Shown in pieces: positions 1-64,000 of a stretch of DNA of 64,000 nt. Positions within the stretch are counted from its first letter, which is position 1. Every line of letters begins with the position of its first letter. Source of the DNA: Mariprofundus sp. (lineage in GTDB: Bacteria > Pseudomonadota > Zetaproteobacteria > Mariprofundales > Mariprofundaceae); the NCBI GenBank assembly GCA_021772775.1, contig JAJFLH010000006.1, positions 62,001 to 126,000 on the forward strand, in the 5' to 3' direction. A model generated the notes under the pieces. That model was not told where the DNA came from. It did not search any database and saw nothing but the letters and a program-made list of their open reading frames with translations. The position numbers and the translations under genes are program-made.

Positions 1-2
1 TT

Positions 3-881
3 TTGTATCCGCCACTATTTTTGATTTTTAAAGATTATTTTCTCGGCTGTTTTGCAGCCACCATGTTTGCGCTTGGTGTTGTCTTAAAACCGACCGAAGC
101 GCGTTCTGCTTTATCACGCCCGTCCCAAATCGCTCTGGGTGTGCTCTGCCAGTTTTCGATTATGCCATTGCTGGGTTTTACAGCGGCATCTATCGCGGTA
201 TGGCAAGGTGTCTCTCCTGCCATTGCTTTGGGATTCATCATCGTAGGCTGTGCACCGGGAGCGATGGCAAGTAATGTCATCACTTATTTAGCGGGCGGCG
301 CAGTCGCCTTCTCCATTGCTATGACCATGCTTGCGACCACGCTGTCTCCGCTACTGACGCCTGCACTGGTTGAGTTCTTTGGCAGTGCATATATGGATAT
401 TCCATTCTGGCCTATGATGCAGACGATTGTGCTGACTGTGGTATTGCCTCTGATGTTTGGCATGTTACTGCGCACCCGCCTTGGTAACCATATCGCACAA
501 GCAGAGCAGATTGCGCCGGGTATTGCTGCTATCGCCATTATTATTATTTGTAGTTATGCGGTAGCAGCGAATCATGATCGTATTGCAGATACACCAGCTC
601 TGGTTATCGGTCTTGTAATTCTTCTGAATGCTTTGGGTTATGGGCTTGGCTGGTTAGCCGGTGTACTATTCCGTTTTGATTTCACCTACAAAATCACCCT
701 GGCTATTGAAATTGGTATGCAGAATGCGGGTCTAGGTGTGGCATTGGCATTGAAACATTTTCAACCTGAAACGGCGCTGCCCGGTGCATTGTTCGCGGTT
801 TGGTGCATCATTACTGCTGCAGGCATGACCCGTTATTTGCGCCATAGAGCCAGAGATGAGGCCGCGTCAGCTCAACACTGA
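3..881 (+). CDS. Bile acid:sodium symporter (BASS) family transporter, 5' end probably cut by the window
   Basis: Polytopic inner-membrane protein of about 290 residues with eight to ten hydrophobic segments. The stretches AGGAVAFSIAMTMLATTLSP and EIGMQNAGLGVALALKHF match the conserved cores of the BASS/SBF family, whose members import organic anions by sodium symport. The substrate cannot be read from the sequence. The open frame reaches the window edge: base 3 is a TTG without visible ribosome binding site, so the true start may lie upstream. The first internal ATG is at base 63. It is followed by a tRNA-Thr gene and has no visible operon partner. Confidence 0.85.
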   Translation: MYPPLFLIFKDYFLGCFAATMFALGVVLKPTEARSALSRPSQIALGVLCQFSIMPLLGFTAASIAVWQGVSPAIALGFIIVGCAPGAMASNVITYLAGGAVAFSIAMTMLATTLSPLLTPALVEFFGSAYMDIPFWPMMQTIVLTVVLPLMFGMLLRTRLGNHIAQAEQIAPGIAAIAIIIICSYAVAANHDRIADTPALVIGLVILLNALGYGLGWLAGVLFRFDFTYKITLAIEIGMQNAGLGVALALKHFQPETALPGALFAVWCIITAAGMTRYLRHRARDEAASAQH

Positions 882-924
882 GTTTTATTCTTTGTTCGAG
901 TGAAAGTCAGTGACTTATATCAAG

Positions 925-1000
925 GCCGATGTAGCTCAGTTGGTAGAGCATCTCACTCGTAATGAGAAGGTCTCCGGTTCGATTCCGGACATCGGCTCCA
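925..1000 (+). tRNA. tRNA-Thr (anticodon CGU), CCA encoded
   Basis: A complete cloverleaf can be drawn. The acceptor stem GCCGATG pairs with CATCGGC. The D arm contains AGCTCAGTTGGTAGAGC. The anticodon stem TCTCA/TGAGA encloses the loop CTCGTAA, giving anticodon CGT, which reads ACG (Thr). The T arm contains GGTTCGATTCC. The 3' CCA is encoded. No integrase or duplicated tRNA tail is seen nearby. Confidence 0.97.
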
Positions 1001-1148
1001 TATAAATCAATAACTTAGGAATATCTTGTTTAGCGCGGGTCTATTATCTGAACTTAGGTGCAATATTTCAAATGTAATTCAGAGGTGTCGTCTGCAAGGT
1101 TCATTGATGGTGATAGCATGACGCAAAAACGTTACCCGTTCCTGTTTT
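1001..1148. other. Non-coding spacer downstream of tRNA-Thr
   Basis: No gene, repeat or convincing hairpin is seen here. Together with 1281-1518 it forms the roughly 500-bp region between the tRNA and anmK, in which only one weak small ORF (1149-1280, minus) can be proposed. Confidence 0.5.
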
Positions 1149-1280
1149 TTAACTCCAAGGGTTATAGTTAAAAGCCTTCTTATCACGCTGGTGAAGTCGG
1201 TATGCCCGGACAGCTGCAATTAGAGCAATGCCAACTGCTAAAAGCAGCACCAATATAAAGAAGATTGTTTCAATATCCAT
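1149..1280 (-). CDS. Possible single-pass membrane micropeptide (43 aa)
   Basis: Reading from the internal ATG at 1280 gives MDIETIFFILVLLLAVGIAL followed by a basic tail ending in NYNPWS. This is a short acidic N-terminus, one strong hydrophobic helix of about 20 residues and a positively charged C-terminal side. The composition is that of a real small membrane protein. No good ribosome binding site precedes the ATG, and a longer frame starts at 1373. I do not recognise a family. Confidence 0.3.
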   Translation of the reverse strand: MDIETIFFILVLLLAVGIALIAAVRAYRLHQRDKKAFNYNPWS

Positions 1281-1518
1281 GAGGCGGAGAGTAACAGAAA
1301 GGGAGCCTATAGGTGCTAGTTTTTGATCGGCCGAGGGTCTATTCTCGTTTATACATATGCTCTGGCTACTCAATTAGACCGAGTCAGTGGGATTGTATTC
1401 GCAGACTCTTGGACAAAACCTGTTCAACTTACTTGCGGAAGAGTATCTACTGTCCATTTCCACACCTTAGTTATAAGCACCTTTTACTTTTTTAAGCTGT
1501 AACTTAACAGATTAAAAT

Positions 1519-2700
1519 TTAGCGAGACCAGGTGTGGATGTTGTTTAATAACTTGCTCCAATTATTGCCCGGTGTGATCTGTCCACCGCAAACATCGTGA
1601 TTTGCACCAGTGACGGCAGAGAGGGTATTCGGTGCGCCCATTAGCGTGGCGCGAGCTAATAGGGCAAAGCTAATCGCTTCAACGGCCTGGGCGCTTATGC
1701 CGACTTCATCAGTGCTCTCTACAGTCGCGGGAGCTAACTTTTCTCTAAGCAGAGTCATCAGATGTTGGTTGCGTGCGCCACCGCCACAGATCAACCATGC
1801 TAGTTCCTGCTTGGATTCAGAAGCTTGGGGAATCAAGCTGATAGAGTCGGCAATGGCATCAGCAGTGAAACTACAAGCTGTGGCTAAACGGTCGGCATCG
1901 GAGAGCTCAGGCCAGTCGATAATTTGCTGGATGATCGTTTCGCCGAACATTTCACGGCCCGTTGATTTGGGAGGTGTGCGCGTTAGAAAAGGGTGTGCGA
2001 TCAGCGTGGTCAAAAGTGCCTCGCAGACCTGGCCACTGGCTGCCAGTCTGCCATTGTAATCAAAACTCTCCTGTTCGTCTGTGATGGCTGATATCAAACC
2101 ATCCATAAGCATATTACCTGGGCCAATATCAAAGCCAGTGACTTTCCCATCACTGCTTAACCAGGTGATATTGGCGATCCCTCCAATATTGACGATGGCG
2201 GTATTGTGCAGGTCTGAAGCAAACAATTGACTGTGTGCAAAGGGGACCAGTGGGGCTCCTTCTCCGCCCGCCGCAATATCACGGCTACGAAAATCAGAGA
2301 CCGAGGTGATACCTGTTATCTCTGTCAGTGTTGAGGCGCAGCCGATTTGCAGGCTAAATGGGGTGTTGTCTTTAGGACGATGGCGAATGGTTTGACCATG
2401 GCAGCCAATGGCTGAAATATCCGACGGTTGTAGACCAGCTTGCTGTATCGCAGTCAGCGTTGCAGCGGCATAAGCATGGCCCAGCTCTCTATCCAGCTCT
2501 CCCATGATATCAATTTCGTTATCGCTACCGGGATTCGCTAAGCGTAACACCATCTCGCGCAGTGTTTGCGGCATAGGGGACTCTGAGAAATGAAGCAGTT
2601 CAACCTGTTCATCACAGCGCACAATTGCGACATCAATCCCATCGGCAGATGTGCCGGACATGATGCCAATGACGATGGGGGGAGATGATGTCATGGACAC
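1519..2700 (-). CDS. anmK: Anhydro-N-acetylmuramic acid kinase
   Basis: Phosphorylates and opens 1,6-anhydro-N-acetylmuramic acid to MurNAc-6-phosphate in peptidoglycan recycling in the cytoplasm. The ASKHA-fold phosphate-binding loop MSGTSADGID is at residues 14-23. The family-typical GCHGQTIRH, the DFR.RDIA.GG.GAPLVP stretch and the late ICGGGARN loop are all present. At 393 residues it is slightly longer than the usual 365-385. Its start overlaps the end of the aldo-keto reductase gene by 10 bases, so deaminase, reductase and anmK form one minus-strand operon. Confidence 0.95.
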   Translation of the reverse strand: MSMTSSPPIVIGIMSGTSADGIDVAIVRCDEQVELLHFSESPMPQTLREMVLRLANPGSDNEIDIMGELDRELGHAYAAATLTAIQQAGLQPSDISAIGCHGQTIRHRPKDNTPFSLQIGCASTLTEITGITSVSDFRSRDIAAGGEGAPLVPFAHSQLFASDLHNTAIVNIGGIANITWLSSDGKVTGFDIGPGNMLMDGLISAITDEQESFDYNGRLAASGQVCEALLTTLIAHPFLTRTPPKSTGREMFGETIIQQIIDWPELSDADRLATACSFTADAIADSISLIPQASESKQELAWLICGGGARNQHLMTLLREKLAPATVESTDEVGISAQAVEAISFALLARATLMGAPNTLSAVTGANHDVCGGQITPGNNWSKLLNNIHTWSR

Positions 2701-3731
2701 GGGTTGGGGTGCTTTTTCTGTATCTGCTCGAGCTCGTTTAAACAGTCTTCAGAAAGGGTGATTGCATGACTGGCAATATTGCTGTTGAGTTGTTGAGTCG
2801 TAGTGGCACCGATGATGGTGCTGCATACGAAAGGCTGTTGGCGGATAAATGCGAGTGCCATTTGAGCCGGGTCGAGTCCCTGTTTGTGGGCAATGGCAAC
2901 GTATGCTGCCGTTGCGGCGTCTGCTTGTGGATTGCTGTAGCGGGTATAATTCTCGAATAGTGTGATACGGCCGTGAGCAGGCTTGTTGCCATTTAAATAT
3001 TTGCCCGAGAGTACACCAAAGGCCAAAGGGGAATAAGCCAGCAGTCCCAGCTGCTCACGACAGGACATTTCAGCCAGGCCGATTTCAAATGAACGATTAA
3101 GCAGGCTATATGGGTTTTGAATCGCAGCAATGCGTGGCAGCGCCTTGTGATCTGAGAGACTAAGATGCTGCATGGTTCCCCAGGGGGTTTCATTGGAGAT
3201 GCCGATGTGACGTACTTTGCCGGCCTGAACCAGCTCCTGCATGGCAGACAGGGTCTCTTCGATGGCAGTGCTCGATTCATCACTGTTATGCTTATAACCG
3301 AGTTTGCCGAAAAAGTTGCATTTGCGATCAGGCCAATGGGTTTGGTAGAGGTCGATGTAGTCCGTTTGCAATCGTCGCAAAGAGGCTTCACAGGCGCTGA
3401 TAATGTTATTTCTATCCAAGCATGCTCTGCCTTCACGAATATGTGGACACCAGGCGGTTGGGCCACATACTTTGGAGGCCAGAATGATCTCTTTACGCCG
3501 GCCTGTTTGTTGGAACCATTCGCCGATGATGCTCTCTGTTTTTCCGTAGGTCGCTGCTTTCGGAGGAATAGCATAAAGCTCGGCAGTATCAAAAAAGTTG
3601 ATGCCTGATTGATAGGCAAGATCCATCTGCTCAAAAGCCTGAGCTTGTGTGTTTTGTTCACCCCAGGTCATGCTGCCCAAGCAGATAGCAGATACATCGA
3701 TATCAGTTCTACCAAGTTTGTTATAAATCAT
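2691..3731 (-). CDS. NADP(H)-dependent aldo-keto reductase, Tas type
   Basis: TIM-barrel oxidoreductase of 346 residues. The catalytic tetrad of the superfamily is visible as D48, Y53, K87 and H132. The start NKLGRTDIDVSAICLGSMTWGEQN and the insertion between strand 2 and K87 are typical of the Tas subgroup. The physiological substrate is unknown. It overlaps the upstream deaminase by four bases (ATGA) and anmK by ten, indicating translational coupling. Confidence 0.88.
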   Translation of the reverse strand: MIYNKLGRTDIDVSAICLGSMTWGEQNTQAQAFEQMDLAYQSGINFFDTAELYAIPPKAATYGKTESIIGEWFQQTGRRKEIILASKVCGPTAWCPHIREGRACLDRNNIISACEASLRRLQTDYIDLYQTHWPDRKCNFFGKLGYKHNSDESSTAIEETLSAMQELVQAGKVRHIGISNETPWGTMQHLSLSDHKALPRIAAIQNPYSLLNRSFEIGLAEMSCREQLGLLAYSPLAFGVLSGKYLNGNKPAHGRITLFENYTRYSNPQADAATAAYVAIAHKQGLDPAQMALAFIRQQPFVCSTIIGATTTQQLNSNIASHAITLSEDCLNELEQIQKKHPNPCP

Positions 3732-4330
3732 CTCTGATCCTCGCGTTTGGCATCTCCGGCATTATAGATGGCTCCGCCATTGACGGCATACTGCTGCAGC
3801 ACATCAATTGCCTGTTGCCGGCAGATATCTGTTTCGACTGAAATACCACGTTGTTTCAGTGCTTGTCGCCAGTCGCTCATCTTTGGGCCCTCATCAAAAC
3901 CAATTGCGCGCGCATCTTCATCGCGAGCAGCACACACCAGATGTTTAATGCCCGACCATGGAATTGCTCCGAAACACATGGCGCACGGTTCGCAACTTGT
4001 GACCAGCTCAAATCGCTGTGGTGTGCTGGCGAGATCAAAAACCTTTAGCCGCTGTTGTGCCATGCTGATGGCAACCATTTCGGCATGTGCCATGGAACAA
4101 CATGAGTTAACCACCACATTGACGCCAACTGCGATGAGTTGATGTGTATCCATATCGAATATCGCGGCACCAAAAGGGCCACCGCTGCCATGTTCAATAT
4201 TCTGTTTGGCCAGTGAAATTGTAAAAGCCATGCGTGATTGTATGCTTGGGTAATCTGTATCAAATGTTGATATTGAGTCAGATAACCATGTTGGGATGCG
4301 TATGCGCAATTCATGAGGCATAGAGAGCAT
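3728..4330 (-). CDS. Nucleoside/base deaminase of the CMP/dCMP deaminase fold
   Basis: Zinc-dependent hydrolytic deaminase. The zinc and catalytic motifs are H82-A-E84 and P115-C116-x-x-C119. The context GPFGAAIFD resembles guanine deaminase and tRNA adenosine deaminase relatives; the substrate (guanine, cytosine or other) cannot be decided by eye. The N-terminus carries about 30 residues before the domain. First gene of the three-gene operon with the aldo-keto reductase and anmK. Confidence 0.85.
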   Translation of the reverse strand: MLSMPHELRIRIPTWLSDSISTFDTDYPSIQSRMAFTISLAKQNIEHGSGGPFGAAIFDMDTHQLIAVGVNVVVNSCCSMAHAEMVAISMAQQRLKVFDLASTPQRFELVTSCEPCAMCFGAIPWSGIKHLVCAARDEDARAIGFDEGPKMSDWRQALKQRGISVETDICRQQAIDVLQQYAVNGGAIYNAGDAKREDQR

Positions 4331-4375
4331 TGATTTAGCTATCGCGTGTTATTGACATGGAATGAATAATACGGG

Positions 4376-4735
4376 CTAGATGACAAAATGGACGACAACC
4401 CAGGTGATTGCACCCAAGGTGGCGATTAGAGCTGCAAGCCAGGCCATCCAGTCCACTGCCCATTGCATAATAGCCCAGCTGGTCATCAAGCCAACGACGG
4501 TGCCTATCGTATTTAGACTTGAGTTCGTGCGCCATGGGATCCCCAGCACATAGGCAATAAATTCAGGTGTTAGGGCACCAAAAATCGAGATAAAAACAAC
4601 ATTGGCAAAAAGAACGGCTTTCATCCATTCAATTCGATCCTTGTTTTGATCGCGGTCAGCATATAAACATGCAACGACTGCAAAGATCAAAAAAAAGACA
4701 GCCCAGCTGATCGAAATAATTTCAGAACTGTGCAA
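4376..4735 (-). CDS. Small four-helix inner-membrane protein, unknown function
   Basis: 119 residues with four predicted hydrophobic helices (about 8-25, 38-60, 76-95, 97-118) and polar loops; no catalytic motif seen. A TTG start at 4735 is chosen because a perfect AAGGAG lies about six bases upstream. The ATG at 4740 is in another frame and opens only a few codons. It is divergent from the sensor kinase gene, so both promoters lie in the roughly 80-bp gap, but no functional link is shown. Confidence 0.7.
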   Translation of the reverse strand: MHSSEIISISWAVFFLIFAVVACLYADRDQNKDRIEWMKAVLFANVVFISIFGALTPEFIAYVLGIPWRTNSSLNTIGTVVGLMTSWAIMQWAVDWMAWLAALIATLGAITWVVVHFVI

Positions 4736-4818
4736 AGCATTCTCCTTAACTATTTATTGGGAAAATAGTACAGCGGCCTATTATTGCAGTATGAGAGTTT
4801 CTAGTATAGAAAATCGTT

Positions 4819-6909
4819 ATGAATTCTAAGTTGCCTCTGAACACAAGCTCATTTTTTGAAGATAAGCGCCAGGTGTTTGGCTGGGTTCATCTGATCAGTG
4901 GCATCACGCTATTGTTATTTGTTTTTCTGCATTGGCTTGAAGGATGCTGCCGAGATCTTTCTATCGTGGAAACGCTGCTGGCTCTGGTGATGCTGTTCAC
5001 CTATTGGCGTATCCGGCAAGGGGTGGAGCTGGCCAAGGTTGAGGATATCCTGATGGTATCTGCAATGGTGCTGTTTTCAGCGCTGGTATTTACTGAAAGC
5101 ATTGAAAATACCGGGATCTTTTGGCTGGCTGGTTTTCCTTTTGTCGCATATCTGGCCAAGCAGGTAAAAAAAGCACGTTACTGGGTGGCGTTGCTGGTTG
5201 TAGAGCTACTGATTGCAGCGTCATTGCAGTCATTAGCCTTGATTGAGACCTCATATTCGATCACTCAGCTGTTATGCATTACCGCCGTTGTACTATTTTT
5301 CTGGGTGTTTGCACATATCTATCAGTCGCAGCTTGAATGGCGCAAAAAGCAGCTGGATGAATCTTACCATGCATTGGCGCTACAGCAGGATCGCATGCAA
5401 GTGATACTCGACCACTCGCCAATTGGAATCTGGATGGTGGATAACAATCGTAAAATTCAGTTTTTGAATAAAGCCTGGGTGAAAACTTGTGGTATATCAG
5501 AGCTGCAGGCAAAACTGGCAGAAGATTATTCAGCCCTGTTGCCGGATGCGATGATAGAGAGATCTTTGGCTTCAGATGCAGCCTGTCTTGATGGCGAAGA
5601 GGCGTTTTATGGACGTGATGAGATGGTGTGTGCCGATGGTGTCTTAAGGACGTTTGATTTTATCAAAGTTCGCTTAGAGCATGAGGATGCTCAGGTCTCA
5701 GGGCTGGTCGGTTTTGCCATTGATGTGACTGAAAAGCTGGCCGCAGAAATGGAGCAAAAAGTATTGGAGCAACAAGTGCAGCACTCACAGCGCCTGGAGT
5801 CGCTGGGGGTGATGGCTGGTGGCATTGCGCATGACTTTAATAACCTGCTGACGGTGATTCAGGGCAATATAGAGCTTGCCAGTCTGGAGAGTGATTTGTC
5901 TGAATCGGTGCAAGAATCCTTGTCCTGTGTGGACTCAGCGGTGCATGCGGCGACAGGTTTGTGTCGGCAGATGTTGGATTATTCGGGTAAAGGTGTGATG
6001 CGACCAGAGCCGTTGGATATTCAGGCTCTGATAGAGGATATGTCGTCGCTGCTGGATGCTTCGACGGGTAAAAATGTGGTTTTGTCTTTTCACCTTGATG
6101 AACCATCACCCTGGATATTGGCTGATCGTACACAGTTCAGGCAGGTACTTTTGAATTTAGTCATCAATGCATCGGAAGCGATTGGCGTGAAAGAGCGGGG
6201 TGCAATTCAGATTTCTATTTGCCATCGGCATCTTGATCAACTTGATGTGACACGCTTTGCTGATGCGAAGTTGAAACCCGGTGATTATGCTGTGCTGATA
6301 GTGAAGGACAATGGGGTAGGTATGGATGCGGAGACGGTTGGGCGCATGTTCGATCCTTTTTTCACCACAAAGTTTACCGGCCGTGGGCTGGGAATGAGTT
6401 CTATCCTGGGGATTTTGCGTTCTCATGATGCAGGTATGGATGTTGATAGCCATTTGGGTGCAGGGACAACGATCTCTGTGTGGTTCCCTGAAATTGATGA
6501 TGCTACACATGCCCATTTGCTTAGCCGTGGGAATGTGAAACGGCCCCAGTCTGGGCGGGTTTTATTGGTGGATGATGAGTCCACTGTGATTCATGTTGCT
6601 ACGCGCATGTTGAAACATTTGGGGCTGACAGTGACGACTGCAGCCAATGGGAGGGAAGCGGTGGAGCTGTTCGCCGAGGACTCGGATTTCGATTGGGTGC
6701 TGCTTGATGTGATGATGCCAGAGATGGGAGGCTTAGAGTGTTTACAGAAGCTGCGTGAAATTCGTCCGGACACCTATGTTGCGATGTCATCGGGTTACGA
6801 TGCAGAAAGTGCTCTTTCGCCTGCTAATCAGTGTCAGCCCAATGATTTTCTCAGTAAACCATTCACTCTGGAGATGTTGCGTGCTGTCGTGAACAAGGTG
6901 CGAGAGTGA
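4819..6909 (+). CDS. Membrane-bound hybrid sensor histidine kinase with PAS and receiver domains
   Basis: 696 residues. Five to six membrane helices occupy roughly residues 18-170. A PAS domain follows at about 190-310 (VILDHSPIGIWMVDNNRKIQ). The HisKA phospho-acceptor H338 lies in AGGIAHDFNNLL. The HATPase_c domain contains the N box (LVINASEAI) and G boxes (DNGVGM, GRGLGMSS). A C-terminal receiver starts at VLLVDDES, with acidic pocket D585/D586, phospho-acceptor D630 in LLDVMMPEM and a late FLSKPF lysine. The HDFNN form and fused receiver are typical of NtrB-like hybrid kinases. The signal and output partner are unknown; no response regulator gene is adjacent. Confidence 0.92.
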   Translation: MNSKLPLNTSSFFEDKRQVFGWVHLISGITLLLFVFLHWLEGCCRDLSIVETLLALVMLFTYWRIRQGVELAKVEDILMVSAMVLFSALVFTESIENTGIFWLAGFPFVAYLAKQVKKARYWVALLVVELLIAASLQSLALIETSYSITQLLCITAVVLFFWVFAHIYQSQLEWRKKQLDESYHALALQQDRMQVILDHSPIGIWMVDNNRKIQFLNKAWVKTCGISELQAKLAEDYSALLPDAMIERSLASDAACLDGEEAFYGRDEMVCADGVLRTFDFIKVRLEHEDAQVSGLVGFAIDVTEKLAAEMEQKVLEQQVQHSQRLESLGVMAGGIAHDFNNLLTVIQGNIELASLESDLSESVQESLSCVDSAVHAATGLCRQMLDYSGKGVMRPEPLDIQALIEDMSSLLDASTGKNVVLSFHLDEPSPWILADRTQFRQVLLNLVINASEAIGVKERGAIQISICHRHLDQLDVTRFADAKLKPGDYAVLIVKDNGVGMDAETVGRMFDPFFTTKFTGRGLGMSSILGILRSHDAGMDVDSHLGAGTTISVWFPEIDDATHAHLLSRGNVKRPQSGRVLLVDDESTVIHVATRMLKHLGLTVTTAANGREAVELFAEDSDFDWVLLDVMMPEMGGLECLQKLREIRPDTYVAMSSGYDAESALSPANQCQPNDFLSKPFTLEMLRAVVNKVRE

Positions 6910-6974
6910 AGGCAGGGCAATCGCATTAAAAAGCGGCTTATGATTTAGCAATGTAATCAAAGTTTCATCAACAA

Positions 6975-7051
6975 CCCGAATGGCACAGCCAGAGAGAGCC
7001 CCTGGGGGAAGTCCATGTGTTAGAGGTGTATCCTCGATACAACCATTCGGG
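6975..7051. other. Imperfect multi-hairpin structured element
   Basis: CCCGAATGG (6975-6983) and CCATTCGGG (7043-7051) form a perfect 9-bp outer stem. Inside it CACA/TGTG and CCAG/CTGG can stack as one arm and GAGG/CCTC (7023-7035) as a second, giving a branched fold. It lies between the convergent sensor kinase and arsC genes. It could be a 3' UTR structure, a terminator-like element or a small RNA; no T-run follows the outer stem. Confidence 0.35.
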
Positions 7052-7124
7052 GATGACGTGTGAAATAGCTGAAAGCATAATAAAATTCAGGTATTTTTAA
7101 TTCGATTGCCCTGAGCGTAAAGGG

Positions 7125-7469
7125 CTATAAGATATTGAGGACACTCTCTGGTGGGCGACCTACAGCCGCTTTCTCACCATTAATCACAACAGGGCGCTCG
7201 ATCATTTTGGGGTAAGCAACCATCAGAGCGATGCTTTCATCACGAGTTAGTGATTTATCTTTGATGTGGGTTTTGAACTCTTCTTCGCCCTTACGCATCA
7301 GTTCAGCAGGCTCTTTATTTAACAGTTTTAAGACTCGGTCCAGTTCTGCTTTGCTTGGGGGTGTTTTCAAATACTCAATAATTTCAGGCTCTACACCCTG
7401 CTCTTGCAGCAGTGCGAGCGTTTGCCTGGATTTGGAACAGCGTGGGTTATGATAGATTTGCACGGACAT
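7125..7469 (-). CDS. arsC: ArsC-family glutaredoxin-dependent arsenate reductase
   Basis: 114 residues of thioredoxin fold. The catalytic cysteine C11 is in HNPRCSKSR, and the three arginines expected to bind the oxyanion are present near residues 59, 92 and 105 (RKGEE, ERPVV, GRPPE). This matches the plasmid R773 ArsC type rather than Spx/YffB relatives. A strong AAGGAG precedes the ATG by seven bases. No arsR, arsB or acr3 gene is nearby, so it is an orphan reductase gene. Confidence 0.9.
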   Translation of the reverse strand: MSVQIYHNPRCSKSRQTLALLQEQGVEPEIIEYLKTPPSKAELDRVLKLLNKEPAELMRKGEEEFKTHIKDKSLTRDESIALMVAYPKMIERPVVINGEKAAVGRPPESVLNIL

Positions 7470-7489
7470 ATTGAGCTCCTTTATTAGAT

Positions 7490-9595
7490 TCAGGCCAGTT
7501 GCAGGGCGGCATATTTTAGCATCAAACGTTTGGTGCCGGAACGACGGAACTGTACGGTTACGCGGGCAGCATCGCCAGCCCCCTCTAATGCTAGGATGAC
7601 ACCTTCACCAAAGCTCGGGTGTGAAACACTACTGCCAATATTGATTCCCGCTTCATTGTTCATATTCGGTGTTGGTGATGGCGCAGCAAGGGGCTCATCT
7701 TGCTGCAAAATATCGCCGGGCATGCTTTTGATAAAGCGGCTCGGCAGAGGGTAGTGGGTCTCACCGTAAAAGCGGCGCAGTCGTGCCGATGTGAGCAGCA
7801 CATGGTCACGGGCTCGGGTGATGCCGACATAGAGTAGTCGACGCTCTTCCGCGATACCTGATTCACCTTCATCGAGCGAGCGTTGATGTGGTAGCAGGCC
7901 CTCTTCAACGCCGGGAAGTACCACGCAATCAAACTCCAAACCTTTGGCGCGATGCAAACTCATCATACAAACCGAATCGATCTCTTCTTCCTGCTTATTG
8001 TCATTGATGGCCTCGCTGCTTTGCAACAGGGCGGCGCGATCCATGAACTCAACAGGTGTTAGATCCTGCATCAATGAAATCTCAATATAATCTTGCAGGG
8101 TGCGAACATTGTCCAGACGAGAACCCGCTTCAATTTCACCCATGGCATTCAGGCTATTGAGATAACCACTGGCTTCTAAAATTCTGTTGAGTCCGCGATC
8201 TGGCAGCTCATCACATTCAGCGCGAATCTCAATAAGCAGTTGAGCGAACGGTAGTAGTTTTTTGGCCACCCCTTCGGCTTGACCGCTAGCCAGCAGATCG
8301 AGCCAGTCATAAGCGTGCATGCCGGAAGCCATCAATTGTGCAGTCAGCTGCTCCAATCCTTTAGCACCAATGCCGCGTTTGGGTTTGTTGCAGATGCGCA
8401 TCAGCTGCAGCTTATCACCACAGCGATTGAGCAGAGCCCAGTATGCCAGCGCATCTTTGATCTCCATACGTTCAAAGAAGCCCAGGCCACCAACGATACG
8501 GTATGGGATGTTTACTTCTCGGCATAGCTGTTCAAGTGGCAGGGATTGACGGTTGGAGCGGTAGAGAATGGCAATTTCGGAATTTTTATAACCTAGCGAT
8601 TGCCACTGTTCAATCTGTTGCACCACTTTGCGCGCTTCATCGTATTCATCGTTACACACTTTCCAGCTGGGTATCTCACCTGCCGGTTTGGTGGCTTTGA
8701 GCTCTTTTTCATGTCGATCCGTGTTTTCACGGATGACAGCATTAGCCAGCTTGAGAATGGCGGCGCTGGAGCGATAATTCTCCTGTAGGCGGTGCAGTGT
8801 TGCACCATTCCAGATGCGTTCAAATTCGAGGATATGGCGTACATCAGCACCGCGCCAGCCATAAATGCTCTGATCATCGTCACCAACAACCGTCAGGTTT
8901 TGATGTTCCGAACAGAGATGCATCAGCCATTCATGCTGGATGGGATTGGTGTCCTGATATTCGTCCACCAGCACATGATCAAAGCGAACTCTGAGGGCTG
9001 TGGCGATATCGGGATGATTGCGCATCAACAGTACCACATTCAAAATAAGGTCAGAGAAATCCATACGCTCATGACGTTTTAATTCATTCTGGTAGGCGGC
9101 ATACAGATCGACCATATTGATCCCGTTCCAACCGTGTTCAGGGGTGTTGTCGGGCGTGAGGCCGGCATGTTTGCAATGCTCAATCCAGTTGATGAGATAG
9201 GAGGGGTGCAGTCGATCCGTGGCAATATTACGCGCCTTTAAAATACGTTTGATTAGTGCTTTTTGGTCATCACTATCGATAATCTGAAAAGATAGGGGAT
9301 AACCCAGTGCATCGGCGTAACGGCGCAAAAAGCGCAAGGAGATGGCATGGAATGTGCCGGAAGCAACACCGCCACCGTTATCACCAATCAGCAAACTCAA
9401 ACGATCTTTCAGTTCTGCCGCCGATTTATTGGTAAACGAAACAGCCAGGATACGATGCGGTGGCACGCCTGTTTGAGCGATCAGGTGACCTATACGATAA
9501 ACAATAGTGCGAGTTTTGCCGGATCCAGCGCCTGCTAGTATTAATTGTGGGCCATCACCAGCTTCTGCGGCTTGTTGTTGGGCAGGATTTAACAT
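7490..9595 (-). CDS. UvrD/Rep-family superfamily 1A DNA helicase
   Basis: ATP-dependent 3'-5' DNA helicase of 701 residues. Motif I AGAGSGKT is at residues 21-28. Also visible are the Walker B DEYQDTN, motif III GDDDQSIYGWRGA, motif IV ENYRSS, and motifs V-VI (LHRAKGLEFD, ERRLLYVGITRA). The C-terminal tail ends in a Tudor-like segment (GSSVSHPSFGEGVIL) as in UvrD/PcrA, where it contacts RNA polymerase. The family covers UvrD, PcrA and Rep; I do not choose between them. It stands 20 bases upstream of arsC on the same strand. Confidence 0.93.
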   Translation of the reverse strand: MLNPAQQQAAEAGDGPQLILAGAGSGKTRTIVYRIGHLIAQTGVPPHRILAVSFTNKSAAELKDRLSLLIGDNGGGVASGTFHAISLRFLRRYADALGYPLSFQIIDSDDQKALIKRILKARNIATDRLHPSYLINWIEHCKHAGLTPDNTPEHGWNGINMVDLYAAYQNELKRHERMDFSDLILNVVLLMRNHPDIATALRVRFDHVLVDEYQDTNPIQHEWLMHLCSEHQNLTVVGDDDQSIYGWRGADVRHILEFERIWNGATLHRLQENYRSSAAILKLANAVIRENTDRHEKELKATKPAGEIPSWKVCNDEYDEARKVVQQIEQWQSLGYKNSEIAILYRSNRQSLPLEQLCREVNIPYRIVGGLGFFERMEIKDALAYWALLNRCGDKLQLMRICNKPKRGIGAKGLEQLTAQLMASGMHAYDWLDLLASGQAEGVAKKLLPFAQLLIEIRAECDELPDRGLNRILEASGYLNSLNAMGEIEAGSRLDNVRTLQDYIEISLMQDLTPVEFMDRAALLQSSEAINDNKQEEEIDSVCMMSLHRAKGLEFDCVVLPGVEEGLLPHQRSLDEGESGIAEERRLLYVGITRARDHVLLTSARLRRFYGETHYPLPSRFIKSMPGDILQQDEPLAAPSPTPNMNNEAGINIGSSVSHPSFGEGVILALEGAGDAARVTVQFRRSGTKRLMLKYAALQLA

Positions 9596-9629
9596 GGCTG
9601 ATGAATAACTCGATGAGTCAGATTATGCA

Positions 9630-11426
9630 TTATTTGTTGGCACCTTCCCCGTGTTTGACGATCATTTTATGGTAGGTCGAGAAAATGGCGTTACGTGAGA
9701 GCATGCCGAGCACTTTACGGGGATTATCATCGGCCACAACAGGCATCTGCTCAAACTCTTCGTGATCCAGAATATGAATAGCATCTAGCAGCGTATCGGA
9801 TTCAGAGATAACCTGAACACGCTGGTTGGCGACTTCGGAGGCCACAACCACCTGATCCAGGGCGGGGTCAATCAACCATTTCTGTAAATCGGCAAAGGTG
9901 ACGATACCGATCATCAACCCATCATCATCGACAACCTGTACACAACCTTTGCCTGAGCCGGTATAAACCTGCTTTAATTCCTGCAGTCGGGCATGCCCCG
10001 AGACTCTGGGAATAGCGCGCCAGGGTATCTTTTTAATCGAAACTGAACGCATCCATGATTGCTCCAGCCCCCAGTTGGCATCAATGCCACGCTCCTCCAG
10101 TGACTCGGTAAATACCGAAGCACTGCCAAAAGAGCGTGTCACCAGCGTCGCGACACTGCAGGCCGCCATCAGGGGTAACATGATGTGATAATCAGCTGTC
10201 ATCTCAAATACAATCAGCATGACCGTCAGTGGTGCATGCAGAGCCGCAGCCGTTAATGCACCACAGGCAACGAGTGCGTAAGCACCGTAGCTTTCCGAAT
10301 ATGAGGGGGAAAAAGCATGCGCGATATCGCCAAATAGGGCGCCTACGGTGGCCCCCATAAACAGCGCTGGCCCGAACAGTCCGCCGGGAAAGCCGCCTGC
10401 GGCACTTAAAACAGTCGCGGCCAATTTAGCCACCAGAATAATGGCGAGAAATGCGACCAGTGGCAGCGCAAAGCCGAGAATCTCCGGTTCAATACGTTCC
10501 AGCAGCATATCTTCAACCGTGCCGTAACCAATCGACATGACCTGGGGAAGCACAAGTCCTAAGAGTCCAATGTGAAAACCAACGACTGCAGGTCGCAAGC
10601 GGCGGTCAGGAATCAATTTGGCCAACCAAGCACGGGCCGGTTTCATTGATTTGATGAATACTGTGGCCACCAGTCCACAAATGGCACCGATGGCAATATA
10701 GGCAGGGATTTCCCATATACTGATGAGATGATATTCAGGTACGGTAAAAGCAGGGTAGTTGCCAACTTCAGAGCGCGCAATCACAGTCGCCAGTACAGAT
10801 GCGATAACGATGGGGCTGAATGTAGCGATGGCGTAATCTGCAAGAATCACTTCCAGTGCAAATAGAACCCCTGCGATTGGTGTGTTAAACGATGCGGCAA
10901 TGCCAGCAGCTACGCCACAGCCAATGAGTGTTCGCAGTTGTTGCTCGGTAAGGTTGAGTCGTTGTCCGACTTCAGATGCAATCAGTGCACCTAGCGCAAC
11001 CGTCGGGCCTTCACGACCTAAGCTTGCTCCACCGCCAATAGCAAGGGCTGTACCAACAGTTTCTGTGGCCAATTGGCGTGGATGGACGCGTGCTTTCCGC
11101 TCCACCATATCGGCCAATACACCGGATACACCACGCAGTTCGCCGCCGGGTAAAAAGTAGACGGTCATCCATCCGACCAATAGGCCGGTGACAGTGGGGG
11201 CAATGAGATACATATACCAGGGTAGCGTCTCTATAGCGGCTTCCCAGGTGCGTTCTCCCGTCCAGAACAGGCTGACCCATTCGATCATAAAACGCAGCAA
11301 TAGCGCAGCATAACCGGAGAGTATGCCAACCACGACAGCCAGGATCACGATATAGAGGGTATCCTGTTCGCGTGACCATGCCAGAGCCCTTTTTTTGCTG
11401 TCGAGCAGCGTTTGCCATAATATCAT
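9630..11426 (-). CDS. ClC-family chloride channel/antiporter with C-terminal CBS pair
   Basis: 598 residues. The ClC membrane core of about 440 residues contains GREGPTVALG with the gating glutamate and the GGFPGGLFGPALFMGA ion-binding loop. Two CBS motifs follow in residues ~460-590 (GCVQVVDDDGLMIGIVTFAD; EFEQMPVVADDNPRKVLGML) and probably bind a nucleotide. The GGLFGP form replaces the GGIFAP of E. coli ClcA, common among CBS-bearing bacterial ClCs. Whether it is a channel or a proton-coupled exchanger cannot be settled here. Confidence 0.92.
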   Translation of the reverse strand: MILWQTLLDSKKRALAWSREQDTLYIVILAVVVGILSGYAALLLRFMIEWVSLFWTGERTWEAAIETLPWYMYLIAPTVTGLLVGWMTVYFLPGGELRGVSGVLADMVERKARVHPRQLATETVGTALAIGGGASLGREGPTVALGALIASEVGQRLNLTEQQLRTLIGCGVAAGIAASFNTPIAGVLFALEVILADYAIATFSPIVIASVLATVIARSEVGNYPAFTVPEYHLISIWEIPAYIAIGAICGLVATVFIKSMKPARAWLAKLIPDRRLRPAVVGFHIGLLGLVLPQVMSIGYGTVEDMLLERIEPEILGFALPLVAFLAIILVAKLAATVLSAAGGFPGGLFGPALFMGATVGALFGDIAHAFSPSYSESYGAYALVACGALTAAALHAPLTVMLIVFEMTADYHIMLPLMAACSVATLVTRSFGSASVFTESLEERGIDANWGLEQSWMRSVSIKKIPWRAIPRVSGHARLQELKQVYTGSGKGCVQVVDDDGLMIGIVTFADLQKWLIDPALDQVVVASEVANQRVQVISESDTLLDAIHILDHEEFEQMPVVADDNPRKVLGMLSRNAIFSTYHKMIVKHGEGANK

Positions 11427-11547
11427 TGCTATTGCTTCGAGTACTCCTTCTTTGTTGGCACCGTGTCAGGGCGCGCCGATGTTACGGTTCGCAGATCATA
11501 ACAGCAATTAGCTATAACATGTGTTCTCAGAAGTAGGGGTAAAGCTG

Positions 11548-12360
11548 CTATTTTTTGGTGAGGATCGAGGTATCAGGTGGGTAGGCGGTTAATTTTTCCA
11601 TGATCAGATCGGATATATCATCAAATGGTGTGCGCTCGGGCAGATGCTCATTGGTGAAATGGTTGGCCAGACAACATACGCGAGCCAGAAACAGCGGGCT
11701 GTCGGCTGAGTGGTGTTCACCTACGGCCTGACAAAGATCATCAGGGAACTTCCATAAACGCAGCAGGTGCATGCCTGCTTCGGCATGATTGACACCATAA
11801 TGATCCACTTCAGCTTGCATTAAATTAGCTTCGTGCAAATGGCCTGTTTCACGTTCAAAATAAGAGAAGTCGACGCGCATGCCAAGTGCAGCCCTGCCAA
11901 TATCGTGTAGAAGTCCGGCCATAAAAGCGGATTCATGACTGCAATGTTGCTGCTTGGGATCAAATGATTTGGCAAAATGTTCGGCAGCAAGACCAACAGC
12001 AAAAGCGTGCGCCCAAAACATACGGATGTTGGCCATGCCCGTTGGCAAAATCATGCCATACATGAGCGACATCGCAGTGGCGATGTGAACGGCTTCATTT
12101 ATGCCGAGCCTGGCAATGGCTTTCGACAGTTCACTTATGGGAATATTGGATGGATTATAGGCTGGTGAGTTGGCGAATTTGAGAATCATGGCAGTGGTGG
12201 CTTGATCACTACGAATGACTTTAGCCAGGTCAGATGCGTTGGAATTAGGGTCTTGAGCAATGTTCTGAATTTTTACAAAGCGGTCTGGCAGTGAAGGCAA
12301 GTCTTCACTGAATTGCAGTAGCTCAAGGGTGGATTTTCGATCAAAGCCGGATAATGTCAT
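11548..12360 (-). CDS. HDOD domain protein
   Basis: 270 residues covering a single HDOD domain, an HD-related output domain found in signalling proteins that usually lacks phosphodiesterase activity. Family landmarks are LPDRFVKIQNIAQDP, the KFANSPAYN segment, ISELSKAIARLGINEAVHIA, and AGLLHDIGRAALGM, which retains an HD pair. No additional GGDEF, EAL or receiver domain is attached. The partner is unknown. Confidence 0.88.
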   Translation of the reverse strand: MTLSGFDRKSTLELLQFSEDLPSLPDRFVKIQNIAQDPNSNASDLAKVIRSDQATTAMILKFANSPAYNPSNIPISELSKAIARLGINEAVHIATAMSLMYGMILPTGMANIRMFWAHAFAVGLAAEHFAKSFDPKQQHCSHESAFMAGLLHDIGRAALGMRVDFSYFERETGHLHEANLMQAEVDHYGVNHAEAGMHLLRLWKFPDDLCQAVGEHHSADSPLFLARVCCLANHFTNEHLPERTPFDDISDLIMEKLTAYPPDTSILTKK

Positions 12361-12404
12361 AGTGTCTAGAAAGCAATCATCAGGCCAAAACTATATTTCA
12401 AGCG

Positions 12405-13007
12405 CTATCGTGATAGATGCAAGGCAGAGCTGCTTATTGATTCATAAATGGGGAATACCACGGATGCGCCCAGTAGTATGTCCAGTGCGGGTGATGCGGC
12501 AAGTAGTGTTAAAGCAATCCAGCCATATTTGAGCTTGAAGCAGGGGCTAATGATTTCACCCCAACGACTTGCTCGCAGTAATTCGCCGACCAATAGTCCA
12601 GGCAGTGGTAACAGGTGCAAGCAGGCCATACAGAGGTTAAAAAACATCAATACCTTGGCCCACCAATGGTGAAGGGGAGGTAAGCCGGTAGGCACAGAAT
12701 GCGCCAGGCTCCAGCTAAATAGTGCAAAGCCCAATAAACAGAGCAGGCAATGGGCAATGCATCGGAGTGTCGCTGTTTTGACGCTTGAAGAAAGAGAATT
12801 TGGCAGTGCGATGATGATACCGCGGTGAAAGGCCAACGCGGCGAGCAGAGGTAACCATGTTCCGCGCCATGCAACGGCAAAGAAGGGGGAGGGAATGGGC
12901 GTTTTACTCAGGCGGGCCTCAAGCAGTACAACCACCGTGAGCGAGATCAGCACCGGCAGACTGTAGAGAATCAGCTGCCGAATCACGATGTTTAGCCATT
13001 CATCCAT
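12405..13007 (-). CDS. Polytopic membrane protein, degenerate site-2-protease-like
   Basis: 200 residues with five to six hydrophobic helices. The stretch FNLCMACLHLLPLPGLLVGE resembles the second active-site helix of M50 site-2 proteases (NLLPxPPLDG), but the aspartate is missing and no HExxH motif exists, so it is unlikely to be a protease. It starts three bases after the prmC stop and is the last gene of hemA-prfA-prmC-orf. Function unknown. Confidence 0.65.
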   Translation of the reverse strand: MDEWLNIVIRQLILYSLPVLISLTVVVLLEARLSKTPIPSPFFAVAWRGTWLPLLAALAFHRGIIIALPNSLSSSVKTATLRCIAHCLLCLLGFALFSWSLAHSVPTGLPPLHHWWAKVLMFFNLCMACLHLLPLPGLLVGELLRASRWGEIISPCFKLKYGWIALTLLAASPALDILLGASVVFPIYESISSSALHLSR

Positions 13008-13010
13008 AGT

Positions 13011-13865
13011 TTAAGGGATAGTGTTGATGTGGCGATAGACGCCGCCACGGGCATAGCCTGCGAGATCATGGATGATGCTTTCAAAGCTCAATGAATCGGG
13101 TGCAGCAGGTAAGCCGCATGGGCCTGTCTCCAGCATAATCATGCCATCGGCATGCAGATGTTTGGGGCCGTTATTGAGAATGTCGGTTAAAAACATCAGG
13201 CCATCAGACTCATCGGTGAGGGCGTTGCGGGGTTCGTGTGATAACTCTTGCTCTAAAGCTGCCATCTCATCTTCAGCCACGTAAGGGGGGTTGGATATGA
13301 TCGCATTGAATGGGCCATCGTCCTGTTGAAGCGCTGATAACATATCACCCTGTCGAAATGTGATGCGGTTTTCGACCTTGTGCTGGATGGCGTTGATTTT
13401 AGCTATCTTCAGGGCTGGCTCTGAAATGTCAGCCGCAACGATATGAGCGTTCGGATACTCGCATGCTAATGTGATGGCGATGATGCCTGAGCCTGTACCG
13501 ATATCACAAAAGTGATAGTGGCCTTGTTGGTCGGAAAAGTGCTTAAGCACAGCTTCAATCAGATGCTCAGTTTCAGGCCTGGGAATCAATACATCAGGCG
13601 TGACTTGAAAGGAGCGTGACCAGAACTCCTTTTCTCCGATGATGTAGGCTAGTGGTTCACGTTGTTGGCGGCGCTGGATAAGTGCATTGAACTGTTGCTG
13701 GATGGCTTCAGGCACAGGCTCAAAGGCGCGAATAATCAGCTCAGTGCGTCCCATAGACCAGACAAGCATCAGTAGCAGTTCGGCATCGAGTTTGGGGGCG
13801 TCGCAGCCAGCTTGCGTAAGCTTTGCCGCAGCACTTTGAATCAGTTGACGAGTCGTGGAACTCAC
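13011..13865 (-). CDS. prmC: Peptide chain release factor N5-glutamine methyltransferase
   Basis: Methylates the glutamine of the GGQ motif in release factors RF1/RF2 using S-adenosylmethionine. At 284 residues it has the helical N-terminal domain and a class I methyltransferase core with GTGSGIIAI (SAM binding) and the substrate-glutamine motif NPPYV. Its start overlaps the prfA stop by four bases (ATGA), so the enzyme is translationally coupled to its substrate protein. Confidence 0.96.
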
Positions 13866-14929
13866 TGATAAGCGAGCAGTTCAGCCTGATGGTGCGAAAG
13901 CAAGGCATCAATCAGTTCGCTCATATCACCACCGAGAATCTGATCGAGTTTGTACAGGGTCAAGTTGATGCGGTGATCGGTGATGCGTCCCTGTGGATAA
14001 TTATAGGTGCGAATTCGTTCAGAACGGTCGCCAGAGCCGACCATATCTTTGCGTATACCAGAGCGCTCGGCATTAGCTTCCGACTGTTCTTTATCGAATA
14101 GACGCGCTTGCAGTACTTTCATGGCCTGAGCTTTGTTTTTATGCTGGCTGGCTTGATCCTGGCAGGTGACAATCAGACCGCTGGGTGCATGTGTTATGCG
14201 CACCGCCGATTCGGTTTTGTTGACATGCTGGCCGCCAGCGCCAGAGGCGCGGTAGACATCGATACGAATATCATCAGGGTGAATATTAACATCAACCTCT
14301 TCAGCTTCGGGCAAAATAGCGACAGTACAGGCTGATGTGTGAATGCGACCGCCTGATTCGGTTTCAGGTACACGCTGTACACGATGGGTGCCGGATTCAA
14401 ATTTAAAGCGGGAGAATACGCCTTGTCCATTCACTTCGGCAATAATTTCTTTGTAACCACCAAGTCCAATGCCACTGCTGGATAAAATAGATACCTTATA
14501 GCCCAGTGTTTCAGCATAACGGCTGTACATGCGGAATAGATCAGCAGCAAACAGGGCTGCTTCATCGCCACCTGTGCCGGCACGAATCTCAAGAATTGCA
14601 CTGCGCTGATCATTAGGGTCTTTGGGCAGCAGTAGCAGTGTGAGCTGTTCGTCACTGGCAGTAATGGCCTGCTTAAGATCCTGATTCTCTTCTTCCATCA
14701 GCTCTTTAAGTTCGCGGTCACAATCAGGGTCTGCGAGTAGCTCCTGATTATCCTGTAGTTGCTGAACCATTTGCAAATGCTTTTCAACATGTGCGGCAAC
14801 AGGCTCAATCTCAGAGAAATCTCTGCTTAGTTGAGTAAATCGTTTTGCATTAGAGCTAACATCGGGGTCAGAAAGTAGACTGGTTATTTCATCGCGGCGG
14901 TGCAGAATATCGTCAAGACGGGTGTTCAT
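13862..14929 (-). CDS. prfA: Peptide chain release factor 1
   Basis: RF1 releases nascent chains at UAA/UAG. The start is set at the ATG at 14929 ([14 protein letters not shown], 355 aa), preceded by AAGGGG. The open frame runs upstream to 15013, but those 28 residues lie inside hemA and are not family-like. The [11 protein letters not shown] peptide carries the catalytic GGQ near residue 230. The gene overlaps the end of hemA by 17 bases and prmC by four. Confidence 0.96.
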
Positions 14930-16262
14930 TGTTCCCCTTAATATTACTGATCTTGGTTGCTGTGGATAATGATTCTGTTTTGTTTGATTTAGAGTCGGAA
15001 GCATCGAGATCAAACAGGCGATTGGCCGCCCCCATCAACAGGTCACCTTCAATATCATCAGGCAGACTTTTCAATGTTTTAAGGGTGGGGTGCATATAAC
15101 GCTTCATCAGTGCTCGACTGAACTGTTCAACGGCTTGCTGCTGTTGCTCGTTAAAACCCTTCATATAACGCTGTGCTTTTTCCAACTCATCCAGGCGTCG
15201 TATATCCATCTGTTGTTGAATATTGCGAATAAGTGGTACTGATTCCAGCGACTTTAACCAGCGCAGAAAAGCCAGCGCTTCTTCTTCAATCAGCAGCCGA
15301 GCCTGATCAGCTTCATGCTGGCGGTTTTCCATATTACCCTGCACAACCTGTTGCAGATCATCAATATCATAGAGATAGGCACCATCAATATCACCGATGC
15401 GGGGATCAATGTCGCGCGGGACAGCGATATCAACCAGGAACATCGGCTTGCCTTTGCGCTTTTTCATGGCTGCCTGAACAGCATCGGGTAAGAGTACAAA
15501 GGTAGAGGCACCCGTGCTGGAGAGAATAATGTCAGCCGCGTCCAGATAATCAGGCAACTGTTCCATGGTGAGCGCATGGCCTTCAAATTCCAAAGCCAGA
15601 TTCTGTGCCCGTTGCAGGGTGCGGTTGGCGACCAAAATGTCGGTGCAACCGTTACCACGCAGGTGACGTGCGGCCAGCTCGGCCATTTCACCGGCTCCCA
15701 TCAAGAGCACTGTTTTACCGCTTAAGTCACCAAAAATATGGCGTGCTAATTCAACCGCGCAGGAGGAGATGTTGACGGACTGTTTACCGATACCCGTTTC
15801 ACTGCGCGCACGCTTGGCAGCAGCAAAGGTCGACTGATAGAGACGATGCAGTACATGTCCGGCAGTACCTGCAGTTAGAGCATGTTCATATGAATTTTTG
15901 ACCTGACCCAAAATCTGCGGCTCACCCAATACAAGTGAATCCAGACCAGATGCGACAGAGAACAGATGTCGAATGGCTGCATCAGTGGTGTGAGAATAGA
16001 GGTGGTCACATACTTCCTCCATCGGCATGCCTGCGGTGCCGGCAAACCACTCGTGCACCGCAGCAATAGCAGCATCGGGGTCATGGGTGACTACAGTCAT
16101 CTCTACCCGATTGCAGGTGGAGAGCAGGGCTGCTTCACGAATAGCAGGGTGTTCAATGCGCTGATTCAGGATCTCAGAGATATCTGTTTCGACGACGGCC
16201 AGACGTTCCCGCAGTTCAACAGGAGCTGTTTTATGGTTAAGTCCAATATGGCAGATGCGCAT
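14913..16262 (-). CDS. hemA: Glutamyl-tRNA reductase
   Basis: First committed step of C5-pathway tetrapyrrole synthesis: reduces glutamyl-tRNA(Glu) to glutamate-1-semialdehyde with NADPH. The N-terminal catalytic domain begins [20 protein letters not shown] and contains the nucleophile cysteine in LLSTCNRVE. The Rossmann domain has [16 protein letters not shown], and a C-terminal dimerisation helix follows. At 449 residues it is slightly longer than the usual 420 because of a Ser/Lys-rich tail that overlaps the prfA start. First gene of hemA-prfA-prmC-orf. Confidence 0.96.
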
Positions 16263-16354
16263 GGGGCCGAACTTTAACGCTTTAACGAATCAGGGTACAG
16301 GGTCATGGTGTTCAAGCCTGTGAGAGCGATGAGTTTTAATCGGATTATTTGTGC

Positions 16355-19300
16355 TTACTTGCCCTTTTGCCCCGCTCCAAACCAGTTGTCGGGTAGGCTG
16401 AAAAGGCGTTCGACAAAACCCGATTCAGATAGTCCTGCATCTTTAGGTTGGATTGCTTCTACCTTCGCATCGCTAAAAGATCCATTGAGGTGATAAACTT
16501 TACGCATCAAGCTGTGGGAGCGACCGCCAAGAATGTCGCGTAGCAATGGAATTTTAGCCAGTAAGGCATCTAAATTCTGTAGAGGTTTGGCGATCAGATA
16601 GAGATCAATTAAATTTTTGTCGAGGTCCATATTGCCCTGGCCGACCAGATCAAATGCACTTGAACGCATCGCTACATTTCGAATAAGAATGCTCTGATCC
16701 TGCATGATTGCTTCCATCTGAAGGCGTTTATACATGATGCCTGGGCCAGAAAGGTCTTTGCGCTGACCAAACAGCAGTGCCGGTAATTCGCTTAAGTTGA
16801 TGGCAGATAGCAGCGTTGTGAGCGTACCTCCCTCAAGAATGCGGCCCTGATCAACGCGCAGCCGCAGTCGTCCATCCAAGCCTTGCCACCAGGGCTGCTC
16901 TTTCAGAATCAGCCCCTGGCCTGAAAAGAGCAGGTGGCCATCGCCATCCAGAAAACGTTTGGAGAGACCGCCTCTATTCATTAAATGTCCAAAGTCACCA
17001 TGCAACTCTGCAAAACCTTTCCAGCGCATACCGCCATCCATTTCGGGTGTTAAGGTGGCAGACATGGTTAACTCCTGCTTTTCAAACACGGCTGAAAATT
17101 TACGCAGTTCGACTCGCCCAAGGCCAGGCAGTGTGAAGCGTGCATCGACATCCATGATGTCCAGTTGGGTGGTGTGAACCTGGGCTGCTTCCATGATGCC
17201 CAGGCTGTTTTTATCAGAGGAGAGTTTGATGTGTACTCCGCTCATGCGTGCATCATCCCAGTCGAACTGATCAATATCAGCGCGCAATAACCAGGCTTTG
17301 TCGACCAGCTTTTCTGAGTGATCGAGTGTGTCTGGTAGGGCATTACGATTAAGGTAGCTAGCTTTGGCATCAACCTTCCACATTGTGCGGTCATCAAAAG
17401 GCACATCAATATCCAGCTTGCCACGGAACGATGGTGTATGCAGTCCACTGAGTTGTGCTTTCAAACCGGACTGATTGATGCTGGCGCTGCTGGGCTCTAA
17501 TTTGATGTGTTTGCCAGTGCTGATGAGTTTGTCGATTTGAACGGTGGGAAGTTTGCCGGCGGTGTTTAATTGAGCCTGATATTGTAATGAAAACGGTTCG
17601 CCGGCTTTTTTGTTGGAGCCCAACAGATGTTCCCAGCTAGCACTCTTCATGTCCAGTTCGCCAGACCATTGCCCATCGTAGTGTAGTCTGCTGATAATAC
17701 TGCCGTCTGTGTGCGACATAGGCAGTTGAAAGTGTGCTGCAAGTGGAGCTAACTGACTTGTTCCATTGGCTTCCAGTGTCTTGATTTTCCATTCATTATT
17801 TTCTTGTGCTGCATCAAGCGAAACTGTGCCCTGCATATGGGAGGCGCTGAAATGGATCGCTTTGAGTGATAGACCTCTGCTTTGATCCCATTGCACTTCA
17901 CCTTGTGAGAGCTGTAGAGGGAACTTAAATGCCTCAATGTTCCAGATGCCATCGGGCTGCAGGGTGATGCGAGCCTCTTTTGGATCCTCTTCTTCAGGAT
18001 CCCATATAAATTCAAAATGAGCGTTGGCTCGTGCTTTGTTCCATTTCCAATCGTTGATCTCTGAGGGGCCGAGCCACTCTAGCAGATTGTTGATAGCTGA
18101 ATTGGATGTGCCGTTGATATGTAAAAAAAGTGTATCGCTTGGCATATGTATCGAGGCACTGGCGTGGCCTAAGCCTTTGGGTAAGATGGTGTCTTCAATT
18201 TGTGCGTTCAGGCCATCCTGATTTAAATCAACGCTGCCACGCGTGTTTGTTAAGGCGCTGTCTGAGATTCCCAGTGCAATATCTGCATCTTCGAGTTGTG
18301 CTTGCACACGATATTGCATCGATTCCCATGCTTCCATTGTAGGCTGGTTGCGTAGTGGGTTTGGCCAGCTTAATGAAATCTCTGCGCCGGCCTGTTTGGC
18401 AACGCCCTGTTGCATCAGACTGAGCCATTGGCGCCACTCATCATCTCCGAGTGGTTGTATCCATGACCAGACCAGCGGCATGGGGAGCTGCTTCGATTCA
18501 GCGCTTAAATGAAGGGCTCCATCTTGCCACTTGCCTTGTGCGGTAATATTGCTCTCCGCCAGGCTCCATTTTAGATCGCGAATGATAACCTGCTCTAGGG
18601 AGTTCTGGCCAAGGTCGGATGCAGCTGTTTTGTTAAGACTGATTTGAAGTTCAGCGGCGAGAGTGTTGAATGCATAGCTCTGGCTGATTTGAGACAGCTT
18701 TAAGGCAATGGGTTGTTGTGATGAAATCGAGCTGTTTATGGCCCAACTGCGCGGTTCATTTCGGATGAGCGTGATACTGGCTTGCGGCGAGCCGCTGATA
18801 TGCTGGCGTATTGAAGCAGGCAGCCAATCGGTATGTTTGCAGTCGAGCTCTAGCTTGTGAGGCAGGCCATCTGCATCCCACTGTGCTGACAGAGTGATAT
18901 CTGGGGAGCTCGCGTTGATAGTGCGTTTGGCAGCATTGAATTCGAGATGTACATTGGATAACTCACCGTGCCACTCCGGGGTGTTTTGCTCAGGCAGCAT
19001 GCGCCAGTTGATTTGTGTTTTATCAAGTACGAGCTGATGCGGAAATAGAGGGGCGGCGGTTGAGTCGGTGAGCTCTAAATCAAGAATACCATAGCGCAAA
19101 ATAATTTTATCAGGAGCCACTTCACCATTGAATAGTGCGTCTAGTGGGATCCGCACACTGGCACTGCCATCATGAAAAGCGAGGCCATGCTGGCTGCTGG
19201 AGAAATCAAGGCGATCCACCTTGAGCCAGAGAAAGCCGGCCCAATGCCAGGATATCTCACCCAGGTGCAACTCCTCTAACTCCAACTCCTGTTGCAGATA

Positions 19301-19387
19301 ACTTTCGATATTAGGGCGTATTGTATCCATATTGGGTGCGTTCCAATATAACCATGCAGCACCGGCAATGATGAAAAAAAGCAGCAA
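16355..19387 (-). CDS. AsmA/YhdP-type large periplasmic envelope protein
   Basis: At least 1010 residues: an N-terminal membrane anchor followed by a long beta-rich periplasmic region with an AsmA-like C-terminal part (RNVAMRSSAFDLVGQGNMDL, then LYLIAKPLQNLDALLAKIPL). This is characteristic of YhdP/TamB-class proteins implicated in phospholipid traffic to the outer membrane. The TTG at 19387 lies inside the anchor helix. The frame stays open upstream, and a CTG at 19465 with AAGGA six bases before it would add 26 residues containing the basic segment FKRALASCRR and overlap the mlaC stop. Location right after the mla genes supports a lipid-transport role. Confidence 0.8.
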   Translation of the reverse strand: MLLFFIIAGAAWLYWNAPNMDTIRPNIESYLQQELELEELHLGEISWHWAGFLWLKVDRLDFSSSQHGLAFHDGSASVRIPLDALFNGEVAPDKIILRYGILDLELTDSTAAPLFPHQLVLDKTQINWRMLPEQNTPEWHGELSNVHLEFNAAKRTINASSPDITLSAQWDADGLPHKLELDCKHTDWLPASIRQHISGSPQASITLIRNEPRSWAINSSISSQQPIALKLSQISQSYAFNTLAAELQISLNKTAASDLGQNSLEQVIIRDLKWSLAESNITAQGKWQDGALHLSAESKQLPMPLVWSWIQPLGDDEWRQWLSLMQQGVAKQAGAEISLSWPNPLRNQPTMEAWESMQYRVQAQLEDADIALGISDSALTNTRGSVDLNQDGLNAQIEDTILPKGLGHASASIHMPSDTLFLHINGTSNSAINNLLEWLGPSEINDWKWNKARANAHFEFIWDPEEEDPKEARITLQPDGIWNIEAFKFPLQLSQGEVQWDQSRGLSLKAIHFSASHMQGTVSLDAAQENNEWKIKTLEANGTSQLAPLAAHFQLPMSHTDGSIISRLHYDGQWSGELDMKSASWEHLLGSNKKAGEPFSLQYQAQLNTAGKLPTVQIDKLISTGKHIKLEPSSASINQSGLKAQLSGLHTPSFRGKLDIDVPFDDRTMWKVDAKASYLNRNALPDTLDHSEKLVDKAWLLRADIDQFDWDDARMSGVHIKLSSDKNSLGIMEAAQVHTTQLDIMDVDARFTLPGLGRVELRKFSAVFEKQELTMSATLTPEMDGGMRWKGFAELHGDFGHLMNRGGLSKRFLDGDGHLLFSGQGLILKEQPWWQGLDGRLRLRVDQGRILEGGTLTTLLSAINLSELPALLFGQRKDLSGPGIMYKRLQMEAIMQDQSILIRNVAMRSSAFDLVGQGNMDLDKNLIDLYLIAKPLQNLDALLAKIPLLRDILGGRSHSLMRKVYHLNGSFSDAKVEAIQPKDAGLSESGFVERLFSLPDNWFGAGQKGK

Positions 19388-19461
19388 AAGGAGTACGCGC
19401 CGGCAAGATGCCAGCGCGCGTTTGAATGTGCTGCCAGGTTTGGCAGTTGCCTCGGGTTCGT

Positions 19462-20076
19462 TCAGTTGTGATCCTTGGCTTTTAATTTGGCAACTTTCTT
19501 TTCCAATGCGATGACGAGTTCTTCATAACCGCCACTCTTGAGGGTGGATTTAAAATCCTGATTGAAGGTTCTTACCATGCTGGTGCCCTCAATTTTGATA
19601 TCATAGACCTGCCAGCCACTTTTTGTTTGGTGAAGTTTATAATCTACAGGCGTTTTGCGTGCGCCATCAACAACGGTAGATTTGACAAGGGCTTTCCTTT
19701 TTTTGATTTTTGCATCGGCAAAGATCACTTCCTGACCTTTGTATTCAGCCAGGCGGTTGCCATAGGAGCGTTCCAGCAGGTCACGAAAAATCTCTGTGAA
19801 ATGCATTTTTTCAGCATCATCCAGCCTGTTCCATGGTTTGCCGAGGCTTTTACGAGCCATGGCTTGATAATCAAATCGCCCTTCAATTGTTTTGCGAATA
19901 TCTTCACGGTCTTTACTGGATATAACGCTTGTATTGATGCGACCTTTTAGTACGCTGATAATCTGAGTGATGGTGCTTTCAATGACGTTTTTCGGGTCTT
20001 TATCGTCGTCTGCCCATGCAGGCATGGAGAAAAGTATGCTGATCATCATGGCGAAAATAAGTTGAACTTTTTTCAT
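19462..20076 (-). CDS. mlaC: Periplasmic phospholipid-binding protein MlaC (Ttg2D family)
   Basis: 204 residues with a clear signal peptide (MKKVQLIFAMMISILFSMPAWA). The mature part has the family signature: ESTITQIISVLKGR, RFDYQAMARKSLGKPWNRL, F.EIFRDLLERSYGNRL and VDYKLHQTKSGWQVYDIKIEG. It shuttles phospholipid between the inner-membrane MlaFED complex and the outer membrane. Fourth in the order mlaF-E-D-C; no mlaB-type STAS gene is seen. Confidence 0.95.
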   Translation of the reverse strand: MKKVQLIFAMMISILFSMPAWADDDKDPKNVIESTITQIISVLKGRINTSVISSKDREDIRKTIEGRFDYQAMARKSLGKPWNRLDDAEKMHFTEIFRDLLERSYGNRLAEYKGQEVIFADAKIKKRKALVKSTVVDGARKTPVDYKLHQTKSGWQVYDIKIEGTSMVRTFNQDFKSTLKSGGYEELVIALEKKVAKLKAKDHN

Positions 20077-20145
20077 GTGAACTCCTTGTTCGATGTTTTG
20101 AGTGTTAGGCTATCCATTGTGAATGGCTGATTCGAAGTGGAATCT

Positions 20146-20595
20146 TTACTCCTTTCCGCTGAAAATATACTTGCTGATCAAGTCTTCTATATTAATAGCA
20201 GACTCTGTCTCCTCAATTTCACTGCCAGCTTCAAGAATTTCCTCTTCCATGCCTTGGGTTATTCTAATGTAGCGGTCGCCAATAATACCTTTGGTACGAA
20301 CCGAGGCGAATGCATCTTCAGTGATTTTTACGTCATTGTTGATGCGTAAAAGCATGGTGGCATGATCGTTGTCGGTGAGTTTGACGGAGTCAATGCGACC
20401 AATGACAACACCGGCCATCATGATGTCGCTGCCTTTGCGAACGCCGCCAGCATCGTCAAAATTAGCAACGAGGCTATAGCCTGATTCACCAAGACCGCCA
20501 ACTTGTCCTACTTTAACTGCCAGCCAAGTGATGGCGAGTAGTCCAACGATGACAAATGCGCCAACCGTCATTTCAATACGTCTATACGCTTGCAT
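20146..20595 (-). CDS. mlaD: Membrane-anchored MCE-domain protein MlaD
   Basis: 149 residues: one N-terminal helix (TVGAFVIVGLLAITWLAVKV) and a single MCE domain (YSLVANFDDAGGVRKGSDIM, GRIDSVKLTD, GIIGDRYIRI). It forms the hexameric lipid-binding ring of the MlaFEDB transporter in the periplasm. Nine bases separate it from mlaE. Confidence 0.95.
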   Translation of the reverse strand: MQAYRRIEMTVGAFVIVGLLAITWLAVKVGQVGGLGESGYSLVANFDDAGGVRKGSDIMMAGVVIGRIDSVKLTDNDHATMLLRINNDVKITEDAFASVRTKGIIGDRYIRITQGMEEEILEAGSEIEETESAINIEDLISKYIFSGKE

Positions 20596-20604
20596 TAATA
20601 TCTC

Positions 20605-21405
20605 CTACAGAAAAAACGATGTTAAAATATAATCGATAATCAGCACGCAAACCGAAGAGATGACCACGGCTTGTGTTGTGGCTTGTGCGACACCTTCGGT
20701 AGTGGGGACTGCGCGGTAGCCCATGTATGTACAAATGATACCAATCAAAAAGCCGAAGACGACAGACTTGACCCATCCACCATACATGTCATGCATGCTG
20801 ATTTTTGCCACAAGCTCTGCCATATAGGCCCCCGGATTTACACCGAGTAGTTCCACTCCGACGATGTAACCAGTACCAATACCAACGACATCAAAGATCG
20901 CAACCAGTAGCGGCACGGCCAAAATAACGGCTACGATACGAGGTAGTAATATGCGTTGTTTCGGATTGACTGCCATCATTTCCAGCGCATCGGTCTGTTC
21001 GGTGACGCGCATGATGCCAATTTCTGCTGTAATACTTGAGCCGGCCCGTCCGATAATCATAAAAGCGCCGAGCACAGGGCCAAGCTCTCGGATAATAGAC
21101 ATGCCAACACCGGCACCAAGCAGTGATTCTGAACCAAATTTTGCCAGCGTGTAGTAACCCTGCAGAGCCAATACCATGCCTGTAAATGCACCTGTAATGA
21201 CAATGATGGCCAGTGAGCCGACACCGAGTGCGTAGAGTTGTAAAACGAAATGTTTACCCTGCCATGGTTTCGAAAAGATAAGGCTTAAGGCGTGAAAGCC
21301 AAGCATGGTGGCATCACCAAGCTGCTCGCAACCTCTGAGCGTGGATCGTCCCAGTCGCCCTAAAAAGATGGCTGGGCCGGATTGTTTTATAGTTAGCTCA
21401 CTCAT
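20605..21405 (-). CDS. mlaE: ABC transporter permease MlaE
   Basis: 266-residue polytopic permease. Family landmarks are FTGMVLALQGYYTL, GSESLLGAGVGMSIIRELGP, the coupling-helix region RAGSSITAEIGIMRVTEQTDAL and MAVNP. It transports phospholipid across or out of the inner membrane with MlaF and MlaD. Its ATG overlaps the mlaF stop by four bases. Confidence 0.95.
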   Translation of the reverse strand: MSELTIKQSGPAIFLGRLGRSTLRGCEQLGDATMLGFHALSLIFSKPWQGKHFVLQLYALGVGSLAIIVITGAFTGMVLALQGYYTLAKFGSESLLGAGVGMSIIRELGPVLGAFMIIGRAGSSITAEIGIMRVTEQTDALEMMAVNPKQRILLPRIVAVILAVPLLVAIFDVVGIGTGYIVGVELLGVNPGAYMAELVAKISMHDMYGGWVKSVVFGFLIGIICTYMGYRAVPTTEGVAQATTQAVVISSVCVLIIDYILTSFFL

Positions 21406-22211
21406 GATTCCAATCTCACTGTGCCCGGTTTGTGGGTCAGGTCATCAATATAGGATGTGGTACTGCGTGAAAATGGGATAGGCCCATCTGGACGACCTTC
21501 CAGAAACTGCTGTACACGTTCATCAGTGCTGTGCCTGATCTCATCTGGAGAGCCCTCTGCAATAATGCGTCCTTGCCAGAGCAGGATGATGTGGTCGGCA
21601 ATAGAGAGGCCTGCCGGCACATCATGGGTGACAACAATCGAAGTCATCCGATTTTTAGTTGAAGTGTCTTTAATTAATGTGCTGATGACACCGGAAGAGA
21701 TCGGATCGAGACCTGAGGTTGGTTCATCAAAAAAGACGATTTTAGGGTCCATCGCGATGGCGCGGGCAAAAGCAACACGCTTGGCCATGCCGCCGGATAG
21801 TTCAGAGGGCATCAAATGTTCAAAACCGCGCAAACCCACCTGTTCGAGTTTCATCGAGACCATGGTGCGAATGACCGCTTCATCCAGGTCCGTGTGTTCA
21901 TGCAATGGGAATGCGACATTGTCATATACATTGAGCGAATTCAGCAGTGCAGAATATTGAAACAGCATGCCCATGCTTTCGCGTAACTGATAGAGACGTT
22001 TATCTGAAATAGTGCAGAGATCTTCATTGCCGTACCAAATATGCCCGGAGCTCGGCTTTTCCAATCCTGCCAGCAGCCTGAGTAGGGTGGTTTTACCAGA
22101 GCCTGAACCACCCATGATGGCTGTGATCTTACCGCTACGAATATGAACATCCGTTGGGGATAGAGCTGCTACGTCACCAAATAGTTTACTAAGTCTCTCC
22201 GCGCGAATCAT
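21402..22211 (-). CDS. mlaF: ABC transporter ATP-binding protein MlaF
   Basis: ATPase of the Mla lipid transporter. The start is set at ATG 22211 (MIRAERLSKLFGD, 269 aa). The frame continues to 22343, but those residues are Cys/Pro-rich and not family-like. Walker A GGSGSGKTT, the Q loop MLFQYSALL, the signature LSGGMAKR, Walker B IVFFDEPTSGLDP and the H loop VVTHD are all present. First gene of the mla operon. Confidence 0.95.
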   Translation of the reverse strand: MIRAERLSKLFGDVAALSPTDVHIRSGKITAIMGGSGSGKTTLLRLLAGLEKPSSGHIWYGNEDLCTISDKRLYQLRESMGMLFQYSALLNSLNVYDNVAFPLHEHTDLDEAVIRTMVSMKLEQVGLRGFEHLMPSELSGGMAKRVAFARAIAMDPKIVFFDEPTSGLDPISSGVISTLIKDTSTKNRMTSIVVTHDVPAGLSIADHIILLWQGRIIAEGSPDEIRHSTDERVQQFLEGRPDGPIPFSRSTTSYIDDLTHKPGTVRLES

Positions 22212-22275
22212 GGCGGCAGGATAGCACAGCAAAGTCGCTTTGCACGCGCACGATGGTGTATGAGGCGACATGCCA

Positions 22276-23166
22276 CTATGAGGCATACGTGCAGCGCTGC
22301 AAGCTTTGCCAGAGTTGCTCACCGATTGGGCCGAGCGTTTCATTGGCGCGACGGAATAGATACATGTCGACCAGCAGTGGATCTAGCTCTTTGCCGGATA
22401 GTTTTAGCAGGCGTCCATCCTCCATCTCATCTGCCACCCGATGTTTAGGCATACGGCCCCATGCTGCAGCGGATAAAATCATACGTTTTTTCATGTCGAA
22501 ATCATTCACCAGCCATTGGTTTGCACCTTCAAGTACGCCTGCCGTCTGTTTGGGCTGATTACGGCTGGTATCACGTACAACGACTTGTACATAGTGCTCT
22601 AAGTCGGCGACGGTGATAGCGGGATAGTGAGTAGCCAGTGGAAAATCGGCAGAGATGACGCTGACCATTTCAGTGGATGTCAGGCGTATCTCTTCGGTTT
22701 GTGGGATGGGCATAAAGCGTTCAGCGATAGCGAAATCAACCTCTTTTTCCTGCAAACGCTCCAGAGTACCTCCCATGTTTTCAATTTGTAGACTCATGCG
22801 CGTGGCCGGTGCTGATTCGGAAATCTGTTTGATCACATCGAGAACCTGTTCTACCGGAGCAATAGCACTTAAAGCGATCGAAATCTCGGTCTCTTCACCT
22901 TGGGCAAAGTGTTTGGCGGTATTGGTGAACTCTTCACTGCGTGAAAGAATGCTCTTGGCTTTGCCGTACAGCACTTGCCCTTCAGCGGTTAAGGTAGGAC
23001 GATAAGCTTGCCGGTCAAACAGGCAAAGTCCCAGCTCCTGCTCTAGGTTTTTAATAGCAATACTGATCGCAGATTGACTGCGAAATAGGGATTCAGCGGC
23101 GGCATGAAAGCCGCCTTTTTCCACGACGGCGCATAGGCTTCGTAATTGTTCTAAGGTCATCAGCAA
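22276..23166 (-). CDS. LysR-family transcriptional regulator
   Basis: 296 residues with an N-terminal winged helix (LEQLRSLCAVVEKGGFHAAAESLFRSQSAISIAIKNLEQEL) and a periplasmic-binding-protein-like effector domain. It is divergent from cytochrome b561-yceI, with about 115 bp between the start codons, the classical LysR arrangement. It may therefore regulate that pair; the effector is unknown. It also reads toward the mla operon 64 bases downstream. Confidence 0.9.
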   Translation of the reverse strand: MLMTLEQLRSLCAVVEKGGFHAAAESLFRSQSAISIAIKNLEQELGLCLFDRQAYRPTLTAEGQVLYGKAKSILSRSEEFTNTAKHFAQGEETEISIALSAIAPVEQVLDVIKQISESAPATRMSLQIENMGGTLERLQEKEVDFAIAERFMPIPQTEEIRLTSTEMVSVISADFPLATHYPAITVADLEHYVQVVVRDTSRNQPKQTAGVLEGANQWLVNDFDMKKRMILSAAAWGRMPKHRVADEMEDGRLLKLSGKELDPLLVDMYLFRRANETLGPIGEQLWQSLQRCTYAS

Positions 23167-23281
23167 AGTTTGAATGATTTGTTTTGTTAATCAAGTCAAT
23201 TGTTTTTTTATACTTTTATTTAATCATCTTCGTGTCGATAATTCCACCATCAGAAATCACGCCATGCTAGGAGGGTTTTCA

Positions 23282-23839
23282 ATGTTACGTAATACATCTT
23301 CATCATATGGCTTGATCGCTATTCTTCTGCACTGGTTGATGGCACTAGCTGTGTTTGCCATGTTTGGGCTGGGGCTCTGGATGGTGGAGCTCAATTATTA
23401 TGATAGCTGGTATCACGATGCACCTTATATGCATAAGGCTGTTGGTATGCTGCTGTTATTTTTGTTGCTCTTCCGTTTTGTTTGGCGCTTGAGTAATTCA
23501 CGGCCGCAGCTGATGGGCGAGGCTTGGGAGCAATTCATTGCACTGCTTGTACACCGTAGCCACTATTTGCTGCTGTTTGGCGTTACGATGACCGGTTACC
23601 TGATTCCTACTGCTGAAGCTGTCGGTATTGATATCTTTGGTCTGTTTACGGTGCCGGCCAGTTTCTCATTCACGAAGGAAGAGGCTGACTTGATCGGTCT
23701 GATACACCTCTATATCGCATGGGCGGTGATCGCATTGGCAATTGTGCATGCCGCTGCGGCTTTAAAACATCATGTGATTGATAAAGACATTACGTTACTG
23801 CGTATGTTCGGGAAAACTGGAAACAGACCCCAAAAATAA
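23282..23839 (+). CDS. Cytochrome b561 family protein
   Basis: 185 residues from the ATG at 23282, chosen because GGAGGG lies about seven bases upstream. Four membrane helices carry histidines in LLHWLMALAVF, MHKAVGMLLLF, LVHRSHYLLLFGV and AIVHAAAALKHHVIDKD, typical di-haem b561 ligands. It is an inner-membrane quinol or superoxide-linked electron carrier. It is followed 18 bases later by a yceI homologue, the same pairing as E. coli yceJ-yceI. Confidence 0.93.
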   Translation: MLRNTSSSYGLIAILLHWLMALAVFAMFGLGLWMVELNYYDSWYHDAPYMHKAVGMLLLFLLLFRFVWRLSNSRPQLMGEAWEQFIALLVHRSHYLLLFGVTMTGYLIPTAEAVGIDIFGLFTVPASFSFTKEEADLIGLIHLYIAWAVIALAIVHAAAALKHHVIDKDITLLRMFGKTGNRPQK

Positions 23840-23857
23840 ACCAAGGAGAAAACAATA

Positions 23858-24448
23858 ATGAAACTAAAATTGAAACACATACTTGCATCTGTACTTCTGA
23901 GCATGGCTGTTGCTTTGCCTCTGCAGGCGGCTGAAAAATACGCTTTTGATATTAAAGGTCAACACGCGTTTATCCAGTTTAAGGTAAAACATTTGGGCTA
24001 CAGCTGGTTGATCGGTAATTTTAATACCTTCAGCGGATCATACGTTTATGACGAAGCGCACCCCGAAAATAGTAGTGTCAAAACTGAAATTGATGTCGCA
24101 AGTGTCGACTCTAACCATGCTGAACGTGATAAACACCTGCGCAGCGCTGATTTTTTTGATGTAGCTAACTACCCAAAGGCCAGCTTCACCAGTACAAGTT
24201 TTGAAGACAAAGGCAACGGCACGGCTGTGTTGAAAGGAACATTTACCCTGCGTGGCGTGAGTAAAGAGATTACTTTTGATGTCAATCAGATTGGCGCGGG
24301 CAAAGATCCATGGGGTGGCTTTCGTCGTGGTTTCTCAGGTTCTACCACGCTACATCTATCCGATTATAATATGAAGAAAGGTGCGATGCTTGGCCCTGTA
24401 GCTGAAAATGTAGAGTTGTTCTTCTCCATCGAAGGCGTACGTCAGTAA
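23858..24448 (+). CDS. YceI-family periplasmic lipid-binding-fold protein
   Basis: 196 residues with a signal peptide (KHILASVLLSMAVALPLQAA). The mature domain shows the YceI landmarks HAFIQFKVKHLGYSWLIGNF, VDSNHAERDKHLRSADFFDV, PKASFTSTSF and FTLRGVSKEITFDV. The family is a lipocalin-like barrel that binds isoprenoid quinones. Co-transcribed with cytochrome b561, in keeping with quinone-linked function. Confidence 0.94.
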   Translation: MKLKLKHILASVLLSMAVALPLQAAEKYAFDIKGQHAFIQFKVKHLGYSWLIGNFNTFSGSYVYDEAHPENSSVKTEIDVASVDSNHAERDKHLRSADFFDVANYPKASFTSTSFEDKGNGTAVLKGTFTLRGVSKEITFDVNQIGAGKDPWGGFRRGFSGSTTLHLSDYNMKKGAMLGPVAENVELFFSIEGVRQ

Positions 24449-24497
24449 CAAGTGTCGGCGCACCCTGTGCGTGATAGTTGTTAACAAGAAAGAAATA

Positions 24498-24532
24498 GGT
24501 CGGGGGTATCCTCCCTCTCTCCCCGGCCTTTT
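24498..24532 (+). terminator. Rho-independent terminator after yceI
   Basis: GGTCGGGG (24498-24505) pairs with CCCCGGCC (24521-24528), one T-G wobble, followed by TTTT. It lies between yceI and the CDGSH gene and probably ends the b561-yceI transcript. Confidence 0.65.
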
Positions 24533-24558
24533 CTTACCATGCAAAAAAGGAGAAACAG

Positions 24559-24795
24559 ATGAGTGAAGCAACTATTGCAGCCAAAGAACCGGCCGTTCTT
24601 GAGCTTGAACCGGGCACCTATTACTGGTGCAGCTGTGGCAAGTCCGCCAATGAACCATTTTGTGATGGTGCCCATAAAGGAAGTGAATTCATGCCTCAGG
24701 CAGTTCAAATAACTGAGAAACAGACCGTCGCTTTATGTCAGTGCAAACATTCCAAAAATCCGCCGTTTTGTGACGGCTCCCATAACGATCTTTAG
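24559..24795 (+). CDS. Small CDGSH iron-sulfur protein with two CDGSH motifs
   Basis: 78 residues with two complete C-x-C-x8-C-D-G-x-H motifs: C24, C26, C35, H39 and C60, C62, C71, H75. Each binds a 2Fe-2S cluster in the mitoNEET-type superfamily, so the protein is expected to carry two clusters. GGAG lies just before the ATG. Physiological partner unknown; its 3' end abuts the left member of a pair of long inverted repeats. Confidence 0.92.
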   Translation: MSEATIAAKEPAVLELEPGTYYWCSCGKSANEPFCDGAHKGSEFMPQAVQITEKQTVALCQCKHSKNPPFCDGSHNDL

Positions 24796-24805
24796 CAGTT
24801 CAGCC

Positions 24806-24925
24806 AAGCATTGAACCACAGATAAACACGGATTTAGAAGCGCTTTAAATGCACGCACGCGATATCTCAAACACTTGTAGTTCTGTGAGGCTGATTATTA
24901 AAGCATGCTAAATTTTGACAATAAT
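24806..24925 (+). repeat. Left copy of a ~120-bp inverted repeat
   Basis: Begins AAGCATTGAACCACAGATAA, continues through GGATTTAGAAGCGCTTTAA, and ends near CTGTGAGG...TTAAAGCATGCTAAAT. The reverse complement at 29015-29136 shares the same blocks in the same order, with a variable middle. The outer end AAGCATTG faces away from the enclosed operon in both copies. No ORF is carried. Confidence 0.85.
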
Positions 24926-24981
24926 CTTTAGAATACGTTAAAAAAATGATGATTAAATCACTATGGCTCTAAGGAGTTGAT

Positions 24982-26205
24982 ATGGCACAACAACGTATGA
25001 ATGTGCAGGCACCGATAGATCGGCTGTTTGCCAAACGCTGGAGTACACGCGCTTTTGATCCGGAAAAGCAGGTTACAGAAGAGCAGCTTGCAGCATGTTT
25101 GGAAGCTGCTCGCTGGGCTCCATCCTGTTTTGGTGAAGAGCCATGGCGATTTGTTGTTGTAGACCGTGTCGAGCATGAAACTGAATGGCAGCTACTGCTG
25201 AGCTGTTTGGCTCCAAAAAACCAACTGTGGGCCAAGCATGCACCACTGCTGATTGTCGCTGCCGCAGAGCCTCTTTTTTCTCATAATAGCGAAAGCAACC
25301 GGTGGGCCGAATATGATACCGGTCAAGCAATGATCTGCATGAGTTTGCAAGCCGAAGAGCTGGGCTTGGTTAGCCATCAGATGGGCGGATTTCATGCTGA
25401 AGCTTTGAAATCGGCTCTCGGGATGCCCGAACAGCTTCATGTGATGAGTGTAACAGCACTTGGGCATCAGGCTGATGCAGAGAGTGCCCCTGAAGAGTTT
25501 CAAGCTATGGAACAAGCCCCGCGCACACGCAGGCCGCTTGAAGAGAGTGTTCATGCCGCGTGTTGGGGTAGTACCTGGAGTGCACCGGCAGCATCAGGCT
25601 GGGATGCGCGTTATCAGGAAACTCCGGTAGAGAAATTGCCATGGTTTCATGCCGGCCTCGACGCGGATATTGCTACCGCACTGGATGGTATTGAATCAGC
25701 CGGTACGGCATTCAAGGGAAAGCAGGCACTTGATCTCGGTTGCGGCCCTGGTACTCAAGCGGTGGCTCTGGCAAAGCTGGGGCTTTCAGTGGTGGCCACT
25801 GAAATATCCCATCATGCACTTGAATCGGCCATAGACCTGGCGGTATCGGAAGAGGTCAATATTACATTCCAGGTTGATGACGTACTAAAAAGTAAAATAA
25901 ACGGTTCGTTTGATGTTGTCGTTGATCGTGGTCTGTTTCACTGTTTTTCTGATGAGGCGGATCAAATGGCATACCTGAGCACGGTGAGGCGTCTATTGAA
26001 TCCCGGTGGAACATTGTTGCTTAAGTGTTTTCACAAAGATGAGGGTTGTGAAATGGGTCCACCTGGTCGTTATGATGAAACCGATATTCGTCGCCTTTTT
26101 GCTGATGGTTTTGAACTGGTCGAGAGCGACAAAAGCCACTTTGACTCAGACGTGATGGAGAGATCGCCAAAGGCTCTATTCTGTCATCTGAAAAAAACTA
26201 TATAA
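24982..26205 (+). CDS. Nitroreductase-SAM methyltransferase fusion protein
   Basis: 407 residues. Residues ~1-190 are a nitroreductase-family flavoprotein domain (KRWSTRAFDPEKQVTEEQL, ARWAPSCFGEEPWRFVVVD, YDTGQAMICMSLQAEELGL). Residues ~235-407 are a class I methyltransferase with the SAM motif DLGCGPG at 251-257 and the late VVDRGLFHCF, similar to TehB/thiopurine-methyltransferase relatives. A linker of about 40 residues joins them. First gene of an operon with an Old Yellow Enzyme, glutathionyl-hydroquinone reductase and pirin, suggesting electrophile or metalloid detoxification. The fusion is unusual and no frameshift explains it. Confidence 0.88.
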   Translation: MAQQRMNVQAPIDRLFAKRWSTRAFDPEKQVTEEQLAACLEAARWAPSCFGEEPWRFVVVDRVEHETEWQLLLSCLAPKNQLWAKHAPLLIVAAAEPLFSHNSESNRWAEYDTGQAMICMSLQAEELGLVSHQMGGFHAEALKSALGMPEQLHVMSVTALGHQADAESAPEEFQAMEQAPRTRRPLEESVHAACWGSTWSAPAASGWDARYQETPVEKLPWFHAGLDADIATALDGIESAGTAFKGKQALDLGCGPGTQAVALAKLGLSVVATEISHHALESAIDLAVSEEVNITFQVDDVLKSKINGSFDVVVDRGLFHCFSDEADQMAYLSTVRRLLNPGGTLLLKCFHKDEGCEMGPPGRYDETDIRRLFADGFELVESDKSHFDSDVMERSPKALFCHLKKTI

Positions 26206-26215
26206 GGAACCCCGC

Positions 26216-27289
26216 ATGACGCATACATTATTTAGCTCTATCGAACTTTCCGGACAAACATTGTCGAATCGCATGGTGATGGCACCAATGACGCGAAATA
26301 GAGCACCAGACACGATTGCAAATGCAATGATGGCTGAGCACTACGCCCAGCGCGCCGGAGCAGGCTTGATTATTACCGAGGGTACACAGATTTCTGAGCA
26401 GGCGGTTGGCTATCCTGCGACACCGGGTATTTTTACTCAGCAGCATATTGATGGCTGGAAGCTGGTCACTGATGCCGTGCATGCCAAAGGAGGTCATGTT
26501 TTTGCCCAGCTTTGGCACTGTGGCCGTATCTCACATCCCGATTTTCATCATGGGGATTTGCCTGTCGCTCCTTCGGCAATTGCTGCCGCTGGAGATGCTT
26601 TCACTTATGAAGGTCTGAAGCCTTTTATTACTCCGCGTGAATTAGATATATCAGAGATTGGCGGTATCGTTGAGCAATACCGTCACGCTGCTGTGTATGC
26701 GATGGAGGCTGGTTTTGACGGTGTGGAAATTCATGCTGCCAATGGCTATCTGATTGATCAGTTTCTTCGTGATGGCAGCAACAGGCGGACGGACTCTTAT
26801 GGCGGATCGCTGGAAAACCGTGTTCGATTACTGGTGGAGGTGGTGACTGCTGTCGGCGCAGAAATTGGTTTTAATAAGGTAGGGGTTCGTCTATCTCCGA
26901 TTAATGCTTTCAATGATATGTCTGACTCAAATCCGCAGGCCACATTTAATTATATAGCTTCAAGTCTTAGTGGTCGGTCACTGGCATATCTGCATGTTGT
27001 GGAGGTCTCGATGAGTGGTGAAAGCGCTGGCGGTTTTGATATGCAGCAGCTGCGTAATCATTTTGATGGCCCATATATTGCCAATGGTGGTTACGACCAT
27101 GCACGGGCTGAAGATGCCATTGCGACAGTTGCTGCGGATCTGGTTGCGTTCGGCACTCCCTATCTCGCTAATCCCGATTTGTCGGAGCGATTCCGTTTGA
27201 ATGCTGAGTTGAATGAAGCGGATCAAGCTACGTTTTATGGTGGTGATGAACATGGCTATACAGATTATCCATCGCTGGAAGCCGCATAG
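26216..27289 (+). CDS. Old Yellow Enzyme family alkene reductase (NemA-like)
   Basis: FMN-dependent TIM-barrel ene-reductase of 357 residues that reduces electrophilic C=C bonds and nitro compounds with NAD(P)H. Landmarks are MAPMTRNRA, FAQLWHCGRISHP, the substrate pair in GVEIHAANGYLIDQFLRDGS, RRTDSYGGSLENR and YIANGGYD. Eleven bases separate it from the fusion gene, and its TAG shares a base with the GTG start of the next gene. Confidence 0.94.
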   Translation: MTHTLFSSIELSGQTLSNRMVMAPMTRNRAPDTIANAMMAEHYAQRAGAGLIITEGTQISEQAVGYPATPGIFTQQHIDGWKLVTDAVHAKGGHVFAQLWHCGRISHPDFHHGDLPVAPSAIAAAGDAFTYEGLKPFITPRELDISEIGGIVEQYRHAAVYAMEAGFDGVEIHAANGYLIDQFLRDGSNRRTDSYGGSLENRVRLLVEVVTAVGAEIGFNKVGVRLSPINAFNDMSDSNPQATFNYIASSLSGRSLAYLHVVEVSMSGESAGGFDMQQLRNHFDGPYIANGGYDHARAEDAIATVAADLVAFGTPYLANPDLSERFRLNAELNEADQATFYGGDEHGYTDYPSLEAA

Positions 27290-28257
27290 TGGGGCTGCTT
27301 GTCGATGGCGTCTGGGCTGATCAGTGGTATGACACCAAAAGCACAGGTGGTCGTTTTGAACGCAAAGCATCTCAGTTTCGTAACTGGTTAACGGCGGATG
27401 GTGCAGCTGGTCCAGCTGGTAAAGCAGGTTTTATTGCTGAGCCAAACCGCTATCACCTTTATGTTTCACTGGCCTGTCCATGGGCACATCGCACGCTGAT
27501 TTTCCGCAAGCTAAAAGGATTGGAAGGGTTGATAACAGTCACCGCTGTGCATCCGCATATGCTGGATCAAGGCTGGCAGTTTGATCCAGCTGAACCTCTG
27601 TATGAATTCAGTCATGCGCATCAGCTCTACTGTAGGGCCGATCCGCAATATACGGGTAGAGTAACGGTGCCGATCCTGTGGGACAGAGAGCAGCAGACGA
27701 TTGTTTCGAATGAATCGGCTGAAATTATCCGAATGTTTAACTCTGCCTTTAATGATCTGACAGGTAATAGAGATGATTATTATCCCTCTGAGTTGACTGA
27801 AGAGATTGATAGGGTGAATAGCTTCGTTTACGACAACATCAATAACGGGGTTTATCGCTGTGGTTTTGCGACCACGCAGGAGGCATATGAAGAGGCCTTC
27901 GATCATCTGTTCGTCGCACTTGATAGGCTTGAATCACGCCTCTCCAATCAACGTTATCTGCTTGGTAAACAAATTACCGAAGCCGATTGGCGGTTATTTA
28001 CGACCTTAATACGCTTCGATGCGGTTTATGTCGGGCACTTTAAATGCAATCGTAATCGTATTATCGATATGCCTAATCTGTGGGGCTATCTGCGTGACCT
28101 CTATCAACAGCCGGGCATTGCTGAAACGGTTAACTTTGAGCATATCAAAAAGCATTATTATTTTAGCCACGAATCAATTAATCCGACCCGCATTGTGCCG
28201 AAAGGGCCACCTTTAGATTTTAATGCAGCGCATGATCGAGCTAGGTTTACATCATGA
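27289..28257 (+). CDS. Glutathionyl-hydroquinone reductase (Xi-class GST, YqjG-like)
   Basis: 322 residues starting at a GTG that overlaps the preceding stop by one base. The catalytic cysteine C63 sits in the family motif SLACPWAHRTL. The later blocks VPILWDREQQTIVSNESAEIIRM and YLLGKQITEADWRLFTTLIRFD are diagnostic of Xi-class transferases. It removes glutathione from glutathionyl-hydroquinones, fitting beside an ene-reductase and pirin. It overlaps the pirin gene by four bases. Confidence 0.95.
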   Translation: MGLLVDGVWADQWYDTKSTGGRFERKASQFRNWLTADGAAGPAGKAGFIAEPNRYHLYVSLACPWAHRTLIFRKLKGLEGLITVTAVHPHMLDQGWQFDPAEPLYEFSHAHQLYCRADPQYTGRVTVPILWDREQQTIVSNESAEIIRMFNSAFNDLTGNRDDYYPSELTEEIDRVNSFVYDNINNGVYRCGFATTQEAYEEAFDHLFVALDRLESRLSNQRYLLGKQITEADWRLFTTLIRFDAVYVGHFKCNRNRIIDMPNLWGYLRDLYQQPGIAETVNFEHIKKHYYFSHESINPTRIVPKGPPLDFNAAHDRARFTS

Positions 28258-28973
28258 GTATCACGGTTCATTCAGCCGTCACGGTGCCTGAAGGTGATGG
28301 TGTCAGCGTAAAACGCTTGATGCCGCTCTATGGCCTTCGCAACTACGATCCGTTTGTGCTGTGGGATCATTTCGATATCTCCGGCGGTGGTTTTCCCGAC
28401 CACCCACATCGTGGATTTGAAGCGATCACCTATCTGTTTGACGGTGGCATGAAACACACTGACACGCTTGGTAATAGAGGCACGATACATGTAGGAGGGG
28501 CGCAACGCTTTACTGCTGGTCGTGGAATTGTGCATTCGGAGTTTCCTGATGGGCGTGCGCACGGCATTCAGTTATGGATTAACCTGCCCAAAAGGTTGAA
28601 GTCTATCGAGCCGGATTATCAGCAGCTGCAGGCTGATGAGATTCCAGAGTGCGATCAAGATGGTGTTATCATTAGAACTGTCGTCGGCGTTGATGGTGCT
28701 ATCAGTTTGCATACAGCAGTCGAATACCTTGATGTGAGAATGAATGCTGGAAGCTCATGTCAGCGCTCTTTGGCGGCAGGATTGCGTGGCTTTATTTATG
28801 TGGTTGAAGGCACTGCTATGGTTAATGGTTTGACGCTTCATCATGGCGATGCGGCATTCATTGATGCTGTTTCAGAAGTGGATTTGAAAACTGCCCATGG
28901 TGTGCGATTGATGTGGTGTTTCGGGATGCCTCATCATGAATCCATCAATCAGCATGGCCCTTATGTTGACTAG
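28254..28973 (+). CDS. Pirin family bicupin protein
   Basis: 239 residues. The first cupin holds the metal-binding cluster of the family: PDHPHRGFEAITYLFDG, then HTDTLGNRG and GRGIVHSEFP. Many bacterial pirins have quercetin dioxygenase activity or are redox switches; the exact role here is not known. Last gene of the four-gene operon, and the right inverted repeat follows closely. Confidence 0.92.
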   Translation: MSITVHSAVTVPEGDGVSVKRLMPLYGLRNYDPFVLWDHFDISGGGFPDHPHRGFEAITYLFDGGMKHTDTLGNRGTIHVGGAQRFTAGRGIVHSEFPDGRAHGIQLWINLPKRLKSIEPDYQQLQADEIPECDQDGVIIRTVVGVDGAISLHTAVEYLDVRMNAGSSCQRSLAAGLRGFIYVVEGTAMVNGLTLHHGDAAFIDAVSEVDLKTAHGVRLMWCFGMPHHESINQHGPYVD

Positions 28974-29014
28974 CGCGATGAAGTAAACGGATAACTTTCC
29001 CTGCCTCATGGTTT

Positions 29015-29136
29015 GTTGAGCTGATCATCTTGTAATTATTTAGCATACTTTAAAACCAACCTCACAGCACTACGACTGACTAGCAATATAGCTTAAAGCG
29101 CTTCTAAATCTGCGTCCATCTGTGGTTTCAATGCTT
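29015..29136 (-). repeat. Right copy of the ~120-bp inverted repeat
   Basis: Read on the minus strand from 29136 it gives AAGCATTGAAACCACAGATG, GCAGATTTAGAAGCGCTTTAA, then CTGTGAGGTTGG and TTTTAAAGTATGCTAAAT. It is the reverse complement of the copy at 24806-24925 apart from point changes, small indels and a divergent central ~25 bases. The two copies bracket the fusion/OYE/GHR/pirin operon. Confidence 0.85.
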
Positions 29137-29212
29137 ATACTGGACAGCTATATCATATTTTCGTATCTCGGATGATATGGGTATGCTTGCCGAAAGCGGT
29201 TGTGGAGTAGGC

Positions 29213-29656
29213 ATGATTCAAAAGTTGAAACAGATGTGGAAAAAAGCGGCAGATAGCCCGCAGCAGGAGCGGCAGCACTCTGTGGCGCTGGCTGTTGCAG
29301 CTTTGATGGTTGAGATCATGCGTATGGATGGTCAGCTGCACGATGCTGAGCGCAGAGAGATGATGCAGCGCCTGGAAAATCGTTTTGGTCTGAGTGAGTC
29401 AGAGATTCATGACCTGATTGAGCAGGCGACAAAAGATGTCCAGGAAGCTCTGGATATGCATCAGTTTACATCGGTCGTGGTGAAAAGCTTTACCACGCAG
29501 GAGAGGGTTCATATTTTGACAGAGTTATGGGCTGTGGCGTGGGCTGATGGTCATGTTGATCCCTATGAAGAGCAATTGATTCGGCGTATGGCTGACTTGA
29601 TGGGCTTGCATCACTCGCAGTTTATCCAGTCAAAAATTTCTGCTGGTATTACATGA
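29213..29656 (+). CDS. TerB-like domain protein
   Basis: 147 residues from ATG 29213, chosen because GGAG lies five bases upstream; the frame opens at 29177. An all-helical TerB/DjlA-N-type domain is shown by ALMVEIMRMDGQLHDAERREM and ELWAVAWADGHVDPYEEQLIRRMADLMGL, two repeats with acidic positions expected to bind metal. Function unknown; the family is linked to tellurite resistance and envelope stress. Convergent with the DUF748-type gene, overlapping it by eight bases. Confidence 0.85.
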   Translation: MIQKLKQMWKKAADSPQQERQHSVALAVAALMVEIMRMDGQLHDAERREMMQRLENRFGLSESEIHDLIEQATKDVQEALDMHQFTSVVVKSFTTQERVHILTELWAVAWADGHVDPYEEQLIRRMADLMGLHHSQFIQSKISAGIT

Positions 29657-31646
29657 CTTTTTTATCGTCCTGATGAGGAAGCTGAAGTTCAACCTGGATT
29701 GAACTGATTTCCTGAACTTGATCTGAATCGGTAGGCCAGCGTAGAAAAATACGCTCTTGGCTAATACCATGGTGTACCATATAGCGTTTGATCAGTTTTT
29801 GGGTATATTGAATGCGGGCAAGTGTCTCGGAAGTGAGCTCTTGGCCCGACCACAATGGCCTGAGATCAATGTCTATGGCTGGTTTGTTACGCAGCATGCG
29901 CACAATTTTGTATGTTCGAATGCGCTCATTCATGGACAGAGGCCCATACTCATGTAGTCGAATTTGAGTTGCAATTTCGGTCTCTTTATTGATTTGTGAA
30001 GCTCTTTTCTTATCGAGTCCATCTTGTCTGGAAGCCGCTTGAGACAGTGATAGGAGCAATGCTTGTTCGATCATCTCAAAACTGAGGGGATGTTGTTGCC
30101 AGAGGCCTGTAACCTCTCCTTGCAGTTTTATCGAAGCGTTACTCTGCTTTAAATGCCGAAGCAGGTCATAGGTGTTCATGCCAGTGCGTGCGAGCATGGG
30201 GTCAGAGTTTAGGTTGCCTGCTTCTGCCTCGCCTCCGACTAATTGGAGCTGCCAGCGACTTTGATAGCGATCCTCTTTGAGCGCATATTCCACATCGATA
30301 GATGCATTGAGATAACCGCGTATCAGACGAGGCATGCCGGATGCTGTCATCCACGAATGTGAAAAAAATGGTAAGGCGCTTTGAATTGAGGCGGAGCCCA
30401 GGAATCGCTGGGGTTTGGACAGTGCGGACCATTTACCAGTCAATTGGAGTTTTCCACCACCTACTTTTGCCGTCGCATTGATATTCGACCACTGTTTTGT
30501 GGCGAGATCATCAATCTGAATGTCGAATTCCTCAGCCCAGCGCGACTCTTTTTTGCCCATGCTGACGACACCTTGATTCAGCTTGAGTTGACGAATGTGT
30601 ATGTTTTTGCTGCGTAAGGCCGCTGCCCACCATGTAGTTTGCAGCGCTGGTGTGGAAGCGAGTTTACGGGGCGTTGGATGTAAGGGTTCGAGGGCGACGA
30701 CGTATGCCCAGTTGTCTGCGACAATATGATCAATTGATTGTGTATTCAGTCCCATGCCAATAGGGCCAAACTGCCAGCTGATATGATCGGCTGTCCAGAT
30801 ATCGCCGGCATGTGAGACTTCTACATCAACGGCGTTGGCTTGCCCCTGCATACGCCACAGCCCATCATGTAGGGATACATGACTGTTCAGATTAACCGTT
30901 CCAGCCAGTGTGACCGGACTTCTGGCACTATTTTGTAGTGGCAATAAGGGGCGTAAAGCGGTGATCGGAACATGTTTGCTGATGACCGAAAACTCGGCAT
31001 CAGTGAGATGGTTTGTCATGTTCTTGTCGACAATACCGCTCAAATACCACTCTGCATCAGTCGCTCTATTTGTTTGTTCGCTTTTGAGGTCAAAGCTTAA
31101 GGCTTGCTGTTTTGGCCATGCAGCCTGACCTTTGAGTGACTGTAGTGTCAGATTGCCATCGGGGAGTGCAATGGCCAATGTCATCTTCTCTATTTGTATC
31201 TTATCTGTGCTGATTCTCCATTCGGGAGCGCTTGATTGAGACTGCGAAAGCGCCGGGTTGGTTGCACTGAGAGTCATGTTGCCATCGTACATTTTGAGCT
31301 GAGATAGATGCACATCGTGTTGGCTTAGATCAACCTTGAGATCCTGATAATTGATTTTATGCCAAGACCAGTCCGTAGAATCAAGGTGAAGAGGGGCAGA
31401 AAAAACAGCCTCATGTATCACGCCCTTGGAGGCTGTGATATTCCAGTTACCTGCTTGTCCGAGCCAATGGCTTGATCCATCCAATTGCCCTGCTGCTAGT
31501 GCTCGTTTACCAAGCTTTGGTAGTAAATTCGACCATGGGGAAAGTGGCCATGCAACGGCATGCAGATCTATCTCCCATCTATCCTGTTTTTGTGTGGCAT
31601 CGAATTTTAGTCGATGTGAGGGGGGGGGCTTTATTGGCGTTGTCAA
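29649..31646 (-). CDS. DUF748/AsmA-like envelope protein, C-terminal part (frame-shifted from upstream ORF)
   Basis: Beta-rich periplasmic protein fragment. The C-terminal section (LARIQYTQKLIKRYMVHHGI followed by ERIFLRWPTDS) has the OmpA-like ending seen in DUF748 proteins. The reading frame has no convincing start of its own. Its first in-frame codons lie just before a run of nine C (31628-31620), and the sequence flows naturally from the upstream ORF if one C is removed. It is therefore the second half of one gene of about 930 codons, either truly frameshifted, phase variable or affected by a sequencing error. Confidence 0.75.
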   Translation of the reverse strand: MTTPIKPPPSHRLKFDATQKQDRWEIDLHAVAWPLSPWSNLLPKLGKRALAAGQLDGSSHWLGQAGNWNITASKGVIHEAVFSAPLHLDSTDWSWHKINYQDLKVDLSQHDVHLSQLKMYDGNMTLSATNPALSQSQSSAPEWRISTDKIQIEKMTLAIALPDGNLTLQSLKGQAAWPKQQALSFDLKSEQTNRATDAEWYLSGIVDKNMTNHLTDAEFSVISKHVPITALRPLLPLQNSARSPVTLAGTVNLNSHVSLHDGLWRMQGQANAVDVEVSHAGDIWTADHISWQFGPIGMGLNTQSIDHIVADNWAYVVALEPLHPTPRKLASTPALQTTWWAAALRSKNIHIRQLKLNQGVVSMGKKESRWAEEFDIQIDDLATKQWSNINATAKVGGGKLQLTGKWSALSKPQRFLGSASIQSALPFFSHSWMTASGMPRLIRGYLNASIDVEYALKEDRYQSRWQLQLVGGEAEAGNLNSDPMLARTGMNTYDLLRHLKQSNASIKLQGEVTGLWQQHPLSFEMIEQALLLSLSQAASRQDGLDKKRASQINKETEIATQIRLHEYGPLSMNERIRTYKIVRMLRNKPAIDIDLRPLWSGQELTSETLARIQYTQKLIKRYMVHHGISQERIFLRWPTDSDQVQEISSIQVELQLPHQDDKKVM

Positions 31647-32394
31647 TTTTATCTGGTTGACTGTTTTCGGGATGAAAAATTAGCGCGCTCTGAAGTTGGA
31701 CAGGACTTTGCGGTGTGGTTGTGATGAAGCTATTTTGCCATTTTAATTCTCCACTGAGATATCCAGCGATGGGTTTGAGCTGCATGGCATCTGCTAATGG
31801 CAGTGTGTTCACATGCTGCCAGTTGAGTTCTCCATTTGAGGTGTTGTCATCGAAGTTGATTGTTTGTTTCCATTGCACGGAACCATGGTGTGTATTGGCG
31901 GATGCGGTGATGATGTGTTTATTTGATTGCGCCTGTTGTTGAATTGAAATGTTGTTGGTGACGAGTGGTGTTGTGCCATGTTCTTGGAAATATAGTTTAA
32001 CCTGGCCATGTTGGGCTGTGATTGAAGAGCTGGCCTTCCAAAGTTTCATCAGGGCATGATTCTGTTGCCACGCCGTATTATTCTTGGATAGATGGAGCTC
32101 AGCCTCAATGCCGGATATTTCCATCTTGCCGATTTGTGAAATTGGGTCATTCAATAACTCAGGCTTAGTCCGCAGTAGTATATGTTCAATGGTAACCTTA
32201 TCAGCTCCGAGCTTTAGGTGGATGTCTTGAAAAATCAAAGCATTGCGTAGCAGGTGATAGCGAACTTCGCCAATTTGAATGTTAGCTTTTTCAGCCCATG
32301 CCTGAACAAGCATGGCTGCCCGCTCTTGAGCTTGCATGCGAACTGAGAGGTGCATGGCGACGCATAAGAGGGCAAATACTGCTATGCCAGCCAA
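31579..32394 (-). CDS. DUF748/AsmA-like envelope protein, N-terminal part ending after a C9 tract
   Basis: About 270 residues: a membrane anchor (AGIAVFALLCVAMHLSVRM) and the start of a periplasmic beta-rich region. The frame passes the poly-C tract and ends in an unrelated tail (LTSTKIRCHTKTG). The TTG at 32394 has no basic residues before the helix. The frame stays open upstream to a CTG at 32457 preceded by GGGGTGAT, which would add KPRHIFHHPVGIFPAGARWY and a normal signal-anchor. Follows acsA by about 40 bases. Confidence 0.7.
   Translation of the reverse strand: MAGIAVFALLCVAMHLSVRMQAQERAAMLVQAWAEKANIQIGEVRYHLLRNALIFQDIHLKLGADKVTIEHILLRTKPELLNDPISQIGKMEISGIEAELHLSKNNTAWQQNHALMKLWKASSSITAQHGQVKLYFQEHGTTPLVTNNISIQQQAQSNKHIITASANTHHGSVQWKQTINFDDNTSNGELNWQHVNTLPLADAMQLKPIAGYLSGELKWQNSFITTTPQSPVQLQSALIFHPENSQPDKIDNANKAPPLTSTKIRCHTKTG
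31620..31628. repeat. Homopolymer G9/C9 tract inside a gene
   Basis: Nine consecutive G on the + strand (nine C in the coding strand) located exactly where the two DUF748 reading frames cross. Eight bases would restore one continuous frame. Confidence 0.9.
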
Positions 32395-32494
32395 ATACCA
32401 CCGCGCACCAGCGGGGAAAATACCAACCGGATGATGGAAGATATGGCGAGGTTTCAGTTAATCACCCCGGCAGCAGAGCAATGCGGTACATTGT

Positions 32495-34450
32495 CTATCG
32501 GGCTCGCTGCAGTTGTTGAACCACGCTTTGATCCTCAAGTGTTGATATATCTGAAGTGATTTCACGTCCTGCAGCAATGTCTCTGAGCAGACGACGCATG
32601 ATCTTTCCAGACCTTGTTTTCGGCAGGTTATTGGCAAAACGAATATCATCCGGCTTGGCGATGGCACCAATCTCCTTGGTGACATGGGCACGCAATTCAG
32701 CCGCGGCTGCTTCAGCCTGTGAATCATCAATTTCAACTTTAAGCGTGACAAAGGCACATATCGCTTCGCCTTTAATGTCGTGCGGGCGACCAACAACAGC
32801 TGCTTCAGTAACGCTTGGGTGTGAGACAAGTGCTGATTCGATCTCCATGGTGCCAAGTCGATGGCCGGACACATTCAGCACATCGTCGACGCGTCCCATG
32901 ATCCAGAAGTATCCATCCTCATCGCGCCGTGCACCATCGCCGGCAAAATAGTAACGGCCATCAAAATTATGCCAATAGGTATCAATATAACGCTGATCAT
33001 CACCCCAAACACCACGCAGCATTGATGGCCATGGTTTGCGCAATACCAGTAGGCCACCGTCACCAGAGACCTCTTCGCCATTTTCATTGACGACTGCCGC
33101 ATCAATGCCGGGCAGGGGTAGTGTTGCCGAACCGGGTTTAGTTGATGTAGCAAAGGGGAGTGGGCTAATCATGTGGCCGCCGGTCTCTGTCTGCCACCAG
33201 GTGTCCACAATCGGGCAGCGTCCCTGGCCAATTACATTGCGATACCACATCCAGGCTTCCGGATTGATCGGTTCTCCAACCGTACCGAGCAGACGCAGAT
33301 GCGATAGATCATGTCTGTTTGGCCATTCATTACCTGCTTTGATCAAGGCGCGGATGGCAGTTGGGGCAGTATAAAACACGCTGACATGGTGATCAGCACA
33401 AATTTTCCACAAACGACCGGGGTCGGGATATGTTGGTACACCTTCATACATCACCGTTGTGCCACCACAAGCTAAGGGGCCGTATACGGAATAGGTGTGA
33501 CCTGTAATCCAGCCGACATCCGCAGTGCACCAGAAAGCATCGCTTTCGGGCTGCAAATCGAATGTCCATAACATGGTAAGTCGGGCCCATAAGAGATAGC
33601 CGGCTGTGCTGTGCAGAATACCTTTGGGTTTACCTGTAGAGCCTGATGTATAAAGAATAAATAGAGGGTGTTCGGAGTCGAGTGCTAAAGGTTCGCAATA
33701 ATCGGCTTCGGTGTTCAATGCTTCATGCCAGTTAATATCGCGTTGGCTGTTCATCTCAATGTCATTACCTGCATGACGAACGACGAGTAGGCGCTCAACA
33801 CTTTGGCAGCCTTCTGAGAGCGCTTCATCGACATTGGGTTTGAGTGCATGAGTGGTGCCCCGGCGGCCACCGCCATCGGCAGTGATGACCAGGCGTGCTC
33901 CGGTGTCTTCAATGCGATCTCGCAGTGCTTGCGGGGAAAAAGCACCGAATACGACGGAGTGAATAGCGCCGATGCGGCTGCATGCAAGCATGGCAATCGC
34001 AGCTTCGGGGATCATCGGCATGTAAATAATGACTCGGTCGCCGGCTTCGATGCCCAGCGTTCGCATGGCATTGGCAGCACGACAGACATCAGCCAGCAGA
34101 GAGTGATAAGAGATGCGACGCACTTCGCCGGCCTCACCTTCCCAGATGATTGCATTTCGCTCACCTGAGCCTGCGGCAATATGGCGATCGAGACAGTTGT
34201 CGGACAGGTTCAGTTTGCCATCTTCAAACCAGCGAAAGAATGGTGCTTGCTGCTGATTCAATACTTGAGAAAATGGCGTTTTCCAACTCAAGTGTTCGTT
34301 GGCAAGGCGTTCCCAAGTGGCTTCAAAATTATTGGAAAATTCAGAGCACAGGGATTTGTACTGCTCCATACTGGCAATGTTTGCCTGATGATTTGAGGAT
34401 GGTTCAAATATGCGATGTTCTTCGAGAATACTTTCAATGGTTTCTGACAT
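32495..34450 (-). CDS. acsA: Acetyl-CoA synthetase
   Basis: 651 residues from ATG 34450, selected because GGAGGG precedes it; the frame continues to 34600 without family similarity. Makes acetyl-CoA from acetate, ATP and CoA through acetyl-AMP. The nucleotide loop [11 protein letters not shown], the aryl/acyl pocket [10 protein letters not shown], the hinge [16 protein letters not shown] and the regulatory acetylation lysine in [14 protein letters not shown] are present. Confidence 0.96.
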
Positions 34451-34598
34451 GGTTATCCCTCCATTGTCATTTCTAACAGGCATGGGTTTGATGAACAAGA
34501 CGGAAACATCATATCGAGGATTCTGCTTGGCTCTGTGATTCATGATGATGGGGGAAACAATGCTCTTTCGATATGTTGGATAGACGTTAAGATTGCCC

Positions 34599-34913
34599 AT
34601 GCATAAAATATATCTGATCCATACCAGCGTAAGTTGTGAGTCTGAAGCGAAGAAACTTGCAGATGATTTGATTGGACAAGCTATTTGTGCTTGTGTGCAG
34701 ATGATTGGGCCGGGGCTTTCTACCTACCGATGGCATGGTAAGCTTGAGCAGGCTCAAGAGTATTTTTTTCGTATTAAAACGACTGGTGCATGTAAAGATC
34801 AGGTTATCAATTGGTTACACATACATCATCCGTATGATTTGCCGGAGATTAGCTGGACGGTTCACGAGTGCAGTGAAGAGTATGCGCTGTGGGTGGATGC
34901 AGAGACGAAGTAA
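34599..34913 (+). CDS. cutA: CutA1-family protein
   Basis: 104 residues from ATG 34599 (a TTG lies two codons upstream). The trimeric PII-like fold is indicated by [36 protein letters not shown] and [11 protein letters not shown]. The family is historically tied to copper tolerance, but its biochemical role is unresolved. Followed after 60 bases by ccdA. Confidence 0.92.
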
Positions 34914-34973
34914 GTTGAAAGCGGCTTTAAAGCGCAATAGCCGTAGTATTGAGAATTTAGCAATGGAGTTTGC

Positions 34974-35729
34974 ATGATTGAAGTAACATTTGTTGGAGCC
35001 TTACTGGCGGGGCTGTTGTCATTTTTATCCCCCTGCGTACTACCTTTAGTACCGGCTTATTTGTCGTATATTTCAGGCGTGTCGGTTAACGATTTACGTC
35101 AGCAGGATGGGCAGAGCGGATCAGTACGCCGCCGTGCGCTGATACAATCGGTCTGGTTTGTCGCAGGTTTTAGTCTGGTATTTATTCTTTTGGGGGCATC
35201 AGCATCGCTGTTAGGGCAGTGGATGTTGTCTCATCTGGCTTTGTTAGGGAAAGTGGCTGGTGCTGTGATTGTTGTGTTTGGCTTGCACTATACCGGACTT
35301 ATCCGCATTCCTTTTCTTATGATGGATGCACACTTTGATACCGGTGGCATTAACGCGAAGCATGGCATGGGGGCACTCATTCTAGGTTCTGCTTTTGCTT
35401 TTGGTTGGACACCATGTGTTGGACCTATTCTTGGTGCTATCCTGGCTGTTGCAGGTGCACAGGCAGAACTCATGCGTGGTGTGGCTCTGTTGGCTACCTA
35501 TTCTTTGGGCTTGGCGATTCCATTTTTGTTGGCAGCTCTGGCGACAGATTCCTTTTTGCGCTGGTCACAGAACTTTAAAAGGCACCTTGCGATTATTGAA
35601 AAGCTGTCTGGGGTTTTGTTGATTATTGTCGGTGTTTTAATCTTTCTGGGTAGCTTTAGCGTCGTGGCGGCATGGTTGATTGACTGGTTTCCTTTCCTTG
35701 CAGATATCGAAGGTGCGCTTGTCCCTTGA
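34974..35729 (+). CDS. ccdA: CcdA/DsbD-type transmembrane thiol-disulfide carrier
   Basis: 251 residues, six membrane helices. The two redox cysteines are in LLSFLSPCVLPLVPAYLSYI and AFGWTPCVGPILGAIL, each followed by the conserved proline-rich turn. It moves reducing equivalents from cytoplasmic thioredoxin to periplasmic partners, including cytochrome c maturation. It lacks the extra periplasmic domains of full DsbD. GGAG precedes the ATG. Confidence 0.93.
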   Translation: MIEVTFVGALLAGLLSFLSPCVLPLVPAYLSYISGVSVNDLRQQDGQSGSVRRRALIQSVWFVAGFSLVFILLGASASLLGQWMLSHLALLGKVAGAVIVVFGLHYTGLIRIPFLMMDAHFDTGGINAKHGMGALILGSAFAFGWTPCVGPILGAILAVAGAQAELMRGVALLATYSLGLAIPFLLAALATDSFLRWSQNFKRHLAIIEKLSGVLLIIVGVLIFLGSFSVVAAWLIDWFPFLADIEGALVP

Positions 35730-36049
35730 ATTTATCACTTGAAAGTGATTCAATATCAACCATGTTAGAAGAAAAACCTCAACAAGCCCTCGAAGAACGC
35801 ATGCATGTGCTGACCGAACATTTGTCGGTTATTCGGCGCAATATGGAAAAGACCATTGCTGACAACCATCGCATGCGTGAAGTTGTGCGCATTGCAGAGA
35901 GTGAGCTGCGCAAGCGACGTGATCAAGTGCAGAAGCTTGAAGGCGAGCTTGAAGGTGTTAGAAATGCACGCTTAGAGGCCAGGGCCAGAGTGGAGCATGC
36001 TATGGAACAATTGGATGGCCTGATCTCTGAACAGAAGGATGCATCGTGA
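35726..36049 (+). CDS. Coiled-coil protein upstream of zapA
   Basis: About 95-107 residues, almost entirely heptad-like charged sequence (ERMHVLTEHLSVIRRNMEKT, RIAESELRKRRDQVQKLEGE), predicting a long coiled coil. A TTG at 35726 overlaps the ccdA stop and has GAAGGTG ten bases upstream; the ATG at 35762 lacks a visible ribosome site, so the start is unsettled. Coupling to zapA suggests a cell-division role similar to ZapB, but this is inference from position. Confidence 0.75.
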   Translation: MNLSLESDSISTMLEEKPQQALEERMHVLTEHLSVIRRNMEKTIADNHRMREVVRIAESELRKRRDQVQKLEGELEGVRNARLEARARVEHAMEQLDGLISEQKDAS

Positions 36050-36339
36050 GTAATCCTGTCGAAATTACCCTGATGGGGCGCAACTTTTCCATATTGACGG
36101 ATGAAGATCCAGCCCAGGTTATGGCAGCCTCAAACCTTGTGCAGAAACATATTGATGAACTTCGTGAGATGGGGGCATCTGTGGGTTCAGATCGTTTACT
36201 GACGCTCGTTGCGTTGAATCTAGCCGGCGAATTATTGAAAAGTAAGGGCTCAAGTGTGGATGGTCTGGAAGGCTTGATCTCCGAACTGGATGCTGTAGTC
36301 TTACAAGCAGAAGGTTTAGCGAAAGCGCCCCTGCGTTGA
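36046..36339 (+). CDS. zapA: Cell division protein ZapA
   Basis: 97 residues beginning with a GTG that overlaps the previous stop by four bases, with AAGGA about eight bases upstream. The globular N-terminal part (VEITLMGRNFSILTDEDPAQ) and LLTLVALNLAGELLK helix are typical. It cross-links FtsZ protofilaments at the division ring. Its last bases overlap the predicted 5' end of 6S RNA. Confidence 0.93.
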   Translation: MSNPVEITLMGRNFSILTDEDPAQVMAASNLVQKHIDELREMGASVGSDRLLTLVALNLAGELLKSKGSSVDGLEGLISELDAVVLQAEGLAKAPLR

Positions 36340-36502
36340 GCGAATGGCAGAAAAGTTGCTTGAGCCGATACTTGTCGAATGGGAGCTTACCTATCTTGGC
36401 TGTTGTGCGTCCCCTTATCGGGATACCTGATGCGAAGTTGCGGCACCCACCTCTTGTTAGAGGGTTCGATGACTGTCTGTCATTACGCCAGCGCGGGGGT
36501 TC
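36325..36502 (+). ncRNA. ssrS: 6S RNA (RNA polymerase holoenzyme regulator)
   Basis: Located between zapA and the 5-formyltetrahydrofolate cyclo-ligase gene, the classical 6S position. TGAGCCGATA at 36361 is identical to the conserved 5' block of E. coli 6S RNA. A closing stem forms between CCCCTGCG (36328-36335) and CGCGGGGG (36492-36499), giving about 175-180 nt. A T-rich stretch follows at 36520-36540. Ends are approximate and the 5' end overlaps the zapA coding region. Confidence 0.8.
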
Positions 36503-36561
36503 CTTTTACCACCCTGTCTATTTTATAATCCTTTTTTTTGCTAAAACTCAACACTTCTCCC

Positions 36562-37143
36562 ATGCATAAATCCGATATGCGTGTAGCAGCACTTGAACAG
36601 CGGAAATCTCTCAGTCAGTTGCAGCGCACTACACTTTCAAAGGCTATTATAACATCCCTGCACGCTCATTTTGCCGAACAAGCTTCAAATGTCGAATGTC
36701 TGTTTATCTATCGCGCTATGCCATCTGAGGTTGTCGTGGATGATTTGTTGCAAAGCGATAGCTATCGGATATTTGCGCCTGTTACGAGCTCTGATGCAAG
36801 CATGCAGTGGCTGGAAGTTACAGCTGCAACACGTTGGAAAAAAGGTGTATTTGGTATCTTGGAGCCAGAAGGTGGCAATCTCTGGAGTGCGGAAGCTGGT
36901 GTGACAACGCTTTTGTGTCCGCTGATTGGATTTGATCGGCAGGGGAATCGGCTGGGCATGGGTAAAGGCTGCTTTGATATGTGGTTGTCTCAGCATAGAG
37001 GCCAGATTCAGCAGGTGATTGGATTGGCTTATTCATGTCAGGAAGTCGCACAAATACCGTTTGATAGTCATGATATGCCTATGGATTATGTTATCACAGA
37101 AAAAGAGGTTATTCGATGTATGCATCCATCTCAGAAAATATAA
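36562..37143 (+). CDS. 5-formyltetrahydrofolate cyclo-ligase
   Basis: 193 residues from ATG 36562 (a TTG at 36538 is in frame). Converts 5-formyl-THF to 5,10-methenyl-THF with ATP. The N-terminal helix MRVAALEQRKSLS and the C-terminal nucleotide motif GNRLGMGKGCFD, where GKGCFD replaces the usual GxGYYD, identify the family. It corresponds to E. coli ygfA, downstream of 6S RNA. The end overlaps the next gene by 28 bases. Confidence 0.92.
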   Translation: MHKSDMRVAALEQRKSLSQLQRTTLSKAIITSLHAHFAEQASNVECLFIYRAMPSEVVVDDLLQSDSYRIFAPVTSSDASMQWLEVTAATRWKKGVFGILEPEGGNLWSAEAGVTTLLCPLIGFDRQGNRLGMGKGCFDMWLSQHRGQIQQVIGLAYSCQEVAQIPFDSHDMPMDYVITEKEVIRCMHPSQKI

Positions 37144-37922
37144 AGATTTTAGTCATTGGTGATGTGCTTGGCAAAGCTGGTCGGCGCGCCATAAAAGATC
37201 ATTTACCTGATTTGATGGATTTGCATCAGGTCGATTTCGTGGTTGCCAATGGTGAAAACCTGGCGCATGGATTTGGCACGACTGAAGCTGTAGCGAATGA
37301 GTTGTTTGATGTGGGGGTCGATGTCTTGACCAATGGCAATCATTGCTGGGATCAGCGTAGTTTCCTTGAGCATATTGATGAAGATGACCGTTACGTCAGG
37401 CCTATGAATTTCACTCCTTTTGCACCGGGACGAGGATGGACGGTACAAGTCACTCCAGCCGGTTATAAAGTTGCCGTGATTAATGTGATTGGTCAGGTGT
37501 TTATGGGTTCGTGGGATTGTCCATTTGCCGCTGTGGATCAAGCGATGGCCGAGATTCCTGATGATGTTCATGCTGTGTTGGTGGATATGCATGCCGAAGC
37601 GACCAGTGAAAAAATGGGTATGGGGTGGTATATGGATGGTCGAGCGTCATTTGTTTATGGCACGCATACGCACGTGCCTACCTGTGATGAAATTATTCAC
37701 GCATCCGGTACCGCATATCAATCTGATGTTGGTATGACAGGGTCATATCAGTCCATCATCGGTATGAAGGTGGAGGGTGCGCTGAAGCGAATGGTGGAGC
37801 GTTTGCCGCAACGTTTTGAAGCGGTAGAGCGAGGCGCTTCAATTTTTGCGACGCTGGTAACGATTGATCCATCAACGCGTATGGCTGAAAAAATTGAACG
37901 CATATATGTGCCGCCGACATAA
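37116..37922 (+). CDS. YmdB-type calcineurin-like metallophosphoesterase
   Basis: 268 residues. Metal-site motifs are ILVIGDVLGKAGR, VANGENLAHG, LTNGNHCWDQR, VDMHAEATSEK and VYGTHTHVPT, in the order of the TIGR00282/YmdB family, whose Bacillus member hydrolyses 2',3'-cyclic nucleotides. ATG 37116 has GAGG seven bases upstream. Overlaps fthC; convergent with rpoD. Confidence 0.9.
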   Translation: MYASISENIKILVIGDVLGKAGRRAIKDHLPDLMDLHQVDFVVANGENLAHGFGTTEAVANELFDVGVDVLTNGNHCWDQRSFLEHIDEDDRYVRPMNFTPFAPGRGWTVQVTPAGYKVAVINVIGQVFMGSWDCPFAAVDQAMAEIPDDVHAVLVDMHAEATSEKMGMGWYMDGRASFVYGTHTHVPTCDEIIHASGTAYQSDVGMTGSYQSIIGMKVEGALKRMVERLPQRFEAVERGASIFATLVTIDPSTRMAEKIERIYVPPT

Positions 37923-37953
37923 TGATTTGAAAGTGAGTGCTTAAATCGGGGAT

Positions 37954-37983
37954 AAAAAAAGGGGCTCATGGAGCCCCTTTTTA
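37954..37983. terminator. Bidirectional intrinsic terminator between ymdB and rpoD
   Basis: GGGGCTC (37961-37967), loop ATG, GAGCCCC (37971-37977), flanked by A7 on the left and a T-run on the right, so either strand yields a hairpin followed by U residues. Confidence 0.92.
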
Positions 37984-38001
37984 GATGCTGTTTTGCAGCT
38001 A

Positions 38002-39981
38002 CTAGCGAATGCTGCCTTCGAGTTGAATGGCTGAATCCGGAGAGTCGGCGAATGTTTTCAACTTCTGGGCCCGTGAAGGGTGGCGCAGTTTACGCAGGGC
38101 TTTGGCTTCAATCTGGCGAATACGCTCACGCGTAACGCCGAACTGTTTGCCGACCTCTTCGAGGGTGTGGTCGGTGTTCATGCCAATGCCAAAACGCATG
38201 CGAAGCACTTTTTGCTCACGATCAGTCAGGTTTTCCAATACTTCAAGCGTGGCTTCGGCCAGTGCTGCACCAACAGCAGCATCAAGTGGATTTTCTGCAT
38301 TATCATCTTCTACAAAATCACCAAGCTGTGAATCTTCATCGTCACCAATCGGTGTTTCCAGAGATACTGGTTCTTTGGCGACTTCGAGAATCTGTTCAAC
38401 TTTTTCGACCGTCATTTCCAAGTGTTCAGCCAGCTCTTCAGGTGTTGGTTCGCGGCCGATGTTCTGGGCAATCTGACGCGACACACGCATCATTTTATTG
38501 ATGGTTTCAATCATGTGTACCGGGATGCGAATAGTGCGTGCCTGATCGGCGATGGAGCGAGTGATTGCCTGTCGAATCCACCATGTTGCATAGGTAGAGA
38601 ACTTGTAACCACGGCGCCATTCAAATTTCTCTACAGCTTTCATCAGGCCAATGTTTCCTTCCTGAATCAAGTCTAGGAAACCAAGGCCGCGATTGGTGTA
38701 TTTTTTGGCAATAGAGATTACAAGGCGCAGATTGGCTTCAATCATTTCACGCTTGGCCTGACGCATTTTTGCTTCGCCCATGGTGAGTTTTCGGGAGACG
38801 TTTTTAAGCTCTGCTACGTCCATTTCAGTCTCTTGTTCAACGCGTTTCAGACGACGCTGGTTCTCTTTGATTTTGCCGACTACAGGTTCAATGTTTGTCG
38901 TCCAGGCTGCTTCTTTATTCTGCCTAATGCAGTCGTCGATCCAGCGTTCATTGGTTTCATTTGGCGGAAATGTTTCCAGAAACAGTTTGCGTGGCATTTT
39001 TGCTTTCAGACAGTAATCACGAATGGTGCGTTCAAAGCGGCGCACACGATCAACAGCATTTTTAAAGCGCTGAACCAGTTGATCCAGCTGGCGTGGTGAG
39101 AAGGGGATGCTGACCAGCTCGTTGAGCATGCCGTCAAGGGCTACGCGGCTTTTAGCTTGCAGCTTTGGATCGTTAGGGCGTTTGGAGAGTTTCTTCTTGA
39201 TCTCAATAAAGTCATCATGGAATGATTTGGCGTTGGCAAAGTGCTCAAGAGCTTCTTCAAGCTGCTCCTCTTTGGTGATGATGGTTTCCATCATTGGTGT
39301 GCCGTCGGGTGTGGCTGTGCGCGCTTTAATTGCAGCAGTTAGTTGCTCGCCATCGAGTTTGTATTCAACTTCATCAGGCTCATCGTCTTCATCTTCGCTG
39401 CGACTCATGCGGTTTTCATACTCTTTAATGGCCGCTGCGTTTACTACTTTTTCATCAACATCAATGATGTCACGGAAATTAGGTTCTTCACCCAGCTCCG
39501 CAGCTTCATCACGGATTTCAGCAATACGTTCACCCAATAGCATGATTTCACGGAATGTAGATGGGCATAGGCAGATAGACTCATGAATCTGCATACGGCC
39601 TTCTTCAATACGGCGGGCAATTTCAATTTCGCCTTCGCGGGTCAATAGCTCAACGGTCCCCATTTCGCGCAAATACATGCGCACGGGATCATCAATACGA
39701 ACTACAGTGCCCAGCTGGGATGTGTCAGCACGAAGGGCAGAGTCTTCTTTGCGCAGGCGGTCTTTGCGCATGGCGTAAGAGCCAGTAGGGGCGCGCTCAG
39801 GATCGACAACCTCAACACCCATCTCAGTGAATACATTGATGATCTCTTCAACGCGATCGGCTGTGACAAGGCCTGTGGGAAGATGTTTGTTAAGGTCTTC
39901 GTAGGTGATAAAGCCGGCCTGTTTGCCTTTGGCCATCAATGTACCGAGTTCGCGAACTGTGATCTGCTCTTGTTTCGACAT
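38002..39981 (-). CDS. rpoD: Housekeeping RNA polymerase sigma factor RpoD (sigma-70)
   Basis: 659 residues. An N-terminal region 1.1 ([14 protein letters not shown]) is followed by region 1.2, a long acidic non-conserved region, region 2 with [35 protein letters not shown] and [17 protein letters not shown], region 3, and region 4 ending in [20 protein letters not shown]. Last gene of the rpsU-yqeY-dnaG-rpoD cluster. Confidence 0.98.
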
Positions 39982-39985
39982 GCGA

Positions 39986-41746
39986 TTATGCTCCTGTGTT
40001 GTCTGATTGCTCAGACGTTAACGGTTCAGAAAGTGTGCGTTGTAAATTTTGTATGGCGTTGAGCCTTGTTTTAGCCTGAACAGTGCCACTCAGGTCGAGG
40101 CCGTTTTTCAGGCGGCGACGAATATCATTGGACTCCATATCCAATGACAAACTTTCAAACTCAACTTGTAGGACGGTTGCCTGATTCACCCAGCGAGAAA
40201 TCAATGTTTGGCAGTCAGGAAACTCCTGAGCCAGTTGTCTCGCGATGTCGGTATTATTGTCTTCGGCATCCGTTTGTATCGAAAAAGCGCGCGAATATAT
40301 CGAATTAAGTAGGTTGTTGTCAATAAAAAACTGAGATGCTACCGTGGAGAGGGATTTGAATCGCTCTGGTTTTTGCATTAAGCCTGCCATAAAGCGCTCT
40401 TGTCGCTGGTTCAATTCAGGTAATGCAGCTGCTACTTGATGGTTTGATTGATCCTCTGCTTTAACAAAGCTCTGGCGTTTAGCATGTTTTAATTCAATGC
40501 CGGTGGCTTGCTCGATCTCCTGTCGCCATGCCTGACGTAGATAGTGATCTGTCATTGTCTCTAACATGCCATCTGCTTTTTTGGCCATGCGCGCCCGACC
40601 ATCGGCACCAAGGCCGGCAAGTAGCTTCAATCCCATAAGCCATGTTTCCAACACCTGCTTGCTGTCGTTATCAAGGCGTTTTTGAAATGCCTCTGCCCCC
40701 TCTGTTTTAAGTATGGAATCGGGGTCTTCACCATCGGGAAGATAGAGAAAACGTGGCCTGAGCTCAGGCTTTAGCAAGGGCATCATGCGCTCAAGCGCGC
40801 GCCATGCGGCCTGCTTACCAGCCCTATCTCCGTCAAAACAGAATACAGGCGAATCACACAATCGGAATATCTCACGCATCTGGCGCTCACCGATGGCCGT
40901 GCCAAGCGGTGCTAGGCCAATTTTCAGGTCATGTGCAGCTAGCGCCAATACATCCATATAGCCTTCAACCACAACCAGCTGTTTGTTTTTTCGAATGTGG
41001 TCACGGTGTTCGGAAAAGCCATATAAAAGGTCTGATTTGTGGAAGTAGTCTGTTTCCGCTGAATTGAGGTATTTGGGTTGACCATCGTCTAAAACACGAC
41101 CGCCAAAACCAACCGTACGCCCACGTCGATCACGAATGGTAAACATCAGACGATCGCGAAAGCGGTCTCCATAGCCGTGATCACCCTTAAACAGCAGGCC
41201 AACCGACTCAAGTGCTGCATTGATGCGGGATTCATTACCGAAAATTTTATGCATGAAGCCGTAGCCTGCAGGTGTGTATCCCAAGCCATAATCCCGGATA
41301 ATAGCGGCAGGCAAACCGCGCCGGTTCAAATAATCGCTGGCTTTGCGGCCTGCAGGGCTATGCAGAGCACGATTCATGGCATCGGATGCCCGTGTGAGCA
41401 GGTCATAAGCGCGCTTGTGCCGTGCTTCTTCGCTCGGATCGCGCTCACTGTCACGGGGGATTTCCATGCCGGCCTTTTCAGCCAGGTATTCAACAGCTTC
41501 AGGAAAAGCGTAACCATCATGTTCCATTAAGAACTGAAAGGCTCCGCCACCTTTGCCACAGCCGAAACAGTAATATAACTGTTTATCGGCTGAGACAGAG
41601 AATGATGGTGATTTTTCATGATGAAATGGACAGAGCCCCATCATATTGGAGCCGGACTTCTTCAGCTCAACATGGCGTGTGATGATTTCAATGATGTCGG
41701 TGCGTGTGAGCACCTCGTCAAGAAATGATGGGGAGAAATTAGCCAT
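39986..41746 (-). CDS. dnaG: DNA primase
   Basis: 586 residues. The zinc-binding CHC2 domain shows C39, H42, C60, C63. The RNA polymerase core contains [20 protein letters not shown]. The TOPRIM domain is marked by [12 protein letters not shown] and [11 protein letters not shown]. The C-terminal DnaB-interacting helical region is present. Four bases upstream of rpoD. Confidence 0.97.
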
Positions 41747-41794
41747 ATGCTCTTGTAGTGTTAAAAATGATGAAATGCAAGAGGGGTAAGGCTT

Positions 41795-42232
41795 TTATCC
41801 TAAACGTGACTTGATTATGCCGGATACTTTGCCCATATCAGCGCGTCCCTCAGCCTTGGATTTGACGATACCCATCACCTTGCCCATATCGCGCATGCTC
41901 TCTGCACCACTATCGGTGATGGCTTGATCGATGATGGCAGCAAGCTCATCATCAGCCAATGGTTCAGGCAGATAGGTTTGAAAAATTGCAGCTTCAGCCA
42001 GCTCTTGCTCCTGCAGGTCGGGACGATTTGCATCGGCGTATTGTTTGGCAGCATCATTGCGCTGTTTCAGTAGCTTGGATACAACGCTCATCGCTTCGCT
42101 ATCATCCAATGTATGGCCGACTTCGATCTCTTTGTCTTTCATCGCAGCGCGCAGCATGCGAATGCATGAAAGACGCGATTTTTCACCCGCTTTCATGGCG
42201 GCTTTCATGTCATCAATAAGTTGTTTCTGCAT
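41795..42232 (-). CDS. GatB/YqeY family protein
   Basis: 145 residues of the YqeY type (LIDDMKAAMKAGEKSRLSCI, LRAAMKDKEIE, YLPEPLADDEL, MGKVMGIVKSKAEGRADMGK). The fold resembles the tRNA-binding tail of GatB, but function is unproven. Its position between rpsU and dnaG is the standard one. Confidence 0.93.
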   Translation of the reverse strand: MQKQLIDDMKAAMKAGEKSRLSCIRMLRAAMKDKEIEVGHTLDDSEAMSVVSKLLKQRNDAAKQYADANRPDLQEQELAEAAIFQTYLPEPLADDELAAIIDQAITDSGAESMRDMGKVMGIVKSKAEGRADMGKVSGIIKSRLG

Positions 42233-42257
42233 CGGGAACTCCAGGTGGGGTAAAGTT

Positions 42258-42290
42258 TAGCCACAGATGGACACAGATGAATAAACTAAT
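42258..42290 (+). repeat. Fragment related to the end of the 24.8/29.1-kb inverted repeats
   Basis: CCACAGATGGACACAGATGA matches the CCACAGATRRACRCRGATT block near the outer ends of those repeats over about 20 bases; the rest of the repeat is not found here. Confidence 0.45.
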
Positions 42291-42381
42291 GGTTTATTCT
42301 CTACGCGACATGATTCTTTGCGGCGGAATTAATTAAGCACGATTGTATGATTGTAGCTGCATAGTTGCAGTATAAATAAAA

Positions 42382-42408
42382 AATGCCGGACACAAGGTCC
42401 GGCATTTC
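42382..42408 (-). terminator. Intrinsic terminator or attenuator after rpsU
   Basis: AAATGCCGGAC and GTCCGGCATTT form an 11-bp perfect stem with a 5-base loop; on the minus strand the stem is followed by TTTTT. It lies between rpsU and yqeY and probably reduces read-through from rpsU into yqeY-dnaG-rpoD. Confidence 0.88.
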
Positions 42409-42433
42409 AATAGCTTAGTGACGCAAGGGCGAC

Positions 42434-42649
42434 TTAAAAGTCGCGATTCTCGCGCATACGGACACGGCGTAAGCGTTTCATCAAACGTTTACGAGCAGCA
42501 GCATCTTTGCGTTTCTTCGCGATTGAAGGTTTTTCGTAAGCTTCGCGACGACGGCAGTCGGAAATCACACCGCCTTTTTCGACCTGCTTGCGAAAGCGCT
42601 TCAGCGCAATCTCAAATGGTTCTTCAGAATTGACTCTAATTCCTGGCAT
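42434..42649 (-). CDS. rpsU: 30S ribosomal protein S21
   Basis: 71 residues, [20 protein letters not shown] then the basic tail, closely matching bS21. First gene of the macromolecular synthesis cluster and divergent from murJ. Confidence 0.97.
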
Positions 42650-42688
42650 ATTAAAACATCACCACCTTAGCCCGCACGGCCTTAAATT

Positions 42689-42748
42689 CGCCCTTCAGCT
42701 CATGCGACGCTAGCTTCGCATGCAAGCCCGAGAGGGCATGAAAGGGCG
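42689..42748. promoter_or_regulatory. Branched leader structure between rpsU and murJ
   Basis: Outer stem CGCCCTT (42689-42695)/AAGGGCG (42742-42748) encloses CATGCGA/TCGCATG (42701-42722) and a GCCC-GAGA-GGGC hairpin with a GNRA loop (42726-42737). On the + strand the outer 3' arm is the murJ ribosome binding site. On the - strand the element lies 40 bases before rpsU. Possible translational control of either gene; prediction by eye. Confidence 0.5.
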
Positions 42749-42755
42749 GCGGATT

Positions 42756-44336
42756 ATGGCGACAGAACAGAGCAAGTCAAATCAAGTTCCCGGAAGGCAA
42801 CCTTCCGGCTTGCTGCGTGCGGCCTCTAAAGTGGGTAGCTGGACAATGCTTTCGCGTATTTTAGGCTTTGTGCGCGACATTTTATTGGCGCGGGTATTGG
42901 GGGCAGGGCCGTTGGCTGATGCCTTTTTTGTTGCATTTAAACTGCCAAATTTTTTCCGTCGTATGTTTGCCGAGGGCACATTAACCGTCGCTTTGGTGCC
43001 TGTTTTATCGGATCAGCGTGAAAAAGGTGAGGCACAGGCACACGACTTCCTTAATGCGCTGGCTACGATTCTGTTGATTGCGCTGACCGTGTTTACACTT
43101 CTCGGCATGCTGTTTATGCCGTGGTTGCTGTATCTTTTTGCGCCCGGCTTTGCCGATGAGCCGGGGCGCTGGAGTATGTCACTGGAATTAGCGCGCTGGA
43201 TGTTTCCCTATCTGGCAATGATCTCTTTGGCTGCATTGTCATGGGCTGTGCTCAATACTTATAAGCATTTTGCCGTGCCTGCAGCAAGTCCGGCACTATT
43301 GAATGTCGCTATCATTATTGCAGCGCTGCTCTTGGCACCATCCTTTGATAATCCGGCTATCGCGCTGGCAATTGGCGTGTTGGCAGGTGGCTTTTTGCAG
43401 TTGGCGATTCAGTTTCCCGCTTTAAAGCGCATCGGCTGGACTCCGCGTATCAGTTTTAATTTTAAGCAGCCCGCTATTGCCGAAACGATGTTCCTATTTG
43501 GTCCGGCTCTGCTGGCCATTGCTGCTGTTCAGATCAATATTTTGATTGGCACCATTCTCGCAACCCTGCTTGATACGGGGGCAGTCTCGTATCTCTATTA
43601 CTCTGATCGTATTGTGCAATTGCCCTTGGCGTTGTTTGGTATTGCCATGAGTACAGCGCTGCTGCCCACACTTTCGAGCCATCTCTCCAAAGGGCATAAA
43701 GATGCCGCCGGTGAGGATTTGCGTGCCGGTTTTGCCTGGCTTACGTGGCTCACGCTGCCCGCAGTAGTTGGCGCGTTGTATCTGGCTGAGCCGATTGTGG
43801 TGACCCTGTTTGAGCGTGGGGCTTTCAGCCATGCCGATAGTGTTGCGACAGGCCAAGCACTGCAGGCTTATGCCGTTGGTCTGATTGCCTTTTGCTGGGT
43901 CAGATTGTTCGCATCAGCCTGTTATGCGCAGAAAGATGCCAAAGCACCGATGCGCTATGCCGCTGTTAGTGTGGCGGTAAATATTGTTTTGGCTGTGATT
44001 TTGATGCAGTTCTGGGCTTATGTGGGCTTGGCTTTGGCAACCTCGTTAGCGGCATTTGTGAATGTGGTGCTGTTGTATCTGCGACTGACGAAAACCTATG
44101 GTTCGTTGTTGGATGGCGGTGTTCTTAAGCGTTTGGGGACAGCTGTTATTGCGAGTTTGTTGATGCTGCTCTATCTGATGGGCTTTGAATTGCAGTGGCC
44201 TTTCCCGGTTGATGGATTCATGCAGGGTGTTTGGCTGGCTGCTGCGATTGCAGGTGCTATTGTTGTTTTCCTTCTGTCGGCCCTGATTTTGGGGGAGCGG
44301 GCGCTGTTGATGAAGTTTTTGAAGCGTAGGGCTTAA
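42756..44336 (+). CDS. murJ: Lipid II flippase MurJ
   Basis: 526 residues from ATG 42756 (frame open from 42720). Fourteen hydrophobic helices of the MOP/MATE-like fold; landmarks are SRILGFVRDILLARVLGAG, DAFFVAFKLPNFFRRMFAEG and YYSDRIVQLPLALFGIAM. It moves lipid-linked peptidoglycan precursor across the inner membrane. The ribosome site AAGGGCGG is part of the predicted leader stem. Confidence 0.96.
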   Translation: MATEQSKSNQVPGRQPSGLLRAASKVGSWTMLSRILGFVRDILLARVLGAGPLADAFFVAFKLPNFFRRMFAEGTLTVALVPVLSDQREKGEAQAHDFLNALATILLIALTVFTLLGMLFMPWLLYLFAPGFADEPGRWSMSLELARWMFPYLAMISLAALSWAVLNTYKHFAVPAASPALLNVAIIIAALLLAPSFDNPAIALAIGVLAGGFLQLAIQFPALKRIGWTPRISFNFKQPAIAETMFLFGPALLAIAAVQINILIGTILATLLDTGAVSYLYYSDRIVQLPLALFGIAMSTALLPTLSSHLSKGHKDAAGEDLRAGFAWLTWLTLPAVVGALYLAEPIVVTLFERGAFSHADSVATGQALQAYAVGLIAFCWVRLFASACYAQKDAKAPMRYAAVSVAVNIVLAVILMQFWAYVGLALATSLAAFVNVVLLYLRLTKTYGSLLDGGVLKRLGTAVIASLLMLLYLMGFELQWPFPVDGFMQGVWLAAAIAGAIVVFLLSALILGERALLMKFLKRRA

Positions 44337-44361
44337 TCGATGATTGAGAAAGGGGAGTAGT

Positions 44362-45174
44362 ATGCGTCGTGATGTGATCGTATTTGATATTGAAACGGTG
44401 GTTGATGCCGATGCAGCGCGGCGTGTTGTGCGCCAGTCTGATCTGACGGACCAAGAGGCGCGTGATGCTCTATCGCTCTATTTCTTAGAAAAAACCGATG
44501 GTCGCAATGACTTTCCCCGCCAGCCATTTCATCAGGTGGTGGCGATCTCCTACGGGCACCTGATTCGTGAACCTGGCGAAGAGGGTAACGAGCTGCTTAT
44601 TCGTCGCTTGGCGACAGGGGGTGAAAAAAACAGCTCTGAGAAAGAGATGTTGGAAGGTTTTTTTCATTTGATTGAGACACGTGCACCTCAATTGGTCAGT
44701 TTTAATGGGCGTGGTTTTGATGTGGCTGTATTGAAATATCGTGCGATGGCACATGGTATGGCGTGTCCGCGCTGGTTCACAGAAGGTGATAAATGGAATA
44801 ATTACGATACCCGTTTTTCATCAGAGTATCACTGTGATCTGCTGGAGGTGCTGTCTGACTTCGGCGCATCGGCCAAGTGTTCAATGGATGAAGTGGCAGC
44901 GGCATTCAGTGTGCCGGGTAAGCTGGATACTGCGGGTGATATTGTGCGTGATATGTTTGAAGTCGGGCAGATTGAGGCGATCCGTGATTATTGCGAAACT
45001 GATGTACTTACCACCATGCTGCTGTTCTTACGCCATCAGTTTTTTTCAGGTGCGCTGAATGAGGGTGCTTATGCGCGTGCAGTGATCGGTGTGCGAAATT
45101 ATGTGGAAGCAGAGTCTGAAGCCCGTCCACATTTGGCGGAGTATTTGCAGGCTTGGGTTTCGCTTGAAGGGTGA
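44362..45174 (+). CDS. Predicted PolB-like 3'-5' exonuclease
   Basis: 270 residues from ATG 44362, with AAGGGGAG upstream. DEDD exonuclease motifs: ExoI F-D9-I-E11-T, ExoII LVSFNGRGFDVAVL, and ExoIII IRDYCETDVL. No polymerase domain is attached. It is the last core-genome-like gene before the composition change. Confidence 0.88.
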   Translation: MRRDVIVFDIETVVDADAARRVVRQSDLTDQEARDALSLYFLEKTDGRNDFPRQPFHQVVAISYGHLIREPGEEGNELLIRRLATGGEKNSSEKEMLEGFFHLIETRAPQLVSFNGRGFDVAVLKYRAMAHGMACPRWFTEGDKWNNYDTRFSSEYHCDLLEVLSDFGASAKCSMDEVAAAFSVPGKLDTAGDIVRDMFEVGQIEAIRDYCETDVLTTMLLFLRHQFFSGALNEGAYARAVIGVRNYVEAESEARPHLAEYLQAWVSLEG

Positions 45175-45704
45175 TTGCTGAGTATAGTTGTATGAGGTTG
45201 TGTTTGTTTGGATTATAGGTCTAACGCGAAAGGGGCGAAGACTGGATCCTAATACTCTTCCTATCATACTGTTTATAAATGATATTCATTGTTTGGTTCA
45301 TATTTATACCAACATAAATACCAACAGATTTAATTCTATCAACTAAATTTTCTTCAATTTGCGTGATTGTGCTGGGCATTCATATCTTACAATGATTAGT
45401 AATCAGAAGGTCTAAGTGTTTTGTTTGTTAAAATTAAAAAAGTTCTGATTTCATGAACAGTTTTAGTACAGTCATATGAATATATTCCATTAAATCACAG
45501 GCAAAAAACCGACTCTGTGATTTGATCGAATGACTAAACCTGCGTTAGACTCAACAATCCTAAACAAGATAGTCTACAATACATCCAACACCAATAAATA
45601 AATCATAAGGGCAGAATATTGCTAGTACGCCTCTACAAGGAATCAATTAGATTAAAATGACTAGAAGTACATGAAAGAAAAAAACACATTAGCTAGTTAA
45701 CACT
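45175..45704. other. AT-rich 530-bp spacer at the core/island boundary
   Basis: The base composition drops sharply here. Apart from one weak 52-codon ORF (45221-45379, minus) I see no gene. An imperfect inverted repeat GTTCTGA-TTT-CATGAAC lies at 45442-45458 and could be an operator. No tRNA, integrase or convincing attachment repeat is visible. Confidence 0.5.
45221..45379 (-). CDS. Possible small or remnant ORF at the island boundary (52 aa)
   Basis: ATG at 45379 reads MPSTITQIEENLVDRIKSVG and continues to a TAG at 45221. The amphipathic composition looks protein-like, but no ribosome site or recognisable family is seen. It could be the truncated start of a larger lost gene. Confidence 0.25.
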   Translation of the reverse strand: MPSTITQIEENLVDRIKSVGIYVGINMNQTMNIIYKQYDRKSIRIQSSPLSR

Positions 45705-47438
45705 ATGGACTCGCCACTGAAGCAATTCTTCGATGCTCTGAATACTGAAGAGAATTCTTATTTACCTCAACTTGCATCGGACAAGCTGGGGTTAATCTTG
45801 AGATCTGCAGTCAATGAGCTTGATTGGTGCCATTATCATTTCACCAAGACAGAAAATCCGACCGATGATCAGGAAAAATTATATTACCTGCTACAACTGG
45901 GCGTAACGCGCCTAATACAATTATCACTAGACGCTCGTCCATCATTTGACGTGCCAGTTGTGGCTTTTCCTCGCACAAATGATATTACGATTCCAGTGCT
46001 CAAAATCATCACCGGTCTTGGAGCGATAGAACATGGTCGCCGGATGGCACAAACAGCTTCAAGCGGACTTTTCCGCATCGAACTCACGGGAGAAAATGAG
46101 TTCCTAATTACGCTTCCAGCAGTCATCCCAGATGAAGAATATTATGAAAGATCTATTTCAGAACATTTCAAAGTTGGGTCTCGCAGAATGGTCTCAAAAC
46201 TACTGCAGTCGGACTCAGGGAAAAAACTTGAAACTGAGGTAAAGGAAACGCTGACCAAACTCGTGTACCCATTCGAAACTCATTATATCGGATACGAAGT
46301 AAATCCTCTACTTGACCAATATTTTTTTACTATCACATATAGTGAGGTACAGCTCTACGATGGTTACGACACATTTCACGACAAGGCCCGCTTTGGTGGA
46401 ATTCAGTATCAACACTATATCCTTGCCCTGACATTCTTCATTTCTATTTACGTGCGCCATGAGAAATTTGCTGAAGCACTAGTAAGAAAAGAACCCAGCG
46501 TAAAACTAGAGAATATACTCACAATCTCATCAGATACTGTGCCGTTTGTCGAAAGCATCAGAGATGCCGTAAACGATTTCGGTTATCTCTTCGAGGGCTT
46601 TGAAGAGATAAACCTCGAAGGTGCCCAGCGTATTTTTGAAGTCCTCTCCTGCAGCAGAAAGAATACATCCCTTTTATCGAGACCAGGATCCCCATTGCCT
46701 CTTATTATCCAATGCTCGGATCAGGGGTTTATTCGGTGCCTGACTGGTGCGCACACCAACCCAATGTTATTTATGCTTAATTCCTTACGGCATCATTTCC
46801 CTGAAGACTATGACAAGCAGCAGCAGTTACGTGAAAAGTCCATGCAGGCTGCAACTAGGCGCGTTTTGGATCAGGTCTTTGTCGAACTAAACTACCTTGA
46901 AAACATCAAGGTGAGGCTTAATGGTCGCCTACTTACAGACATTGACTTAGTCGTCACGGAGGAAAGTACTGGCACTGTCTTCCTCTGTCAGCTCAAACAT
47001 CAGGAATTGTATGGTTCCGACATCCACGCTAAACACCTTCGCACAAAGCGACTTAAAGATCAGATCAATAGTTGGAATGCATCGATTGATAACTGGATAG
47101 GTGTAGTGGGTGAAGCCGGGGTTCGTGCCTCCCTTCAGATACCCAAAAACTTTCCACCTTTATCTGTATACCGATTGGTCATATCCAAGCATTACGCCTA
47201 TCCCCTGAAAAGCCTGACATTCAACAGTGATACTGCTTGCGTAAATTGGATTGAATTTTTCAATTCAGTTGTGACTGTGAAAATGAAAAAAAACAAAAGT
47301 AGAAAGCTGGGAGATCTCGTTACATTATTGAAAAAAGTAGATACTCCTGATGACCTACCAGAGTTCCTTTCCGAGCCTCGAAGCGAATGGGTAATCAACA
47401 ATCTGAAATTCACCATTAGGCAAGAATGCAAATTGTAA
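45705..47438 (+). CDS. Uncharacterised large protein with a PD-(D/E)xK-like C-terminal motif
   Basis: 577 residues, no membrane segments. Around residues 406-432 the string LLTDIDLVV, ten residues, then FLCQLKHQ resembles the PD-(D/E)xK nuclease core, with D412 or D414, a beta hairpin and Q429-L-K431, in which Q replaces the usual E. The N-terminal 380 residues (TPVFKI.. absent; FPRTNDITIPVLKIITGLGA present) match no family I know. Codon use is AT-rich like the rest of the island. It is transcribed toward the SIR2 gene, 190 bases away. It may be a nuclease effector or an inactive relative. Confidence 0.65.
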   Translation: MDSPLKQFFDALNTEENSYLPQLASDKLGLILRSAVNELDWCHYHFTKTENPTDDQEKLYYLLQLGVTRLIQLSLDARPSFDVPVVAFPRTNDITIPVLKIITGLGAIEHGRRMAQTASSGLFRIELTGENEFLITLPAVIPDEEYYERSISEHFKVGSRRMVSKLLQSDSGKKLETEVKETLTKLVYPFETHYIGYEVNPLLDQYFFTITYSEVQLYDGYDTFHDKARFGGIQYQHYILALTFFISIYVRHEKFAEALVRKEPSVKLENILTISSDTVPFVESIRDAVNDFGYLFEGFEEINLEGAQRIFEVLSCSRKNTSLLSRPGSPLPLIIQCSDQGFIRCLTGAHTNPMLFMLNSLRHHFPEDYDKQQQLREKSMQAATRRVLDQVFVELNYLENIKVRLNGRLLTDIDLVVTEESTGTVFLCQLKHQELYGSDIHAKHLRTKRLKDQINSWNASIDNWIGVVGEAGVRASLQIPKNFPPLSVYRLVISKHYAYPLKSLTFNSDTACVNWIEFFNSVVTVKMKKNKSRKLGDLVTLLKKVDTPDDLPEFLSEPRSEWVINNLKFTIRQECKL

Positions 47439-47628
47439 TGGGCCGTTTAGTCAGCACCACTAACTCTAGCAATGATGATTTGCATCCCATATAAGAAGAA
47501 GTCAAAGTGTATGCTATACTTTATTGACCATAGTGGGCAAAGAAGTGTATAAAAGCATAAGCCTGACACTAATCTTGAGATCCCACGTGTTATTGGGACA
47601 AAAATCGAAACAGAGTTGAGAATAATTA

Positions 47629-49248
47629 ATGGATAGAGTTTTAAAAGATCACTCAAAAGCTGTAGTCCATTTGAGGCAGCAATTTAATAACGGGCGTTTA
47701 GGGTTGGTTTTTGGAGCAGGGATATCCAAAGACCTAGGTTTCCCAGATTGGAGTGGGCTAATTGAAGGAATAGCCTCTCACCCTGACATTAATGGCAAAG
47801 ATATTTATGATAGTGCAAAGAAATGGAGCAACACAACCTCAATAACGCAGTTATTATTTCAGCATTTCAAACAACGCAAGCTCAAAGAGCTAGAAGCTAC
47901 ATATTCATCAGTGGCTTATCGTGAGAAGCGAGTTCTTTCTGAATGGAGGGAAGCTGTTCATGAAGTGCTTTTTGCTAAAGCAGCCGTTGATCGCAAAAAC
48001 AAAGTCGACTCACACCCTTATCTAAAGGAATTCATTCAATTAATAAATAAAACTGAATTTTCTGTAAACTACAATTTTGATGACACCCTTGAGTTTATGC
48101 TTTCTCAGCCTGAATGGAATACGCCTAGTGGGAAAGGAAAGTCTTATCAGGCCGTTTGGAATCCATACATGCAGTTTCGTGACGGTACAGCCGTTATATA
48201 CCACCCCAATGGATATCTTCCTGGGGATAAAAATCTGCAACAGAGTGAAACATTGGTGTTTTCTGAAGAGTCTTTTTCAGATCAGCTTATTGAGAGCATG
48301 TCGGGGAAGCTTTCATCTCTACTGCACCTCTTCACAAAGAAAACATGCCTTTTTGTGGGACTATCACTTGACGACAACACATTGAAACACTTGCTACGAC
48401 AAGCTTCTTCAATATGCCCAGGGAACTTTCACTATTTCATTAGATACACAAGAGACAAAGACAGCCTGACTGACGATGAAAAGCAGGCTATATTTAATGC
48501 CAACTTTGAAGTGTATAACCTAATTACACTCTTTTTAAACAGTGAAGAAGTATCCCAGCTTGCCCAGCTTGTTACTTTGAACCCAGATGAATTTAAAACT
48601 AAGGCTGAAATAACAGGTGTAGATATAAAATTTAACTACTACCTTGTCGGAACAGTAGGGTCTGGTAAGTCCACTGTCTTAAGTCACTTTGGGAACCTTA
48701 AATTATTCGAAGAATGGATGGAAGAACGCCCCAGTGAACTTGCAAAGCCCTTTAATAAGTTGGATAAAAAAGAATTGAAAAAAGTAGATGGCTGGGTAGA
48801 TAGTCAATTCTATAAAAAGAACTTGGCATTGTTGGGGGAAACAGAGGGCCTACACCTAATAGATAGGACGCCTCTTGATCCAATAACCTTTTCACAAGAA
48901 ACCTCAGAAATGACAGAACGAGCTAAATCAATGGCTTTAGCAATTAGCCCCGGAATGAGCAATTATAGAATTGATATAGGTCAGGTGCTTTTCCTCAAGT
49001 CAGAAATTTCTGAATTGCAAAACAGACTTCTATCTAAGAGAAAAACTAGCTGGGATGAAAAAACCTTAGAGGAACTGCAGGATAGAACTGTGAAGCTCTA
49101 TAATGCTTCGCAATTAACTGAGATTGAAAATATTGCACGGCCAATAGAAACCGTTGTTAAAGCGATTGCTAGAACAATCTTTGTGGATGATTATATTCCT
49201 GTGGATTTACATGAAGTATTAATAGATACAGCAAAGGGAACCACTTGA
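47629..49248 (+). CDS. SIR2-domain protein with C-terminal P-loop nucleotide-kinase-like domain
   Basis: 539 residues. Residues ~20-300 form a SIR2-like NAD-binding domain: LGLVFGAGISKDLGFPDWSG with G29-A-G31, YNFDD at 148-152, H192 in IYHPNGYLPG, and the late GLSLDDNTLKHLL. Residues ~335-539 contain a second NTP site: Walker A GTVGSGKS at 341-348 and the lid-like D412-R413-T-P-L-D417, reminiscent of deoxynucleoside or thymidylate kinases. Defence SIR2 domains usually hydrolyse NAD+. One base separates the stop from the next start, so the pair is translationally coupled. Confidence 0.85.
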   Translation: MDRVLKDHSKAVVHLRQQFNNGRLGLVFGAGISKDLGFPDWSGLIEGIASHPDINGKDIYDSAKKWSNTTSITQLLFQHFKQRKLKELEATYSSVAYREKRVLSEWREAVHEVLFAKAAVDRKNKVDSHPYLKEFIQLINKTEFSVNYNFDDTLEFMLSQPEWNTPSGKGKSYQAVWNPYMQFRDGTAVIYHPNGYLPGDKNLQQSETLVFSEESFSDQLIESMSGKLSSLLHLFTKKTCLFVGLSLDDNTLKHLLRQASSICPGNFHYFIRYTRDKDSLTDDEKQAIFNANFEVYNLITLFLNSEEVSQLAQLVTLNPDEFKTKAEITGVDIKFNYYLVGTVGSGKSTVLSHFGNLKLFEEWMEERPSELAKPFNKLDKKELKKVDGWVDSQFYKKNLALLGETEGLHLIDRTPLDPITFSQETSEMTERAKSMALAISPGMSNYRIDIGQVLFLKSEISELQNRLLSKRKTSWDEKTLEELQDRTVKLYNASQLTEIENIARPIETVVKAIARTIFVDDYIPVDLHEVLIDTAKGTT

Positions 49249-49249
49249 A

Positions 49250-49711
49250 ATGATAACAAGAAAGCAAATTTATCTAGCTGCTCCCTTATTCAATGACCGA
49301 GAGAGGTCATTTAATAAATTCATTACTAACCAGCTTTTGAAAAACTTCAATGTTTTCCTCCCTCAAGAAGATGGACTTTTACTGGAAAATCTTATTAAGA
49401 AAAATATTGAAAGAGGTGTCGCTGAAAAAACAATTTACGAAACTGACACAACGGCAATGAAAGAATCTGATATACTTTTGGCAGTGCTGGATGGAGCAAG
49501 CATTGATGAAGGCGTAGCATTTGAACTCGGGTTTTGTGGAGCACTTGGGAAGCTCTGTATAGGCCTTCAAACAGATGTCCGTCGTCAGCTTCCGACAGGA
49601 AACAATCCAATGATTGAACAGTCTTGTGACAGAATCTTTAATGATGTTGATGCGTTATTAAAATGGCTAAATAACAACCAAAATAATTTATCCGATTTAC
49701 CCAATGGATAA
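49250..49711 (+). CDS. Nucleoside 2-deoxyribosyltransferase-fold protein
   Basis: 153 residues. IYLAAPLFNDRERSF at the start and VLDGASIDEGVAFELGFCGALGK at 79-101 are the substrate-binding and catalytic signatures of the family, with D81, D86 and E92 as the expected nucleophile/base region. The fold is shared by TIR and SLOG domains, which cleave or bind NAD-derived nucleotides. Coupled to the SIR2-kinase gene, it may make or destroy a nucleotide signal for it; this is inference. Confidence 0.85.
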   Translation: MITRKQIYLAAPLFNDRERSFNKFITNQLLKNFNVFLPQEDGLLLENLIKKNIERGVAEKTIYETDTTAMKESDILLAVLDGASIDEGVAFELGFCGALGKLCIGLQTDVRRQLPTGNNPMIEQSCDRIFNDVDALLKWLNNNQNNLSDLPNG

Positions 49712-49864
49712 GATCACCGAACTTTTCCGTCACAAACTAACTGACAGCTATGGAGTAGCCCATAGGATTATCCATGTTAATGTTTAGCTTTGAAATAATT
49801 TTTTCAGGATAACTGGATCAGAACCACTTTCTCCCGCTTTTCCTTCAAACAATACTTCACGGAT

Positions 49865-51196
49865 TTAAGTTATGTGAAAGGCGAAAACGACTCTTGTGCA
49901 ATAGTTGGCAAAAAGAGGTGATTTACCATTGTTGCTCAAATCTGATACCACCACTTTACTTGGATGATGCCCATTAGCGGAAGTATCTGGAACACACAAC
50001 ACACTGTATGAATGAGGACATAGCTTCGCAAGCGAGCCATGCCATGAATGCTCGGAACCGTGATGAGGTATTTGCATTACATGAATACTTAACCAACGCT
50101 TAGTGCTGAAGAACTTCTCCATTTGATCCAAAGCATAAGAATCGAGGGATATGTCTCCTGTCAACAGCAACCCACTATTATTATTTTGGTTTTTATTTAA
50201 AGGAATGGTTACTAAAGCATGTTGATAGCGCTCTACAGACCTATTATACATCCTACATGCCCGCAGGCCTCTCTGGGGCTGGATAAGCGGTCTTGAAAGG
50301 ACGCAAAGGGATATGTCATTTCGAGGCACTGATCCCGTCCCGAAGTGCCTTTCATAGCAGGCCCGAAGATCATCTCGCCACTGTTTAAGAGTTTCTTCAT
50401 CTTTCTTCTCATAAAAATCATGCTTCTTAGCAACCAGCAGGCGAACCTCCTTTGCGATTTCTGCTAAATCCACTCCTGACTTGGGAGCGACCCCATCGGG
50501 ATAATCCTTATTGTAAAAAATAAACTCCCACACTCCAGCAACAGTCGCTGGTATTCTATGGTCTGCCAGAAGATATTCGCCACCAATTGGGTCTAAAGAG
50601 ACATTAAAATAATTGTCATCACCCTCGATCTCTTCTTCGTAGGCCTGAATATCAAGAGTTAGTGGGGCCTCCTCCTCTTCCTCGCCAAACACAAGCATGT
50701 TTTCTTCAGGATAACCTGCTTCTTCAGCCCCTCCCTTAACGAGAACAATTGAGCCAACTTGATCATCGAGCCCCCATTCTCTTAATGCTCCGGCAGGGTC
50801 AAGACCGAAGAGGATAACATTGCCTTCAGGATCATTATTGTCATCGAGCGAAGACACTAGCTCCAGTCGTTTTGATATAGATGCGTATGGAAGTATTAAC
50901 TTCTCGACATAAAAATGAGAAAGTAGATCTTTCAGGCCGTTTACATGGTCATTATCAAAATGAGAAATACAAAGCATGCCAACTGTGTTACTGGTTGAAA
51001 ATTTCCTTAAACCTCTAACCATCTCGGGAAGAATCGTTGATCGATTTGATCCACAATCAAACACCCAAAGAAACTCCCCTCTCTTCCTAGGTCTATAGTT
51101 GTCAGGGTCATACTCGTTTTCAAGAGTTATCTGCCCTGAAAAGAAAGTTCCATGTCCAACTGGATGAAATTGATTAATGCTATGTAATTTAGCCAT
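49865..51196 (-). CDS. ComEC/Rec2-type metallo-beta-lactamase-fold hydrolase
   Basis: 443 residues. Zinc motifs: SHFDNDHVNGL with H79, D81, D83, H84; D348 in LLTGDIS; and H378-H379-G-S in PHHGS. The pattern follows the soluble MBL domain of ComEC, a probable nuclease or phosphodiesterase. A long insertion (residues ~110-320) separates the first and later motifs. A strong GAGGGGG precedes the ATG. Last gene of the minus-strand defence operon, 44 bases after the giant ATPase gene. Confidence 0.85.
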   Translation of the reverse strand: MAKLHSINQFHPVGHGTFFSGQITLENEYDPDNYRPRKRGEFLWVFDCGSNRSTILPEMVRGLRKFSTSNTVGMLCISHFDNDHVNGLKDLLSHFYVEKLILPYASISKRLELVSSLDDNNDPEGNVILFGLDPAGALREWGLDDQVGSIVLVKGGAEEAGYPEENMLVFGEEEEEAPLTLDIQAYEEEIEGDDNYFNVSLDPIGGEYLLADHRIPATVAGVWEFIFYNKDYPDGVAPKSGVDLAEIAKEVRLLVAKKHDFYEKKDEETLKQWRDDLRACYERHFGTGSVPRNDISLCVLSRPLIQPQRGLRACRMYNRSVERYQHALVTIPLNKNQNNNSGLLLTGDISLDSYALDQMEKFFSTKRWLSIHVMQIPHHGSEHSWHGSLAKLCPHSYSVLCVPDTSANGHHPSKVVVSDLSNNGKSPLFANYCTRVVFAFHIT

Positions 51197-51240
51197 TGAT
51201 CCCCCTCGAGCTATTGAAAAAACATCTGGCTATGCAACGC

Positions 51241-54200
51241 TTAATCTAGCTTGTAAAAAGGAATTCCTTTGATGAACTCACCATTATGATCCAATGTTTT
51301 AAACAACGATTCAAAAACCTCCAAAGTAGCAATTCGACTGATTGTGCTTTGACCTGAACTAGGTAACCCCATACGGTCTAAATCACTAGCTCTGATACCA
51401 GGTACTTTATGTACAAACCAGCTCTGAATCGGTTCCATGTAATTTTCATTGTTTGTTTTAAAATGTGAAAAATACTGAGAGGCAAGAATTACTCCAACAC
51501 CAAACTCTCGCCCCTGCAATAATAACTTACTTAGCACTGGGAATTCATAAGGCATGATGTTGTGAGCTTCATCAACAAGTAGATATGAATCAATAAATCT
51601 AGTTTGAGGATCTGTTCCTAAAAACGGTTGTTTTTTAACTTTCTTCATGTAATCAAAGTAAAAATTCAGGAAAATGACGATAACCATGTTTTTTATTTTA
51701 TCATCACTAAAGCCACTTAAATCCAAAGCGACAGTGCCATCAAAAAATTCTTCAAAATTTATTATTTTGTCGGGATTACTTTCAAAAATCTCGTAATCAA
51801 TAATGTCTTCCATGATTGAATATGTGGTATCAACTTTACCCTCAACTATTTCTTCATAAGCATCAAATACTTCATAAATTGTAGGATCTCTCCCATCATT
51901 TTCAGAAAAACATTTCTTAACAGCCTTCTTTAAATGTGAGTCCTGAAGAGGCTTTTGAGTGCTAAATATTTTTCCAAGAACATCCCTAAAAAATGAATAA
52001 CGGTCCAGCCAAGGGGTAGAAGCGGATGAATCTGATGTATTAAACATATTAAGAGGAAGGCCTATCGGTTTAATTACTTTAACGTTTGCTTTAGAAATAA
52101 AATCACAATTTTCATTATTTAGGTCACTAAAATCACGTTTATAATCCAGAATAAGAACTTTTGGGGCGACTCCCCGATTACTTGCAGGATTACTTACTAG
52201 TTGATAAACGAGCGACTTTAAAAGTTGTGTTTTACCAGTGCCAAGATCGCCAACCACACCTATGTTTATATTGTTTAAAGCTGTATTTCCTGGGTAGAAC
52301 ATCGCTTCTTTATTTTCGAACTTGTCTAAACTTTCACCAACCATAAAGTGTATGCCAAGGCTACTCTCCTGTCCTGCTTCCACTTCTTGGTCAGGAACTG
52401 TTGTATCAACTTCTTTAGCTTTGTGTCCACCACTTTGAACTGGTTCGCCTTTGACTGAAGCTTGTACCCCCTCAATTTTACTCAAGAACCCCCAGTCTCC
52501 AACTTCATTAGCTATATTTTTTATTACAGACTCTTGATTTTGACTTAGTAAAATAGCTGCAGAATGATAAGACAATACAATTGTATCCTTAAACGTTCTT
52601 TGAGCTGTTGAAATAACCTTTCCACTGATGCATTTTTCTAAACTAATTAACCTGCCGATGTTATCGATTTCGATTTCAACACTTTGAGACATTAAATCAA
52701 TGAGTGTTTCTTGATGCAATTTAGACCATTCGGCCCCCCTTTTTTTAATACTCTCAATTTCACCATACACTCTAAAACCATAATCAATCCATGATGCCAG
52801 CATTTCCCGCCAAGCTAGCCCCCAAATGGCACTTTCTTGTGACTTTTCTAGCATTATTTCAAGGAAAGTAGCAAAAGTCTGAGTTTGTTTTATTGCATCT
52901 TCCCTCGCAATTTGCGTCATCTGTTCAGATCTAGCTTTGACCTCAACTGGAGTTAAACGTATTGAATTTACTTTGCCTTCTAGCAAGCTAATACTAATTA
53001 CAATTAAGTCTGGCCTCTCCATAGTTCCAGACTTCAAATAAGCTCTTAAGCTATCAAACCTTGGTTGAAAAATATCAGCAGGAACAATTAAGTTTATATG
53101 CGAACCTTTAAAGACAGAAATTAATCCATCACAATCACTGTTCACCTGAAATTCAGTTTGCAATAGCCTAAGTGCGACCAGCATACCTATCTCACCAAAG
53201 CTCGAAGTTCCACCACTGGTTAATTTCTTTAAAGTTGGCATGCCTCTTAGTGAAATTTCTTGCAATAAACTTTTGCTTTCTTTTTTATCTACCGGAGCAT
53301 GCTCTTGAAACTCAATCAATGCATTTTTAAGAGCTTCATGCATATTATCCGATTCACGTGCCAGCAAATAAAAACCGCTAGATTGACCTACATCAGAAGA
53401 GTATTTCGGTAATTCATAATCCCATAATAGTGATATTTGATCGGGCATATGAAAACACGAGGCATCAATTGTAGAAGATGAAACAGCACAGAAATCTGTA
53501 TTATCAAAAGAGTTTTCTAAAGTATTCAAATTAGGTGCATAAACCATACTATCAAATAAATCATACTCTATGCATGAGTTTTCCATTGTATCCAGTGTGT
53601 TCAATAGTACATTCCGGATGCTTTCATCAGCTTCAATAGGGGCAGTAATAAAGTATCCAACTCTTGATTCTGCCAGAAACTTATTTTGCTTTGAAAAGCT
53701 ATGCTTAATACTTTTTCGAAATAAGCCAGTTTGATCAACAGCAGACTTAAATTGATGTTTCTCGAAAGAGTTACTCATTGTTTTTAAGTGATCAATAATT
53801 GCCAAGTCTCTTTTTTCTGGTTGATCATTATTATTCTCTGTATACCAACGAACGTTAGTACCTGAACGAGCTGTTAAAGAAGCTAAAATGGCAGGTTCAG
53901 GTTGTGCTTTTTCAGCTCTCGTATCATATACCTTAAGTGAATTTGCGCCTGCAGAAGACCACTCATCACGCTCTAACCCTAGATGTTCCTCGCACCACTT
54001 TTCGATGCCTAAATTACAGGAACTTTGACCAATGGTATCACTGGTAAGAGAAACGGTGAGCGTAGATTTGGCGCATGCTAATTGACGCACATCATCGAGT
54101 GACCTTTTGACTTGCTGAATACTAAAACCTTGTATCATTCCATCTATAGAGATTCCGAATTCATCACCAAAAATAGACTCATAATTTTCATTATTCAGCT

Positions 54201-56616
54201 GGCTAGCAATAGTATCTGTATTCCAGAGTACACTCCAATAATCTGATGAGGTCCTTACAGCAGCGTACCCTTTATATTCGGGTGCGGAATTTGCGTTCAA
54301 ACAAGGCAAAGCAAAGCAATCAGGAAATACAGAAGGGTCAACAACACCTGTTGAAGGAGCATGAATACTATTCTTTCTAGCCTCTTCAAATATACTTTGA
54401 GCGTTACAATGCCAGGCAACTCTTACCGGATGAAATGGAGATAGGATAGCGGCATCAGGAATAGACTTTAAACAGTTGTTGCCAGATTCTTCAGAGTGCA
54501 CAGAAATAATATCACTCCAAATTGCAGTCTCATAGTCACTTCTTAGCCATTTAAGATATTCTTTTAAATATAAATCAACTGCACCTTTAAAATCTTCCTC
54601 TAAATAAAGCACCCCAAAATTAAGGGACTCAATTGAATCACTATTTTTATCACACCGATCTTTTAATAAACGACGCAGAACGTCCCTGCTAGCAATATAC
54701 GCTTGAGCCATATGAGAGTTTATAGATTCAAAACCCGGCCTTGGGTCTAAGAATATTTTCATGTCTGATATTACTGGGTTTGAATTCCAAGTTGGCTTAG
54801 TCCACTTGTTTTTAAAATCTGGTCCCAAAATAGCAGGGCAATAGGAATCCTTATCACTTAAGATCCAGTTCTCCAGATCAGATAACATCGTTTGCTTTAC
54901 ATCCACTTTAGAACCTGGATTTCCACCACAGCTCTCAATTACAAGTTTTCGAAATTCGCTTGAAACACCTTTGGGCGTAAACTCATTAACGGAAATGTTT
55001 ATCTTATATGTATAAATCCCATTGTTATCAATCTGAAATTCATAGACACAATCCTCTTCTGCTTCAATTAAACAAACTGCATGTTCATCAGAAGATGGCG
55101 TAATATTTTTCTCGGTTAACTCAGTATCGGAATCTGAATCACCTGAGGAAAGCGGAGTCATCTTTGTGAGAAAATTTATACCTTTTTTGTGATATAAATC
55201 CAATGTGTGGGAACCAATGCCATTTAATTCTATCTGGCATTCATAGTGCCCCTTATTATTCTGTTTCGCTTTTTTCCCTTTATCAGCTTTAAATTTAAAA
55301 GGTGTGATTTTAATTGCAGAGCGACAATTCATTGTCACTTTAGGTTTAAAATATTCTATATCGATAATTTTATAAATAAGAGGTTTAGCAGCTGATTTAG
55401 ATGAAAATTGATATTTAATAAAAAAGTCATGATCAATCTCTATTTCTTTATCTACCCAAGTTACATCTTCACCTTTTATTGTAATGGTATCTATAACTTG
55501 TAATGTTTTATTTCCAGATGACTTACTTATTTCAAGTGTTATTTCATCACCTTGCTCTTCTGTAGGCGATATTAAAAAAGAAGCTCCTTTTTGAATAACT
55601 TCAGGATGATTCTTAGAGACGGGCCTATAAAGGGGGTTTAAGCATGCAATATTTAAAAGTATGTTTTTTTGAGTTTCATCCGAACCTCCTAACAATCTGT
55701 ACCAAGTTTTATTAGTTAAAATACTCCACCAGTTCGATTCACCATCCTCTTTTGCTTTTGCATAATTCAGCATCGGATTATCATTAAAGTCTGAGGGCAC
55801 GAGACAATTTTTCGAAATAGCATTGGTGAACTCAAATAATGCGTCTTTGATTTCAGTATCTTTATCCGATAGTTCACTTACCAATAGGTCTGAACCAGAG
55901 GTAAATCCGTTATCAACAAAATAAGCTGCAATTTTCTTTGGTAACTTAAATGCCTCGATTACTTCATCATCTTCTATGCTTGGTACACCAATCTTTTCAC
56001 ATAAATAACGGCTTTCTGGGCGGGAATCAATTACATTGTAGATGTCTTCAAGAACACCCCAAACAGCACGCCTATCACTGTGCCTTTGATCGGCATCCCA
56101 TGCTTCAGTCAGAGCCTCTTTAATGGCCTCCTTTACAATCTTTCGTTCCTGATCATTGGGAAGTTTGGAATCTATCGAATTTAATATTTTAAATACAAAA
56201 GGCTCTTCCAGCCATTCGTTAATAGTTTGATGGTTTCTAGTTGAAATTCCTTTACGTTCAGCTGCTGTTTCAGAAGATAGGTTCGTTGCATCATCTATAG
56301 CATGAAGAGCAAAGTATGAGCCCTCTTCAGTATTCCTGACTGTTACTAAATGATTGTTCGTGCATTTCCCAGAGTCTAAATTTTTAGGGTCTTCAGTTAC
56401 ATCAGGATCAACTAGTAAAACAGGAATATACTTTGTTAAATCATTTCTAGATATTTTAAGTTTCTTTTCTCCATCAGTCAGAAGTACAAATATTTTATCA
56501 AGCATATACTTAGGGAAACCTGAGAAAAGAACTCGGATTGGGTCCCTTTCGTTTGTTAAAAGCATTGAAATCTCATCTATAATTTCTTTAGTTAGAAACC
56601 CATAAAAACTATTCAT
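51241..56616 (-). CDS. Giant DptH-like protein: PD-(D/E)xK motif plus HerA/FtsK-type ATPase
   Basis: 1791 residues. The N-terminal ~1000 residues have no familiar domain. Around 1190-1230 lies a nuclease-like motif, RPD with D1203, then E1225-V-K1227. The C-terminal ATPase has Walker A GDLGTGKT at 1456-1463, Walker B LLVDEAH at 1680-1685 (D1682, E1683) and GREFGVGVILASQ, as in HerA/FtsK translocases. Size, domain order and neighbours recall DptH of the Dnd phosphorothioation-dependent restriction system. Fifteen bases separate it from the upstream gene. AT-rich. Confidence 0.75.
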   Translation of the reverse strand: MNSFYGFLTKEIIDEISMLLTNERDPIRVLFSGFPKYMLDKIFVLLTDGEKKLKISRNDLTKYIPVLLVDPDVTEDPKNLDSGKCTNNHLVTVRNTEEGSYFALHAIDDATNLSSETAAERKGISTRNHQTINEWLEEPFVFKILNSIDSKLPNDQERKIVKEAIKEALTEAWDADQRHSDRRAVWGVLEDIYNVIDSRPESRYLCEKIGVPSIEDDEVIEAFKLPKKIAAYFVDNGFTSGSDLLVSELSDKDTEIKDALFEFTNAISKNCLVPSDFNDNPMLNYAKAKEDGESNWWSILTNKTWYRLLGGSDETQKNILLNIACLNPLYRPVSKNHPEVIQKGASFLISPTEEQGDEITLEISKSSGNKTLQVIDTITIKGEDVTWVDKEIEIDHDFFIKYQFSSKSAAKPLIYKIIDIEYFKPKVTMNCRSAIKITPFKFKADKGKKAKQNNKGHYECQIELNGIGSHTLDLYHKKGINFLTKMTPLSSGDSDSDTELTEKNITPSSDEHAVCLIEAEEDCVYEFQIDNNGIYTYKINISVNEFTPKGVSSEFRKLVIESCGGNPGSKVDVKQTMLSDLENWILSDKDSYCPAILGPDFKNKWTKPTWNSNPVISDMKIFLDPRPGFESINSHMAQAYIASRDVLRRLLKDRCDKNSDSIESLNFGVLYLEEDFKGAVDLYLKEYLKWLRSDYETAIWSDIISVHSEESGNNCLKSIPDAAILSPFHPVRVAWHCNAQSIFEEARKNSIHAPSTGVVDPSVFPDCFALPCLNANSAPEYKGYAAVRTSSDYWSVLWNTDTIASQLNNENYESIFGDEFGISIDGMIQGFSIQQVKRSLDDVRQLACAKSTLTVSLTSDTIGQSSCNLGIEKWCEEHLGLERDEWSSAGANSLKVYDTRAEKAQPEPAILASLTARSGTNVRWYTENNNDQPEKRDLAIIDHLKTMSNSFEKHQFKSAVDQTGLFRKSIKHSFSKQNKFLAESRVGYFITAPIEADESIRNVLLNTLDTMENSCIEYDLFDSMVYAPNLNTLENSFDNTDFCAVSSSTIDASCFHMPDQISLLWDYELPKYSSDVGQSSGFYLLARESDNMHEALKNALIEFQEHAPVDKKESKSLLQEISLRGMPTLKKLTSGGTSSFGEIGMLVALRLLQTEFQVNSDCDGLISVFKGSHINLIVPADIFQPRFDSLRAYLKSGTMERPDLIVISISLLEGKVNSIRLTPVEVKARSEQMTQIAREDAIKQTQTFATFLEIMLEKSQESAIWGLAWREMLASWIDYGFRVYGEIESIKKRGAEWSKLHQETLIDLMSQSVEIEIDNIGRLISLEKCISGKVISTAQRTFKDTIVLSYHSAAILLSQNQESVIKNIANEVGDWGFLSKIEGVQASVKGEPVQSGGHKAKEVDTTVPDQEVEAGQESSLGIHFMVGESLDKFENKEAMFYPGNTALNNINIGVVGDLGTGKTQLLKSLVYQLVSNPASNRGVAPKVLILDYKRDFSDLNNENCDFISKANVKVIKPIGLPLNMFNTSDSSASTPWLDRYSFFRDVLGKIFSTQKPLQDSHLKKAVKKCFSENDGRDPTIYEVFDAYEEIVEGKVDTTYSIMEDIIDYEIFESNPDKIINFEEFFDGTVALDLSGFSDDKIKNMVIVIFLNFYFDYMKKVKKQPFLGTDPQTRFIDSYLLVDEAHNIMPYEFPVLSKLLLQGREFGVGVILASQYFSHFKTNNENYMEPIQSWFVHKVPGIRASDLDRMGLPSSGQSTISRIATLEVFESLFKTLDHNGEFIKGIPFYKLD

Positions 56617-56631
56617 TACTATTTCCCATTT

Positions 56632-58158
56632 TTAAAAAGAATTTTTGAAAGGAGAATTGATTATCATGCCACCTTCAGCGTCTGGACTTTCAATGACCAG
56701 ACCTAAACTTCTAAGTAGTTTGTAGAATATACTATTACTATCCTGTTGAATCTCAGCTTCTAAGCCATAAAAAGAAAGTTGTTGAATCAGGTCTGCAATG
56801 GTGCACGGTCCATTAGACCGGGCGACAGTGCAGTGTACCATTAACAAAAGCGCAGTTGGCCCTAGCCCCACTACCCATGGAGCGCTGGAATAAGCACCTC
56901 TTTTACGAAGAAAGTAACCTTGGTCATAGCTTTCTAGGCCGGCCTCGGATGTCTGCCTTTGCCTAACAACATAGCTAATAAACTCTAAAATATTTTTAGA
57001 TGTGCCTTTTTTGCAGGATGTGATTCTAGGTTCCATTTCAAGAATGTTTTGTAAGTTCCTTCGATATTCATCGTATTCGAAAGAGGCTCTTTGTTTTGCC
57101 AAATGATTTAAAGTTTCAGTGATTTTTTCAGGAGAAGTTAATTCAATTTTAGCATCATCAAAGGACTCATTGTCCGAAATGCCACTCAATACTAAATTAA
57201 TTGAACAGCGACCTACAACATAACCTCTAACTGTTTCTTCTATTGTTTTGCTAGTTGGTTGCTCGAGAGACCAAAAACATTCTTTTTGTGATAACTCTTG
57301 TGTTACATCATTAAGACTAAAGTGCGTCCCATACTTTAAGGCATCCTCAAGCATCAAAGATATTTTTTTGTTAATAGTACAACACCACATTACGTGAGAA
57401 CATGCCGCTATTCGACATAAGGATTCCAACATTGAAACCCATTGCCTTCGAGTTAATGTTTTTTTCAACGCTAAAACTACTTTTAAATCTTTTACAAAAT
57501 GTGCAGCTGGGGTTTCTAACAAGTGTTTATCAAATACTTCATTTTCTTTTAGAGGCAAACTACTGGGTTTAGTCCAAGCCCCAATAAATTCTTCCTCACG
57601 CCAAGTAACCATTTCTGTTTGAATTAATCTCGCCCAGATATCATCATCCTCTGTAACAGATAATTTTTCAAATATATCTTGCCAAGTATTCAGGGCATCT
57701 AATTTATTATCAGCTCCCATACTCACCATTTTGGCAATCAATTTACCTGGGTTCCATGGGTTGCCAGCTAGCCTTGCCGACATAGAATAAATTGCAGAGT
57801 CGGGTACAAATGGGCTTAATTGTAAGAATTGCCTTTTAGATTGATTCGCTTGCTTCGGGCTAGTAATAGACTTAGTGACAATTTTAACCCATAAATCATC
57901 ATCAACATCTATAGCGCTTTCGGTGCCATTAGGTCGTTTCCGCTTATCAAGGTTCTTTGTAAACCTTCGTCCAAAAATAGGGGTTTTCCTTTCTGTAGCT
58001 ACTCCAAAAAATCCTACATTTCGGTATAAAGATGCAAGTAGAATTTCACCTGTTGCAACTTCTGGTAGAGGACTTAAGTGGATAAAACTTTTAGTATATT
58101 TTTTATGTAATTTTTCTGAACTCCAGGGGGCCTCAATGAAGTCTAATAATTGGCTCAT
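56632..58158 (-). CDS. DptG-like winged-helix protein
   Basis: 508 residues from ATG 58158, chosen because GGAGAG lies seven bases upstream and one base separates it from the previous stop; the frame also opens at 58173 inside that gene. Mostly helical. The C-terminal ~100 residues (GPCTIADLIQQLSFYGLEAE then YKLLRSLGLVIESPDAEGGM) look like a winged helix. Position between the two ATPases matches DptG. No catalytic motif is seen, so it may be a scaffold or DNA-binding subunit. Assignment depends on context. Confidence 0.6.
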   Translation of the reverse strand: MSQLLDFIEAPWSSEKLHKKYTKSFIHLSPLPEVATGEILLASLYRNVGFFGVATERKTPIFGRRFTKNLDKRKRPNGTESAIDVDDDLWVKIVTKSITSPKQANQSKRQFLQLSPFVPDSAIYSMSARLAGNPWNPGKLIAKMVSMGADNKLDALNTWQDIFEKLSVTEDDDIWARLIQTEMVTWREEEFIGAWTKPSSLPLKENEVFDKHLLETPAAHFVKDLKVVLALKKTLTRRQWVSMLESLCRIAACSHVMWCCTINKKISLMLEDALKYGTHFSLNDVTQELSQKECFWSLEQPTSKTIEETVRGYVVGRCSINLVLSGISDNESFDDAKIELTSPEKITETLNHLAKQRASFEYDEYRRNLQNILEMEPRITSCKKGTSKNILEFISYVVRQRQTSEAGLESYDQGYFLRKRGAYSSAPWVVGLGPTALLLMVHCTVARSNGPCTIADLIQQLSFYGLEAEIQQDSNSIFYKLLRSLGLVIESPDAEGGMIINSPFKNSF

Positions 58159-58159
58159 T

Positions 58160-60733
58160 CTATTTCTCTCCAATAAACGCTAATTCTTCATCTGTATCAA
58201 TCTCATACACTTTGGAACCAATTTTTATGTCAGCGCTTACATCAAGAAACGCTCCATCTCTGACTATTTCACCAGCGACAATAGATTTAACTTCATCCAG
58301 CATCGCAAAAACTTCTTCAGGTAATGAAGCTTCATTTAAACCATTTTCTACCTCTCTCAATGATTTAAATAAATTAAAAGTAACCGGTAACCAGCGGTTT
58401 TTGTGAATAGCAATATATGGTAAATGTTCCATAGGCTTTGACACCTTCACTTCTTGCTTAAGCATTCGGGGCTTAATTTCGTTAACTAGTAATGATATGT
58501 CTCTATCTCTATGTGATACCGGCTGACCAAATGTCGTCGAAAGGGGTATAGAAAAATGTCCGTGCTCATTAATCAATCCACGTATTTGTTTTTCTGTATT
58601 TTTAATTTGTCTTCTATCTTGATGAATTTCCGAATAATCGATTAAAGCATCGACGTTCTTACATCGCCCATATCTAACACCCAAACTACGCTTTACTAAC
58701 CTAGATGAAAATTGTCTGATTGAGGCTTGTAAGAAACGAACCTGATTAGAGATCAGGGGACTATGGTTATGTTCCATCAAAAATTCATCTGCAAAAGTTA
58801 AACCTTTTAGAATTCTCTTTTCAACTTCTGGTAATCTTCTAGATACTAATTTTAGGCCATCACTAACAGATAATCCAAATCTCTCATCAATTACACAGGC
58901 AGTAACATTGGTTTTCTCATTGTTAACACTCCCTTCAAAAAATATAACATCACCACTTAACAACGCAGGATCTAAATGTTGAGAAAAACCCTCAGAAAGT
59001 ATTTTTCTGATAGAGCTTGAATCATTGATAGCTAAGCTACCAAGAGCCCTGAAGTGACTAGAAGCAGAGACATACTCTTTATAAAGCTTCATACTTCTAG
59101 GTTTTTTAAGCACCTGTAGCTTGGCTTTGCGATGTTCACCTTTATTCAATTTGGGCCATAAAGAAAACAACCTATGGTAATACAGTTTACTCATAAGCAG
59201 GTAAGGCGCTTTAGCAAAACTTAGTTCTTCTCCTTCTTTTTTAATGATTTCCAATTGCTTGGCAGTCCAATCACATGGAGAATATATTTTTTTCCCAACC
59301 ATTAACTCTTCTTGATCGCCAAGAAGTAGATAAGACACTAGTGAATATAAATCTCGAAAAGTCCATCTTTTTCCAGCGCACAGCTCGTAGTAGAGCAGTA
59401 ATTTCACCAAATTATTTTGAGCGTCTTTTTCTGAAAGTAATAGTTTATTTTGGCAAAATGGGCACATCAAACTGTTTTCACAAGGAGGCTGCCATAACTC
59501 ATCTTTCAGAGCTTGTTTCAGAATTTGATGCATCACAGTCTCTGATTTTTCGGGTGTTGGGAAAACCAGCGATTCTACATCCATAGGCCATATCGCAATA
59601 TTTTTCCCCTCGAGTGGCCAACAATCAGGGGCTTTAGGGCCTCCACTTGCTGCTTTAACCAACTCACTAATCAAGCCAATCAAAACTTTATTGTCTTCTT
59701 TATGTGCTAGTGAGTAAGCGTTTGCCAAAATTCCACGATTGATACAGCATATATATATCCCTGAAAATTCCTCACTTAATAGACTACTAAGTTCATCATT
59801 GAATAGCTGCTCTGGGCTGATACTGCTCCGTTCAGTATCTTTTTCTGTAGCATCTTGCACTAAATGTATTTCAGCCTGTACTCCTCGGTTAGATTTCCAT
59901 AAATCAGAAAATACAACTATAGATTTTCTTGGGGGTAACTTCCCCTCTTGAGTCGTATATTGTTCAGCAAAACGATTCGTCAATGCGCCATTGGCATTTA
60001 TGGCATTATCAAAAGCCTCAATACACCCTTCAACAGCATCTGTTTTTCCATTACCCGGCCCACCTATTAATAAAATTGCCCTTGGAGGATTTTCCACGCC
60101 ACCATTCACAATCCCATCAACCCAGTTTTCTAATTTAATTGTTAAAGGTGTCTCGATTTTTTCACCTGCGGGTCTTCCTGAGTTTTCTTTAAATGGGTGC
60201 CTAACGCCACCTTTTTTAGAGCCTGACCAATTGACAAAACCAAGCGGGTATAGCTCGTTTATTTCATCACTCATTGTTTTACCACCATTGATAATAGAAT
60301 CACTTTGATGTGCTGTTTGCTGCTCTTTAGAAGTGTGATTATTTAAAGAGACTCGCGAGATATTAATCGCGAGAAATTTGCCTTTGTAGACTGTGAGGGC
60401 GACTAAATCATCTCCCATTGCCATCTTGTTTAACGCAGCAACCCATAGTCTTCGGTCGCCTCTCGTAGAAGACCTATACAAAGTCATTTTACTTTGGATT
60501 CCACTGTTTTTTCCTAAGCACTTTATTGGGAGAAAAACTTTATTTTCTGCACCAAACTTTTGGCTTTCAAAATCATGTAGGTTATTTGAGGATAGAAAAT
60601 GACGTACTTTATTCGTAGCATCTAAGATGCCTTTGCTGAGACCTGTTTCAGTAATATGAATCAGCTCAAATGAGACTGATTGCTTTGATAAAAACTTAAT
60701 CCATTCGTTCTCTTTAACGGAACATTCCCTCAC
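58160..60733 (-). CDS. DptF-like P-loop ATPase with N-terminal recognition-like domain
   Basis: 857 residues starting at GTG 60733, with GGGGAG five bases upstream. Residues ~1-130 form a separate domain (STRGDRRLWVAALNKMAMGD) that recalls, weakly, the EcoRII-N/B3-type DNA-recognition fold. The ATPase core follows: Walker A GGPGNGKT at 224-231. A cysteine cluster ENSLMCPFCQNKL suggests a zinc ribbon in the middle. The C-terminal half is unknown. It overlaps the next gene and lies 76 bases after the methyltransferase. By size and order it is the counterpart of DptF. Confidence 0.65.
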   Translation of the reverse strand: MRECSVKENEWIKFLSKQSVSFELIHITETGLSKGILDATNKVRHFLSSNNLHDFESQKFGAENKVFLPIKCLGKNSGIQSKMTLYRSSTRGDRRLWVAALNKMAMGDDLVALTVYKGKFLAINISRVSLNNHTSKEQQTAHQSDSIINGGKTMSDEINELYPLGFVNWSGSKKGGVRHPFKENSGRPAGEKIETPLTIKLENWVDGIVNGGVENPPRAILLIGGPGNGKTDAVEGCIEAFDNAINANGALTNRFAEQYTTQEGKLPPRKSIVVFSDLWKSNRGVQAEIHLVQDATEKDTERSSISPEQLFNDELSSLLSEEFSGIYICCINRGILANAYSLAHKEDNKVLIGLISELVKAASGGPKAPDCWPLEGKNIAIWPMDVESLVFPTPEKSETVMHQILKQALKDELWQPPCENSLMCPFCQNKLLLSEKDAQNNLVKLLLYYELCAGKRWTFRDLYSLVSYLLLGDQEELMVGKKIYSPCDWTAKQLEIIKKEGEELSFAKAPYLLMSKLYYHRLFSLWPKLNKGEHRKAKLQVLKKPRSMKLYKEYVSASSHFRALGSLAINDSSSIRKILSEGFSQHLDPALLSGDVIFFEGSVNNEKTNVTACVIDERFGLSVSDGLKLVSRRLPEVEKRILKGLTFADEFLMEHNHSPLISNQVRFLQASIRQFSSRLVKRSLGVRYGRCKNVDALIDYSEIHQDRRQIKNTEKQIRGLINEHGHFSIPLSTTFGQPVSHRDRDISLLVNEIKPRMLKQEVKVSKPMEHLPYIAIHKNRWLPVTFNLFKSLREVENGLNEASLPEEVFAMLDEVKSIVAGEIVRDGAFLDVSADIKIGSKVYEIDTDEELAFIGEK

Positions 60734-60809
60734 CCAGACTCCCCAGACTATTGTCTTTCTAGTTTAGCTTAGATTCTACATAAGTATAGTTGCAGTGGCG
60801 CTTTGGCTG

Positions 60810-62474
60810 TTAGAGTAGTTTTTTCAACGCTTTGCCGACCGCTTTGGCTAATAATGGCGCAACTGCATTTCCAACTTGGGTATATTGAGGAACCTCTTTC
60901 CGGCGGTTCGCGCCGCCAGTGGTTTCTTTTGCGCAAAATTCGAACCAGTCTGGAAATGACTGTAATCTAGCTAACTCTCGAACGGTCATGGTTCTTGCTT
61001 TCCATGGATGAACAAAGTCATCAGGGATGCTTACTATTGTTGGCGATGGTAAATTTTTAATAAGTGGCCGTTGGCTATGTTTAAGAGTTGTCAGCTCAAT
61101 TGTTCTCCAAATAAGACTTTCCTTATCCTCAGGGGTTAGATCTAGACCGTACTCGCACTGTTTTTCATCCAGCTTTGATGAGACTTCATCATAGGCCTTC
61201 TCTACAATATAGCTTAAGCCAAATATGGATTCAGCGCGAACCTTTGAGTGACTTTTCAGTAACCTAATGCTCTCCTGCAGTTCAGAGTCCCAAAGCTCCC
61301 CGTATTTTTTCGTCCAATTACGGCGAACATATTTCTCTTTTTCCTGCCTTATCCACTTCTCCTTGGAGCGGATAGCAGATTCTTCAAAACCTGAGTGACC
61401 ACGGTTCCATGCATCATTTAATACCCCTGAGTGTTCACGGTCCCATTCAATAGAAACCGTCCCTTCCTTCTCTAGCTGCCACTGTGTATTCCACTCTTCA
61501 TGCTTGGAGCATTCTACATTTTTAGCAGTTCGAAATGCTTTAGCTGGAAGGCTAACCAGAGAAACCAAGGAAGGATCCATATCAGAAAGATAATGGTACA
61601 AATTAAAACGTTCTTTAGTTCGAGGGTTATGGCTTCTCAAATGTTGATTATTCAGATTCCTTTTAGCGGCTCCTACAAATATCACTGGCTTCATAGTCTT
61701 CATAAGCTTGGCGTATGGGGAAGTATGCCCTTCTGGAAGATAGTCATCGTCACCAATGTCACCAAGTGCTTCTTGTACAGTAATTCTGTCTTTGGACGGC
61801 TTTAGGCCCAGAAGCGGACATACTCTTGGCCCAGATGAAGACCACAGAACTTTAGAAAAGTCTGGGTGACCTGATAGATCCTTTCTTACTCCTACAAGGA
61901 ATACTCGTGGACGGTGTTGCGGAACTCCATAATGCATAGCATTCAATTTCATTTTTTGAACAGAATACCCTGCTCCTTGAACCGCATCCGCTAGCTCTTC
62001 AAATGGTGTTTTTGAATCTTTGTTAACACCACTTCGTGTGTTCATTCCAGCAACATTCTCAACCAGTACAATTTTTGGTTTAACTTGGCGAACAAACTCA
62101 AGGAACTGCCAGGGAAGGTTGTTTCGCGCATCAATTCCGCGCCGTTTTCCTGCTAATGAAAACCCTTGGCAGGGTGGCCCACCAGCGACAAGGTCAATGT
62201 CCTGCTGACTCAGGTCCTTCATTACGTCTTTATTGGCTAGAACCTCGTAAAGGCTATTAACTACTAATCCTTTATCTTTTTGCTCTGATAGATCGCTTGC
62301 AAGGTGCTTTTTCCATTTCCCATCATCAATTCGCTCAACAATATTATGGTAGTAAGTCTCGGCGGCCATATCAGACTTCTCAACAGCTAAAACGTGCTCA
62401 AAGCCAGCCATCTTCAGGCCAAGGGATAGGCCGCCGCACCCGGAAAATAGGTCAATAAACTTGGGTTTTGGCAT
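60810..62474 (-). CDS. DNA (cytosine-5-)-methyltransferase
   Basis: 554 residues with all ordered C5-methyltransferase motifs: I DLFSGCGGLSLG, IV GGPPCQGFS with nucleophile C102, VI ENV at 139-141, VIII QHRPR at 186-190, IX (RPLIKNLPSPTIVS), and X QVGNAVAP. The target recognition region (~residues 250-460) is larger than in simple type II enzymes. It makes 5-methylcytosine at an unknown sequence. First gene of the five-gene operon; no separate restriction endonuclease or vsr gene is adjacent, so the ATPase genes are the likely restriction partner. Confidence 0.92.
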   Translation of the reverse strand: MPKPKFIDLFSGCGGLSLGLKMAGFEHVLAVEKSDMAAETYYHNIVERIDDGKWKKHLASDLSEQKDKGLVVNSLYEVLANKDVMKDLSQQDIDLVAGGPPCQGFSLAGKRRGIDARNNLPWQFLEFVRQVKPKIVLVENVAGMNTRSGVNKDSKTPFEELADAVQGAGYSVQKMKLNAMHYGVPQHRPRVFLVGVRKDLSGHPDFSKVLWSSSGPRVCPLLGLKPSKDRITVQEALGDIGDDDYLPEGHTSPYAKLMKTMKPVIFVGAAKRNLNNQHLRSHNPRTKERFNLYHYLSDMDPSLVSLVSLPAKAFRTAKNVECSKHEEWNTQWQLEKEGTVSIEWDREHSGVLNDAWNRGHSGFEESAIRSKEKWIRQEKEKYVRRNWTKKYGELWDSELQESIRLLKSHSKVRAESIFGLSYIVEKAYDEVSSKLDEKQCEYGLDLTPEDKESLIWRTIELTTLKHSQRPLIKNLPSPTIVSIPDDFVHPWKARTMTVRELARLQSFPDWFEFCAKETTGGANRRKEVPQYTQVGNAVAPLLAKAVGKALKKLL

Positions 62475-62733
62475 CTAGAAAGCCCCTCTGAAATACAAAA
62501 TCTACGTGATGATACATGTTACACTGACTATTTTCCAGGAATCATATTAGTAATTAACCTCCCTTAGAAGGGGTTCGAACATCGGGTGCATTATTTTTCC
62601 ACACAATGCCAAATAGGTTTGTAGTGCATTGGTGAAAAATATATGACTGACTCCTTAAGCAGAGACAGTGAATATCTTTGCACTTGAGTGCACAGGTGCT
62701 GCGCTTGTTTGATTGCTCTGGTGCATACGTCTT
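62475..62733. other. Upstream region of the defence operon
   Basis: About 260 bases without a gene. It must hold the promoter of the methyltransferase operon; I see no clear operator. Its right end contains the 21-bp tandem repeat described separately. Confidence 0.5.
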
Positions 62734-62757
62734 TTACTCTGGTGCATACGTCTTTAT
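62716..62757. repeat. 21-bp tandem duplication spanning the stop codon of the adjacent ORF
   Basis: CTCTGGTGCATACGTCTTT occurs twice with a 21-base period. On the minus strand each unit reads codons K-T-Y-A-P-E followed by TAA in the first and CAA in the second. Confidence 0.85.
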
Positions 62758-63384
62758 CTTCTCAATCAACTGTTTTGCCCGCTGCAGTGACTTCTGCCTT
62801 TCTTCATCAGTTCTGTTACTTTGCTTGGAGTCCATCTCGCGCACGTTATCCGCATATATCTGGCCTTTCTTGTCGTAGGAATCGATTAGCTGTTGTAGTG
62901 AAGCTGCCTTGTCACTTAATTCCAGAATCACCGCTTCCTGATGAAGCCGTTGAAGAACCAATATTTTTAGCCACTGTTTCATTATCAAGTTTGATGCGAT
63001 TGTAGCCCCCCCGAGCAATTCCATGAACTTAGCCATGGCACGTATTCGTTGCGTGTGCTCATGCATATCGTTGAATACGGTGAGTGAACCCCTTAGCTGT
63101 AGGTCTTCGATAATTTTCAGCTTCTTGCAGGCGATGCCATCGCTGTAGCTAATGTAGAGGTGCTTCTGTCGCTCTTCATCGTCAGGTGGGTACGACTCAT
63201 TCCTAAGTGCCTTTTTTATACCCTCCCATCCAAGCTCTTCAATTCTGGCATGGATGACCTCTGGGTCACCATCAGCAAATTGTTCGATTAATGCGTAGTA
63301 TTTATCCTGCTCCGTCAGTAATTTTTCCTCTTCACTCCTTACAATGGCTAGCATGTCTTCTTTGTTCTTTGAAAAATTATTCAT
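62734..63384 (-). CDS. Uncharacterised helical/coiled-coil protein
   Basis: 216 residues, strongly charged, predicted mostly helical with coiled-coil tendency (EEEKLLTEQDKYYALIEQFA; DEERQKSLQRAKQLIEKIKT). No known domain recognised. Three bases after the phage-type HTH gene, so probably co-transcribed. Its stop codon lies within a tandem duplication that may have shortened it. Confidence 0.6.
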   Translation of the reverse strand: MNNFSKNKEDMLAIVRSEEEKLLTEQDKYYALIEQFADGDPEVIHARIEELGWEGIKKALRNESYPPDDEERQKHLYISYSDGIACKKLKIIEDLQLRGSLTVFNDMHEHTQRIRAMAKFMELLGGATIASNLIMKQWLKILVLQRLHQEAVILELSDKAASLQQLIDSYDKKGQIYADNVREMDSKQSNRTDEERQKSLQRAKQLIEKIKTYAPE

Positions 63385-63387
63385 AAT

Positions 63388-63759
63388 TTATACCTGTAAT
63401 GATTTAATAAGTTGTGAGAATGCAATGCCCACTGTGTCATCTCGGACTTCATTTGCAGGGACATCGACCCGCGTCATTCTCAATAGTTCCAGTGATGCCT
63501 TTAGACGTACGTGGTCTGCCCCTGTGCGGGCAAGCTCGACTAACGTGTTGGCAGCAAGCTCTGAGTTGCTCTCTAGTACTGTATATGCACGCTCACGCTG
63601 TTTGGTCGACATGCCTGTTAGTTCATCCGCGAACTCTGGCTTCTGCTTCCACAAACTTAGAGTTTTACGGGACACACCGACCTCTTTAGCTACCTGCTCA
63701 TCGGTCAGTTCATCCTGATATAGCAGGTAAGCAGCTTTATGCATTTTCGCGGTCAGCAT
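63388..63759 (-). CDS. Phage-type helix-turn-helix protein (terminase small subunit-like)
   Basis: 123 residues. The N-terminal HTH (YQDELTDEQVAKEVGVSRKT then LSLWKQKPEF) followed by a helical segment (LARTGADHVRLKASLELLRM) is the pattern of phBC6A51/terminase-small-subunit-like HTH proteins of phages and satellites. No large terminase, capsid or integrase gene is in the window, so it may instead be a regulator of a mobile island. Confidence 0.65.
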   Translation of the reverse strand: MLTAKMHKAAYLLYQDELTDEQVAKEVGVSRKTLSLWKQKPEFADELTGMSTKQRERAYTVLESNSELAANTLVELARTGADHVRLKASLELLRMTRVDVPANEVRDDTVGIAFSQLIKSLQV

Positions 63760-63822
63760 AAATACCTCCGGTGGGGTAGTTTTGGGTAAGACTGGGAGCT
63801 CCCAACTTGTCGGTAATGGCGG

Positions 63823-63993
63823 TTACTCATCATCCCACACCACATCATCTGGTTCGATTTCATTGAATAGAATATCCTTTAGGTAATCGACCATCCCTCC
63901 ATCATTGTGGGTATCATCTCGAAAGGTGCAGCCTGTCTGGTCGTAGGTGCCATCTGGGTATGTAGCTCTGATGGTGATTTTTACGTTGTTCAT
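63823..63993 (-). CDS. Small acidic protein, possibly partial at the window edge
   Basis: 56 codons from ATG 63993: MNNVKITIRATYPDGTYDQT, then a very acidic C-terminus ending VVWDDE. The composition looks like a genuine small phage or accessory protein. The frame is open to the window end and no ribosome site is visible in the seven remaining bases, so the start may be further upstream. Confidence 0.5.
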   Translation of the reverse strand: MNNVKITIRATYPDGTYDQTGCTFRDDTHNDGGMVDYLKDILFNEIEPDDVVWDDE

Positions 63994-64000
63994 GTTGATC

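Follow-up and report, generated by a model that had tools for sequence, protein, structure and literature searches.

The window, that is, the whole 64,000-nucleotide stretch of Mariprofundus sp. DNA analysed here, contains five ORFs on the minus strand, separated by gaps of 76, ~1, 15 and 44 bases. They encode a C5 methyltransferase, three proteins here called F, G and H, and an MBL-fold hydrolase (Table 1). The ORF check confirmed the places and common orientation of the five genes in the original prediction, which had given the F/G gap as -14 to 1 because G has a TTG start and an alternative ATG five codons after it, one base past the F stop codon. Profile searches agreed with the earlier assignments of the cytosine-5 methyltransferase (Table 1), of the HerA/FtsK ATPase in the 1791-aa H protein (DUF87; PADLOC DndH model at residues 1219-1790, E 1e-62) and, more weakly, of the MBL fold (defence-associated MBL models, E 1e-7 to 1e-11).

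Table 1. Genes and features of the operon and of the surrounding island, in window numbering, which is continued beyond the end of the window.
Feature	Position	Strand	Remarks
C5 cytosine DNA methyltransferase (modification gene), 554 aa	60810..62474	-	PF00145, E 4e-60; unusually long target-recognition region
F-like subunit, DndF-type P-loop protein, 857 aa including the extra N-terminal domain	58160..60733	-	GTG start; profile match to DptF
F N-terminal domain, ~150 aa	60281..60733	-	Common to restriction enzymes of the MvaI/BcnI family; DNA-binding fold, tentatively B3-like
G-like subunit, DndG-type predicted DNA-binding protein, 513 aa	56632..58173	-	TTG start; predicted fold match to DndG
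H-like subunit, DndH-type, 1791 aa	51241..56616	-	PD-(D/E)xK nuclease at aa ~1200-1230 and C-terminal HerA/FtsK ATPase; profile match to DptH
ComEC-type MBL-fold hydrolase, 443 aa	49865..51196	-	Accessory, outside the conserved core; defence-associated MBL models
Small terminase-like gene	63388-63759
O-like replication gene	64080-64679
Integrase	65600-66832		Beside tRNA-Leu

The defence genes are located within a low-GC island (0.39 vs 0.49) that extends from window position 45236 to window-equivalent position 67023. At both of these ends there is a repeat of 11 bases (CGAAGACTGGA) that corresponds to the end of the tRNA and could represent att sites. Together with the integrase, replication and terminase-like genes listed in Table 1, the island looks like a phage-satellite-type (PICI-like) element with defence cargo. 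On the plus strand, at window positions 45705-49711, there are genes for a 577-aa unknown protein, a SIR2-domain/ATPase protein with ThsA-like matches and a nucleoside deoxyribosyltransferase-like protein, which probably form another defence system.

Relationship of F, G and H to DndFGH

In the HMM searches proposed with the original prediction, F and G matched none of the TIGR03236/03237/03238 and SspFGH profiles, and H alone matched a DndH model. The curated DndF, DndG, SspF and SspG models (PADLOC, NCBIfam TIGR03236-03238) did not match F or G at E values up to 0.1; in PADLOC this was also the case at E values up to 10, and the PADLOC SspF, SspG and SspH models did not match any protein of the trio.

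Family alignments made from relatives were compared with true DptF, DptG and DptH, which came from one genome and from plasmid records with annotation. The F alignment matched DptF over 508 columns (E 2e-8) and SspF with an E value of 6e-7. As a control, the F profile was compared with DndD, SspC, a HerA domain, a type II secretion ATPase and others; the best E value was 0.002, the matches covered ~25-70 columns, and in the control P-loop proteins they were confined to the surroundings of Walker A. H aligned with DptH across the nuclease and HerA part (E 7e-40), and weakly further upstream. For G, hhalign detected no significant sequence similarity to DptG or SspG, so that the case for this protein rests on its predicted structure. 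The AlphaFold2 model of G (pLDDT 92.5) had a single significant fold match in the PDB, the DndG structure 7exx (E 2e-4, probability 1.00, TM 0.37/0.42), and it is this match that stands behind the winged helix first ascribed to G.

The PD…E-x-K nuclease motif, rightly pointed out in H from the start, was invariant in all 64 H proteins of the family, and the HerA Walker A motif was kept in 62 of them. The Walker A motif of F was kept in 69/69 proteins. Most F proteins also contain a C…CPFC Zn-binding motif, nearly invariant among them, which may be the counterpart of a Zn insert that certain DndF proteins are reported to contain (PMC10853773). As far as sequence can tell, these conserved motifs of F and H fit an active machine. 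Taken together, the comparisons support F, G and H as full, though remote, homologues of DndF, DndG and DndH, collinear with them and encoded in one operon. The Dpt-like ATPase trio of the original prediction was thus upheld, through profile alignment for F and H and through the predicted fold for G.

The F protein of the window differs from all the other surveyed F proteins in its residues 1-151, which they lack; these relatives begin at about residue 152. The same domain was found as the N-terminus of MvaI/BcnI-family restriction enzymes (E 1e-15 to 1e-24), which are encoded beside C5 methyltransferases on plasmids and viral contigs. Its sequence had no match in Pfam or the PDB. An AF2 model, with pLDDT of ~89 across the core, gave the DNA-bound B3 domain of LEC2 as the best PDB match in Foldseek (probability 0.96, E 0.047). 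B3-like domains occur in the restriction enzymes R.CglI and R.NgoAVII (PMC4267653), and the F N-terminal domain can tentatively be regarded as a B3-like target-reading domain on the basis of its modelled fold. An internal ATG at about residue 154 of F, with a possible ribosome site, could give rise to an F protein that lacks the extra domain. In another operon (L118:1-4263), composed of genes for a C5 methyltransferase, a 200-aa unknown protein, a DUF262/GmrSD_N protein and an SRA-HNH nuclease, the MvaI/BcnI-type extra domain constitutes the C-terminus of the DUF262/GmrSD_N protein.

Conservation and exchange of the methyltransferase

A survey in which F was the only bait gave 70 loci, 66 from the genome collection and four from plasmids. 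The 66 loci, found among about 85,000 species genomes, are a lower bound because the scan was pattern-based, and the 70 loci are not fully independent events, since near-copies are included (L030/L031 and L013/L014). The methyltransferase-F-G-H arrangement is rare, and its loci belong to Pseudomonadota, Planctomycetota, Verrucomicrobiota, Bacteroidota and Gemmatimonas. Two viral contigs carry relatives, and in one of them, an IMG/VR contig, the methyltransferase-F-G-H-Vsr set is complete (L125:7268-18596), suggesting carriage by mobile elements. The F core had no tblastn match in annotated phage genomes.

A C5 methyltransferase gene was present within five genes of F-G-H in 67 of the 70 loci, on the same strand in 63, and typically directly upstream of F. 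The three exceptions were two contig-end cases (L063 and L075) and L015, where no methyltransferase gene adjoins the trio, an HNH gene follows H, and C5 methyltransferases are encoded elsewhere in the genome. As F was the sole bait and the trio is homologous to DndFGH, this linkage indicates that methyltransferase-F-G-H is a conserved system, and by this conserved association METHYLTRANSFERASE is part of the F-G-H system. The methyltransferase is therefore kept with the trio, as the original prediction requires, and no catalogued family, such as a BREX, DISARM or MADS subtype, covers F or G.

The catalytic motifs of the methyltransferase (PPCQG, ENV, QxRxR and GNAV) are intact and conserved in the family, while its target-recognition region is variable, as in restriction-modification (R-M) families with many specificities. 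The locus hence has what is expected of R-M systems, genetic linkage between a methyltransferase whose catalytic motifs are intact and a nuclease, here one with an invariant PD…ExK motif. Genes for the repair of deaminated 5-methylcytosine (5mC) were found in 37/70 loci, namely vsr in 32 and an HhH-GPD glycosylase gene in five others, all of them without vsr. Vsr repairs the T:G mismatches that arise from 5mC, and the HhH-GPD glycosylases could have the same role at these loci; the presence of both kinds of genes is indirect evidence pointing to real 5mC. No Vsr gene was found in the host genome.

Some loci had a different gene content. Two C5 methyltransferases are encoded near F-G-H in L022, L059 and L066, which are candidates for methyltransferase exchange in progress. 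In L076, the gene after H (L076:11891-13054) encodes a protein whose N-terminal domain is of the AspBHI type (modified-cytosine-dependent), an odd partner for a system protected by 5mC. An apparent extra gene in L007 (X165) was rejected, since H is split in this assembly and X165 is its N-terminal piece.

The H proteins of the window and of its three closest FGH relatives (L007, L012 and L013) form a clade with 100/100 support. A single clade for the four corresponding methyltransferases was rejected (AU p 5e-5, a value subject to model limits, given the long branches), so the methyltransferase was most likely exchanged among these close FGH relatives, judging from the phylogenies. An initial grouping of the window methyltransferase with those linked to MvaI/BcnI enzymes was dropped, since wider sampling gave it an unsure place on a long branch. 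No co-variation was detected between the methyltransferase recognition region and 50-aa windows of F, G or H when the similarity of the methyltransferase core and of FGH was controlled for. With a score of 0.18, the best window stayed inside the range of the permuted maxima, whose mean was 0.20, and the reading of the sequence could thus not be placed in G or H.

The swapping of methyltransferases beside a conserved FGH, and the missing co-variation of specificity with F, G and H, are what would be expected if F-G-H were a standalone counter-invader complex and the methyltransferase a passenger, or a regulatory or anti-restriction protein, rather than the source of a self mark. Such a standalone role has been proposed for DndFGH, which often occurs without the genes for phosphorothioate (PT) modification (Rakesh et al. 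2024, PMC10853773). However, for a passenger one would expect more losses than were seen, with a methyltransferase beside FGH in 67/70 loci and usually in the same place directly upstream of F, and 5mC-repair genes accompany the methyltransferase-FGH loci. We therefore regard the standalone explanation as unlikely.

The fifth gene behaves differently from the other four. The MBL protein keeps the ComEC-type motifs HFDNDH, TGD and PHHGS, but no homologue was found in any of the other methyltransferase-FGH loci surveyed. As it occurs in the window only, it lies outside the conserved core, and the proposal that it is a component of the system was not borne out. Similar MBL proteins are found elsewhere without FGH, for example near a HEPN gene in Tistrella, and we lean slightly towards considering the five genes as two adjoining defence systems, methyltransferase-F-G-H and a separate MBL-based one. 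Against this division, the MBL gene starts 44 bases after H on the same strand, and is thus probably co-transcribed with it. The division is in any case compatible with the explanation that we favour for the first four genes.

5-Methylcytosine as a putative self mark

The most satisfactory explanation, and in our judgement a likely one, is that the locus encodes an R-M system in which a C5 methyltransferase is combined with a diverged DndFGH-type restriction complex and 5mC serves as the self mark. This reading draws on experiments with the Dnd and Ssp complexes, which damage DNA that lacks the self mark and are toxic in the absence of the mark (PMC8092258; PMC12707154). The idea that 5mC replaces PT for a Dpt-like trio was central to the original prediction, and it is supported by the homology of the trio, the linkage of the methyltransferase and the 5mC-repair genes. 

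In this system the methyltransferase would place 5mC on the host copies of its own target sequence, and the F-G-H complex would attack incoming DNA without it. F would be the nucleotide-binding P-loop subunit, G the DNA-binding subunit, and H both the nuclease and the HerA-type DNA translocase; ATP would drive the HerA translocation and the PD-(D/E)xK site of H would nick or cut. In this host, the extra DNA-reading domain on F may aid site finding and the MBL hydrolase could be an added effector. We infer that 5mC blocks F-G-H, that F-G-H cuts unmodified DNA and that the extra domain of F reads the target. Several points speak against this explanation: the replacement of methyltransferases among close FGH relatives, which a strictly matched specificity must explain, the negative co-variation test, L015, with no adjoining methyltransferase, and the reported indifference of PT-linked DndFGH to m6A (see below).

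The opposite logic is also conceivable. 5mC would then activate the complex, which would be modification-dependent (type IV-like or SspE-like), and the methyltransferase would mark the host DNA so that sensing is licensed, not for protection. In SspE-type systems the mark has a stimulating effect (PMC8092258), and the L118 operon associates the F N-terminal domain with a DUF262/GmrSD_N protein beside a C5 methyltransferase and an SRA-HNH nuclease. However, the FGH-type complexes that have been studied (Dnd and Ssp) attack unmarked DNA, and the usual partners of the F N-terminal domain are MvaI/BcnI enzymes beside a C5 methyltransferase, the normal layout of protective R-M systems. We give this alternative very little weight.

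Under the self-mark explanation, the methyltransferase-F-G-H systems would differ from the PT-linked ones in the reader itself. PT-linked DndFGH has been reported to sense PT only, with m6A in the motif being disregarded (PMC10470545), so that the reader would truly have changed in a branch that reads 5mC. In a broader proposal, which is possible but somewhat doubtful, the DndFGH-type complex would be a restriction chassis with a changeable self mark (double-stranded PT, single-stranded PT or 5mC), and with a specificity exchangeable through methyltransferase swaps and, in this host, through a B3-like reader that F would have acquired by fusion from MvaI/BcnI-type enzymes and that would provide the fitting site recognition.

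PT is present at only 10-15% of DndFGH sites. FGH complexes paired with a C5 methyltransferase would offer a far easier handle on self/non-self discrimination by DndFGH, since standard enzymes and bisulfite sequencing suffice to add, remove and map their mark. They would also show that sulfur chemistry is not obligatory for FGH complexes, and they add a conserved defence system, present for example in pseudomonads and rhizobia, that is not recognised as a system by the PADLOC 2.0.0 and NCBIfam 20.0 models.

Comparison with known systems

The closest known system is DndABCDE-DndFGH (Dpt), which has the same F-G-H gene order, the PD-(D/E)xK and HerA ATPase parts of H, the DndG fold of G, and an F protein with a P-loop kinase-like domain and a Zn motif in the lid region. 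It differs in that here the constant neighbour is a C5 methyltransferase instead of DndABCDE, and F and G are too diverged for the DndF and DndG models. The original prediction had noted that dndABCDE and sspABCD are absent from the operon; no dndBCDE genes were found there, and no match to DndC in the host genome.

SspBCD-SspFGH, of the Vibrio anguillarum FF-93 type, likewise has a three-gene restriction module, to whose SspF protein F is distantly related, but there SspBCD makes a single-strand PT modification, whereas here the modification would be C5 methylation and the operon has no sspBCD. In a locus from rumen bacteria (L073, with its near-copy L074), the H protein of L073 groups with SspH and not with the remaining H proteins, which is what the 'HerA capture' idea of Rakesh et al. 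predicts.

MADS, an eight-gene system, also combines methylation with a HerA-type protein. Of its PADLOC models, mad8 is related to DndH and hits H (E 4e-12), and mad7 is related to DndG; however, the similarity here is limited to the HerA part, G has no mad7 match and the mad1-mad8 set is absent. MADS shows that there is a precedent for joining methylation to DndGH-like parts. A PADLOC scan of the five proteins for DISARM and BREX core genes (drmAB(C), brxC/pglZ) gave only a generic DrmMII-type similarity of the methyltransferase, among the best 25 of its 64 matches.

Two R-M types have parts in common with the locus. In the CglI and NgoAVII systems, a C5 methyltransferase likewise goes together with a restriction complex that is ATP-dependent, and the DNA-binding domain is B3-like (PMC4267653), but they use a PLD nuclease and an SF2 helicase and have no DndFGH-type proteins. 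The MvaI/BcnI-family type II systems share the C5 methyltransferase neighbour and the ~150-aa N-terminal domain of the window F, but their nuclease is a simple single protein without ATPases.

Rakesh et al. (2024) described cytosine methylases with CxC-DndE systems, and DndFGH as standalone, without an inbuilt modification module (PMC10853773); no published description of methyltransferase-F-G-H was found in the open-access papers searched. Annotated DptFGH genes were also seen beside Dam-type adenine methyltransferases, and not dndBCDE, in the stretches shown of L104:925-13590 and L102:4214-17697, the latter with an AlwI-type restriction enzyme, and FGH may therefore pair with m6A too. The methyltransferase-F-G-H arrangement is best read as a third branch beside Dnd and Ssp.
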